Source of the DNA: a virus
Virus record (IMG/VR): IMGVR_UViG_3300042923_000881
Location: 1 to 37,784 of that record
Reading direction: 5' to 3' (one strand)
DNA: 37,784 nucleotides
Part shown: positions 1 through 37,784 of the stretch, piece after piece
Position numbering within the stretch: the stretch's first letter is position 1
How the letters are laid out: every line of letters begins with the position of its first letter
Translations under genes and position numbers: made by a program
Notes under the pieces: generated by a model
The model's database searches: none
What the model was told of the DNA's origin: nothing
What the model saw: the letters and a program-made list of their open reading frames with translations, nothing else

Positions 1-127
1 GCCGCGGCCGCGGCCGACGGTGATGCCCGCCAGCGGCCCATCGCAGAGCGAGGTGCGAGCCTGGGCCCGCCAGGAGGGTCTCGACGTGAACGCGAAGGGC
101 AGCGTCCGCAACGACGTCATGAAGGCC
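1..127. repeat. Terminal direct repeat, left copy (contig closure)
   Basis: These 127 bases are identical to 37658-37784. The repeat lies inside an open reading frame that stays in frame across the join. A 127-base overlap is what a k-mer assembler leaves when it closes a circular or circularly permuted molecule, so this is most likely an assembly signature and not a packaged terminal repeat. The circle without the duplicate is 37,657 bp. Confidence 0.9.
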
Positions 128-955
128 TACCTCGACGCACACCAGAGCCCCGCGCTGCTGTACATCGCCGGACCCGCCACTACGGCGACCGCCCCCGCGG
201 CCCCTCAGTCCGTGGCTCCGCCGGACTTCGACGAGGCGATGGTGGGCGCGAGGGAGCGCGCGGAGATCCCGATCCCCACGGTAGAGGAGTTTCTCTCCGC
301 GGTTGTCGCCGAGAACGTCCGCCAGGTCGAGCTGGGCTACGACGCAGAGCATGACGACGCCCACGGGATTCGCCACCTGCTCAACTGGTCGATCGACTAC
401 TCGCGCCGCCGCAAGCCGGTTCAAGCCGCAGCCCTTGCGCGAGCAGCGTGGAAGGCCCTCGATCGCCAGGAGCTCGCCCAGCTCAACCGCGAGGCCGACG
501 GTGAGCCGGACCTGCCCGAGCTCCCTGAGGAGGACGAGCGGATCAAGGCGTGGGACGAGATCGTCGACCACCCGTTCTTCAAGTCCTGCTTCATCACCGA
601 GGCGCCGCTCATCGACACCATGATCGCGAAGCTCGACGCCGCCACCGACCCCGTCGTCCTGCCCGCACCCGACGGGCGCCCCGAATGGGCCGACGTCACC
701 ATCCCCCACGACATCGAAAAGGCCCGCGCGCTCGCCGTCCGCCTCGAGCAGGAGCTCGCCCACACCGAGACCGCGCTCGCCACCGTCGTCACCCGCTGGT
801 GGGCGCAAGTCGAAGCCAACAACCAGCTCCGCCGCCAGCTCGACGCCGAGAAGATCGCCAACCAGGTCCTCCGCGCCACCGACTGGGCCATCGCCGGCCT
901 CCGCCGCGCCGAACAGCGCACCGCCCGCCGCCACGCACGAGGAACCCGACGATGA
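2..955 (+). CDS. Lsr2-domain fusion protein, C-terminal 3/5 (continues from 37110)
   Basis: The frame is open to the left window edge. On the closed circle it joins the frame starting at 37110, giving one 500-residue protein; this piece holds about residues 184-500. Residues 197-230 of the joined protein (S-x-S-E-V-R-A-W-A-R ... G-S-V-R-N-D-V-x-x-A-Y) match the C-terminal DNA-binding domain of actinobacterial Lsr2, an AT-hook-like nucleoid protein. Next comes a phage module with the R-Q-V-x-x-G-Y ... E-H-D-D-x-H motif (about residues 285-345), seen in many small phage proteins and of unknown function. The C-terminus is a predicted long helix or coiled coil with a basic tail. A chromatin-like or transcription/replication role is inferred. 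The gene overlaps the next by ATGA. Confidence 0.85.
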   Translation, partial: PRPRPTVMPASGPSQSEVRAWARQEGLDVNAKGSVRNDVMKAYLDAHQSPALLYIAGPATTATAPAAPQSVAPPDFDEAMVGARERAEIPIPTVEEFLSAVVAENVRQVELGYDAEHDDAHGIRHLLNWSIDYSRRRKPVQAAALARAAWKALDRQELAQLNREADGEPDLPELPEEDERIKAWDEIVDHPFFKSCFITEAPLIDTMIAKLDAATDPVVLPAPDGRPEWADVTIPHDIEKARALAVRLEQELAHTETALATVVTRWWAQVEANNQLRRQLDAEKIANQVLRATDWAIAGLRRAEQRTARRHARGTRR

Positions 956-1197
956 CCCACACACCCACCGCCGAAGACCGCGACGCGCTCGCCGAGGTGC
1001 TCCTCGACGCGCATGTCGACGGCGCGCTCATCGACGGCTTCGAAGCGGCGCTTCCCCTCGCCGACGCGATCCACGCCGCCGGGTGGCAGCCGCCCGCCTC
1101 GGAGGCCGACGCGTGCACTGCGGCGGGCCCGTTCAAGTGCCGTGCATGCCCGACGGCCGGCACTGACGAGCCGTGCAGCGAGGAGGAGAAGCCGTGA
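952..1197 (+). CDS. Small acidic protein with CxxC motif
   Basis: An 81-residue protein. The ATG at 952 overlaps the stop of the preceding gene (ATGA), and the frame ends in a GTGA overlap with the ASCH gene. The N-terminal half looks helical (a D-A-L-A-E-V-L-L run). The C-terminal 30 residues carry four cysteines, including C-R-A-C-P, which could bind a metal. The frame is open further upstream to 550, but that part is antisense-like, arginine-rich and overlaps the Lsr2 gene, so the overlapping ATG was chosen. No family was recognised. Confidence 0.75.
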   Translation: MTHTPTAEDRDALAEVLLDAHVDGALIDGFEAALPLADAIHAAGWQPPASEADACTAAGPFKCRACPTAGTDEPCSEEEKP

Positions 1198-1667
1198 GGG
1201 TGCTCACTGTGCGCCAACCGTGGGCGTGGGCGATCATCCACGGCGGGAAGGACGTCGAGAACCGGGTCCGGAACATCGCCGGGGCGTACCGCGGACCGGT
1301 CGCCATTCACGCCGCGCAGACGGTCGCGACCGATGCGCTGACGGACCCCAACATCATCGGGGCCATAGCCCTGACCCGCCTGTTCAAGGGAGCGGGACAC
1401 CCCTCGACTTTCAAGGTCTCACCTCGCGGCGCGATCATCGGCGTCGCCCAACTCGTGGACGTGCATGCCCCGCATCCCGAGACCAGGTGCGGCGGCGTCG
1501 AGACGAGGTGGTCAATGCCCGACCATTGGCACCTTGTGTTCGATCACGCGCGCGCGCTCGTCGAGCCGATCCCGTTCCGGGGTGCGCTCGGTCTCCGCAC
1601 CCTCGACGACGACACGACCGCGCGGGTTCAGGCCGCGCTCGGCCCGACAGGAGAGACCAATGCATGA
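1194..1667 (+). CDS. ASCH-domain protein
   Basis: A 157-residue protein starting at GTG 1194, four bases into the previous stop, with AGGAGGAG just upstream. The N-terminus has the hallmark of the ASCH/PUA-like fold: V-R-Q-P-W-A-W-A-I-I-H-G-G-K-D-V-E-N-R. An ASCH beta-barrel pattern follows (G-x-I-I-G-V-A near residue 82). ASCH proteins bind RNA or modified nucleosides, and some act as N4-acetylcytidine amidohydrolases or nucleic-acid-binding regulators. Many actinophages carry one among their early genes. Substrate is unknown here. The following gene starts at 1660, inside its last codons. Confidence 0.88.
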   Translation: MRVLTVRQPWAWAIIHGGKDVENRVRNIAGAYRGPVAIHAAQTVATDALTDPNIIGAIALTRLFKGAGHPSTFKVSPRGAIIGVAQLVDVHAPHPETRCGGVETRWSMPDHWHLVFDHARALVEPIPFRGALGLRTLDDDTTARVQAALGPTGETNA

Positions 1668-2325
1668 TCCGATGGTGGTCGCGTTCGAGATCCGGCGCCC
1701 ATGGCCGCGCATCAGCCGCATTCGAGACAGCCGGCCGCGCGGCAACCGCGGCGCGTTCTGGAGGATAGGCAACACGGAGCTGTACTGGCCGGGGATGCTC
1801 ACCGTGTGGCACGTCGAGCCCGGGGGAGCGGACGCGTTCGACGTCTGCGAGCGCTCGAGTCGCTGGCAGTGGCACGTGCACCACTGGCGGCTGCAGTTTG
1901 CCCCATGGCAGGCGTTCCGACGCTGGGCCTTCGATCGGTGCGCCTGGTGCGGCGGGCCGTCCCGAAGGGGCAACCTCGTCAACGTCTCACACTCGTGGGA
2001 CGGCAAGAAGCCCAAGCACTGGTGGCAGAGCCGCGCTGGCGTGTTCCATCGCGACTGCTCGTCCGTCGAGCAGGCACACCGCACCTGCGTCTGTTCGCTG
2101 ATCGAGGGCCGTTGGGCGAACGGCTCGCTCGAGCCGTACGGGCACTGCCGGACATGCGGCGGCTTCCGGCGGATGGGATCGGCCTCCAACGAGGACTTCG
2201 ACGTTCACACGCGCACCACGGAGATGATGCAGGCGATCCCCAAGGGCTCGCGCAACCTCGCCGTCATCGCTGAGGTGGAGCGGCTCTGGCGCGACCACCG
2301 CGCGGCGCAGCGGAGCGACTCGTGA
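1660..2325 (+). CDS. Cysteine/tryptophan-rich putative zinc-binding protein
   Basis: A 221-residue protein. ATG 1660 is preceded by a GGAGAG ribosome-binding site and overlaps the ASCH stop by 8 bases. Two CxxC pairs (C-A-W-C-G-G near residue 94 and C-R-T-C-G-G near 165) with H-S-W-D-G-K-K and H-R-D-C between them suggest a treble-clef or zinc-ribbon fold. The N-terminal 80 residues are tryptophan-rich. No enzymatic motif was recognised. Proteins of this look are common unknowns in actinophage early regions. It ends in a GTGA overlap with the next gene. Confidence 0.75.
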   Translation: MHDPMVVAFEIRRPWPRISRIRDSRPRGNRGAFWRIGNTELYWPGMLTVWHVEPGGADAFDVCERSSRWQWHVHHWRLQFAPWQAFRRWAFDRCAWCGGPSRRGNLVNVSHSWDGKKPKHWWQSRAGVFHRDCSSVEQAHRTCVCSLIEGRWANGSLEPYGHCRTCGGFRRMGSASNEDFDVHTRTTEMMQAIPKGSRNLAVIAEVERLWRDHRAAQRSDS

Positions 2326-2660
2326 CGACGCTGCTGCCAAACCCTCGCCCCAGCGGGCGCCAATGGTGTCCCGCCTGCGTCGACGACGGCTCGGAGGGAT
2401 GGGTCGAGATCGACGGGCACCGCCACGAGCTCCCCGCGCCCCGGCCGAACGTGTACCTCTACGAGCCCGCCCACGACGGCCAGGCAGCGAAATGGGCCGG
2501 GCTGCTGCCCATCTGGCTGGACGAGATCCCCGAGGGTGCCGACTCCTACTGGCTCGGATGGAGGGAGTTCCCCACCCAGGCCGAAGCCATGGAGTACGCC
2601 CGAAAGATCGCGCTCGCCGAGCATGAGCTGCGCTCGCGGACCGCGGAGGCGACGCGATGA
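2322..2660 (+). CDS. Hypothetical protein with N-terminal CPAC
   Basis: A 112-residue protein from GTG 2322 (GTGA overlap with the gene before, ATGA overlap with the gene after). A C-P-A-C motif at residues 16-19 is not paired with a second CxxC. The rest is a mixed alpha/beta sequence rich in tryptophan and proline, ending in a charged helix. No family was recognised. The unbroken chain of 4-base overlaps indicates one transcription unit with translational coupling. Confidence 0.72.
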   Translation: MTTLLPNPRPSGRQWCPACVDDGSEGWVEIDGHRHELPAPRPNVYLYEPAHDGQAAKWAGLLPIWLDEIPEGADSYWLGWREFPTQAEAMEYARKIALAEHELRSRTAEATR

Positions 2661-3721
2661 GCCTCCCGACGTTCGCGATGACGTACGTCGCGTACTGGCG
2701 CGACGCCGGCGTCCTCAAGGTTGGGCGCGCATGGCGGTGGTCACGAGTGCAGGAGATGACGATCTCCGGCGCCCGCATCATCATCCTCGCCCGCAACACC
2801 GACGCCACCTGGGAACGGGAAGCGCTCCGCCGCCTCCGCCGCTGGTTCCCCGCCGCGTTCAACGACGAGCGCGAGGCGTCACAACTGCTGTTCCGCGGCC
2901 GCGGGTGGTCCGAGTGTTTCCGAGTCGACGAGTACCACCTGCAGCTCGCCGTCGACCTATGTATCGAAGGGTTCGCAAGAGGCAATGACCAAGGGTTCAA
3001 CGAGGTGGCCGCAGAGGACGATCAGCGAAACCGATCTCGAGTTCGCCGGCTACGTCCGCGCCCCCTTCGAAGCGAAGGTGACAGCACACGAGCTCTGGTT
3101 CCGGACGGACCTCGACGGCCGCCGGCCACTCGACGTCCAAGCGATCGCCGACGAGCTCTACCCGTGGGACAACCCCCAGGAAGCGACCGACCGCGTCGAG
3201 CTCCACATCCTCATGCTCGAGGAGTCCGGCTTCCTGATCACCTACGAGGCGCAGGGCTGCGAATGGATACAGCTCCGCAGGCCCCTCAGAGGCGACAGAC
3301 GCGGCCGCGCGTCCACTTCACCCCCACCACCCCCAACCCGGCCCGAAACTGCCCCTCCCGAGCCCTCAGCGCCGCGCTCGCCGCGTTCCATGGAATCCCC
3401 GGCTATGGAGAGGGAGCGTGCGTGGGCGCGCGAGAGGGCGAGGGAGAGGGCGAGGGACCAGGCGCGGGCGGAGGAGGAGAACGACGCCGCGTCGTGGGAA
3501 GCGTGGCGACGGTCGCAGAGCACCAGCATGCCGCGCCGGCCGGAACGTCCGCTGCTGCTGAAAGCTCCGCCCATCGGTTGCTCGGATCACCCCAACGGTC
3601 AGCAGCAGAGCTGTGGTCCCTGCGGTACTGCCCGCCGGCAACACGATCTCTGGCTCTCGCGGGAACGGTACGAGGAGCAGCTCGCGATCTTCGAAGAGGG
3701 GCAGGAGGTGGTCGACGATGA
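2657..3721 (+). CDS. GIY-YIG-like protein; frame runs on over the next gene
   Basis: Starts at ATG 2657 (ATGA overlap). Only the first ~110 residues look like real protein: Y-V-A-Y-W ... V-L-K-V-G-R-A then a W-E-R-E-A-L motif, matching the layout of GIY-YIG-like phage proteins of the T5orf172/MUG113 type, followed by F-R-G-R-G-W-S-E-C-F and L-Q-L-A-V-D-L. From about 2990 the frame is arginine-rich nonsense lying over the gene at 2985-3734, with no stop until 3721. One base earlier in phase a TGA sits at 2986-2988, exactly at the next gene's ATG. The natural product is therefore probably ~110 residues and a 1-nt indel (real or sequencing) has removed its stop. An intact nuclease activity is not claimed. 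Confidence 0.6.
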   Translation: MSLPTFAMTYVAYWRDAGVLKVGRAWRWSRVQEMTISGARIIILARNTDATWEREALRRLRRWFPAAFNDEREASQLLFRGRGWSECFRVDEYHLQLAVDLCIEGFARGNDQGFNEVAAEDDQRNRSRVRRLRPRPLRSEGDSTRALVPDGPRRPPATRRPSDRRRALPVGQPPGSDRPRRAPHPHARGVRLPDHLRGAGLRMDTAPQAPQRRQTRPRVHFTPTTPNPARNCPSRALSAALAAFHGIPGYGEGACVGAREGEGEGEGPGAGGGGERRRVVGSVATVAEHQHAAPAGTSAAAESSAHRLLGSPQRSAAELWSLRYCPPATRSLALAGTVRGAARDLRRGAGGGRR

Positions 3722-3734
3722 CGAACCGTTCTGA
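2985..3734 (+). CDS. Putative winged-helix DNA-binding protein with C-terminal zinc knuckle
   Basis: A 249-residue protein from ATG 2985. Residues 15-100 look like a winged-helix domain (A-H-E-L-W-F-R ... L-D-V-Q-A-I-A-D-E-L ... A-T-D-R-V-E-L-H-I-L-M-L-E-E-S-G-F-L). A proline-rich linker and a strongly charged E/R/A coiled segment (residues ~142-168) follow. The C-terminal C-S-D-H ... C-G-P-C-G-T-A-R cluster is a typical actinophage zinc knuckle. This plan resembles phage replication-initiator or replisome-organiser proteins, which is inference only. It ends 17 bases inside the next gene. Confidence 0.75.
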   Translation: MTKGSTRWPQRTISETDLEFAGYVRAPFEAKVTAHELWFRTDLDGRRPLDVQAIADELYPWDNPQEATDRVELHILMLEESGFLITYEAQGCEWIQLRRPLRGDRRGRASTSPPPPPTRPETAPPEPSAPRSPRSMESPAMERERAWARERARERARDQARAEEENDAASWEAWRRSQSTSMPRRPERPLLLKAPPIGCSDHPNGQQQSCGPCGTARRQHDLWLSRERYEEQLAIFEEGQEVVDDDEPF

Positions 3735-4545
3735 CGGCGCGTGCATCCGAGGGTGCCTCGAGCTCGGCGCCCACTATGCCGACTGCCCGAGCTACGGCGA
3801 CGCCGACGGCGAATGCACGGGATGCGCACCTGAGCCGGCACGAGAGCGGGCGCTGATCTGCGAGACATGCTTCCGCCGGCTGAGAGGCATGCTGCGCGAT
3901 CTTCCGGATCTCGTCGGGCGGATGCGTTCGCTCTCCGACCCGACGAGGGCGGCCGTGTTCGACCGCGTCCGCGTTGCGACGTCGGTGACGAAGGCCAGCG
4001 CACCGCTCGACGACGACCTGGCCGATGCGATCCGTGTCGTGGAGAGCGTGCTCGACGTGTGGCTGGCGTACGACCGGGATCTCGACTGGATCGCGAACCA
4101 CGAGCATGCCGTGACGTGGATGGCTGCCAACGTGCTCGAGGAGCACCCCCCGAAGCACGGCGTCCGCGATGGCTGGTCGGTGCTGGACGCGATGCGGCAG
4201 TGGGGCGTCGAGCGTCGCGACAAGAGCAGCGCCTACGCCTCGCCGATAACCGAGCCAGACCGGGAGATCGTCGCGGTGCCAGTGCGCGAGTGGTACGACC
4301 CGATCCTCGAGTTCAAGGACGCGGCCGCGCGGGCTGACGTCTCTCAGCGGCAGATGCGCACGTGGGTCAGTGACGGTGTGCTCGTGCCCGTCGCGCAGCT
4401 CCGCCGCCCCGACGGCGTGGTGACGAAGTGGTTCCAGGCCTCCGCGATCGACGCGGCCGCGGCGCTCATGCGAGAGCGCCGGCATCAGGGACGCCCTGCG
4501 AAAGCGACAGGCGACACGCCAGAGGCGGCAATCGTGTTGGAATGA
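3718..4545 (+). CDS. Zinc-finger protein with C-terminal MerR-like HTH
   Basis: A 275-residue protein. ATG 3718 has a strong AGGAGG about 10 bases upstream and overlaps the preceding gene. The N-terminus is cysteine-rich (C-I-R-G-C ... H-Y-A-D-C ... C-T-G-C ... C-E-T-C within 55 residues), likely binding two zinc ions. The middle is helical. Residues ~205-260 (D-A-A-A-R-A-D-V-S-Q-R-Q-M-R-T-W-V-S-D-G-V-L-V-P) form a MerR/excise-type helix-turn-helix. Proteins with this layout usually lie near the right genome end of actinophages. The frame is open upstream to 3613, but the RBS and overlap support 3718. It is the last gene before the 4546-4862 gap. Confidence 0.8.
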   Translation: MTNRSDGACIRGCLELGAHYADCPSYGDADGECTGCAPEPARERALICETCFRRLRGMLRDLPDLVGRMRSLSDPTRAAVFDRVRVATSVTKASAPLDDDLADAIRVVESVLDVWLAYDRDLDWIANHEHAVTWMAANVLEEHPPKHGVRDGWSVLDAMRQWGVERRDKSSAYASPITEPDREIVAVPVREWYDPILEFKDAAARADVSQRQMRTWVSDGVLVPVAQLRRPDGVVTKWFQASAIDAAAALMRERRHQGRPAKATGDTPEAAIVLE

Positions 4546-4567
4546 CTTCCGCGGTCCGTGCTACGCT
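4537..4567 (+). promoter_or_regulatory. Possible promoter (TTGGAA / TACGCT)
   Basis: TTGGAA at 4537-4542 and TACGCT at 4562-4567 are 19 bases apart, which is long. The TACGCT hexamer is the same -10 seen before 23630, 26851 and 29167. If used, transcription would start near 4574 and meet the hairpin at 4591-4618 almost at once. Confidence 0.3.
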
Positions 4568-4590
4568 GTGCGTGCACGAGAACTATGACA

Positions 4591-4618
4591 GAAGCCTCAC
4601 CCCGACGGGTGGGGCTTC
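4591..4618 (+). terminator. Strong hairpin, probable terminator
   Basis: A 12-bp stem (GAAGCCTCACCC against GGGTGGGGCTTC, one G-T pair) closes a CGAC tetraloop, 45 bases after the stop of the 3718-4545 gene. No T-tract follows, as is common in high-GC actinobacteria. Confidence 0.65.
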
Positions 4619-4803
4619 CGTCGTTCTCGGGGTCGGCGCGCGTCATGCGTCGGGTGGGCGCGGTGGGAGCGTCGCACCGGCCCCTCTCTCTTCCGTTCCG
4701 CTGAGCCGGATCGGAACCCATGCCCCGTCGCCGCGCGACCCATCACGCGGGCTTCGAGCCTTCTCTGTCGCTTGACGAGTCGGCGGGGCGTTCGGCACGA
4801 AAC

Positions 4804-4841
4804 GGCGACCGTCCCGGGTGAAGCACCTCGGGACGGTCGCC
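4804..4841. terminator. Perfect 12-bp hairpin with inner stem
   Basis: GGCGACCGTCCC (4804-4815) pairs perfectly with GGGACGGTCGCC (4830-4841). Within the loop GGTG pairs with CACC around AAG. It ends 21 bases before the ATG at 4863. It could terminate readthrough from the left, stabilise the 5' end of the next mRNA, or be part of cos. Confidence 0.5.
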
Positions 4842-4862
4842 ACCATCCACGAGGACGTGCGC

Positions 4863-5096
4863 ATGGACACTCAGCCGCCGATCGACATCGTCGACCGCAA
4901 CCCGCGAGCCGTGGTGATCGAGGTCGACCGCGACTACTGCGATCGGTGCGACATCAACGTGCCGGCCAAGGTGTACGCGCAACTGCCGAGCGGCCGCGGC
5001 GTCGCATACTGCGGCCATCACGGCAACGAGTATCTGCCCGGCCTGCTCGAGGCGGGCGCTACGGTGATCGACCTCCGCCACGCGGACGAGCCATGA
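4863..5096 (+). CDS. Small zinc-ribbon-like protein (DUF7455-like)
   Basis: A 77-residue protein from ATG 4863, with GAGGA 8 bases upstream. An in-frame GTG at 4818 lies inside the hairpin and was rejected. The pattern Y-C-D-R-C ... A-K-V ... G-V-A-Y-C-G-H-H-G-N ... L-x-x-A-G-A-T-V-I-D is that of small actinobacterial and actinophage proteins with a C-x2-C ... C-G-H-H metal site. Function is unknown. It is the first gene after the gap and ends in an ATGA overlap. Confidence 0.8.
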   Translation: MDTQPPIDIVDRNPRAVVIEVDRDYCDRCDINVPAKVYAQLPSGRGVAYCGHHGNEYLPGLLEAGATVIDLRHADEP

Positions 5097-5245
5097 CCCG
5101 CCACGACCCGCTCGCCTGGGACGGGAACCGGTCGCCCTTTGCGCTGCGCGAGAAGCGCCGCATCTATGTGCGCTGCTTCGTCACCGCCGTGCTGGTCATG
5201 GCGTCACTCGCGTGGGGGATCTACGAGCCGCGGGGCATCCCGTGA
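5093..5245 (+). CDS. Small single-pass membrane protein
   Basis: A 50-residue protein from ATG 5093, overlapping the previous stop. A basic stretch (R-E-K-R-R-I-Y-V-R) precedes one hydrophobic segment of about 17 residues (F-V-T-A-V-L-V-M-A-S-L-A-W-G-I-Y). The positive-inside rule predicts N-in/C-out. Function unknown. It ends in a GTGA overlap. Confidence 0.6.
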   Translation: MTRHDPLAWDGNRSPFALREKRRIYVRCFVTAVLVMASLAWGIYEPRGIP

Positions 5246-5358
5246 CCAGGTGTCCCGTCTGCGACGAACCGGCACCGATGATCGGTGTCTGCTGCGACCT
5301 GCTGATCGCCGAGCTCGGCGACGACGACGAGCCCGCCATCGTGCGGGGGATCGACTAG
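5242..5358 (+). CDS. Small CPVC protein
   Basis: A 38-residue protein from GTG 5242 (GTGA overlap). C-P-V-C at residues 4-7 and C-C at 17-18 make a possible small zinc site. The C-terminal half is acidic. The tight overlap and the short spacing to the next RBS (GAGGTGA) support it, but no family was recognised. Confidence 0.5.
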   Translation: MTRCPVCDEPAPMIGVCCDLLIAELGDDDEPAIVRGID

Positions 5359-5373
5359 GCGAGGTGAACCACC

Positions 5374-5547
5374 ATGGCCAAGCTCGAGGTGTACCGACGC
5401 AACGACCGCAAGTGGGCATGGCGCCTGCGCGCAGCGAACGGCCGCGTCATCGCGACTGACGCCGGCCAGGGCTACGAAAAGCGCAGCGACTGCAAGCACA
5501 TGGGCGAGGCGATCGTCCGCGGCGATTACAACCCTGCCCGCGACTGA
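5374..5547 (+). CDS. DUF1508 (YegP-like) protein
   Basis: A 57-residue protein from ATG 5374, preceded by GAGGTGA. The sequence K-L-E-V-Y-R-R-N-D-R-K-W-A-W-R-L-R-A-A-N-G-R-V-I-A-T followed by G-Y-E-K-R-S-D matches a single DUF1508 repeat, a small beta-beta-beta-alpha fold in which the E/W/R-rich first strand and the NG(R/K)-I-A turn are conserved. Cellular role is not established. Its stop TGA shares one base with the HNH gene's ATG (TGATG). Confidence 0.8.
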   Translation: MAKLEVYRRNDRKWAWRLRAANGRVIATDAGQGYEKRSDCKHMGEAIVRGDYNPARD

Positions 5548-5903
5548 TGCCCTGGGAGAACAGCCGGCCCACACACGTACCGACCGCAGTCCGCGAGGCA
5601 TGCCTCCGACGTGACGGCTACCGGTGCGTCGCTCAGCTGAACACCGGGGACCGGTGCCCGGCGACGACGAACCTCGAAGCCGCACACCTCGCGCAGTGGA
5701 ACCAGCTCGAGGAGACCACGGTCGACGACGTCCGCACCCTCTGCCACTGGCACCACAACCGAGAGACCCAAGCGCAGGCGGCCGCGGCGCGCAGCTCGCA
5801 GCCGCGACCGTCGGCGATCCGCTCCCGCGAGACCCATCCCGCTCACAGAGGGGGTGGGGGGACCCCTCCCCCCAGGGGAGGCTCTCGCGGGGAGGAGCTG
5901 TGA
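5547..5903 (+). CDS. HNH endonuclease
   Basis: A 118-residue protein. C-L-R-R-D-G-Y-R-C-V, then N-L-E-A-A-H-L near residues 49-55 and L-C-H-W-H-H-N-R near 70-77, form a complete HNH beta-beta-alpha-metal site with its paired cysteines. In cos-type siphoviruses an HNH nuclease encoded next to the terminase genes works with terminase to cut cos and package DNA, and this gene lies two genes upstream of the small terminase. The last ~40 residues are a low-complexity G/P/R tail. Its start is coupled to the DUF1508 stop. Confidence 0.92.
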   Translation: MPWENSRPTHVPTAVREACLRRDGYRCVAQLNTGDRCPATTNLEAAHLAQWNQLEETTVDDVRTLCHWHHNRETQAQAAAARSSQPRPSAIRSRETHPAHRGGGGTPPPRGGSRGEEL

Positions 5904-5974
5904 TCAACAGTGTGTACGGGTCTGGGGAATCGGCCTGACCTGGCCCCTTTTTCGCGCCCAGAGAGGAGCTGCAC

Positions 5975-6226
5975 ATGAGCTCCGAAGCGGAGATCGAGCA
6001 GGCGCGCTCTGCCGTCGAAGAGGCCATACAGCGGTTCGTTTCCCTGGCCGCCACCTTCGACCGTCCATTCATGACCGGCTGGGCTGTCGCATTCGAGTAC
6101 ACCAGCGCCGACCTCGACGACGAAGGCAACACCGCCGACAGCGTCATCGTGCCGACCGTGCAGAGTCGCGCGACCAGTCGAGGACTGTTCGAGCTAGGCG
6201 TCGACCACTTCCGAAACCAGCGCTAG
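5975..6226 (+). CDS. Small conserved phage protein
   Basis: An 83-residue protein from ATG 5975 with a strong GAGAGGAG site upstream. An N-terminal amphipathic helix (E-I-E-Q-A-R-S-A-V-E-E-A-I-Q-R-F) is followed by a beta-rich part, T-G-W-A-V-A-F-E-Y ... V-P-T-V-Q-S-R-A-T-S-R-G-L-F-E-L-G. Small proteins of this kind (G-W-V-V-V-x-E, then S-x-G-L) recur in actinophages, often near terminase. Function unknown. Confidence 0.75.
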   Translation: MSSEAEIEQARSAVEEAIQRFVSLAATFDRPFMTGWAVAFEYTSADLDDEGNTADSVIVPTVQSRATSRGLFELGVDHFRNQR

Positions 6227-6247
6227 CGACGCCACGCCTCGCACGCA

Positions 6248-6282
6248 AGCCCGGAACGGGCTGGCGGGCCACCCGAAACGGG
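6248..6282 (+). repeat. Two tandem mini-hairpins before the small terminase
   Basis: AGCCCG-GAA-CGGGCT at 6248-6262 and CCCG-AAA-CGGG at 6272-6282 are two small perfect hairpins with purine triloops. The second is followed directly by a GGGGGAG ribosome-binding site. The same CCCGAAACGGG occurs at 10704-10714 before the scaffold gene. Confidence 0.6.
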
Positions 6283-6293
6283 GGAGCACGAGC

Positions 6294-6311
6294 ATGAACG
6301 GACTCACGTAG
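6294..6311 (+). other. Five-codon ORF (MNGLT, amber stop) fused in phase to terS start
   Basis: ATG 6294 has the only good ribosome-binding site here (GGGGGAG, 7-base spacing) and a context shared with the scaffold gene start. After five codons it meets TAG at 6309-6311, directly followed in the same frame by GTG 6312 of the small terminase. It is either a translationally coupled leader peptide or an amber interruption of a longer start. Confidence 0.5.
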
Positions 6312-6818
6312 GTGGCCGGCCGCGGCCCCGCACCCAAGGCGCCCGATCAGCGCGCTCGCCGCAACAAGGACGCCGTCCAGCTACGCGTCCTGCCGGCGAC
6401 CGCCACCCGGCAGCCTTCCCTGCCGACGATCTACTTCGACGTCGAGATCGAGGACGCAGCCGGGAACAAGCAGGTCGTGAAGCGCCGGTTCAACTGGCCG
6501 ACCGCGACGCGCGGCTGGTGGGAGATGCTCGGCCAGCACCCGCTGGCGCCGGAGTTCACCGATCTCGACTGGTCGTATCTCGCGGAGACGGCGCTCATTC
6601 ACGCGCACTTCTGGAAGGGTGACATGCGCGTCGCCTCCGAGCTTCGGCTCCGCGAGGCCAAGTACGGCTTCACGCCCGAAGACCGCGCGCGCCTGCGGCT
6701 GCAGTTCGCGATCGCCAACACGGCCGAGATCGAGGCCAAGGAGCGCCTAGACGCGCACCAAGCGCCCGGGTCCGCGCGCGATCGCGCTCGCGGCATCACG
6801 CGGCGGGAGCCTGCCTGA
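6312..6818 (+). CDS. terS: Terminase small subunit
   Basis: A 168-residue protein. The N-terminus G-R-G-P-A-P-K ... R-A-R-R-N-K-D is typical of actinophage small terminases of the P27-like kind. The middle carries F-N-W-P-T-A-T-R-G-W-W-E-M-L and the C-terminus is helical and basic. It recognises the packaging site and loads the large subunit. GTG 6312 is the first start after an in-frame TAG and has no ribosome-binding site of its own; initiation probably depends on the ATG at 6294. Its stop overlaps the large-subunit ATG by one base (TGATG). Confidence 0.88.
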   Translation: MAGRGPAPKAPDQRARRNKDAVQLRVLPATATRQPSLPTIYFDVEIEDAAGNKQVVKRRFNWPTATRGWWEMLGQHPLAPEFTDLDWSYLAETALIHAHFWKGDMRVASELRLREAKYGFTPEDRARLRLQFAIANTAEIEAKERLDAHQAPGSARDRARGITRREPA

Positions 6819-8506
6819 TGCCGTGGATGCCACAGTCGGAGGATGACTTCCCGACGTTGGGCTGGCAGGTGGCCGATCAGATGGCGGCCTACCTCGGCCG
6901 TCCGGATGCCGGCGACGACGAGCGGTTCGATCCGTTCATCCTCACGCTCGAGCAGCAGGAGTTTCTCAACGAGCTGTACCGCATCGACCCGTTTACGGGG
7001 CGTCGGGTCGTCCACCGCTCGGCGCTGGTGCGTCCGCGTGGTTGGGGCAAATCCCCGTTCGTCGCGGCGATCATGATCAGCGAGGCGATCTTCGAGGTGG
7101 TGCCGGACGGGTGGGACGCCGACGGTCAGCCGGTCGGTAAGCCGTGGTCGAAGGTCCGCACGCCATACGTGGCGATCGCCGCGGTGTCGGAGGATCAGAC
7201 GAAGTACACCTGGGACCCGCTGCTGGAGATGCTCCGCCAGGGTTCGGCGGTCGACGAGTTCGACCTCGAGCCGATGGACTCGTTCGTCGCGCTGGAGCGC
7301 GGCCGCATCCAGCCGATCACCTCGTCGGCGACGACGAGCAAGGGCGCTAAGACGGTGGCAGCGTCGCTGGACCAGACCGAGACGTGGCTGAAGAGCAACG
7401 GCGGCGTGAAGCTGGCACAGGTGCTGCGCAACAACGCGACGAAGCTCGGCGGCGTGACGATCGAGACGCCCAACGCGTATGTGCTCGGTGAGCGGTCGGT
7501 GGCTGAGGCGTCGTTCCAGTTCTGGGACGACATCCAGTCGGGCAAGTACAAGAACCTCGAGGAGATCCGGTCGATCTACTTCGATCACCGGCCGGCGCCG
7601 GCGGACACGCAGATCGACGACATGGACTCGCTGGTGCACGGCCTGCGGGTGGCGTACGGCGACTCGTCGAAGCACCCCGACGGGTGTCTGCTGCACGAGC
7701 CGCCCTGCCCGCCCGGATGGTTCGACGTGCACCGCGGCGCCCTGGACTTCTTCGACACCGCCAACGACCCGGCCGTGATGCGCGCGGACTTTCTGAACCA
7801 GATCGACGCCGCGCGCGACGCGTTCGTGTCCGAGCCGGAGATGCGCGCGTGCGTCGACGCCGGCCGAGGCAAGACGATCAGCCGCACCGAGCCTGTCACG
7901 CTCGGCTTCGACGGCTCGGAGGGCCGCAAGGACAAGCACATCGCCGACTCCACGGTCCTAATCGGCTACTCGGTCACCCAGCGCCACTTCTTCACGATCG
8001 GCATCTGGGAGCAGCCGGACGGCCCCGCCGGCGAGGGCTGGCGGCCGCCGAAGCTCGAGATCGAGCAGGCGGTGGCGAAGGCCTTCAAGGACTACAACGT
8101 CGTCGGGTTCTACGCGGACCCGTCGGCGGGGTGGGCCGGCGAGGTGAAGCAGTGGGAGGCCACGCACCACAAGCGCCTGAAGGCGAAGATGAGCGTGCAG
8201 GAGCCGATCCGGTGGCGGCAGAAGGATGTCAGCCGGACCGTCGACACGTTCGACCAGCTCGAGTCCGCGATCCGGCAGGTCGACGTCACCTTCGACGGCG
8301 ACCCGACGATGATCCGGCACTTCATCCACGCCCGCCGCGACCCACGCCGCGGAGGCTACGTGCTGAAGAAGGCCGACGACAACCAGGACTACGGCAAGAT
8401 CGACGCGACCTACGGGGCCGCGTTCGCCTTCGCCGCCGGCAACGACGCAATCGGTAAGGGCGTCACCGCGCGCACCAGCTCGCGTCTGCCGCGACAGCTT
8501 CGATGA
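6818..8506 (+). CDS. terL: Terminase large subunit
   Basis: A 562-residue protein of typical length, the ATPase-nuclease motor that fills capsids. The N-terminal ATPase domain has a Walker A-like R-P-R-G-W-G-K-S-P at residues 72-80 and a Walker B region S-L-D-Q-T-E-T-W with D185. The C-terminal RNase H-like nuclease domain begins near T-L-G-F-D-G-S-E-G (D365), with a second acidic site in F-Y-A-D-P-S-A-G near residue 430. Coupled to the small subunit by TGATG. No sign of damage. Confidence 0.96.
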   Translation: MPWMPQSEDDFPTLGWQVADQMAAYLGRPDAGDDERFDPFILTLEQQEFLNELYRIDPFTGRRVVHRSALVRPRGWGKSPFVAAIMISEAIFEVVPDGWDADGQPVGKPWSKVRTPYVAIAAVSEDQTKYTWDPLLEMLRQGSAVDEFDLEPMDSFVALERGRIQPITSSATTSKGAKTVAASLDQTETWLKSNGGVKLAQVLRNNATKLGGVTIETPNAYVLGERSVAEASFQFWDDIQSGKYKNLEEIRSIYFDHRPAPADTQIDDMDSLVHGLRVAYGDSSKHPDGCLLHEPPCPPGWFDVHRGALDFFDTANDPAVMRADFLNQIDAARDAFVSEPEMRACVDAGRGKTISRTEPVTLGFDGSEGRKDKHIADSTVLIGYSVTQRHFFTIGIWEQPDGPAGEGWRPPKLEIEQAVAKAFKDYNVVGFYADPSAGWAGEVKQWEATHHKRLKAKMSVQEPIRWRQKDVSRTVDTFDQLESAIRQVDVTFDGDPTMIRHFIHARRDPRRGGYVLKKADDNQDYGKIDATYGAAFAFAAGNDAIGKGVTARTSSRLPRQLR

Positions 8507-8516
8507 GGGGGACCGT

Positions 8517-9857
8517 ATGGCGACCACGCCCGAGCAGTGGCTCCCGATCCTCGCGAAGCGCCTGGATGCTCGGATGCCGGAGATCCTGCGCCTGCGCATG
8601 TACTCCACCGACGGCAACGCCCCGATGCCCGAGATGGGCAAGAACACCAAGGAGTCTTGGGAGGCGTTCCAGAAGAAGGCCCGCACGAACTACGGCGGGC
8701 TCGGCTGCCAGTCGCTCGCGGGGCGCATCGTGCCGAAGGGTGTCCGCGTGGGCACCTCGCGCACGAGCCCCGCGGTCGAGGCGCTGAAGATCGTCTGGCG
8801 CGACAACCGGCTGGACGTCGTGTTCGCCGACGCGATCATGAACATGCTGTCGGTGCGGGTCGGCTACCTGGTGGTGGGCACCCGTGGCGGCAAGCCGATC
8901 ATCACGTCGGAGGCACCGGAGAAGGTCATCACCGCGCCCGATCCTGCGCAGCCGTGGCGGTCACGCGCCGCCATGCGCGCGTGGCGCGACCCGGACGTCG
9001 ACCGCGACTACGCCCTGGTATGGGTGCCCGGGATGCGCCAGCGGTTCTCCCGCTCGGTCAAGACCGACACCGGCACCATCCGCGGGACCATCGCCGGCGA
9101 CTGGGAGCCGGACGGCGAGGCCGAGGTGTACGACGGCCCCGTGCCGGTGTACGCGCTCGAGAACGAGAACGGCATGGCCGAGTTCGAGCCGCACATCGAC
9201 GTCATCGACCGCATCAACCTCGGCAAGCTGCAGCGCCTCGTCGTCACCGCGTACCAGGCGTTCAAGGCCCGCGCCCTCAAGAACCTGCCCGACAAGGACG
9301 AGCAGGGCAACGACATCGACTGGGGCAAGCGACTCGACTTCGCGCCCGGCGCCCTCATCGACCTGCCCGAAGGTATCGACGTGTGGGAGTCGCAGGCCGT
9401 CGACATCACGCCGCTGCTGTCCGGCGAGAAGCAAGACGCGCGCGACTTCGCTGCCGTCATGCGCACCCCGATCGACGTGTTCCTCCCCGAGGGGCAGAAC
9501 CAGTCGGCCGCCGGCGCCGCCAACGCGCACAAGGGCGAGATCCAGAAGGCCAAGAACCGCATCCAGCGCGCCCGCGGCCCGATGGAAGGCTCGCTGCTGG
9601 ACGCGCTGCGCATCCTCGGCCTCGACGAGGGCGAGACGATCCAGGTGCTCTTCGAGTCGCCCGAGCACGTGTCGATCACCGAGAAGGCTGCGGCGGCCGC
9701 GCAGGCCAAGGCGGCCGGCAAGTCTCTGCGGTGGATCGCGAAGAACATCTGGGGCATGTCGCCGGACGAGATCGACGAGGAAGAAGCCGACCTCGCCGCC
9801 GAGCAGCTCCAGACGCTGGCGCTGACGGGAGCAGCTGGTGTCGGGACCGAACTCTGA
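8517..9857 (+). CDS. Portal protein
   Basis: A 446-residue protein from ATG 8517, after GAGGGGG. Position after terminase, length and sequence (an N-terminal N-Y-G-G-L-G-C-Q-S-L, then I-D-R-I-N-L-G-K-L-Q-R and the C-terminal G-A-A-N-A-H-K-G-E-I-Q-K-A-K-N-R-I region) fit the SPP1 gp6-like portal family, the dodecameric ring at the capsid vertex. The end is alanine-rich and acidic. It overlaps the MuF gene by 20 bases, so the two are translationally coupled. Confidence 0.94.
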   Translation: MATTPEQWLPILAKRLDARMPEILRLRMYSTDGNAPMPEMGKNTKESWEAFQKKARTNYGGLGCQSLAGRIVPKGVRVGTSRTSPAVEALKIVWRDNRLDVVFADAIMNMLSVRVGYLVVGTRGGKPIITSEAPEKVITAPDPAQPWRSRAAMRAWRDPDVDRDYALVWVPGMRQRFSRSVKTDTGTIRGTIAGDWEPDGEAEVYDGPVPVYALENENGMAEFEPHIDVIDRINLGKLQRLVVTAYQAFKARALKNLPDKDEQGNDIDWGKRLDFAPGALIDLPEGIDVWESQAVDITPLLSGEKQDARDFAAVMRTPIDVFLPEGQNQSAAGAANAHKGEIQKAKNRIQRARGPMEGSLLDALRILGLDEGETIQVLFESPEHVSITEKAAAAAQAKAAGKSLRWIAKNIWGMSPDEIDEEEADLAAEQLQTLALTGAAGVGTEL

Positions 9858-10674
9858 TCAGATCACCGCGGCGTACATGGCTCGCTCCTCGCAGGTCCGT
9901 GACCGGGTGCTCACGTTCGCCACGGCCCTGTGGGGATCGTCCGCATCGCTCCGCGACGCCGACGTCGACCGCCTCGTAGCGCGGCTCGTGCCCGTCGTGG
10001 AGGGCGGGCAGCTGCAGGTTGCCAACCTGACGAACGCGTACATCCAGCGCGTGGCCGAGCTTGAAGGGCTCAAGGCGGCCGTGGCAGACGTCGACCGCGA
10101 CCAGGTGATCGGCTACCGCGGCGTGCCCGCCGCGGACGTGTACCGCCGACCTGCGGTCGCAACCTACTCGGCGCTCGCCACCGGCAAGTCGTTCTCCGAC
10201 GCCCGCGAAGAGGGTCTCCACCGGCTGGCATCCATCGTCTCGACCGACCTGCAGCAGGCACGCACACGCCAGGCGCGCGCCGGTTACGCGGTGGCCGGGT
10301 TCGATTACGCCGTTCGCGTGCTGTCCGGGGCCGAGAACTGCGCTCTCTGTGTGATCGCGTCGACGCAGCGGTATAACGCGGGCAGCCTCATGCCGATCCA
10401 TCCCGGATGCGACTGCGGGGAGCGGGGCGTCCGCGCCGGCCGCGACCCCGGGCAGGTCATCGACCAGAAGCTGCTCGACGCGGCCTACGCGCAGATCGAC
10501 GTCAAGCTCGCCGGCGGCGAGCCGTCACCCGAGCTCGGCCAGAAGCGCACCGCCGCCGGCAAGCCGCTGTCCGATCTCACCGACCTCATCATCACTCGCG
10601 AGCACGGCGAGCTCGGTCCCACGCTCACCTGGCGGCAGGACCACTTCACCGGACCCGACGCGCTCGCGGCCTGA
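9838..10674 (+). CDS. MuF-like minor capsid protein
   Basis: A 278-residue protein from GTG 9838, inside the portal end. The domain signature C168-x2-C ... S-x-x-R-Y ... L-M-P-I-H-P-G-C-D-C (C191, C193) is the MuF/SPP1 gp7 head-morphogenesis motif. These proteins sit inside the head next to the portal and are made in a few copies. The N-terminal 160 residues are helical. No toxin or nuclease domain is appended after residue 278, unlike some MuF polymorphic-toxin proteins. The position between portal and scaffold is canonical. Confidence 0.9.
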   Translation: MSGPNSDQITAAYMARSSQVRDRVLTFATALWGSSASLRDADVDRLVARLVPVVEGGQLQVANLTNAYIQRVAELEGLKAAVADVDRDQVIGYRGVPAADVYRRPAVATYSALATGKSFSDAREEGLHRLASIVSTDLQQARTRQARAGYAVAGFDYAVRVLSGAENCALCVIASTQRYNAGSLMPIHPGCDCGERGVRAGRDPGQVIDQKLLDAAYAQIDVKLAGGEPSPELGQKRTAAGKPLSDLTDLIITREHGELGPTLTWRQDHFTGPDALAA

Positions 10675-10679
10675 CACTT

Positions 10680-10741
10680 CCCGGCATCGCCGGGCAGCGG
10701 CTTCCCGAAACGGGATGCCGATCCATCACTCCGAAACGGGG
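10680..10741 (+). repeat. Three tandem mini-hairpins before the scaffold gene
   Basis: CCCGGC-ATC-GCCGGG (10680-10694), CCCG-AAA-CGGG (10704-10714) and CTCCG-AAA-CGGGG (about 10729-10741) stand in a row directly before the ribosome-binding site. The block 10731-10754 matches 6273-6296 upstream of the terminase leader at about 19 of 24 positions, ending in the ATG in both. Confidence 0.6.
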
Positions 10742-10751
10742 AACACCAAGC

Positions 10752-11237
10752 ATGTCCACCACCGACGACACCAACACCGACCCGCAGGCACCCGCCGACG
10801 ACGCGCCCGAGAGCGAGTGGAAGGCGTACGCGCGCCTGTGGGAGAAGCGTGCCAAGGAGAAGCCGAAGGTCTCCGACGAGGAGATCGCGTCCCTCCGCGA
10901 CAAGGCAGAGAAGTTCGACGCCGCCGAGCAGGCCAACCTGAGCGAGCTCGAGCAGTGGAAGAACCGGGCTGAAGCCGCTGAACAGTGGAAGGCCGAGCGC
11001 GAGTCGAAGGACTCCGCGGCCAAGCTCGCCGCCGACATCGCCAAGGAGAAGGGCGTGCCCGTCGGCGCGCTCCGCGGCACCACGCGCGAGGAGCTCGAGG
11101 CGCACGCCGACGAGCTGCTCACGTTCCTCCCGAAGCCCCCGGCCGCGCCGTCCGCGGACGGCCAGGGCGAGGGCGACCCCATCGGCAACGGTGACATGTC
11201 GGCAGACGACATCGTCGAGGCGGCAGTCGGCCGCTGA
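10752..11237 (+). CDS. Capsid scaffolding protein
   Basis: A 161-residue protein from ATG 10752. It is highly charged and almost wholly helical, with E/K/A-rich coiled coils at residues ~30-95 and an acidic, disordered P/G-rich C-terminus, the usual composition of tailed-phage scaffolds. Scaffold directs coat assembly and is expelled or degraded before DNA filling. The position directly before the major capsid gene supports this. No protease gene was seen beside it. The frame extends upstream to 10407 inside the MuF gene; the RBS and conserved start context favour 10752. Confidence 0.88.
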   Translation: MSTTDDTNTDPQAPADDAPESEWKAYARLWEKRAKEKPKVSDEEIASLRDKAEKFDAAEQANLSELEQWKNRAEAAEQWKAERESKDSAAKLAADIAKEKGVPVGALRGTTREELEAHADELLTFLPKPPAAPSADGQGEGDPIGNGDMSADDIVEAAVGR

Positions 11238-11252
11238 GGCATCCCCCGTAGA

Positions 11253-11267
11253 CGTTCGCCACGAACG
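11253..11267 (+). other. Small hairpin before the capsid gene
   Basis: CGTTCG-CCA-CGAACG, a 6-bp stem with a 3-base loop, in the 68-base leader of the major capsid gene. It is too short to be a clear terminator and may stabilise the mRNA or tune capsid translation. Confidence 0.4.
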
Positions 11268-11305
11268 CTCACGGGCTCATCGACACCCAGCGAAAGGGGT
11301 ACATC

Positions 11306-12547
11306 GTGGCGAACATCTTCGTGAAGGGGCAGAAGCTCGCGCAGACCGCGCTCGCGCTGCTCCGCAAGCAGGTGAAGGCCCCCGGGCTCTTCTCCTACAA
11401 GTTCGGCATCGCCGACTTCCGGGGCGCCGAGGGCGACGTCGTCAACGTCAAGCGCCCCGCCGTCCTCGTCGCGCGCGAGAAGCCGTGGCGAGGCGACGAC
11501 GCGATCGTCGTCGACCGCATCGCGAACTCGAAGATCCAGGTCGCGCTCAACCGGCACATCTACAGCGCGGTCGCGCTGTCGCCGGAGGAGGAGACCCTCG
11601 ACGAGATCGACTACGTCCGTGACGTGCAGGCACCCCAGGTGCAGGCGGTCCTCGACTTCTTCGAGAACATCGTCGTCGGCGCCCTGCGCGCCGCGTCGTT
11701 CGTCTTCGGCGTGACGTTCAACACGGCCTCCGGCAGCGCCGTCGAGAGCGACGCCCGCAAGGTCGCCGTCCGCGCCCGGAAGCTCGCCCAGAAGGCGCAC
11801 TGGCCGCTCACGGGCCGCTACTGGCTCGTCGGCGCGGACGTCTCCGAGGCGATCGCCACGCACGACAAGCTCCTCGAGGTCGACGCCGCGGGCCTGCCCG
11901 AGGCGCTCCGCGAGGGCGTCGTCGGCCGCCTCGGTGGCTGGACCATCGTCGAGCTCGACGCGCTCGCCGATGACGAGTCGTACTTCGTGCACGAGACGGC
12001 GATCGCGATCGCCAACGTCGCTCCCGCGGTGCCGAACGGTGTCGCCAAGGGCGGCGGTGTCGCGGCCGGCAACGGTCTCGCGGTCACGCAGCTGTGGGAC
12101 TATGACAGCGACCACCTCAAGGACCGCTCGATCGTGCACGCGTTCGCCGGTGCGACCGCTGTGCTCGACCCCGAGCAGGACTCGTCCGGCGCGATCGTCC
12201 GCGACGAGAACGACGAGGTCGTGATGAAGTTCCAGCGGGCGATCAAGGTCACCTTCGGCGCCGGCGGCTCCGAGAAGGCCAGCTACACGCTGACCATCAC
12301 GGGGGCGCCCACCGGCGGCACCTTCACGGTGACCGTCGACGGTCAGGAGACCGACGCGATCGCGTACAACGCGTCGAACGACACGATCGCATCCGAGATC
12401 AACGAGCTGACCGGTGTGTCCGGCGCGAAGGTCTCGGGCGGCGCGTTCCCCGCCAACGCGAAGACGCTCACGCTCAACGAGCGCGCCACGGTCTCCGCGA
12501 CCGGCTCGTTCACCGGCGGCAGCTCGCCCGCCATCGCGGCATCCTGA
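11306..12547 (+). CDS. Major capsid protein with C-terminal extra domain
   Basis: A 413-residue protein from GTG 11306, after GAAAGGGG. Residues 1-320 resemble the P22-type coat proteins of actinophages (HK97 fold), with E-E-T-L-D-E-I-D-Y-V-R-D-V-Q and V-G-R-L-G-G-W-T-I-V-E signatures. Residues ~325-413 form a beta-rich domain, Y-T-L-T-I-T-G-A-P-T-G-G-T-F-T-V-T-V-D-G-Q then I-A-Y-N-A-S-N-D-T-I. This decoration-like or Ig-like module is often fused to actinophage coat proteins and is likely exposed on the capsid surface. The gene is isolated by short leaders on both sides, fitting its high expression. Confidence 0.94.
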   Translation: MANIFVKGQKLAQTALALLRKQVKAPGLFSYKFGIADFRGAEGDVVNVKRPAVLVAREKPWRGDDAIVVDRIANSKIQVALNRHIYSAVALSPEEETLDEIDYVRDVQAPQVQAVLDFFENIVVGALRAASFVFGVTFNTASGSAVESDARKVAVRARKLAQKAHWPLTGRYWLVGADVSEAIATHDKLLEVDAAGLPEALREGVVGRLGGWTIVELDALADDESYFVHETAIAIANVAPAVPNGVAKGGGVAAGNGLAVTQLWDYDSDHLKDRSIVHAFAGATAVLDPEQDSSGAIVRDENDEVVMKFQRAIKVTFGAGGSEKASYTLTITGAPTGGTFTVTVDGQETDAIAYNASNDTIASEINELTGVSGAKVSGGAFPANAKTLTLNERATVSATGSFTGGSSPAIAAS

Positions 12548-12574
12548 CCGCGACCCGCTGAGAGGAGTCAGGGC

Positions 12575-13150
12575 ATGGCTGAGACCTACACCGCACTCGC
12601 GACGTCGGAAGATGTCGTGGCGGCGCTCGGCCGTGCCCTGACCACCTCGGAGGCGACAGGCGTGGACGCGAAGCTCGCAAAGGCCTCCGAGCTCTTCCGT
12701 GACGAGGCGCGTCGCAACTTCACCCCCGGACGCCGCACCACGCGGCTGAAGGTGCACGGCGATGAGGTGCTGCTGCCCGAGTCGCCCGTCGTGACCATCC
12801 ATGCGGTCACCGACGACGCCGGGGCCGCTGTGACCTACACGCGGTTCGGGACCATGCTCACCGTCGCGTGTCGATCGCAGTCCTTCGTGCGCGTCGACTA
12901 CAGCTTCGGCTCCGACACCGTGCCCGAGCTCGTCAAGACCACCGTCGCCGAGATGGTGGCCCGCACCTATGACGTCGACAAGCGCGCTCGTGCCGGCATG
13001 ACTCAGTTCCAGAAGACGGCCGGACCCTTCCAGGAGGGTGGCCAGTTCGCCGCGTGGGCAGTCGGCGGGCAGGTGCTGCTGTCCCCGGCCGACGCGGCCA
13101 TCGCACGCTCGTTCCGCGCCCCCCGCCTGCCGTCGACGGTGGTGCTCTGA
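12575..13150 (+). CDS. Head-to-tail adaptor (gp6-like connector)
   Basis: A 191-residue protein from ATG 12575 with an AGAGGAG site. T-S-E-D-V-V-A-A-L-G-R-A-L-T near the start, followed by a helical core and F-T-P-G-R-R-T-T-R-L-K-V-H-G-D-E-V-L-L-P, is the pattern of HK97 gp6-like adaptors, which form the ring under the portal. It is the first of four small neck genes whose order (adaptor, stopper, unknown/completion, terminator) is standard for siphoviruses. Confidence 0.85.
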   Translation: MAETYTALATSEDVVAALGRALTTSEATGVDAKLAKASELFRDEARRNFTPGRRTTRLKVHGDEVLLPESPVVTIHAVTDDAGAAVTYTRFGTMLTVACRSQSFVRVDYSFGSDTVPELVKTTVAEMVARTYDVDKRARAGMTQFQKTAGPFQEGGQFAAWAVGGQVLLSPADAAIARSFRAPRLPSTVVL

Positions 13151-13151
13151 C

Positions 13152-13487
13152 GTGGAAGGCGAAGCCGTCGTCGTTCACCGGCGCACTCAGAGCGGCACCA
13201 ACAGCCACAACCAGCCGATCTACACCACCGAGACCGAGATCGTCGAGAACGTGCTCGTGGCACCTGGCGCCGCGGCCGACGTCGTCGAGAATGCGCGACC
13301 GGACGGCACCACGATCGCGTGGACGCTCTACTTCCCGAAAGCCTTCGCCGGGTCGCTCCGCGGCGCACGCATCAGCGTGCGCGGCGAGACGCCGGCCCCA
13401 GTGATCGGCGACCCGAAGCCCTACCCCGACGAGGCAACCCCGACCGACTGGAACATGCCGGTCACGCTCGAGCGCACCGACGGATAA
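13152..13487 (+). CDS. Head-tail stopper (head-closure protein)
   Basis: A 111-residue protein from GTG 13152, one base after the adaptor's stop. It is beta-rich (E-A-V-V-V-H-R-R-T ... T-I-A-W-T-L-Y-F-P-K ... G-A-R-I-S-V-R-G-E), the compact beta-barrel pattern of SPP1 gp16/HK97 gp7-like stoppers that plug the portal after packaging. The frame is open upstream to 13038 inside the adaptor gene, so coupling chose the start. Confidence 0.8.
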   Translation: MEGEAVVVHRRTQSGTNSHNQPIYTTETEIVENVLVAPGAAADVVENARPDGTTIAWTLYFPKAFAGSLRGARISVRGETPAPVIGDPKPYPDEATPTDWNMPVTLERTDG

Positions 13488-13502
13488 GCGAGGAGATCTC
13501 AG

Positions 13503-13742
13503 ATGGCCGGAGAGGTGAAGCTCAACCTGCGCGGCCTGAACCAGATCATGCGCTCGGAGCCGGTGCAGGCGATCGTCAACGCGGAGGGCCGCCGCCTGGC
13601 GGCCGCCGCCGGTGCCGACTTCGAGTACGTCCCCAGCCCGCATCGCTGGATCGCCCGCGGCTACGTGCAGCCCGCCAACGCGCGCGGCGCACGGGAGCAG
13701 GCCCGCAACGCCGCGCTCGAGCGGGCGCTGGGGTCGCGATGA
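13503..13742 (+). CDS. Small neck/tail completion protein
   Basis: A 79-residue protein from ATG 13503, preceded by GAGGAGA. K-L-N-L-R-G-L-N-Q-I-M-R-S at the start and a basic A/R-rich helical end fit the short HK97 gp10-like proteins found between stopper and tail terminator in actinophages. Specific role is inferred only from position. It overlaps the next gene by 4 bases (ATGA). Confidence 0.75.
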   Translation: MAGEVKLNLRGLNQIMRSEPVQAIVNAEGRRLAAAAGADFEYVPSPHRWIARGYVQPANARGAREQARNAALERALGSR

Positions 13743-14107
13743 GCTTCGTCGACGCTGAGGCGATGGTGCTCGCGTTCCTGACGGACGCGCTCGACGGCGT
13801 CCCGGTGCACACCACCGTGCCCGACGCCCGCCCCGCCAAGTTCGTCCGCATGTGGCGCAACGGCGGCGCCGCGGTGAACCGTGTCGTCGACCGCCCGCAG
13901 ATCACCGTCGAAGCCTGGTCCGCTGACTCGGCCGACGCCGCGGAGCTCGCGAACCACTGCCGCGACCTGCTGCTCGGCAGCTCGGCGGCGATGCCGCTCG
14001 TCCGCGGCGTGACCGAGATCACCGGGCCCTACTCCGCCCCCGATGAGGCGACCGAGACGCCCCGCTACCGCTTCACGGTCGCATTGACCGTCCGCGCCAA
14101 GCGCTGA
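13739..14107 (+). CDS. Tail terminator protein
   Basis: A 122-residue protein from ATG 13739 (ATGA overlap). An alpha/beta pattern with F-V-R-M-W-R-N-G-G, R-P-Q-I-T-V-E-A-W and a closing P-R-Y-R-F-T-V-A-L-T-V-R-A strand is characteristic of lambda gpU-like tail terminators, the hexamer that ends tail-tube growth and docks to the head. The position directly before the major tail protein agrees. Confidence 0.85.
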   Translation: MSFVDAEAMVLAFLTDALDGVPVHTTVPDARPAKFVRMWRNGGAAVNRVVDRPQITVEAWSADSADAAELANHCRDLLLGSSAAMPLVRGVTEITGPYSAPDEATETPRYRFTVALTVRAKR

Positions 14108-14123
14108 CACCCATCGACACACC

Positions 14124-14174
14124 GTCCCCGACCAGACGCCGCGGACGCGCTTCTCCCGACGACGTGTCGGGGAC
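14124..14174 (+). terminator. Stem-loop between tail terminator and major tail genes
   Basis: GTCCCCGAC (14124-14132) pairs perfectly with GTCGGGGAC (14166-14174) across a 33-base loop, inside the 109-base gap. It may weaken readthrough or protect the 5' end of the major tail mRNA. Confidence 0.4.
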
Positions 14175-14216
14175 AACCGCCGGTCATGCCCGGCTCACAC
14201 GAAAGAGAAGACACAC

Positions 14217-14771
14217 ATGACCGTGAACGCAGAGCTCGCCCGCATCTACGGCGGGGATGCCGACGCCATCCACCTCGCGCCGCTCGGCACCACCCTGCCC
14301 ACGACCATCGACGGCACGCTCGACGCGGCCTTCGAGGACGTCGGCTGGCTGCACTCCGACGGCGTCACCGAGGCGCTCACCGGATCGGTGAACAAGGTCC
14401 GCGGCCACCAGGGCCAGGCGGTCGTCCGCACCCGCGTCACCGAGTCGGGAACGACGTACTCGTTCCACGCGCTCGAGACCAAGGAGCAGACCCAGTCCCT
14501 CCGCTACCACGAGAAGTCGGCCGCCACCGCCACGGGCGTCCGCACCGTGACCCGAGGCCCCGGCCAGCGCATCGCCGTCCGCGCCGCCGTCATCGACTTC
14601 TACGACGCCGACGACGACACGGTGCGCGAGCGGATCATCATCCCGCGCCTCGAGATCGTCCCCAACGGGGACCGCGTGTACGGCGGCAGCGACATCGCCG
14701 GCTTCCCGTTCCTCGGCGAGGTCATCGGCGACTACACGCACCTGTCGACCGACGTCGAAGGCGCCGCCTGA
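14217..14771 (+). CDS. Major tail protein
   Basis: A 184-residue protein from ATG 14217, preceded by AAAGAGAAG. The sequence is beta-rich, with D-G-V-T-E-A-L-T near residue 48 and E-I-V-P-N-G-D-R-V-Y near residue 145, as in actinophage tail-tube subunits. It polymerises on the tape measure to form the tube. Size, position and the flanking hairpins (14124-14174 and 14976-15010), which set it apart as a high-output gene, support the call. No Ig-like domain is attached. Confidence 0.9.
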   Translation: MTVNAELARIYGGDADAIHLAPLGTTLPTTIDGTLDAAFEDVGWLHSDGVTEALTGSVNKVRGHQGQAVVRTRVTESGTTYSFHALETKEQTQSLRYHEKSAATATGVRTVTRGPGQRIAVRAAVIDFYDADDDTVRERIIIPRLEIVPNGDRVYGGSDIAGFPFLGEVIGDYTHLSTDVEGAA

Positions 14772-14965
14772 TGACGGCCGAGAAGCCGGCCAAGAAGCCG
14801 GCCAAGCAGCCCGACCGCAGCGTGCCGCACTACCTCGACAAGTTCGGCCACCGCCACGAGCTCACCGAGGCAGACGCGGCCGCGCTCGCCAAGCCCAAGG
14901 CGACGCTGCCGGCACTGCCGCCCGACGCGAAGCAGCAGCAACAGAGCGCGACGCCGAGCGAGTAG
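14771..14965 (+). CDS. Small Lys/Ala/Pro-rich protein
   Basis: A 64-residue protein whose ATG at 14771 shares a base with the stop of the major tail gene (TGATGA). It has a repetitive K-P-A-K-K-P-A-K start, a core H-Y-L-D-K-F-G-H-R-H-E-L-T-E-A-D, then a Q-rich end. Short proteins of this kind directly after the tail-tube gene are frequent in actinophages. Function unknown, perhaps tail-associated. Confidence 0.65.
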   Translation: MTAEKPAKKPAKQPDRSVPHYLDKFGHRHELTEADAAALAKPKATLPALPPDAKQQQQSATPSE

Positions 14966-14975
14966 GCCCCAGACC

Positions 14976-15010
14976 GGTGGGCGGAGTCACCTCCGACGGC
15001 TCCGCCCACC
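14976..15010 (+). terminator. Strong hairpin after the major tail operon
   Basis: GGTGGGCGGAG (14976-14986) pairs with CTCCGCCCACC (15000-15010), an 11-bp perfect stem with a 13-base loop, 11 bases after a stop codon. It probably attenuates transcription so that tail-tube protein exceeds the downstream chaperones and tape measure. Confidence 0.7.
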
Positions 15011-15053
15011 TCACACCCAACCACCAGTCGGAGATCAGTCGGAGGAGAAGACC

Positions 15054-15425
15054 ATGGCCAACGTGCCAGCGGGCGCGAAGACGCCCGAAGACCACAAGCC
15101 CAAGACCGCTAAGACAGAGAAGGTGACCGTCACCCTCGGCGAGGGCGACGAGGCGCGTGAGGCGCCCGCCCTGCGCGTCACCGTACGCGGCATCGAGGTG
15201 ACGGTGCTCGAGGAGGCGCTGAACGACTTTGAGGTCCTCGACGACATCCGTGCCGCCCAGGACCAGCGGGATGCGTCCCGCGCCCCGTCGCTGCTACGCC
15301 GTATCACCGGCGACCAGTACGCCACGATCCTCGACGGCCTCCGCGGCCCCAACGGGCGCGTCACCGTTCAGGACGGCACCGAGTTCGTCTTCGAGCTGTT
15401 CCGGGCGCTCAACCCAAACTCGTGA
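15054..15425 (+). CDS. Tail assembly chaperone, upstream frame
   Basis: A 123-residue protein (gpG equivalent) from ATG 15054 after GGAGGAG. A charged linker is followed by a compact domain with V-T-V-R-G-I-E-V-T-V-L-E-E-A-L-N-D-F-E-V-L-D-D-I, typical of actinophage chaperones that coat the tape measure during tail assembly. Six bases before its TGA lies the canonical slippery heptamer C-CCA-AAC (15413-15419), which would carry part of the ribosomes by -1 into the next frame. Confidence 0.88.
   Translation: MANVPAGAKTPEDHKPKTAKTEKVTVTLGEGDEAREAPALRVTVRGIEVTVLEEALNDFEVLDDIRAAQDQRDASRAPSLLRRITGDQYATILDGLRGPNGRVTVQDGTEFVFELFRALNPNS
15413..15419 (+). promoter_or_regulatory. Programmed -1 frameshift site CCCAAAC
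   Basis: In the zero frame the codons read aaC-CCA-AAC-TCG-TGA, a perfect X-XXY-YYZ heptamer just before the stop. A -1 slip gives ...N-P-N-L-V-T-L-A-G-A and enters the frame of 15422-15826, producing a fused protein of about 257 residues. This is the conserved G/G-T strategy of siphovirus tail chaperones. Confidence 0.85.
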
Positions 15426-15826
15426 CGCTCGCGGGCGCCCTCGGAGAGCACGAGGGCGCCCTGCGGGCATCACTCCAAGCCGAGTACGGCATCCGTCTCC
15501 TGGACGGCGGCCGCACCGAACCGTGGCGCACCGTCACCGAGCTCGGGGACCTGGTCGAGCACCTGCCGCCCGGATGCGCCCTCTGGCGCGTGACCGGGGG
15601 CGCGATCGCTCTGACGACAGAGGCACACCTGCTGCGCGAGGCGATCTACCGGCTTGAGGTCATCGACTGGCACGCGCACACGCCGAAGAGCGCCGCACCG
15701 AAGCGCATCGACCTTCCCCGCCCCGCGCACGAGGTGCGCGCGGAGGAAGCCAAGCAGACCGCGAAGGCGAAGGCCTGGGCTGACCGTCAGGCACGCCGGC
15801 GAAGCCGAGAGGTAGACGCCGGGTAG
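15422..15826 (+). CDS. Tail assembly chaperone, downstream frame (frameshift product)
   Basis: 134 codons counted from the GTG at 15422, which overlaps the stop of the upstream chaperone. The likely product is not free but the C-terminal half of the -1 frameshift fusion (gpG-T equivalent). It carries W-R-T-V-T-E-L-G-D-L-V-E-H-L-P-P-G-C-A-L-W-R near residue 35 and a basic helical end (K-A-K-A-W-A-D-R-Q-A-R-R-R-S-R) that would contact the tape measure. Independent initiation at GTG cannot be excluded. Confidence 0.85.
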   Translation: MTLAGALGEHEGALRASLQAEYGIRLLDGGRTEPWRTVTELGDLVEHLPPGCALWRVTGGAIALTTEAHLLREAIYRLEVIDWHAHTPKSAAPKRIDLPRPAHEVRAEEAKQTAKAKAWADRQARRRSREVDAG

Positions 15827-15838
15827 AGGGAGGCCAGC

Positions 15839-18775
15839 ATGGCGAACGCCGTCGAGATCGCGAACGCCTATGTCGCGCTGTCGGTCAAGATGCCCGGCGT
15901 CAAGCAGGACATCAAGAGCGAGCTCGGCAGGGTCGACACCCGTAGCATCGGCGACGACCTCGGTCGCAGCACCGGCAAGGGCTTCTCCCTCGGCTTCGCA
16001 GCCGTCGCGGGCGCGGTCGGCGGCATCGTCTCACAGATCGCCGGCCGCGCCATGGACGCCATCGGCGGTCTCGTCGGCGAGGCCGCGGCCGCCTCCGACG
16101 CGACGCAGAAGTTCGCGAAGACGCTCGGATTCGCCGGCCTCGACACATCGACGATCGAGAAGGTCACCCAGCAGACCCGCGCCTACGCCGACGCCACGGT
16201 GTACGGGCTCGGCGACATCCAGAACACCACGGCGCAGCTGGCCGCCAACGGCATCAAGGACTACGTCGAGCTCACCGAAGCGGCCGGCAACCTGAACGCC
16301 GTCGCCGGCGGGAACGCGGACACGTTTAAGTCCGTCGGCATGGTGCTCACCCAGACGGCAGGCCAGGGCAAGCTCACCACCGAGAACTGGAACCAGCTCG
16401 CCGACGCCATCCCCGGCGCATCCGGCAAGCTGCAGGAGGCGCTCGCCAACGCCGGCGCCTACACGGGCAACTTCCGCGACGCGATGTCGCAGGGCCAGAT
16501 CACGGCCGAGGAGTTCAACGCCGCGCTGCTCGAGGTCGGCACCGACCCGATCGCGGTCGAGGCCGCAAAGTCGACCGAGACGCTCGAGGGCGCGCTCGGC
16601 AACCTGCAGGCGACCATCGTCGGCGGCCTCTCCGACGTCTTCACGACGCTGAAGCCGCAGCTCACCGACGCGATCACCGGGCTCTCGAACGTGCTCGGCG
16701 GCTTCTTCGACTGGTTCGGCGGCGCCTTCAAGGGCGTCGTCGATCTCATCGCCAACGGGGACTTCACGGGGGCGTTCGCCGACGCGTTCAACGTGGCCGA
16801 GGACTCGCCCATCGTGGACGTCATCCTCACCATCCGTGAGGGCATCGTCGGCGTGTTCGACGCGCTCAAGGCCGGCGGCGACATGTCGGCGCTCGCCGAC
16901 GTGCTGCCGTTCCTCACACCGTTCGGGCTGATCTTCCAGATCCTGCAGCCCATCCTGCCGATCGTCGTCGGCGCATTCCAGCAGCTCGCCGGTGTGCTCT
17001 CCGGTGTGCTCGTCGCCGTGCTCCCGGTGATCGGCTCGACGCTGTCGAGCGTGGCGACCGTCTTCTCGCAGGTGCTCGCTCAGGTGCTGCCGCTCATCAT
17101 TCCGCTGATCGTCCAGTTCGCGTCGATCTTCCGAGGGCTGGCCACCGCGGTGCTCCCGCAGCTGCTGCCGATGGTGACGACGCTGGCGACGTTCCTCGGC
17201 GACGTGCTCATGGCGGTGGCGCCGCTGGTCGCGCAGCTCGTGCAGGCATTCCTGCCCGTGCTCGTGTCGCTGATCCCGCTGTTCTCGACGCTCCTGGGCG
17301 CGATCCTCCCGATCATCACGGTCATCCTGCAGGCACTCGTGCCGGTGATCCAGTTCCTCGCGGGCGTGCTCGTCGCGGTGCTGACGCCCATCCTGCAGGC
17401 CGTCGCCGGCGCGATCCAGTGGGTCGCGCGTGACGTGCTGCCCGTTCTCGGCGCGGCGTTCGAGTGGCTCTACGAGAACGTCATCGTGCCCGTGTGGAAC
17501 GGCATCTCCGACGTCATCATGGGCGCCTGGAACTGGCTGGATCAGTACGTCTTCAACCCGTTCAAGGTCGGGATCTCGCTCCTCGGCACCGCCTTCGAGA
17601 ACACCGCGCAGGCGATCGCCACCGCATGGGACGGGATCAAGGCCGCGGCCGCCGCGCCGATCAACTTCGTGCTCGACACCATCTGGAACAACGGTCTCCG
17701 CTCGTTCTGGAACGACCTGGTCGCCAGCCTCGGGCTCGAGGATATGAAGCTCCCTAAGGCGGAGCTGGTGAAGTTCGCCAGCGGTGGCGTCCTCCCCGGT
17801 TGGACGCCCGGGCGTGACGTGCACCAGTTCTACTCACCGACCGCCGGATTCCTCGCCCTATCCGGAGGCGAGGCGATCATGCGGCCCGAGTTCACGCGAG
17901 CCGTGGGTGGCGCCGCCGGCGTCGAGGCGCTCAACGCGGCCGCACGCCGCGGCGAGATCGGCGACGGCTTCGGCGACTTCGTCGGCGACGTCTGGGAGAA
18001 CGTGCAGAAGGCCGCCTCGGTCGCGTGGGAGTTTCTCTCCAACCCGGCCGCGGCGATCGAGAAGCACGTCATCGACGGGATCATCCGCCCGCTGATGGGC
18101 GACCAGAACGTCTTCGGGCAGGCCGTCGGAGGGCTTGCGGCGAACACGGTGAAGGGCATGGCTGACCTGTTCAAGGCGGCCGCACCGTCCTCTCCCGGCG
18201 GCAAGGGCATGGGCTGGGAGTCGATGTGGAACATCGTTCGCAGCCGGTTCCCCGACGCGACGCTCAACTCGGCGCTCCGCCCGGGCGCGATGACCGTCAA
18301 CGGTGGCCAGTCGTACCACGCCCTCGGGCGCGCGATCGACCTGCCGCCGCGGATGGACATCTTCAACTGGCTGAAGGCGGCGTTCCCGAACAGCAGCGAG
18401 CTGATCTACTCGCCTGCAGGTGCGCGGCAGCTGCTCAACGGGCAGGAGCACTTCTGGGAGGGCGCCGTCCGCGCGCAGCACTACAACCACGTGCACTGGG
18501 CGATGGCCAACGGCGGTGTCATGCCGAAGCTGTACGACCAGGGCGGGTGGCTGCCGCACGGCGGCATGGCGCTCAACCTCTCCGGTCGGCCGGAAGCCGT
18601 GCTCACGCCCGAGGAGTCCCGCGCGCTGAAGAACGGCGGGATGCCGCGCGAGCTCATCCTCCGCGACATCGATGGCGCGCTCATCGGGCGGATGCGGGTT
18701 GAGGCCGACTCTGCCGCGGAGTCGCGCCAGCGTCGCGCGTTCGGTGACATGGGCATGGAGGTGGCCGAGTGGTGA
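15839..18775 (+). CDS. Tape measure protein with LAS/M15-like peptidase domain
   Basis: A 978-residue protein from ATG 15839 after GAGGGAGG. It sets tail length and helps DNA entry. The N-terminus is helical and glycine/alanine-rich; a long hydrophobic region of repeated V-L-P-I/L-L-P-L segments (~residues 340-560) suits membrane insertion. Near the C-terminus, S-Y-H827-A-L-G-R-A-I-D834 and H884-V-H886 give the H-x6-D ... H-x-H zinc site of LAS (M15/VanY-type) peptidases, so this tip could cut peptidoglycan during infection. About 90 residues follow the peptidase. It ends in an overlap with the distal tail gene. Confidence 0.93.
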   Translation: MANAVEIANAYVALSVKMPGVKQDIKSELGRVDTRSIGDDLGRSTGKGFSLGFAAVAGAVGGIVSQIAGRAMDAIGGLVGEAAAASDATQKFAKTLGFAGLDTSTIEKVTQQTRAYADATVYGLGDIQNTTAQLAANGIKDYVELTEAAGNLNAVAGGNADTFKSVGMVLTQTAGQGKLTTENWNQLADAIPGASGKLQEALANAGAYTGNFRDAMSQGQITAEEFNAALLEVGTDPIAVEAAKSTETLEGALGNLQATIVGGLSDVFTTLKPQLTDAITGLSNVLGGFFDWFGGAFKGVVDLIANGDFTGAFADAFNVAEDSPIVDVILTIREGIVGVFDALKAGGDMSALADVLPFLTPFGLIFQILQPILPIVVGAFQQLAGVLSGVLVAVLPVIGSTLSSVATVFSQVLAQVLPLIIPLIVQFASIFRGLATAVLPQLLPMVTTLATFLGDVLMAVAPLVAQLVQAFLPVLVSLIPLFSTLLGAILPIITVILQALVPVIQFLAGVLVAVLTPILQAVAGAIQWVARDVLPVLGAAFEWLYENVIVPVWNGISDVIMGAWNWLDQYVFNPFKVGISLLGTAFENTAQAIATAWDGIKAAAAAPINFVLDTIWNNGLRSFWNDLVASLGLEDMKLPKAELVKFASGGVLPGWTPGRDVHQFYSPTAGFLALSGGEAIMRPEFTRAVGGAAGVEALNAAARRGEIGDGFGDFVGDVWENVQKAASVAWEFLSNPAAAIEKHVIDGIIRPLMGDQNVFGQAVGGLAANTVKGMADLFKAAAPSSPGGKGMGWESMWNIVRSRFPDATLNSALRPGAMTVNGGQSYHALGRAIDLPPRMDIFNWLKAAFPNSSELIYSPAGARQLLNGQEHFWEGAVRAQHYNHVHWAMANGGVMPKLYDQGGWLPHGGMALNLSGRPEAVLTPEESRALKNGGMPRELILRDIDGALIGRMRVEADSAAESRQRRAFGDMGMEVAEW

Positions 18776-19683
18776 TCATCCTCGCCCAGCCGGCTGCTCC
18801 CGCGCCCGAGGCGATCGCACAGTTCGACGGGATCAAGCACGAGTGGATCGGCTGGGACGGTTCCGTGTGGACCCTCTCGGACTGGCAGGTGGGGGTGTGC
18901 TTCACCGCGGGCGGCATCATCGGGATGCACAATCCGCGAGGCGTGAAGTACACCTCCCGCGCTCGCGGCGTCCCCGGACATCGTCTCCGCGGGTGGCAGG
19001 CTGACCCGCGGCGGGTGGGCTGGCAGGTGTTCGTCTGGCACGACGAGTCCTCCGACGAGTGGCTGGCGCTGAACGATGCGTTCTTCACCTCCATCCACCC
19101 GGAGCTCGAGGGGACGTGGCGGGTCACCGCCGGCGGCCGCAGTCGCGAGCTGCGCCTGACGGGCGCTTTCGACGACGACCACGGCTTCCCGGAGGACCCG
19201 GTATACGAGGGTTGGGCGACGTACGAGTTCAACCTCGACGCCGCGCAGCCGTTCTGGACGGGGGAGCCGATCACCCGCTCGTGGGCGGATGGCGCTGGCG
19301 TGCCGTTCATCCCGGCCGAGGGTGGGCCCTCGTTCTTCGTGTCGACGGGGCGGACGTTCGCGTCGGCGGCGATCGCAAACCCGGGCGACGTCGCCGCGTA
19401 TCCGGTGTGGACGATCCGCGGCCCGCTCACCGATGTCGCGATCGGGATCGACGGGGTGCTCATTGAGCTCGGCGCCGCTCTCATCGAGGGCGACGTGCTC
19501 GTTATCGACACCGACCCGCGGAACCTGACGGCGACGCTCAACGGCGTCGACTACGCGCAGGATCTCGGATTCCAGCGGTACGCGCCGGTCCCGGCCAAGG
19601 GGCAGACCTCGCTGGATGTCGCCGCGACCGGTGCCGGATCGGTGGCGGTGTCGCTGACGCCGCTGTACTTCCGCGCGTTCTGA
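18769..19683 (+). CDS. Distal tail protein (Dit-like minor tail protein)
   Basis: A 304-residue protein. Two adjacent GTG codons (18769, 18772) can start it, with GGAGGTGG upstream; the second makes a GTGA overlap with the tape measure. The pattern G-R-S-R-E-L-R-L-T-G-A-F and A-T-Y-E-F-N-L-D-A-A-Q-P-F-W near the middle, with a beta-rich C-terminal half (Y-P-V-W-T-I-R-G-P), is usual for Dit-like proteins that form the hub ring after the tape measure. Position supports it. Confidence 0.85.
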   Translation: MVIILAQPAAPAPEAIAQFDGIKHEWIGWDGSVWTLSDWQVGVCFTAGGIIGMHNPRGVKYTSRARGVPGHRLRGWQADPRRVGWQVFVWHDESSDEWLALNDAFFTSIHPELEGTWRVTAGGRSRELRLTGAFDDDHGFPEDPVYEGWATYEFNLDAAQPFWTGEPITRSWADGAGVPFIPAEGGPSFFVSTGRTFASAAIANPGDVAAYPVWTIRGPLTDVAIGIDGVLIELGAALIEGDVLVIDTDPRNLTATLNGVDYAQDLGFQRYAPVPAKGQTSLDVAATGAGSVAVSLTPLYFRAF

Positions 19684-19692
19684 GGGGGCCTC

Positions 19693-20763
19693 GTGCTGCA
19701 GGAGTTCGAGGTCACCTCGGGAAGCTCGTTCATCGCGCAGCCGTACCCGCTGCAGGTGCGCACCGAGCTTGCCTGGAACGGGCTGTCGAAGACCATCATG
19801 ACGTTCGACGACGACGACAAGTGGCTCCGCAAGATCGAGGACCACGACGACGCGCGGGTGCGCGTGCGCCGCGACGACGAGATCCTCATGACCGGGTGGT
19901 TCGCCAAGCGCGGCGGCACCGGCCCCCAAGGCACGACAACCGTCGAGTTCTGGGACGACTTCGCCGACGTCGCCGGCCTCGGCTGGCCGAACCCGGCCGC
20001 GGCGATCAGTGCGCAGACCGACGAGTATGCCAGGTACACCGGCCCGACAGAGACGGTCGTAAAGGCCGCCTGCGCGGCGCTGTCCGCGCGGCTCGGCCAC
20101 GGGTGGACCATCCCCGCCACGACCGGCCTCGGCTCTCCTCAGCGCGTGGAGCTCCGCTTCCACCCGCTGCTGGACAAGCTCGTCCCGCTCGTCGTCGCAG
20201 ACCGGCTCATGTGGACCGTGAAGGACGGTGTCGTCGACGTCGTCGAGGGCGCGCTGTTCGATCGCACACTGACCGCCGAGTCGGGGCTGATCGAACACTA
20301 CGAGTGGGAGTACAACGCACCGACCGCCACGCGGGCAGTCGTCGGGGGGTCCGGCGAGGGCGTCGCCCGAGCGTTCGAGGAGTACGTCGACGCGACCCTC
20401 GAGACGCAGTGGGGCCGTCCCGTCGAGGTGTTCAAGGACTCCCGCATGGCCGACGGGGAACCGCTCGAGCCGGATGCCGTCGAGACGCTCGCCGCCAACG
20501 CGCCGCGCGCGTCGGTTTCGATCGACCTGCAAGAGGGCAGGTGGTTCAAGTACGGCGCCTACCGCCTCGGTGATCGCATCCCGATCAAGATCGGGGCGCT
20601 CGAGACCACCGACGTCGTTTCTCGGATCGTTTTCGAGGAGACGGCCGAGGGTGGCGAGCTCATCACGCCGCACATCGGCACGTTGGAGACAAGCACGGAC
20701 GCCCGCATGCGCTCCGCCATCGGGCGGATCTCGCGCGGCCTTCGAGATCAGGGGAGACGATGA
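19693..20763 (+). CDS. Minor tail protein (Gp37-like/tail hub)
   Basis: A 356-residue protein from GTG 19693, after GGGGGCC. It has R-T-E-L-A-W-N-G-L-S-K-T-I-M-T-F-D-D near the start, W-F-A-K-R-G-G, and a C-terminal part with F-K-Y-G-A-Y-R-L-G-D-R-I-P-I-K-I. This is the architecture of the siphovirus Gp37-like proteins that follow Dit and act as baseplate hub or tail-associated protein. No lytic motif is visible. Ends in an ATGA overlap. Confidence 0.82.
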   Translation: MLQEFEVTSGSSFIAQPYPLQVRTELAWNGLSKTIMTFDDDDKWLRKIEDHDDARVRVRRDDEILMTGWFAKRGGTGPQGTTTVEFWDDFADVAGLGWPNPAAAISAQTDEYARYTGPTETVVKAACAALSARLGHGWTIPATTGLGSPQRVELRFHPLLDKLVPLVVADRLMWTVKDGVVDVVEGALFDRTLTAESGLIEHYEWEYNAPTATRAVVGGSGEGVARAFEEYVDATLETQWGRPVEVFKDSRMADGEPLEPDAVETLAANAPRASVSIDLQEGRWFKYGAYRLGDRIPIKIGALETTDVVSRIVFEETAEGGELITPHIGTLETSTDARMRSAIGRISRGLRDQGRR

Positions 20764-21671
20764 CGATCACCACGTACGGGTACGCCGGCGAGGTCGACGA
20801 GATCGCATACGCCGAGAGCAACATCTACGGCGGCGTCAGGTACGGCGTGGCCGGGTTCGCGGACTTCCGCCCTACCGCCGGCACCGGCGACCGGGGCGTG
20901 TCGATCGCCGCCGGGACCGCGATCGGCGGCGGCGTCCGCGCCGTCAACGACGCCCCCGTGAACCTCAACCTCGCCAGCGTCGGCTCCGGGTCCCGCTGGG
21001 ATCTGATCGTGCTGCGCCGCGACTGGGGCGCCGGCACCGCGACCCTCGTCGTCATCGAGGGGTCGTCGACGAAGGCGCTCCCCGCGCGGAACGCGGACGT
21101 AGGCGACGTCGACGACCAGCCGATCGCGCTCTGTCGTGTGGCCGCCGGGTCGTCTGCGGTCGCCGAGATCGTCGACCTGCGCGTGTTCCCCGGCGACGGC
21201 GGCGCGCACGCCCGCGACATCCTCGTGCTGTCGTTCATGGACCGCCTCGGCACCATGCTTCGCATCGGCTCCAGCCTGTGGTCGCGCGAGCTCGACGCCG
21301 CGGGCGCCGAGGCGTGGGTCGACCTGTTCGCCGCCAGCGGCTACACCCCGATCACGCACCTCGCGACGGCTGAGAACGGCGGCGGCGTCTACCTCTTTGG
21401 GTACCTGGCGCAGCGTGGCGGCGTCGTTCTTCGGGGCGTCGTGCAGAAGAAGACCGGCGCGTGGTCCGGCGGCACACAGATCGCCGCGCTCCCCGCGGCC
21501 GCCCGCCCGGGGCAGACGGTGCGGGTCCTCGCACCGACGTCGGTCGCCGGGCAGGCAGCGAAGGTGCGCATCACCCCGGCCGGGGCGGTGTTCTTCGACG
21601 AGACCATCGACGACGGCACCAGCGCCGGGCCGGTGTGGATCCAGTTCGACGGCGTCTTCATCCCCCGATAG
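20760..21671 (+). CDS. Minor tail protein
   Basis: A 303-residue protein from ATG 20760. The N-terminal ~150 residues (E-I-A-Y-A-E ... V-S-I-A-A-G-T-A-I-G-G-G-V ... W-D-L-I-V-L-R-R-D-W) look like the baseplate-attachment domain common in actinophage tail-tip proteins. The C-terminal ~150 residues (L-A-T-A-E-N-G-G-G-V-Y-L-F-G-Y-L-A-Q-R-G-G) are a beta-sandwich-like variable part that may touch the host surface. No enzymatic motif was found. Confidence 0.8.
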   Translation: MTITTYGYAGEVDEIAYAESNIYGGVRYGVAGFADFRPTAGTGDRGVSIAAGTAIGGGVRAVNDAPVNLNLASVGSGSRWDLIVLRRDWGAGTATLVVIEGSSTKALPARNADVGDVDDQPIALCRVAAGSSAVAEIVDLRVFPGDGGAHARDILVLSFMDRLGTMLRIGSSLWSRELDAAGAEAWVDLFAASGYTPITHLATAENGGGVYLFGYLAQRGGVVLRGVVQKKTGAWSGGTQIAALPAAARPGQTVRVLAPTSVAGQAAKVRITPAGAVFFDETIDDGTSAGPVWIQFDGVFIPR

Positions 21672-21680
21672 GAGCACCTG

Positions 21681-22436
21681 GTGATCGACTACTTCCCCGC
21701 GCACGTCGCGATCAACCCGCAGACCGGCGGGAACCTGCCCGACACCGAGGTGCAATTCTTCGACATCGCCGACACCGACTTCACGACCCCGGTGACGCTC
21801 ACCGACGTGCAGGACGTCCCGCTGGGCACGGCGCTGTCGTCGGGGCCGACGGGGGTGTTCCCGGCGTTCAAGGCGCCCGGGCACACGCAGCTGGTCCCGA
21901 AGTCGGGGGATGTCGTCACCCCGCCGATCTTCTCCATGTACGGGCTGCTGCTGTCGCTGCTCCCGGACCCGACCGATCAGCCGGGCGAGCTCGCCGTCAC
22001 CACGGACGGTCTCGACGGGTACACGCTCGTCCCGCTGCCCACCGGCGGCACCGGCGGCGGGAGCGGATGGTCCCGTGCGGAGGGGTCGATACTCACCGCC
22101 TCGCTCGCTGCTGCCGCGCAGGAGTCGGGCATCGTCGAGCTCGGCAAGGTCGCGCACGTGTTCGGGATCTCGGTGTCCTCGGCGGCGCGAGTGCGGCTGT
22201 ACGACACCGCTGCGCACCGCGACGGGGACGCCGCCCGCGCGTTCACGACACCGATCGACACCGCAACGAACCACGGCGTCTTCCTCGACGTGCAGCTGGA
22301 CCCCGGTGTGACGTACAACCTCGACATCAACGTTCACACCTGGGACAACACCGTCAACGTCCCCTTCCTCGTCACCAACATCGGCGGCGCGCCCGCTGAG
22401 ATCACGGTGACGCTGACGTACCTGCGGATGGAGTGA
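21681..22436 (+). CDS. Minor tail protein, possible fibre/receptor-binding
   Basis: A 251-residue protein from GTG 21681 with a TAGGAGCACC site. The N-terminal ~110 residues (I-N-P-Q-T-G-G-N-L-P-D-T-E-V-Q-F-F, G-P-T-G-V-F-P-A-F-K) form a recurrent actinophage tail-fibre head. A glycine hinge (G-G-T-G-G-G-S-G-W) separates it from a C-terminal beta-rich domain (A-R-V-R-L-Y-D-T-A-A-H-R, D-P-G-V-T-Y-N-L-D-I-N) that looks like a carbohydrate-binding jelly-roll. Receptor binding is inferred. Confidence 0.78.
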   Translation: MIDYFPAHVAINPQTGGNLPDTEVQFFDIADTDFTTPVTLTDVQDVPLGTALSSGPTGVFPAFKAPGHTQLVPKSGDVVTPPIFSMYGLLLSLLPDPTDQPGELAVTTDGLDGYTLVPLPTGGTGGGSGWSRAEGSILTASLAAAAQESGIVELGKVAHVFGISVSSAARVRLYDTAAHRDGDAARAFTTPIDTATNHGVFLDVQLDPGVTYNLDINVHTWDNTVNVPFLVTNIGGAPAEITVTLTYLRME

Positions 22437-22438
22437 CC

Positions 22439-22627
22439 ATGGCAATCTCACAGGGCTGGCCGCCGATCGCACAGGTGGCATCGACGGACGTCGACGCCGC
22501 AATCGCGGACGCGCTCGCGGCGTTCTCGCCCGACTGGAACCAGCAGGTCGCGATCACCCGGACGGCGTATGACGCGCTGGGCACCCCGGTCGCCTCGACG
22601 TTCTACGCGATCGACGAGGCGTCATGA
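22439..22627 (+). CDS. Small tail-region protein
   Basis: A 62-residue protein from ATG 22439, with GGATGGAG upstream; a GTG six bases earlier would make a GTGA overlap. The sequence W-P-P-I-A-Q-V-A-S-T-D-V-D-A-A-I-A-D-A-L-A-A-F and T-A-Y-D-A-L-G-T-P-V-A-S-T-F-Y-A-I matches short actinophage proteins between fibre genes, perhaps an attachment peptide. Ends in an ATGA overlap. Confidence 0.7.
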   Translation: MAISQGWPPIAQVASTDVDAAIADALAAFSPDWNQQVAITRTAYDALGTPVASTFYAIDEAS

Positions 22628-23322
22628 CGGTCGCCCCTGTCCGCGAGGTGGCGGCGTCGGGCGCGGGCCCGTCAGTCATCGCCACGTTCAGTGATGCGAC
22701 CCCGCTGGGGAGCACGCATCTCCTTGTCGCGGTGACCGCCTGCGCGGGCTCAGCGTCCAGCGTCGGCGGGTGGACAACGGTATGGACCGCCACCGCGAAC
22801 GGACTCAACCGGTCAATTGCTACCCGGCAGGCCGACGGGATCGTCAACAGTGTCGGGCTATCCGGCATGACCGGTCCCGGCGCCATTGTGCTGATGGCAT
22901 TCGACGGATTCACTTCAGCGACCCCTTCCGCGATCGGCGACGCGGCGACCGGCGCAACCGCGACGGCGGCGGCAGCCGATCCTCTGATCCTTCCCGCCGC
23001 CAAGGGAGTCGCTGTCGCGGCAGGCTCCGCCTACAACACCGGCCCCATCGCTCCCACGAACTGGACGTGGGGTGGAGGGTATACCAAGTCGGCGGTCGCG
23101 CCCCTTCAGTACGCTTCGGCGGGCTGGAAGAGCTACGACCCCGCCTCTGGCGTGTACGACGCTTCGGCGACGCTGAACGCCGTTTTCCGGTGGGCGATGC
23201 GGGTCGCGATCTTCGATCTCACTGGCCCGACTTCGCGGGCGAAGGAAGCGATCGGCGACACGCCTGTGACTCTGTCCCTCGGAGCGACGGACCTGACGGG
23301 AGCGGTCGGCGCGACCGGCTGA
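22624..23322 (+). CDS. Minor tail protein, predicted beta-sandwich
   Basis: A 232-residue protein from ATG 22624. The sequence is rich in alanine, threonine, serine and glycine, with alternating strands (H-L-L-V-A-V-T-A-C-A ... W-T-T-V-W-T-A-T ... A-I-V-L-M-A-F-D-G-F). It looks like a concanavalin or jelly-roll-type tail-tip protein; I recognise no defined family. Last gene of the tail operon; codon use is slightly less GC-extreme than its neighbours, as expected for a fast-changing host-range gene. Confidence 0.72.
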   Translation: MTVAPVREVAASGAGPSVIATFSDATPLGSTHLLVAVTACAGSASSVGGWTTVWTATANGLNRSIATRQADGIVNSVGLSGMTGPGAIVLMAFDGFTSATPSAIGDAATGATATAAAADPLILPAAKGVAVAAGSAYNTGPIAPTNWTWGGGYTKSAVAPLQYASAGWKSYDPASGVYDASATLNAVFRWAMRVAIFDLTGPTSRAKEAIGDTPVTLSLGATDLTGAVGATG

Positions 23323-23339
23323 GATTCGTCGGCGGATGT

Positions 23340-23347
23340 TGTATCAG
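23340..23347. promoter_or_regulatory. Candidate operator TGTATCAG
   Basis: TGTATCAG at 23340-23347, with a variant TGTATCTG at 23355-23362, lies 40 bases before the promoter at 23388. The reverse complement CTGATACA occurs twice in the repressor/Cro intergenic region (29949, 30009). It may be a repressor site outside the main switch. Confidence 0.35.
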
Positions 23348-23387
23348 AGGCTGGTGTATCTGCTCTGAGGGGACATGAGCGAACCTA

Positions 23388-23416
23388 TGGACAACCGTAC
23401 GGATGACCCGTACAGT
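23388..23416 (+). promoter_or_regulatory. Promoter TGGACA-17-TACAGT, leaderless gene
   Basis: The -35 TGGACA at 23388-23393 and -10 TACAGT at 23411-23416 have an ideal 17-base spacer. The ATG at 23423 follows after only 6 bases, so the transcript should begin at or next to the start codon. Confidence 0.65.
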
Positions 23417-23422
23417 TCACAC

Positions 23423-23596
23423 ATGGCAACCACGAAGACCACCACCCAGCCGATCCCCCTTCCCACCGACGACAGCCTGTTCCCGGTGCGGTGGCTGCAC
23501 ATGGACGACGACACCGAATGCGACCGTCACCAGGTCTGCACGCGGCCCACGTACGTCCGCGGCGGCCGCGCCAACTTCGGGTCGGGCGACGAATGA
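23423..23596 (+). CDS. Small unknown protein from its own promoter
   Basis: A 57-residue protein beginning at ATG 23423, directly after a sigma-A-type promoter. An in-frame ATG at 23375 with GAGGGGAC upstream would give 73 residues, but it precedes the promoter. The product has a T/P-rich start, a W-L-H-M-D-D-D-T-E-C-D-R-H-Q-V-C core and an R-G-G-R-A-N-F-G end. No family recognised. It belongs to a cassette that is not part of the tail operon. Confidence 0.65.
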   Translation: MATTKTTTQPIPLPTDDSLFPVRWLHMDDDTECDRHQVCTRPTYVRGGRANFGSGDE

Positions 23597-23617
23597 AAGC
23601 CGGCGCACTCGCCGCGC

Positions 23618-23623
23618 TACGCT
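23618..23623 (+). promoter_or_regulatory. -10 element TACGCT of a leaderless gene
   Basis: TACGCT lies 6 bases before the GTG at 23630. The -35 is weak (TGAAAG near 23594). The same -10 hexamer serves 29167 and probably 26851. Confidence 0.5.
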
Positions 23624-23629
23624 GGCCGG

Positions 23630-23830
23630 GTGAATCCGAAGGGCATCGTGACTGAGCACGATCACGAGCTCCTCGCTCAGGCCCGCGCGCAGAAGGCCGA
23701 AGCGGACGCGAACTGGCGCCGCGTCGTGCTCGAGGTAGCCGCCCGCTCGGGAAGCATCCGCGAAACCGCCAAGGCGGCCGGGATCAGCCCCGACACCATC
23801 ACAGAGTGGAAGAAACAGGCGTCGGCCTAA
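23630..23830 (+). CDS. Small HTH DNA-binding protein
   Basis: A 66-residue protein from GTG 23630. The N-terminal helix E-L-L-A-Q-A-R-A-Q-K-A-E-A-D is followed by a clear helix-turn-helix: I-R-E-T-A-K-A-A-G-I-S-P-D-T-I-T-E-W-K. The size and single HTH suggest a local transcription regulator. It is expressed from its own leaderless promoter and closed off by the terminator at 23849, between the tail and lysis genes, so it could control lysis timing or be an accessory gene. Target unknown. Confidence 0.78.
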   Translation: MNPKGIVTEHDHELLAQARAQKAEADANWRRVVLEVAARSGSIRETAKAAGISPDTITEWKKQASA

Positions 23831-23848
23831 GCCTCCCACCCCACATCT

Positions 23849-23873
23849 AAGCCCCCGCATCGACGGGGGCTTT
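23849..23873 (+). terminator. Rho-independent-type terminator
   Basis: AAGCCCCCG (23849-23857) pairs with CGGGGGCTT (23864-23872) around CATCGA, followed by TTTG, 18 bases after the HTH gene's stop. One of the best terminators in the window; it separates the cassette from the lysis genes. Confidence 0.8.
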
Positions 23874-23899
23874 GTCATGCCCGGCGGAGGGAGCCCAGC

Positions 23900-24775
23900 A
23901 TGGTCTACGCCAACGGACAGGTGCCGTACTCGGTCGTCTCGGTGGTCCTCGCGAGCGGCTACGACAGCAACGGCTACTGGGAGTTCCGCTGCACGCCAGC
24001 GTTCGCCGCCCGCTGGCGGTTCGCGAAGCGCCGAGCCGAGGAGCTCTACGGGCGGACGATCTACATCCGCTCCGGCTGGAACATCTACCGGCCGCTGTTC
24101 TCGCAGCACATCGCCCGCGACAACGCGTGCGAGCAGGGCAACTGCCTCGGCGCGGCGTGGCCGGGCACATCGTCGCACGGTGGCGAGTGGCAGGGCCGCC
24201 CGTGCCTGGCTGTCGACGTCGACCCGAACGGGCTCACGTGGGACCAGGTCGATGTCGCGATGGAGGCCGCCGGGTTCTCGGCCCGTCTCATCACCGCGGC
24301 GATGAGCGGCTTCCCGGGTGGGGAGCGCTGGCACTACATCGACTTCAACGCCTTCGGCGCCGTCCCGGCGTTCGCGGGAGCAACGCCCTTCCCCGTCGTC
24401 GAGGAAGAGCCGACACCAAAGGAGAAAGACATGATCCTGCTCAAGGGAATCGACTCCGGCAGCGGCACCACGACGATCCTGGTCGTCGCCGGCCCTGGCG
24501 TCTGGGACCGCTACGCGCCGTCGTTCGAGGGCGTCCTCGAAGAGCAGTTCGGCCGCGCGATCGAGCTGAGCAAGACGTCGATGCTCGAGAAGGAGGCCCT
24601 GTACAAGAACGCGGGCGTCACCGCAGCGAAGATCGACGTCGCGCTCAAGGACAACTTCGACGCGCTGATCGCCGCAGTCAAGGGAATCCCGGCGGGCGGC
24701 GGCGGATCCGGCGCGTCGGCCGCCGACATCGCGACCGCCGTGATCGACCAGGCCGCGGCCCGCCTGACCCCCTGA
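23900..24775 (+). CDS. Endolysin, M15/LAS-type peptidase, with possible internal start
   Basis: A 291-residue protein from ATG 23900 after GGAGGGAG. Residues ~50-150 form the catalytic domain: I-R-S-G-W-N-I-Y-R, S-S-H93-G-G, C-L-A-V-D106-V-D and R-W-H145-Y-I-D, a VanY/LAS zinc site that cuts peptide bonds of peptidoglycan. A P/E linker (~165-177) leads to a C-terminal domain that may bind the cell wall (I-L-L-K-G-I-D-S-G-S-G-T-T-T-I-L). Just before it, AAAGGAG and ATG 24431 (M178) form a good in-frame internal start that would yield a 114-residue C-terminal subunit. Four membrane-protein genes follow. Confidence 0.9.
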   Translation: MVYANGQVPYSVVSVVLASGYDSNGYWEFRCTPAFAARWRFAKRRAEELYGRTIYIRSGWNIYRPLFSQHIARDNACEQGNCLGAAWPGTSSHGGEWQGRPCLAVDVDPNGLTWDQVDVAMEAAGFSARLITAAMSGFPGGERWHYIDFNAFGAVPAFAGATPFPVVEEEPTPKEKDMILLKGIDSGSGTTTILVVAGPGVWDRYAPSFEGVLEEQFGRAIELSKTSMLEKEALYKNAGVTAAKIDVALKDNFDALIAAVKGIPAGGGGSGASAADIATAVIDQAAARLTP

Positions 24776-24780
24776 TCGCC

Positions 24781-25269
24781 GTGGATCGACTTCCAGTCCC
24801 GGCACCTCGGCGCCGGCGCTTCGAGACCGTAATCCGAATCATCGACCTGATCGTCTACGCTGCCGTCCTCGCGGGCGGTGTGTACGCGCTGGTGGGGACG
24901 CCGGCGACCGTCGTCGACGAGCTCACAGGGGCGGAGTGGCTCATCGTCGTGTGGGCGTTGCTGCTTCTCGGCGGTGGTGCGGCGGGTTTCGTGGGCAGGC
25001 TCACGCGGTTCTGGATGGTCGAAATGCCAGCCACAGTGCTGGCCTTTGCGGGCATCCTGATCTACTTCGTGGTCCTCGGGCGGTTCGCGACCTCGAGCAT
25101 CACCGCAGCCGTCGCGGCGCTGCTGGTGCTTGTGGCGATGGGAATGATCGCGCGCCGGTGGGCGGAGCTGCAGATATTCGCCACCGACCCCGACCACCAG
25201 GACTTCAAGACCCGCATGGCAGAGGCGCTACGGAGGCGAACCGCGAACTTCGTCGCCCGTCAGGAGTGA
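24781..25269 (+). CDS. Four-TM membrane protein of the lysis cassette
   Basis: A 162-residue protein, start chosen as GTG 24781, five bases after the endolysin's stop. Four hydrophobic segments (about residues 20-38, 50-70, 77-98, 104-122) are followed by a charged cytoplasmic tail (Q-D-F-K-T-R-M-A-E-A-L-R-R-R). It resembles 4-TM holin-like proteins of actinophages. Which of the three larger membrane proteins here is the pore-forming holin cannot be told from sequence. Confidence 0.75.
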   Translation: MDRLPVPAPRRRRFETVIRIIDLIVYAAVLAGGVYALVGTPATVVDELTGAEWLIVVWALLLLGGGAAGFVGRLTRFWMVEMPATVLAFAGILIYFVVLGRFATSSITAAVAALLVLVAMGMIARRWAELQIFATDPDHQDFKTRMAEALRRRTANFVARQE

Positions 25270-25281
25270 CGGGGAGGCACC

Positions 25282-25653
25282 ATGGCAGATCTCAACTGGG
25301 TCGCTGTGATCGTCGCGGTCGTGGGTGCTGGCGGCATCGGTGCTGCGATCCGTGAGATCGCGTCGGTGATCTCCCTCGCTCGCAAGGGCGTCTCCGGCAA
25401 GGAAGACAAGCGCCGCGACGACATCATGGCGCAGCGCGACCACGCCATTCGAATGCAGGAAGAGGCCGAGGCAGGGGAGCGGGCCGCCGACGCCCGCGCG
25501 GACGCCGCCGAGCGCGCGCGGGACGCCGAGCGTAACCAGCGCCGCATCGCGCAGGAGGAGCTCATGCAGGCACGCCTGCGCCTCCGCGAGAACGGCATCG
25601 ACCCCGGACCCTGGCCCGACTTCGACCGGACCGACAACCCCAACCGACCTTGA
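25282..25653 (+). CDS. Membrane-anchored coiled-coil protein
   Basis: A 123-residue protein from ATG 25282 after GGGGAGG. One N-terminal transmembrane segment (V-A-V-I-V-A-V-V-G-A-G-G-I-G-A-A-I, residues 7-23) is followed by a long, highly charged coiled coil (residues ~45-110). The topology is that of small lysis accessory proteins downstream of endolysins (a holin partner or spanin-like rod). Actinobacteria without an outer membrane do not need classical spanins; function is inferred from position. Confidence 0.75.
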   Translation: MADLNWVAVIVAVVGAGGIGAAIREIASVISLARKGVSGKEDKRRDDIMAQRDHAIRMQEEAEAGERAADARADAAERARDAERNQRRIAQEELMQARLRLRENGIDPGPWPDFDRTDNPNRP

Positions 25654-25663
25654 GGAGGTCACC

Positions 25664-26035
25664 ATGAACATCGGTCATTACGCGAAGGCGCTGCTCTACA
25701 TCGCCCTCGCCGTCGTCGGCGTGCTCGTCACCGCGCTCGCCGACGAGCTGCTGTCCGTCGACGAGCTCGTGAACGTCGCCATCATCGGCGTCGGCGCGAT
25801 CACCGTCTACCTCGTGCCCAACCTGCCGAGCGGGCCGGGCGCGATCCTGAAGACGCTGGTCGCGTTCGCGGTGGCTGGCCTCGTGGCGCTGCAGTCCTTC
25901 CTGACGGGCGGCGTCTCGACGACCGAGTGGCTGCAGGTCGCCGTGGCTGCGTTCGCTGGTGTGGGCGTGTACGTGATTCCGAACGAGCCGCCCGTCGTGA
26001 TGGGTCGCGGCGCGGACGGGGTCTGGCGCGCGTGA
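25664..26035 (+). CDS. Putative holin
   Basis: A 123-residue protein from ATG 25664 with GAGGAGG upstream. Up to four hydrophobic stretches (about residues 8-25, 35-52, 61-80, 88-107), a short basic N-terminus and an acidic loop after the first segment fit actinophage holins that form membrane pores to time lysis. V-Y-L-V-P-N-L-P and V-Y-V-I-P-N-E-P form an internal two-fold repeat at the ends of segments 2 and 4, suggesting a duplicated hairpin. GTGA overlap with the next gene. Confidence 0.8.
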   Translation: MNIGHYAKALLYIALAVVGVLVTALADELLSVDELVNVAIIGVGAITVYLVPNLPSGPGAILKTLVAFAVAGLVALQSFLTGGVSTTEWLQVAVAAFAGVGVYVIPNEPPVVMGRGADGVWRA

Positions 26036-26190
26036 GCCGCTGGGTCGCGGTCGTCGTCCTGGTGGCCGCGACCCTCACCGTCTTCTCGCCATCCAAGCGT
26101 CGGGGAGGTGACACCATGCCTCACGGCGTCACGAACAGCCGGCCCCGCGGGTTCTTCCGCTGGCTGCGCATCTTCCTTGGCTGGTTCTGA
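26032..26190 (+). CDS. Small membrane protein with internal start
   Basis: A 52-residue protein from GTG 26032 (GTGA overlap). One N-terminal hydrophobic segment (W-V-A-V-V-V-L-V-A-A-T-L-T-V-F). Inside the frame GGGGAGGTG and ATG 26116 make a much stronger start that would give a 24-residue amphipathic peptide ending R-G-F-F-R-W-L-R-I-F-L-G-W-F. The end is 9 bases before the late-operon terminator. Lysis-related role inferred. Confidence 0.6.
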   Translation: MSRWVAVVVLVAATLTVFSPSKRRGGDTMPHGVTNSRPRGFFRWLRIFLGWF

Positions 26191-26198
26191 CCAGCACC

Positions 26199-26240
26199 AC
26201 GCCCCCTCGGGCCGCCCTCACCGGCGGTCTGAGGGGGCGT
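26199..26240. terminator. Bidirectional terminator ending the late operon
   Basis: ACGCCCCCTC (26199-26208) pairs perfectly with GAGGGGGCGT (26231-26240), followed by TTTCGTC. It lies between the converging 26032-26190 (+) and 26218-26520 (-) genes and overlaps the 3' end of the latter, so it can serve both. Confidence 0.8.
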
Positions 26241-26520
26241 TTCGTCGTGCGTGCCCAGTCAGCTCGCCCCAGTCCGCCGCCGGCGCCCCACCGGGACCGT
26301 GCGCGGCGAGGAACGCCATGTGCACCCGATAGCAGGCATCCCGCAGTGTCGTCGACCAGCCGAGCACGTCGCCCCGCCAGATCGCCTTGTAGCGCAGCTC
26401 GGTGCCGTTCATCACCCTGCGCAGCTCGATCCAGCCGTACTCGAGACCCATCGGATCGACCATCCGCCATACCCCGGTGGGGCCCTCGACGGCCGCCATG
26501 ATGGGGTGCCAGTCGGCCAT
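26218..26520 (-). CDS. Hypothetical protein (leftward)
   Basis: A 100-residue protein starting at ATG 26520 on the minus strand, with GAGGGG upstream. It has V-W-R-M-V-D-P-M-G-L-E-Y-G-W-I-E-L-R-R-V and Y-K-A-I-W-R-G-D-V-L-G-W-S-T-T-L-R-D-A-C-Y-R-V-H, an alpha/beta pattern with conserved-looking aromatic residues. No family recognised. It follows the DUF3467-like gene in the same direction and may be co-transcribed with it. Confidence 0.75.
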   Translation of the reverse strand: MADWHPIMAAVEGPTGVWRMVDPMGLEYGWIELRRVMNGTELRYKAIWRGDVLGWSTTLRDACYRVHMAFLAAHGPGGAPAADWGELTGHARRNAPSDRR

Positions 26521-26558
26521 GAGCGTGCCCCTCGCTTCCTCCGGCCGAGGAGACCAGG

Positions 26559-26783
26559 TTACTTCGACCAGCCGCGCTCTCGCCGATCGGTGATGAGCGC
26601 GCCGAGCTCGACGTACAGCGACTCGAGAGAGCCGGGGGCGAGTGCGACCCTGCTGACGGCGGTGTGGGTCTCGTCTCGCTCGTTCAAGAGGAATGTCAGG
26701 ATCAGCGCGTCCGGCCGGCTGTCGAGGTTGAGCGAGGTGGCGAAGACGGGCGCAGCGACGCCGTCCGGGATGCGAATGGTCAT
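26559..26783 (-). CDS. DUF3467-like small protein (leftward)
   Basis: A 74-residue protein from ATG 26783 (minus). F-A-T-S-L-N-L-D-S-R-P-D-A-L-I-L-T-F-L-L then S-R-V-A-L-A-P-G-S-L-E-S-L-Y-V-E-L-G-A-L-I resembles DUF3467-type proteins (a strand, F-x-F, R-V-x-x-x-P, long helix), a small fold of unknown role in bacteria and phages. A TAGCGT -10 box ends 7 bases before the ATG, so it is probably leaderless. Expression apart from the late operon suggests a prophage-expressed accessory gene. Confidence 0.72.
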   Translation of the reverse strand: MTIRIPDGVAAPVFATSLNLDSRPDALILTFLLNERDETHTAVSRVALAPGSLESLYVELGALITDRRERGWSK

Positions 26784-26790
26784 GCGGTGG

Positions 26791-26811
26791 ACGCTACACG
26801 CCCGCTACGCT
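26791..26811. promoter_or_regulatory. Divergent -10 elements
   Basis: On the minus strand TAGCGT (26791-26796) ends 7 bases before ATG 26783. On the plus strand TACGCT (26806-26811) lies 39 bases before ATG 26851, which has its own GGGGGAG site. -35 boxes are not clear. The two accessory genes thus seem to diverge from one short region. Confidence 0.45.
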
Positions 26812-26850
26812 CTCCCGGAGTAGGAGATTCACCACCCGGGGGAGACCATC

Positions 26851-27369
26851 ATGGCCGAAGAGCCGCTGTACCAGTTCACGTCGCACACCGAGGGGAAGAA
26901 CGCGACGGTGCGCATCTACCCTGACCGAATCGAGTGGGATCGCGCTCGCGGCGTATCAGGGGCGAAGGTCACTGCTGGCATCATGACGGCGGGGCTGTCG
27001 ATGCTGGCGACCGGGGTGAAGAACGGCAAGGCCGGAAGCGAGATGATCCCCGTGCGGTCGATCAGCTCGGTGACCACCTCGCGGGACGGGATGATGAACT
27101 CCAAGGTCTCGGTCATCACGTCCGGCAACACCGTCGACTTCCGCGTCTCGCACAAGGAAGCCGAGACGGTGAAAGCCACCCTCATCCAGCTCATCGGCGG
27201 AACGCACCCCGCACAGCAAGCGCCGGCAGCGCCAGTCGCCGCGCCCGCCCCGCAGCCCTCCGCGGACGTCTCGGCGCAACTCCAGCAGCTGGCCGCTCTG
27301 CGCGACGCCGGCGTCCTCACAGAGGAAGAGTTCGCAGCGAAGAAGGCTGAGATCCTCGCGAGGCTCTGA
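26851..27369 (+). CDS. PH-like/SHOCT-domain protein
   Basis: A 172-residue protein from ATG 26851. Residues 8-110 are beta-rich (A-T-V-R-I-Y-P-D-R-I-E-W-D-R ... I-P-V-R-S-I-S-S-V-T-T ... V-D-F-R-V-S-H-K-E-A-E), like small bacterial PH-fold proteins. A P/A linker (~115-140) leads to a C-terminal SHOCT motif: L-x-x-L-A-A-L-R-D-A-G-V-L-T-E-E-E-F-A-A-K-K-A-E-I-L. SHOCT is a short domain of oligomerising or membrane-associated proteins. It has its own promoter and terminator, so a lysogen-expressed role such as exclusion or host modification is possible but unproven. Confidence 0.85.
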   Translation: MAEEPLYQFTSHTEGKNATVRIYPDRIEWDRARGVSGAKVTAGIMTAGLSMLATGVKNGKAGSEMIPVRSISSVTTSRDGMMNSKVSVITSGNTVDFRVSHKEAETVKATLIQLIGGTHPAQQAPAAPVAAPAPQPSADVSAQLQQLAALRDAGVLTEEEFAAKKAEILARL

Positions 27370-27382
27370 CCGCATCCGCCAC

Positions 27383-27422
27383 CGGAACGCCCGTGATACG
27401 AAATCGGTTCGCGGGCGTTCCG
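27383..27422. terminator. Bidirectional hairpin terminator
   Basis: CGGAACGCCCG (27383-27393) pairs perfectly with CGGGCGTTCCG (27412-27422) across an 18-base loop, between the converging PH/SHOCT (+) and integrase (-) genes. Confidence 0.75.
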
Positions 27423-27456
27423 TCGGTTTGGGGATCACCTCGCACGACGTTGTGCG

Positions 27457-28953
27457 CTAACCGACAGCAGGATTCCAGGCGGGGATGATGTGCACGCGTT
27501 CGCGCCAGACGCCGGTGCCCTGCCGGGTCGGTCGGTGAATCTCGACGCGGGATATCAGAGCGCGCAGCAGGTTGCGCTGCTCGAGCACCGTCAGCTCATC
27601 CCAGTCGGCGTCGAGGTTCATAGCAAGCTGACGGGGGTCGATACTGGGCCGCGGCGCGACCCGCTGCCGCCGCTCCTTCAGCGCGGCGAGGTCACTGTCG
27701 AGCTGGACGACCGCCGCCTCGTACGCCGCGTCGGGCATGCTGCCTCCGGCCCACCTGACCGTGATGCGCCCGAGTCTGTTCGTCAGATCCTCGATCTTGC
27801 GATCAAGGGTCGTTGCGTTGTCGAGCTGGATGACGCGGCGCTCTTGCTCGCGAACTGCCGCGGCCGCGAGCTCGTCGACGTCGCGGGCGAGGTCGGTGAC
27901 CCACTCACGCACCACGGTCTCGACGAGCGCTCGCGTCATGAACATCCCGCGGCCGGTGCGCTTCTGCCCTGCTCGGGAGCACTTGTAGTCCTTCAGGCCC
28001 TGGTTGCCGACGTGCATCGGAGCGCCACAGTCCCCGCAGAAGATCAGCCCTGTGAGCATGTACTTCGGTTCGACGACCTGGGGAGGCGCCGGCGCGTCGA
28101 GCCGCATCGCCTTGTACGCTTCCCACTCGGCCTCGGTGATGACCGGGTCGTGTCGGCCGTCGTGGAATGTGGCAGCGCTGATCCGCCAGTCGCGGACGCC
28201 GCCGCGCCTCTGGCCCCGGTGGATGATCTTGCCAGCGCCGAACCCGGCGTCGAGGAGGTGCGTGACCGTGACACGAGACCACTCCCCGCCGGCCTTCGTC
28301 GTGATGCCGCCGCTGTTGAGCCAGCGCACGATCCGGGTGAAGCCTTCACCCCGCAGGTACCTGCGGTACATCTCGGCGAGTACGGGCGCCTCGGTGTCGT
28401 TGGGCGTGTACGTGCCGTCGTCCTGCTTGTCGTACCCGTAGCGGGGTCCGCCGTCCGAGGGGAGGCCCATCCGGCGGCGTCGTGCGTGCGCTTCCCGCCA
28501 GGTCTCGCCGATGAGTTCTGCTTGGTAGGCGTTCATCTCGCCGAGCATTCCTCGCGCGAACCGGCCCGAGGGTGTGGCGTCGTTGGCCTCGGTGGCCGAC
28601 TCGATCGAGCCGCCGGCGACGTCGACGCGGTCGAGGGCTACCGCCCACCGGAGACGCTGGCGGCCGACGCGCGAGAACTTCCAGACCACGAGCACGTCGC
28701 ACTCGCCTGCCTCGAGTCGGGCGATAGCGCCGTCCAGTTTCGGCCACCACGCTGACGAGCGGCGGGAGCCGGAGTACTTGGACTCTTCGACGCCCTCTAC
28801 CCAGTCGACGATCCTGTACCCGCGCGATGTTGCGTAGCTCTCGATCGCGTAGCGCTGCACCTCGGGCGATGTGCCCCCGTCCTTCTCCATCGAGACACGG
28901 ATCAGCCCGATGGCGCGCTTCGGTGCCTCTGCGTCGGTGCGGGGCTGGCTCAC
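27457..28953 (-). CDS. int: Serine integrase (large serine recombinase)
   Basis: A 498-residue protein from GTG 28953 on the minus strand, overlapping the upstream RHH stop (GTGA). The N-terminal catalytic domain has G-L-I-R-V-S21-M-E-K-D with the nucleophile serine and V-V-W-K-F-S-R-V-G-R. The recombinase domain follows (G-P-R-Y-G-Y-D, then I-V-R-W-L-N-S-G-G-I-T-T). The zinc-ribbon/coiled-coil region carries C306-G-D-C309 and C325, but the fourth cysteine expected a few residues on (usually G-C-G-R) reads G-R-G-M. It integrates phage DNA at attP/attB. No excisionase was identified. Confidence 0.95.
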   Translation of the reverse strand: MSQPRTDAEAPKRAIGLIRVSMEKDGGTSPEVQRYAIESYATSRGYRIVDWVEGVEESKYSGSRRSSAWWPKLDGAIARLEAGECDVLVVWKFSRVGRQRLRWAVALDRVDVAGGSIESATEANDATPSGRFARGMLGEMNAYQAELIGETWREAHARRRRMGLPSDGGPRYGYDKQDDGTYTPNDTEAPVLAEMYRRYLRGEGFTRIVRWLNSGGITTKAGGEWSRVTVTHLLDAGFGAGKIIHRGQRRGGVRDWRISAATFHDGRHDPVITEAEWEAYKAMRLDAPAPPQVVEPKYMLTGLIFCGDCGAPMHVGNQGLKDYKCSRAGQKRTGRGMFMTRALVETVVREWVTDLARDVDELAAAAVREQERRVIQLDNATTLDRKIEDLTNRLGRITVRWAGGSMPDAAYEAAVVQLDSDLAALKERRQRVAPRPSIDPRQLAMNLDADWDELTVLEQRNLLRALISRVEIHRPTRQGTGVWRERVHIIPAWNPAVG

Positions 28954-29129
28954 GTCTGTGGATCCTCGTCGTAGTCGTCGCCGACGTACTCGATCAGTGC
29001 GATGCGGACGATCTCGCTGAGGTTGTCTCCCTCGGCTTTCGCCTTCGCAAGCGCAGCGAAGTAGAGCTCGTGCGGGATGCGGAACGCGTGAAGCGGGGTC
29101 TTGGCCACTCGCCCATAGTTCCAGCCCAC
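28950..29129 (-). CDS. Ribbon-helix-helix protein upstream of integrase
   Basis: A protein of 59 residues if it starts at GTG 29129, or 72 from ATG 29168. H-A-F-R-I-P-H-E-L-Y-F-A-A-L-A-K-A-K-A-E-G-D-N-L-S-E-I-V-R-I-A-L-I-E-Y-V is a textbook Arc/MetJ-type RHH fold: one strand and two helices, dimeric, DNA-binding. Upstream of GTG 29129 a TACACC element ends 7 bases before it, as in the leaderless genes nearby; no ribosome-binding site serves ATG 29168. It overlaps and probably is co-transcribed with int, so it may regulate integrase. The longer 29651 frame looks like an antisense shadow. Confidence 0.8.
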   Translation of the reverse strand: MGWNYGRVAKTPLHAFRIPHELYFAALAKAKAEGDNLSEIVRIALIEYVGDDYDEDPQT

Positions 29130-29130
29130 C

Positions 29131-29160
29131 TTACGGGGTGTAGCTACACGCTGATACGCT
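29131..29160 (+). promoter_or_regulatory. Promoter TTACGG-18-TACGCT, leaderless RHH gene
   Basis: -35 TTACGG at 29131-29136 and -10 TACGCT at 29155-29160. The ATG at 29167 follows after 6 bases. The 12-bp palindrome at 29138-29149 fills the spacer. Confidence 0.6.
29138..29149. promoter_or_regulatory. Palindromic operator GTGTAGCTACAC
   Basis: A perfect 12-base palindrome between the two divergent RHH genes and inside the promoter spacer. A relative, CTGTAGCTACAG, is at 29398-29409; the shared core is TGTAGCTACA. RHH dimers bind short palindromes, so one or both neighbours may bind here. Confidence 0.6.
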
Positions 29161-29166
29161 CCGGCC

Positions 29167-29319
29167 ATGGCATCCCGGGATGGTGGGATCGAGAGCGAAC
29201 TTCTCGCGAGGGCGGAAGCGATCGCGAAGCTGCAGGGCGAGACTGTCGATGATGTCGTCGAGCGAGCGCTCAGGGCGTACGTGGAGCGGGCTGACGAGGT
29301 CGCTAGCCAAGGTGAATGA
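29167..29319 (+). CDS. Second small RHH-like protein
   Basis: A 50-residue protein from ATG 29167: M-A-S-R-D-G-G-I-E-S-E-L-L-A-R-A-E-A-I-A-K-L-Q-G, then D-D-V-V-E-R-A-L-R-A-Y-V-E-R-A. The helix-turn-helix register (E-L-L-A-R-A-E-A-I-A ... T-V-D-D-V-V-E-R-A-L-R-A-Y-V) matches helices A and B of RHH proteins, with a very short strand. It diverges from the RHH-int operon, starts leaderless from TACGCT and is closed by the terminator at 29333. An antagonist or partner of the other RHH protein is possible. Confidence 0.65.
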   Translation: MASRDGGIESELLARAEAIAKLQGETVDDVVERALRAYVERADEVASQGE

Positions 29320-29332
29320 CTTGGTGGGGCAT

Positions 29333-29352
29333 TGTCCCCCTTTCGGGGGACA
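29333..29352 (+). terminator. Hairpin terminator TGTCCCCC-TTTC-GGGGGACA
   Basis: A perfect 8-bp stem with a TTTC loop, 14 bases after the stop of the small RHH gene. No T-tract. Confidence 0.7.
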
Positions 29353-29397
29353 CCGAACCGCGGCTTTACCGAATCGTTACGCAACGCTGTGCAATAC

Positions 29398-29409
29398 CTG
29401 TAGCTACAG
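29398..29409. promoter_or_regulatory. Second TGTAGCTACA palindrome
   Basis: CTGTAGCTACAG, a perfect palindrome sharing a 10-base core with the site at 29138-29149, 260 bases away. It may be a second operator allowing DNA looping by the RHH protein. Confidence 0.5.
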
Positions 29410-29465
29410 CAGTCCCGATGTCGGCGACGCGGGTTAGGTTCGTGTCTAAATCCCCGGGGTTCGGA

Positions 29466-29486
29466 CTCGCGCATGATATGCGCGAG
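29466..29486. repeat. Inverted repeat CTCGCGCAT-GAT-ATGCGCGAG
   Basis: A perfect 9-bp inverted repeat with a 3-base spacer in the non-coding stretch near int. It could be a transcription terminator, an operator or part of attP. Confidence 0.5.
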
Positions 29487-29520
29487 CTTCGGGGTTGCGT
29501 CGTCGGGGGGACCGAAAGAA

Positions 29521-29772
29521 ATGCCTACGTACATCTGCGGGACAGGCACATCCGCGTGCGAGAAGACATGCCGTGTGGCGGCACTGCGAGTCGGGATGCT
29601 GTGCCCGACCGCGCCCGAGCTGCGGGAGATCGCCAAGCAGCTCGAGACCACGGTCGGCGCCCTAATCCGTGAGGGTGGCTTCGGCTTCGTCGACGACCTG
29701 AGCGGGGTCGACTCCGAGGGCTTCGCAGAGTGCGCGCAGGTATCGCAGCGTGATGTCCCGGCGGCCGTTTAG
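29521..29772 (+). CDS. Possible small protein, convergent with and overlapping the repressor
   Basis: An 83-codon frame from ATG 29521 with only a loose G-rich sequence upstream. The first 50 residues look protein-like: four cysteines, then A-P-E-L-R-E-I-A-K-Q-L-E-T-T-V-G-A-L-I-R-E-G. The last 37 codons lie antisense to the end of the repressor gene. High third-position GC supports coding, but no family was recognised. Transcription of this frame would produce RNA complementary to the repressor mRNA. Confidence 0.35.
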   Translation: MPTYICGTGTSACEKTCRVAALRVGMLCPTAPELREIAKQLETTVGALIREGGFGFVDDLSGVDSEGFAECAQVSQRDVPAAV

Positions 29773-29907
29773 CAGCCGCTCGACCGTAGGGCGTGACAAG
29801 CCGGTGATTTCGGCGAGCTTGGTGTAGCTCGGTTGGCCGGGTCTCTGTTGTTCCCTCTTCAAGATGCGGGCGATGGCGAGGGTGTAATCGTCCACTTCGG
29901 GCTCCAT
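29662..29907 (-). CDS. Immunity repressor (XRE-type HTH)
   Basis: An 81-residue protein on the minus strand. ATG 29907 was chosen because a TACAGT -10 box ends 7 bases before it; GTG 29916 would add three residues. Residues ~28-80 form an XRE/Cro-CI helix-turn-helix: Y-T-K-L-A-E-I-T-G-L-S-R-P-T-V-E-R-L-L-N-G-R-R-D-I-T-L-R-Y-L-R-A-L-C-E-A-L-G. There is no C-terminal peptidase domain, so SOS-type self-cleavage is not expected. It diverges from the Cro-like gene and most likely represses the early rightward promoter. Confidence 0.88.
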   Translation of the reverse strand: MEPEVDDYTLAIARILKREQQRPGQPSYTKLAEITGLSRPTVERLLNGRRDITLRYLRALCEALGVDPAQVVDEAEATLTD

Positions 29908-29913
29908 TCGGAT
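29903..29913. promoter_or_regulatory. Candidate operator, 11-base repeat copy 1
   Basis: TCCATTCGGAT occurs perfectly here, over the repressor start codon, and at 30039-30049 inside the Cro-like promoter. Its ends TCC...GGA are self-complementary. Confidence 0.5.
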
Positions 29914-29914
29914 C

Positions 29915-29944
29915 ACTGTACTCCGTGGTGGAGCACGTTCCGAA
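29915..29944 (-). promoter_or_regulatory. Repressor promoter (leaderless)
   Basis: On the minus strand, -35 TTCGGA (29944-29939), 18-base spacer, -10 TACAGT (29920-29915), then 7 bases to ATG 29907. The spacer contains the inverted repeat GTACTCC-n5-GGAGCAC. Confidence 0.55.
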
Positions 29945-29948
29945 GAGG

Positions 29949-29956
29949 CTGATACA
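29949..29956. promoter_or_regulatory. Candidate operator CTGATACA, copy 1
   Basis: CTGATACA, repeated at 30009-30016, exactly 60 bases away. The reverse complement lies at 23340-23347. Confidence 0.4.
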
Positions 29957-30008
29957 TGGTGTAGAGACCAATTTTCGCAGGCTCGCGCCGAGGCTGGATA
30001 ACCCCCTT

Positions 30009-30016
30009 CTGATACA
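30009..30016. promoter_or_regulatory. Candidate operator CTGATACA, copy 2
   Basis: Second copy, 17 bases before the -35 box of the Cro-like promoter. GGATAAC motifs also recur nearby at about 29997, 30047 and 30071. Confidence 0.4.
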
Positions 30017-30032
30017 AATTCTCAGCAGACTG

Positions 30033-30061
30033 TTGTAATCCATTCGGATAACGGCTACCGT
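30033..30061 (+). promoter_or_regulatory. Early rightward promoter (leaderless)
   Basis: -35 TTGTAA (30033-30038), 17-base spacer, -10 TACCGT (30056-30061), then 7 bases to ATG 30069. The spacer holds the second copy of TCCATTCGGAT. It should drive the Cro-like gene and the early operon. Confidence 0.65.
30039..30049. promoter_or_regulatory. Candidate operator, 11-base repeat copy 2
   Basis: TCCATTCGGAT between the -35 and -10 of the early promoter, identical to 29903-29913. A protein bound here would block RNA polymerase directly. Confidence 0.5.
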
Positions 30062-30068
30062 GCTCCGT

Positions 30069-30302
30069 ATGGATAACGACGAGTACGATCGGGCAGTCGG
30101 CGAGAACGTCAAGACCGCCTTCATCGCGCAGTTCGGCTCCCTGCGCGGAGGGTCCGAGGCTTCGGGCATTCCGTACGCCTCGCTCGACCGCAAGGTCCGG
30201 GGGATCACGTCGTTCAACACCCGCGAGCTCCGCCAGGCGGCGCAGGCCACTGGTCGTAAGGTGCGCTCGTTCCTCCCCAGCGAGACGGCGGCCGCGCGAT
30301 GA
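30069..30302 (+). CDS. Cro-like / HTH regulator, first early gene
   Basis: A 77-residue protein. ATG 30069 fits the leaderless promoter; the in-frame GTG at 30060 lies inside the -10. G-E-N-V-K-T-A-F-I-A-Q-F-G-S-L-R-G-G-S-E-A-S-G-I-P-Y-A-S-L-D-R-K-V-R-G-I-T-S-F-N-T-R-E-L reads as an HTH fold of Cro type. The position, first gene divergent from the repressor, is that of Cro. A role in excision instead cannot be ruled out. It ends in an ATGA overlap. Confidence 0.82.
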   Translation: MDNDEYDRAVGENVKTAFIAQFGSLRGGSEASGIPYASLDRKVRGITSFNTRELRQAAQATGRKVRSFLPSETAAAR

Positions 30303-30415
30303 CCACGCGCGAGCAGGCGCTCAGCGCCGCCGCTGCGATCTACGTCGACGCGAAGATTCGCATCGAGACCGAGCGTGCGACGTCAGCCGCCGTGACGCAG
30401 GAGCGTGCTGCATGA
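30299..30415 (+). CDS. Small alanine-rich protein
   Basis: A 38-residue protein from ATG 30299, with 4-base overlaps at both ends. It is one amphipathic helix (A-L-S-A-A-A-A-I-Y-V-D-A-K-I-R-I-E-T-E-R-A). Gene overlap is the main support. Function unknown. Confidence 0.5.
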   Translation: MTTREQALSAAAAIYVDAKIRIETERATSAAVTQERAA

Positions 30416-30588
30416 GCCGGTCAGAGTGCCCGTTCGAGGTCGGTCTTCACAGAAGCTCGGCATCGTCCCCCAGCGGTGTCGTGGCTGCCTCCTCCCTCCC
30501 CTCGGAGGCGGCCATCCCGTCCGGGGCGCCCGCGGCGTCCCCCAGCGCCGCACAAGCGGGCGCCCCGGACAACGGACCCCGGTCATGA
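30412..30588 (+). CDS. Small Ser/Ala/Pro-rich protein
   Basis: A 58-codon frame from ATG 30412, chained by ATGA overlaps to both neighbours. The sequence is low-complexity (S/A/P/G), with a single cysteine. Support is almost only the tiling; it could be a spacer that couples translation. Confidence 0.4.
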   Translation: MSRSECPFEVGLHRSSASSPSGVVAASSLPSEAAIPSGAPAASPSAAQAGAPDNGPRS

Positions 30589-30776
30589 TCGCCGCGCTCG
30601 CGATCGCCGCGCTCGCCCTCGCTGCTTTCGCTGTCGTCCTCGTCGTCATTGGCGGCGCCAGGCAGGAGCAGCTTGACCGGAGCCTCCGGAACCCGGACGC
30701 CGTGCGCGACGCGATCCTCGACGACCTGTTCTCACTGTCGTCCTCGCTCGAGCGACCCGACGAGGAGACGAGGTGA
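30585..30776 (+). CDS. Small single-pass membrane protein
   Basis: A 63-residue protein from ATG 30585 (ATGA overlap). The N-terminal 22 residues are a transmembrane segment (I-A-A-L-A-I-A-A-L-A-L-A-A-F-A-V-V-L-V-V-I) followed by a charged helix. An early membrane protein may act in exclusion of other phages, but no evidence beyond topology exists. Confidence 0.62.
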   Translation: MIAALAIAALALAAFAVVLVVIGGARQEQLDRSLRNPDAVRDAILDDLFSLSSSLERPDEETR

Positions 30777-31465
30777 CCGCCGTGGCTGCCCTCACGCGCA
30801 CCCGCAAGCTCATCCCTAGGTGGTTCGGGCACGGGGATCTCACGCTCGTCGTCGACGGCGACCAGGTGTACGCCCGCGCTGACCAGGTCGAGAAGCTCGC
30901 CGGCATCCCGCCATGGTCGACGGGGGAGACGCTCCTCGGAGACACGTGGCCCCTTGAGATCGACGGCTACCCGTACTACCACCTCGACGACGCGATCGTC
31001 CGCGCGGAGGCCGTCGCGACACCGGAGGCGACCGACTTCCTGCGCTGGCTGCGCGAGCAGCTCCCGCTGATCCTCGCCGACGAGGTCCTCGACATCGCGC
31101 AGCGCATCCCCCCGTTCATCGGCTCCTACCCGGTCTCTACTGCCGCGCGTCTCCTCTCCGAGGACCCGGCGGTGGTCATCGGCCAGAACGGCCTCTTCGC
31201 GCACATGTGCCAGCTCGGCTGGATCGTCCGCGCCATCACCGTCACCCCGGACGCCCCCGACTGGCACATCACCGACACGGCCCGCCGCAACGGCTGGCTC
31301 ACCGTCCGCGACGTCATCGTGCCCGCCGCGAACCGCGCCCGCCGGCGCGTCTATCCGCAGATCTACGTCACCCCCGCCGGGCTCACCGAGCTCGCCCGCA
31401 CCCTGCACGCGCTCCACCCCGACCGCGACCCGCAGACCCCACCCCACCCGCAGCTTTTCGACTAG
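30773..31465 (+). CDS. Phage antirepressor (KilAC domain)
   Basis: A 230-residue protein from GTG 30773, four bases into the previous stop. Residues ~20-105 are an N-terminal domain with R-K-L-I-P-R-W-F-G-H-G-D-L-T-L-V-V-D-G and Y-P-Y-Y-H-L-D-D-A-I. Residues ~115-230 match the KilAC/antirepressor C-terminal domain: Y-P-V-S-T-A-A-R-L-L-S-E-D-P-A-V-V-I-G-Q-N-G-L-F-A-H-M-C-Q-L-G-W-I, then a repeated strand region to Y-V-T-P-A-G-L-T-E-L-A. Such proteins release repression in temperate phages. Its place in the early operon right after the Cro-like gene fits. Confidence 0.88.
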   Translation: MTAVAALTRTRKLIPRWFGHGDLTLVVDGDQVYARADQVEKLAGIPPWSTGETLLGDTWPLEIDGYPYYHLDDAIVRAEAVATPEATDFLRWLREQLPLILADEVLDIAQRIPPFIGSYPVSTAARLLSEDPAVVIGQNGLFAHMCQLGWIVRAITVTPDAPDWHITDTARRNGWLTVRDVIVPAANRARRRVYPQIYVTPAGLTELARTLHALHPDRDPQTPPHPQLFD

Positions 31466-31479
31466 GAGGCGGACCACCC

Positions 31480-31617
31480 ATGCCCACCCGTCACCCCGAC
31501 ACCGACGCGCCCACCCTCAAGGACTGGGCCGCCGGCGTGGCCCTCACCACGTTCATCGTCATCGGCTGCCCCGCGCTCGCTGAGCTCCTCGCGTTCCTCG
31601 TGAAGGGCGGTGCGTGA
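31480..31617 (+). CDS. Small single-pass membrane protein
   Basis: A 45-residue protein from ATG 31480 with AGGAGGCGGA upstream. A hydrophobic segment V-A-L-T-T-F-I-V-I-G-C-P-A-L-A-E-L-L-A-F-L-V fills the C-terminal half. Its final TGA shares one base with the ATG at 31617. Unknown function; the second small membrane protein of the early operon. Confidence 0.6.
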   Translation: MPTRHPDTDAPTLKDWAAGVALTTFIVIGCPALAELLAFLVKGGA

Positions 31618-32654
31618 TGCCCACCGGCACGATCTGCACGCACGACGGCTGCACGAAGCCGGGAGTCGCCCGCCGCCTGTGCAGCGCCCACTACCAGGCC
31701 GCCTGGAAGGCCGGCGCGCTCGGCGCGCACGAGAAGCTCCCGCCGCGCGTCAAAGACCCGAAGGTGTGCCCGCCCGACCACAAGCACGCCGACTCCCTCG
31801 TCTGCTACAACCTGCACCAGTGCCGGTGCACCCCGTGCGGTGAGCACCGCATGAAGCACGAGGAACGTCGCCGCAAGGACAAGGCGTACGGCCGGTACGA
31901 CACCGGCCTCGTCGACGTCGCCCCGGCACGCGAGCACCTGCTGATGCTCAGCGAGTACGGCATCGGCTACAAGCGCGTCGCCGAGCTCGCCGGCCTCGGC
32001 ACCACCCCCGTCCGCAACATCATCTGGGGCCGCCAGGACCCGGGGCCGCGCAAGGGCGAGATGCTCAAGCGCGTCAAGCGGGAGACCGCCGAAGCGATCC
32101 TCGCCGTCCAGCCCATCGTCGACAACCTCGGCGACCGGCAGCCGATCCCCGCCCTCGGCGCACACCGCCGCATCCACGCCCTCGCCGCCCGCGGCTGGTC
32201 GCTGTCGAAGATCGCCGCCCGCCTCGACATGACCGTCGGCAACTTTTGGAAGGCGCTCCGCTCCGACCAGGTCAGCGCCGGCCTGCACCGCCGCATCGCC
32301 ACCCTCTACGAGGAGCTGTGGGACCAGGTGCCGCCCCACGACGATTGGCACCAGGCGGCCGCGTACACCCGCACCGTGAATCACGCCAAGAAGCGCGGCT
32401 GGCTGCCCCCGCTCGCCTGGGACGACATCGACACCGACCCCGAGCCGGAGCGCGACGTCGTCCAGCAGGGCCGCGCATCCGCCGACGAGGTCCTCGACGA
32501 CATCGAATTCCTCCTCGAGGGCGGCGAATCCCCCGAGCAGGTCGCCACGATCATCGGCCGCAAGACCGGCACGATCGCCAAGCTCGCCGAACGCAACGGA
32601 CGCCGAGACCTCGCGAACGTGTTCGGCTCGATCGACAAGCGGGTCGCCGCATGA
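31617..32654 (+). CDS. HTH DNA-binding protein, paralogue 1
   Basis: A 345-residue protein from ATG 31617 (GTG 31614 adds one residue). The N-terminus has a unique C-T-H-D-G-C ... C-S-A-H-Y zinc motif. A module shared with the next gene follows: C-P-P-D-H-K-H-A-D-S-L ... H-Q-C-R-C-T-P-C ... A-Y-G-R, then an HTH with G-I-G-Y-K-R-V-A-E-L-A-G-L-G and a second with R-G-W-S-L-S-K-I-A-A-R-L-D-M-T. The end again holds W-L-P-P-L-A-W-D-D-I-D plus a further HTH. This family is widespread in actinophages and probably binds DNA for regulation or replication. ATGA overlap with paralogue 2. Confidence 0.82.
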   Translation: MPTGTICTHDGCTKPGVARRLCSAHYQAAWKAGALGAHEKLPPRVKDPKVCPPDHKHADSLVCYNLHQCRCTPCGEHRMKHEERRRKDKAYGRYDTGLVDVAPAREHLLMLSEYGIGYKRVAELAGLGTTPVRNIIWGRQDPGPRKGEMLKRVKRETAEAILAVQPIVDNLGDRQPIPALGAHRRIHALAARGWSLSKIAARLDMTVGNFWKALRSDQVSAGLHRRIATLYEELWDQVPPHDDWHQAAAYTRTVNHAKKRGWLPPLAWDDIDTDPEPERDVVQQGRASADEVLDDIEFLLEGGESPEQVATIIGRKTGTIAKLAERNGRRDLANVFGSIDKRVAA

Positions 32655-33562
32655 CCGCCACCACCGCGGCCGCGGTCTTCACCTGCCCGCCCGACCACCG
32701 CCACGCCGACGCCCTCACCTGCTACCAGCACCACAAATGCCGCTGCGCCCCCTGCACGCAGGCGCACCACGCCGCCCAGAACCGGCGCCGCAGGCTGCAG
32801 GCCTACGGCCGCTGGAACGCGTTCGTCCCAGCCACCCGCACCCGCAACCACCTCCGCGTCCTCTCCGCAAGCGGCATCGGCCACCGCCGCGTCGCCGAAC
32901 TCACCGGCGCCGGCCTCTCCGGCATCCGCTCCATCGCCACCGGCGAATACCGCAAGGTCCGCCCCGACACCGAAGCGAAGATCCTCGCCATCCACCCCGA
33001 CCCAGCCGCGCTCGCCGCGGGCGCGCTGATCCCGGCACGGTCGGCGGCACGCCGCATGCAGGCCCTCTACGCCCGCGGGTGGACCGACACGGCGCTCGCC
33101 CCGCACCTTGGCATCGAGCGAAGCAACGTGCGCCGCATCGTCACGCAGAAGTACGTCCAGCTGCGCACCCACATCCAGATCGGCGACGTCTACGAGCGGC
33201 TGTGGAACGCCACCCCGACCAACTCGCCGGCATCTCAGGCTGAGCAGATCGAGAAGGCTCGCCGTCATGGATGGGTGCCGCCGCTCGCGTGGGACGACAT
33301 CGACGAGGATGACGCGCCCGCCACGGGCGAGGAGGTCGGCGTCGATGAGATCGCGATTCAGCTCGCCGTCGAGGGGCGCGCGGTGGTGCGGCTCACGCGT
33401 GAGGAGCGACAGATCGCCGTCATCGAGCTGAACGCCCGCCGCTTCAACGACAACGAGATCGCAGCCCGCCTCGGCGTCTCCGACAAGACCATCGAGCGCG
33501 ACCGCAAGGAGCTCGAGCTGCCCGCCAACCCTGAGCCGTACGAGGAGCGCTTCGCAGCATGA
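32651..33562 (+). CDS. HTH DNA-binding protein, paralogue 2
   Basis: A 303-residue protein from ATG 32651 (ATGA overlap). It repeats the plan of the preceding gene: C-P-P-D-H-R-H-A-D-A-L ... H-K-C-R-C-A-P-C ... A-Y-G-R, G-I-G-H-R-R-V-A-E-L-T-G-A-G, R-G-W-T-D-T-A-L-A-P-H-L-G-I, W-V-P-P-L-A-W-D-D-I-D. It lacks the extra N-terminal zinc motif and ends in a distinct sigma-like HTH, N-D-N-E-I-A-A-R-L-G-V-S-D-K-T-I-E-R-D. A tandem duplication that has diverged at the ends. Confidence 0.82.
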   Translation: MTATTAAAVFTCPPDHRHADALTCYQHHKCRCAPCTQAHHAAQNRRRRLQAYGRWNAFVPATRTRNHLRVLSASGIGHRRVAELTGAGLSGIRSIATGEYRKVRPDTEAKILAIHPDPAALAAGALIPARSAARRMQALYARGWTDTALAPHLGIERSNVRRIVTQKYVQLRTHIQIGDVYERLWNATPTNSPASQAEQIEKARRHGWVPPLAWDDIDEDDAPATGEEVGVDEIAIQLAVEGRAVVRLTREERQIAVIELNARRFNDNEIAARLGVSDKTIERDRKELELPANPEPYEERFAA

Positions 33563-33819
33563 GCACCACTACGAAGGACCGCAGCTCCCGTCAGGTGCGC
33601 TGGTACGTCAGGCAGGAGACGATCCTCGTCCCGTTCGGCGTCGCCCGCCGTGAGGCGCTCGTCTGGGTCGCGTACCGCACCGAGGGTCGATACCGCGACG
33701 GCCGCCCCCGCCTGGTCGCGAGCAGCCGGACCGCGTTTCCGTTCTACCGCGGCGGCCGCAGCGCCGCGTACCGCTACGCCCGCAACGAAGCCCGCCGCTA
33801 CTACGGAAGCAGCCGATGA
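33559..33819 (+). CDS. Small basic hypothetical protein
   Basis: An 86-residue protein from ATG 33559, ATGA overlaps on both sides. It is rich in arginine and tyrosine (V-R-W-Y-V-R-Q-E-T-I-L-V-P-F-G-V-A-R-R-E; Y-R-Y-A-R-N-E-A-R-R-Y-Y). Nucleic-acid binding is possible from charge. No family recognised. Confidence 0.65.
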   Translation: MSTTTKDRSSRQVRWYVRQETILVPFGVARREALVWVAYRTEGRYRDGRPRLVASSRTAFPFYRGGRSAAYRYARNEARRYYGSSR

Positions 33820-34268
33820 CCGCGGCCGCACCCACCCAGCTCGAGGTATCGGGGTTTGCGCACCCCGAGCCCGACGTCTGGGTCCTGCAGTTCAGCTGGC
33901 CCACCAACCCGATCCCCGCGAACGGGCCGCAGGGGAACTGGCGTGCGCGCCACCGCGCAGTTGCCGCAGCGAAGAACCTTGCCGTGAAGCTGGCGATCGC
34001 CGCGAAGATCCCCGAGATGGCCAAGTGCGAGGCCCGGCTCACGCAGTGGTTCACCCTCAACCGCCGCCGCGACGTCGACAACCTCGCCCGCCTCGAGAAG
34101 CCGCTCTTCGACGCCCTCGTCGTCGCCGGCGTCGTCCGCGACGACACCCCCGACCTGATGGTGAAGCCGCGGGCCGAGATCCGGCACGTGAACGACTCCG
34201 ACGGTCTCGTGACCAAGCCCGGCTTCACCCTCCACGTCCGCCGCCTGGAACCGATCGAGGACTTCTGA
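33816..34268 (+). CDS. RusA-like Holliday junction resolvase
   Basis: A 150-residue protein from ATG 33816. L-N-R-R-R-D86-V-D88-N-L-A-R-L-E-K-P-L-F-D-A-L and G-V-V-R-D109-D-T-P-D-L-M give the acidic metal-binding residues of RusA nucleases, which cut four-way DNA junctions as dimers and resolve branched phage DNA before packaging. The N-terminal W-P-T-N-P-I-P-A-N strand also fits RusA. Length is slightly above E. coli RusA (120). Its stop shares a base with the next ATG. Confidence 0.92.
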   Translation: MTAAAPTQLEVSGFAHPEPDVWVLQFSWPTNPIPANGPQGNWRARHRAVAAAKNLAVKLAIAAKIPEMAKCEARLTQWFTLNRRRDVDNLARLEKPLFDALVVAGVVRDDTPDLMVKPRAEIRHVNDSDGLVTKPGFTLHVRRLEPIEDF

Positions 34269-34963
34269 TGCCCATCGCGAACTACACGACCCAGTCATCC
34301 GTCGACAAGACGATGGGCGAGGTCGTCGGCGCCCTCACCCGCCGCGGCGTAACCCGCATCTCCACCGCGTTCGACGACAACGGCGAACCGGCCGGCCTCG
34401 GCTTCACCATGAAGACCCCCTACGGCCTTCGCGACTTCGCTCTCCCGATCCGCACCGACGGTGTCCTCGCAGCACTGCAGCGGGAGAAGGTGCAGCCCCG
34501 CTACGCCACCCGCGAGCACGCCGCACGCGTCGCCTGGGCGATCGCGCGCGACTGGCTCCGCGCCCAGTCCGCGCTCATCGACGCCGGCCTCACCACGCTC
34601 GACGAGGTCATGTTCCCGTGGATGGTCGGCGGAGCGGCTGAGCAGACCGCGTTCGAGGCGTACCCGCTCGCAGCAGAAGGCGATCGAGCAGTGAGCCTCC
34701 TCCGCCAGGTGGCGCCCACACGCCAATCCCAGCCGACCAGCGAGGAGCTCCTCGCCTTCGAGGGCAAGCACCCCACGCACAGCGGCCGCAAGGAGACCGC
34801 GATCCGCGACGAGCTCCACACCACCCCCGCCCGCTTCTACCAGCTCCTCGCCCGTCTCATCTGGACCGAAGACGCACTCCGCATCGACCCGATGCTCACC
34901 CACCAGCTCCGACGCCGCGCCGAGCAGCTCGAAGTCGCCCGCGCTCGCCGCCAGGCGATCTGA
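34268..34963 (+). CDS. DUF3263-containing two-domain protein
   Basis: A 231-residue protein from ATG 34268. The N-terminal ~150 residues (I-A-N-Y-T-T-Q-S-S-V-D-K-T-M-G-E-V ... Y-A-T-R-E-H-A-A-R-V-A-W-A-I-A-R-D-W-L-R-A-Q) match a common phage protein of unknown role. The C-terminal ~75 residues (L-L-A-F-E-G-K-H-P, R-K-E-T-A-I-R-D-E-L, R-F-Y-Q-L-L-A-R-L-I, A-L-R-I-D-P-M-L-T-H-Q-L-R-R-R) are DUF3263, an actinobacterial HTH-like domain. The two are fused with a Q/S/T linker near residue 152. Function unknown; DNA binding is likely for the second half. Confidence 0.78.
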   Translation: MPIANYTTQSSVDKTMGEVVGALTRRGVTRISTAFDDNGEPAGLGFTMKTPYGLRDFALPIRTDGVLAALQREKVQPRYATREHAARVAWAIARDWLRAQSALIDAGLTTLDEVMFPWMVGGAAEQTAFEAYPLAAEGDRAVSLLRQVAPTRQSQPTSEELLAFEGKHPTHSGRKETAIRDELHTTPARFYQLLARLIWTEDALRIDPMLTHQLRRRAEQLEVARARRQAI

Positions 34964-34988
34964 CCACCCACGAAAGGAACCACCCACC

Positions 34989-35615
34989 ATGTCCACCATC
35001 ACGCTCAAGGCCGCGTCCGCGCGGTACCTCGCTGAGGCGCTGCTCCCCGCCGTGTCGAAGGACGACGTCACCCCCGTCCTCACCGGCATCCACCTCACGA
35101 TCGAGGAGGGGAAGCTGCGGGGCGTCTCCACCGACCGCTACCGCGTGCACGCCGTGCTGCTCGACCTGGTCGAGCCGGCCGAGGATCTCGAGCTGAACGC
35201 GCTCGTTCCGCGTGACGCCGTGCAGTGGCTCGCCCGCAATGCGGGTGCGTACGTGACGCGCAGGCATAGCCCGTTCGACAGCACCGTCACGCTCGACATC
35301 GCCGATGAGAGCCTAACGATCACCGTCCGCCAGGACGCGGCCGCGGACGACTACGCCCGCACCCTCACAACCCCGCTGATCAAGGGCAAGTTCCCGCCCG
35401 TCATCGGACTGATCGACAAGGCGCGGAAGGCCGAGACCACGGACGGCCCCATCTCGATGCAGCTCGACTTCCTCGCCTCGTCGAAGGCGCTCGCCGCCGA
35501 GGGGCTCATCGCGCCTGTCATGCGCTTCACCAAGGGCGACGGCAAGGGGCCTGGCCCGGTCCACCTGCGCTACGGCCAGACCGCCGAGGCGCTCATCCAG
35601 CCCATCCTCCGCTGA
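34989..35615 (+). CDS. DnaN-like sliding clamp, about half length
   Basis: A 208-residue protein from ATG 34989 with GAAAGGA upstream. V-T-P-V-L-T-G-I-H-L-T-I-E-E-G-K-L-R-G-V-S-T-D-R-Y-R-V-H-A-V is the hallmark strand-turn of beta-clamp domains; a second domain starts near residue 95 (S-L-T-I-T-V-R-Q). Bacterial DnaN has three domains in ~370 residues; this one has room for two at most. It could trim to a trimeric ring, as archaeal/eukaryotic clamps with two domains do, or bind the host clamp. No phage polymerase gene was seen to use it. Confidence 0.85.
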   Translation: MSTITLKAASARYLAEALLPAVSKDDVTPVLTGIHLTIEEGKLRGVSTDRYRVHAVLLDLVEPAEDLELNALVPRDAVQWLARNAGAYVTRRHSPFDSTVTLDIADESLTITVRQDAAADDYARTLTTPLIKGKFPPVIGLIDKARKAETTDGPISMQLDFLASSKALAAEGLIAPVMRFTKGDGKGPGPVHLRYGQTAEALIQPILR

Positions 35616-35637
35616 CCACCCGGAAGGACCATCCGCA

Positions 35638-37110
35638 ATGACCACGAAGACCGAGACTGCACCGACGGTCGCCGTCCACCTCGAGACCGTCAACCCGGCC
35701 GACCTCGGCGTGCTCGACCAGGCGCGCGCCGACGCCACCCCCGACGAGGAGCTCGTCGAGTCCGTGAAGCGCCACGGCATCATGCAGCCCCCGACCGTCG
35801 CATACGACCCCGAGCATGGCGGCTACGTGATCATCATGGGTCACCGCCGGGTGGGCGCCGCGATCGCTGCCGGCCTCACCGAGATCTCGGTCCTCGTCCG
35901 CGAGTCCGACATCGACGCGGACGCGATCAAGCTCGAGCAGCAGATCGTCGAGAACGAACGCCGCAAAGCCCTCACCGCCGCGGAGCTCGCCCAGGGCTAC
36001 AAGAAGCTCGAGCTGTTCGGGAAGACGCCGGCAGAGATCGCCGCCGAACTGGGGGAGAAACCGGCCCGCGTGAAGGCCGGCCTCAAGGCCCTCACCTCCG
36101 ACACCGCGACCGCCGCGCTCGCGGGTGGCGTCGACCTCGAGCAGGCCGCCGTGATCGCCGAGTTCGAAGGCGACACCGAGGCGCAGGAGAGGCTCGCATC
36201 GTTCGCGCTCACCCGCCCCAGCGAGTTCAACAGGGAGGCGACCTGGCGCCGCCGCGCGCGGGAGGCCGAGGCGCGCGTCGCCGAGCTCGTCGAGGAGCTC
36301 AACGCCGACGGCGCGCGCCTCATCGGCACGTACGGCTACGACTACGACCACTGGCAGGGCAGCTACGAGGACGGGTGGAAGGGCATCCTCCTCGATCGGC
36401 TCGAGATGACCCGCGACCAGCACGCCACCTGCCCCGGACACGTCGCGATCATCGTCAACAGCGGCGAGCCCGCGAAGGCGCGCATCCGCTACGGGTGCGT
36501 CGACTACAAGCACCACGGCCACACCCTCCCCACCGTCGCCGGGTTCACGCCGGCCGAGCCAGACGAAGAGCAGGCCGACCGCGCGGCCGCGTGGGAGGCC
36601 GAACGCGAAGCACGCGCGAAGCGGCAGCAGGAGCTCGCCGCCAACACCGCCGCCCGGCGCGAGTGGCTTCGCGGCTTCCTCGGCAACAGGCTCCGGCCCA
36701 CCGCCGAGATCTTCGACCTCATCGCTGAAGCCAGCATCGGCCTCGCCTACCAGGAAGAGGTCGACCCGTTCTACGGCCCCGGCGTCGCCGTCCACCTCCT
36801 CACCGGCGACACCACCACCTCCGGACGCTCCGGCCACGCCGAGCTCGCCGACCTCGTCGTCTCCGGCCAGGTCACCGCCCTCCGCGCCCTCGTCGCCCAC
36901 GCGCTCGCCGTGTGTGACGTGTTCGTCGAGGACGAGGACAGCGCCCCGACCGCACCGAGCCTCGTGCTGGCGTACTTCGACCACCTCGCCGCCTGGGGCT
37001 ACACCCTCACCGACATCGACGAGGAGATCAAGGCGGCCGTCGTCAACGCCGGCGGCCCGGACCTCGAAGAAGCCGACGAGGACGACCCCGAGGACGTCGA
37101 GGTCGACTGA
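35638..37110 (+). CDS. ParB-like nuclease-domain protein
   Basis: A 490-residue protein from ATG 35638 after GGAAGGA. Residues ~15-85 form a ParB/sulfiredoxin-like domain: L-E-S-V-K-R-H-G-I-M-Q-P-type stretch, then I-M-G-H-R-R-V-G-A-A-I-A-A-G-L. An HTH follows (~residues 113-155: L-T-A-A-E-L-A-Q-G-Y-K-K ... T-P-A-E-I-A-A-E-L-G-E-K-P-A-R-V). The remaining 300 residues are mixed and end in an acidic tail. A centromere-binding or replication role is possible, but no partner ParA was found, and a plasmid-like prophage is unlikely given the integrase. ATGA-type junction with the Lsr2 gene (TGATG). Confidence 0.88.
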   Translation: MTTKTETAPTVAVHLETVNPADLGVLDQARADATPDEELVESVKRHGIMQPPTVAYDPEHGGYVIIMGHRRVGAAIAAGLTEISVLVRESDIDADAIKLEQQIVENERRKALTAAELAQGYKKLELFGKTPAEIAAELGEKPARVKAGLKALTSDTATAALAGGVDLEQAAVIAEFEGDTEAQERLASFALTRPSEFNREATWRRRAREAEARVAELVEELNADGARLIGTYGYDYDHWQGSYEDGWKGILLDRLEMTRDQHATCPGHVAIIVNSGEPAKARIRYGCVDYKHHGHTLPTVAGFTPAEPDEEQADRAAAWEAEREARAKRQQELAANTAARREWLRGFLGNRLRPTAEIFDLIAEASIGLAYQEEVDPFYGPGVAVHLLTGDTTTSGRSGHAELADLVVSGQVTALRALVAHALAVCDVFVEDEDSAPTAPSLVLAYFDHLAAWGYTLTDIDEEIKAAVVNAGGPDLEEADEDDPEDVEVD

Positions 37111-37784
37111 TGCCCAGGCCCCGCGAGCACGGAACACCGGAAGGGTACGACGCCGGCTGCACGAGCGACGTCGACTGCCCGGCGTTCAAGGTGCACGGCA
37201 TGAGCTGCGAGACGGCGCATCTGCGGTTCATCAGCGGTGAGCGCCGGTACATGACCCTCCGCGGTCGCGGGTTCACCTCCACCGAGATCGCAAAGCGGCT
37301 CGGCTTCACCCCGGAAGGCTCCCTCGCGAAGGCGCTCGACACTGCCAACCCCTCCCACCGTGCCTCGATCGAACGCCGCGGCACCAGCGCTGCACAGCCC
37401 CTTGCAGAGCGCGCCCAGGACCCCGAACCCCAGAAAGACGCCGGAGCCCCGGCGGCCGAGGAAGAGGCGCCGACAGAACGAACGCCGGCCGCCGAGGGCG
37501 AGGCGATGGGGCACCCCACCCACCACACCGAGAAGGACGCCACCATGACCACCACCGAAGACACCCCGCGCGACACCGCGGCGCTCGTCGCCGAGGCGAT
37601 CGCGCCGGCGATCCCGAAGGAACCCCGCCAGAAGCCCGTCACCAAGCCGAAGGCGAAGCCGCGGCCGCGGCCGACGGTGATGCCCGCCAGCGGCCCATCG
37701 CAGAGCGAGGTGCGAGCCTGGGCCCGCCAGGAGGGTCTCGACGTGAACGCGAAGGGCAGCGTCCGCAACGACGTCATGAAGGCC
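37110..37784 (+). CDS. Lsr2-domain fusion protein, N-terminal part (continues at 2-955)
   Basis: ATG 37110 shares one base with the ParB-like stop. The frame runs uninterrupted past the window end and, on the closed circle, to 955 (500 residues). Residues 1-65 hold C-T-S-D-V-D-C ... M-S-C-E-T-A-H-L-R-F and an HTH-like T-S-T-E-I-A-K-R-L-G-F-T. A disordered P/E/A linker (~70-190) joins them to the Lsr2 domain. A second start, ATG 37545 with AGAAGGA in good spacing, would give a separate 355-residue Lsr2 protein in the same frame. Confidence 0.82.
   Translation, partial: MPRPREHGTPEGYDAGCTSDVDCPAFKVHGMSCETAHLRFISGERRYMTLRGRGFTSTEIAKRLGFTPEGSLAKALDTANPSHRASIERRGTSAAQPLAERAQDPEPQKDAGAPAAEEEAPTERTPAAEGEAMGHPTHHTEKDATMTTTEDTPRDTAALVAEAIAPAIPKEPRQKPVTKPKAKPRPRPTVMPASGPSQSEVRAWARQEGLDVNAKGSVRNDVMKA
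37658..37784. repeat. Terminal direct repeat, right copy (contig closure)
   Basis: Identical to 1-127. See the left copy: it marks circular closure of the assembly inside the Lsr2 gene. Confidence 0.9.

Follow-up and report, generated by a model that had tools for sequence, protein, structure and literature searches.

The serine integrase gene int of the virus record IMGVR_UViG_3300042923_000881 (positions 1 to 37,784; this 37,784-bp stretch, analysed as a whole, is referred to below as the window) is preceded by a divergent pair of small genes of the ribbon-helix-helix (RHH) type, RHH1 and RHH2, which probably meters integration. RHH1 very probably reads a palindrome located in the spacer between the two genes, because its ribbon predicts the operator centre across 31 loci. 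RHH2, from which the ribbon Arg is missing, is for that reason more likely to be a partner that does not bind DNA, or an antagonist. By profile comparison RHH1 is a member of PHROG 6506, an actinobacterial family widespread in phages, plasmids, and chromosomes, and its link to the integrase, as seen in two phages, is lineage-specific. Little has been described so far of what limits integrase expression in serine-integrase phages. Moreover, in a family of tiny regulators whose operator is readable from three ribbon residues, the operators and regulons of many mobile elements would become predictable, and the recurring ribbon-less partner may be a simple anti-repressor.

Organisation of the module

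The integrase gene (27457 to 28953, minus strand) was identified from its Pfam domains and by comparison with a second phage, L018. It codes for a large serine recombinase of 498 aa comprising the resolvase, recombinase, and zinc-ribbon domains (Resolvase, E = 3.7e-23; Recombinase, 6e-16; Zn_ribbon_recom, 2.1e-6). With RHH1 (28950 to 29108, minus strand; 52 aa) ending at 28950 and int beginning at 28953, the two genes overlap by 4 bases (GTGA). The start of RHH1 is very likely the GTG at 29108 (VAKTP..., VAKTPLHAFRIPHELY...), the point where homology within the family begins, and the palindrome in the spacer, site 1, therefore lies outside the RHH1 coding sequence. RHH2 (29167 to 29319, plus strand; 50 aa) begins with an ATG and is divergent from RHH1, with a 58-bp spacer separating the two start codons. 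An earlier note on this DNA had described such a divergent RHH-type pair, one gene overlapping int by 4 bases, and its coordinates were confirmed. The structural genes of the window are read rightward, and the portal protein is closest to that of a Microbacterium phage.

One close relative was found, L018, a 28.9-kb IMG/VR record with the gene order of the window: HTH repressor (83% identity), Cys-rich ORF, RHH2 (64%), RHH1 (63%), and integrase (82%). The phage module is supported by just this one close relative, which limits the best explanation offered below. The earlier note had let its reading depend on translation of the 50-codon frame of RHH2, and the frame stands: in L018 it is gapless at the identity given above, with the same start, and its product resembles the RHH1 profile. 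The differences between the two phages are distributed 13/9/20 over the three codon positions, and this preference for third positions is moderate evidence of coding.

The RHH1 and RHH2 proteins

The assignment of RHH1 draws on PHROG 6506, its L018 counterpart, and the family alignment. The protein is similar in sequence to models of RHH (Arc/MetJ-type) proteins: it matches PHROG 6506 'Arc-like repressor' (E = 6.8e-10) and Pfam RHH_1 (E = 0.004, under the Pfam cut-off), and in the PDB its profile matched the omega repressor and ORF56 (E about 0.002). A single-sequence monomer model has helices at residues 13-26 and 30-45 and a strand of just 2 residues.

RHH2, recognised from its ATG frame and by comparison with L018 and the RHH1 family, is homologous to RHH proteins (hhalign against the RHH1 family, probability 96%, E = 6e-9), its Pfam matches all being under cut-offs. 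What it lacks is a recognisable ribbon strand with DNA-contacting residues: in both phages Gly occupies the position of the invariant RHH1 ribbon Arg, just 5 residues are found ahead of this position, and the single-sequence monomer model, which is weak evidence, has two helices, the first from residue 3, and no strand. Among 12 aligned RHH2-type proteins, 11 carry another residue in place of the ribbon Arg, which never varies in the RHH1 alignment. Proteins of this type sit in the equivalent divergent position in many Microbacteriaceae.

Palindromes and promoters

Site 1, a predicted operator of sequence GTGTAGCTACAC (29138 to 29149), lies in the RHH1–RHH2 spacer, and a second predicted copy, site 2, CTGTAGCTACAG (29398 to 29409), lies upstream of a small rightward ORF, the two centres being 260 bp apart. 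The 10-mer TGTAGCTACA has exactly two copies in 37,784 bp (29139 and 29399), even allowing one mismatch, while in 100 shuffles its mean number was 0.08 and two copies were never obtained. L018 has GTGTACCTACAC and CTGTACCTACAC, the sole two copies of TGTANNTACA in the record, also 260 bp apart, each of them having CC at its centre where the window has GC. The earlier description of a palindrome in the promoter spacer and a second one 260 bases on is thus correct, and the conservation of the palindromes, on which that note also relied, is found at both sites. The interval between the sites aligns gapless throughout in the two phages. Site 2 is conserved at 10 of 12 positions, as well as 35 of the 189 non-coding 12-mers, and taken alone its conservation is not exceptional.

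Site 1 is situated between the proposed −35 (TTACGG, 29131 to 29136, plus strand) and −10 (TACGCT, TATCCT in L018; 29155 to 29160, plus strand) of the RHH2 promoter; the latter lies 6 nt before the ATG, so that the mRNA would be leaderless. On the opposite strand, the conserved TAAGGT (29128 to 29133), kept in L018 and 4 bp from site 1, is likely the −10 of the RHH1-int promoter, a promoter which is weakly defined; it overlaps the opposing −35 of RHH2. The two promoters would overlap face to face, and one bound repressor could therefore block both.

The TANNNT-N6-ATG geometry is also present in L034, L038, L039, L095, L127, and others. At these five host loci a TTGNNN-like box precedes the operator and TANNNT comes after it, with the ATG of an RHH2-type gene 6 nt further on, from which we infer the promoters and the position of the operator within the leaderless promoter of such genes. 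The arrangements TTACGG-18-TACGCT-6-ATG of the window and TTACGG-18-TATCCT-6-ATG of L018 match this host-locus geometry.

At site 2, no −10 of good quality was detected. Between RHH2 and site 2 there is a perfect inverted repeat, TGTCCCCC-TTTC-GGGGGACA (29333 to 29352), kept in L018, a probable bidirectional terminator isolating RHH2 from the right-hand side. The possible target of site 2 is an 83-aa Cys-rich ORF (MPTYICGTG...; 29521 to 29772, plus strand), convergent with the gene of an HTH (Xre-type) probable immunity repressor (29662 to 29916, minus strand; PHROG 4583 transcriptional repressor, 1.1e-11). Its codon-position differences from L018, 9/6/15 over 48 codons, show a third-position bias; it has no relatives among phages or PHROGs and no database match. 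The Cys-rich ORF (MPTYICGTG..ACE..CR) overlaps the 3' end of the HTH repressor gene on the opposite strand. The repressor gene itself (29662-29916, minus strand) is divergent from another regulator gene (30069-30302, plus strand), both belonging to PHROG 4583, likely an immunity repressor and its Cro-like partner.

Covariation of ribbon and operator

The three residues before F-R-I, taken as the putative DNA-reading ribbon, differ from locus to locus, as does the centre of the operator. Operators were picked by their fixed GGTG/CACC ends and the centres were then compared. Over 31 loci the ribbon triplet predicts the operator centre (partial Mantel test with the remainder of the protein as control, r = 0.38, p = 5e-5), while overall protein similarity has no predictive value (r = −0.01). 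As the test takes in related loci, repeats were collapsed to 22 distinct combinations, for which the covariation gave p = 0.018. In ten pairs with an identical ribbon and less than 50% identity elsewhere, 90% of centre positions are in common, against a baseline of 50%. The covariation is good, though indirect, evidence for RHH1 binding at the palindromes.

The triplet KRG corresponds to TGTGGCCACA in four Microbacteriaceae loci and to TGTGGGCACA in Gordonia phage Crater, with 24-32% identity outside the ribbon, MKS and VKS to TGTCATGACA, LRS, LHS, and ARS to TGTATATACA, and IRG and IKG to TGTTACAACA. LRN of L018 corresponds to TGTACCTACA (centre TACCTA), and LRN is found with TGTACCTACA in the unrelated contig L178 too, as GGTGTACCTACACC. 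LHA, the triplet of the window, is found just once; the centre that goes with it, TAGCTA, is also that of L192, whose ribbon is ARQ. The HKS loci, with a more complex double site, are an exception. In L192 two GGTGTAGCTACACC sites, with the same centre as the window sites, are located 23 bp apart upstream of the RHH1 relative.

Distribution of the RHH1 family

RHH1 relatives were found in 25 of 400 Microbacteriaceae genomes (profile search, E ≤ 0.001), the clear members sharing MPNQPKTP-xxx-F-R-I. Many form a divergent pair with another small RHH gene, and in most of the clear members the spacer contains a GGTGNNNNNNCACC palindrome. The chromosomal RHH1/operator/RHH2 units of Microbacteriaceae, of which no published description was found, match the window in the divergent layout, the operator class, and the location of the operator in a leaderless promoter, but they have no integrase overlap, and their RHH2-type gene often has a Zn-ribbon protein gene beside it or fused to it. 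The Zn-ribbon protein (CRxCGIRV...ACSEDCADxLWI) follows or is fused to the RHH2-type product at many of these loci (L033-L061; e.g., L034:1132-1440 and L060:986-1411).

Further relatives of RHH1 occur in Gordonia, Mycobacterium, and Rhodococcus phages, in plasmids, and in uncultured viruses. The PHROG 6506 proteins of these phages have the N-terminal TP-xxx-F/V-R-I ribbon in common with RHH1, and gp41 of Gordonia phage Crater has two GGTGTGGGCACACC upstream; however, in the annotated phages examined the gene does not adjoin an integrase. About half of the viral relatives had no GGTGN6CACC-type site upstream in the scan. Relatives of RHH1 and RHH2 surfaced only via family profiles or host-type sequence: tblastn of the two window proteins against named phages gave no matches, nor did a pattern scan of viral contigs with RHH1 or RHH2. 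An IMG/VR scan for two TGTAGCTACA 236-266 bp apart gave 16 matches, none with a detectable integrase, RHH1, or RHH2 relative; they are not of the GTGTA..TACAC form, many look like repeats in AT-rich sequence, and they were read as chance.

Link to recombinases

The overlap of RHH1 with int is known just in the window and L018. Upstream of distant integrases of the same kind (L019-L022, L025, and L230-L235; at most about 44% identity) there is neither RHH1 nor RHH2 nor an operator, which argues for a recent coupling of RHH1 with int; a genome scan with the integrase returned distant relatives only. A search of other serine-integrase phages for the same gene order, proposed in the earlier note, thus yielded L018 but failed among the distant integrases. 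Nor is the module dedicated to the integrase, as that note had put it: the RHH1/operator/RHH2 unit is found widely with no integrase beside it, and distant integrases are without the unit.

An independent parallel is found in L133, where the operator of the unit itself, GGTGTATATACACC, is present in two copies (4844-4857 and 6144-6157) on either side of a tRNA-Lys gene; one precedes by 65 bp the gene of a tyrosine recombinase (Pfam Phage_integrase, 1e-28) adjoining that tRNA gene, and the other lies between the divergent RHH genes. L187 has a related serine integrase 132 bp upstream of its RHH1-like gene. Together these loci suggest, without proving it, that RHH units repeatedly come to control recombinases. 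In the open-access literature searched, no paper tying an RHH regulator to a serine integrase was found, which is weak evidence of absence.

Proposed mechanism and alternatives

RHH1 would be a short DNA-binding repressor, encoded on the leftward transcript together with the integrase and translated just ahead of it via the 4-bp overlap. Because site 1 lies between the −35 and −10 of RHH2 and beside the −10 of RHH1-int, RHH1 bound there would shut off RHH2 and limit its own synthesis and that of the integrase (autorepression); it would also bind site 2, ahead of the small ORF that runs rightward and converges on the immunity repressor gene. RHH2, predicted to keep the two dimerisation helices and to have no DNA-reading ribbon, most likely pairs with RHH1 into inactive heterodimers and would thus act as a leaky antagonist letting integrase be made; the simplest reading is a helix-only RHH2 that would remove RHH1 from DNA by pairing with it. 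Repression by RHH1 is likely, and antagonism by RHH2 plausible. The whole mechanism, with RHH1 a repressor at sites 1 and 2, RHH2 its antagonist, and the integrase metered, we consider on balance probable, its binding, repression, heterodimers, and effect on integration being what we infer from sequence. More tentatively, RHH2 may titrate RHH1 in a repressor/anti-repressor cassette which, found across actinobacterial mobile elements with a ribbon-to-operator code, was wired onto a phage integrase. The activator/antagonist pair suggested in the earlier note retains its second half, the antagonist role being consistent with an RHH2 devoid of the ribbon Arg, while no sign of an activator was found.

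In Salmonella phage P22, the promoters of mnt and arc-ant diverge and overlap, and the Arc operator is situated within the promoter. Both arc and ant are repressed by Mnt, and mnt expression is in turn inhibited by Arc (PMC7549136, PMC11016777). This immI region, with its two small RHH repressors, follows the same plan as the window, contrary to the earlier statement that there is no described equivalent (PMC7549136, PMC11016777). In both, two RHH-type genes are divergent from one spacer and an RHH gene opens the operon that contains the gene under control: Arc heads such an operon and autoregulates, and RHH1 likewise precedes int, with a 4-bp overlap and in what would be a joint transcript. 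The controlled gene, however, is the antirepressor gene ant in P22 and a serine integrase gene here, and RHH2, having no ribbon, is probably not a Mnt-like DNA binder. The likeness is one of architecture; the RHH unit on the serine integrase would be a variation on the immI plan, differing in the controlled gene and the ribbon-less partner. A Mnt-related gene is tied to lysogeny and prophage excision in Pf phage as well, where PflM (DUF5447), derived from a Mnt-like gene, serves lysogeny maintenance and its loss leads to prophage excision (PMC11112994), but Pf is a filamentous phage with a tyrosine recombinase and without a divergent RHH pair.

The P22 precedent (PMC7549136, PMC11016777), the divergent layout, and the homology of RHH2 to RHH1 would also agree with two true repressors, as Mnt and Arc, RHH2 binding DNA and holding int off in the lysogen and RHH1 autoregulating. 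This is rather unlikely, given the Gly that in both phages replaces the ribbon Arg, the mere 5 residues before it, the absence of a modelled strand, and an operator centre that follows the RHH1 ribbon, the one ribbon for which covariation was computed.

The earlier note also raised a looping autorepressor. RHH1 at both sites, 260 bp apart, would then form a repression loop over RHH2, and the argument for this is only the spacing, which in both phages is exactly 260 bp, or about 25 helical turns. With a gapless interval, equal spacing needs no loop, and most host loci have one operator only, which makes looping improbable. To our knowledge, RHH repressors cooperate on adjacent sites.

It is highly improbable that RHH1 and RHH2 are remnants of a type II toxin–antitoxin system, orphan antitoxins whose toxin was replaced by int: the overlap with the next gene is antitoxin-like and weak antitoxin-like matches exist (PSK_trans_fac, VapB, and RelB, all under cut-offs), but the neighbours are int, RHH, and HTH genes with no toxin gene adjoining RHH1 or RHH2, no recognised toxin was found in the relatives' neighbourhoods examined, and PADLOC gave no match. 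The defence-system and toxin–antitoxin readings were set aside on the lack of a PADLOC match and of a toxin neighbour. Equally little credence is due to RHH1 or RHH2 as a recombination directionality factor, with the palindromes serving recombination instead of transcription; a position next to the integrase gene, with probable co-transcription, speaks for this, but attP appears to lie about 1.7 kb from site 1 and operators of this type occur at loci without an integrase.

Attachment site and neighbouring genes

The position of attP follows from L018, an integrated prophage. Homology between L018 and the window ends at the stop codon of the integrase gene, and at this prophage end a host gene of a tadA-like secretion ATPase is cut (TIGR03819, first 132 of 340 positions). 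As the prophage ends at the stop codon, attP would be at the 3' end of int, and the palindromes were ruled out as att sites. The interrupted tadA-like gene is at L018:6497-6961, and at the junction GGTTAGCGC is common to the integrase ends of the window, L018, and L187.

There may be a link between RHH1 units and defence islands. An RHH1 unit in L126 adjoins a gene of a NaeI-type restriction endonuclease (6152-7102; Pfam NaeI, 4e-102), and a DGQHR-like protein was identified by eye in L060.
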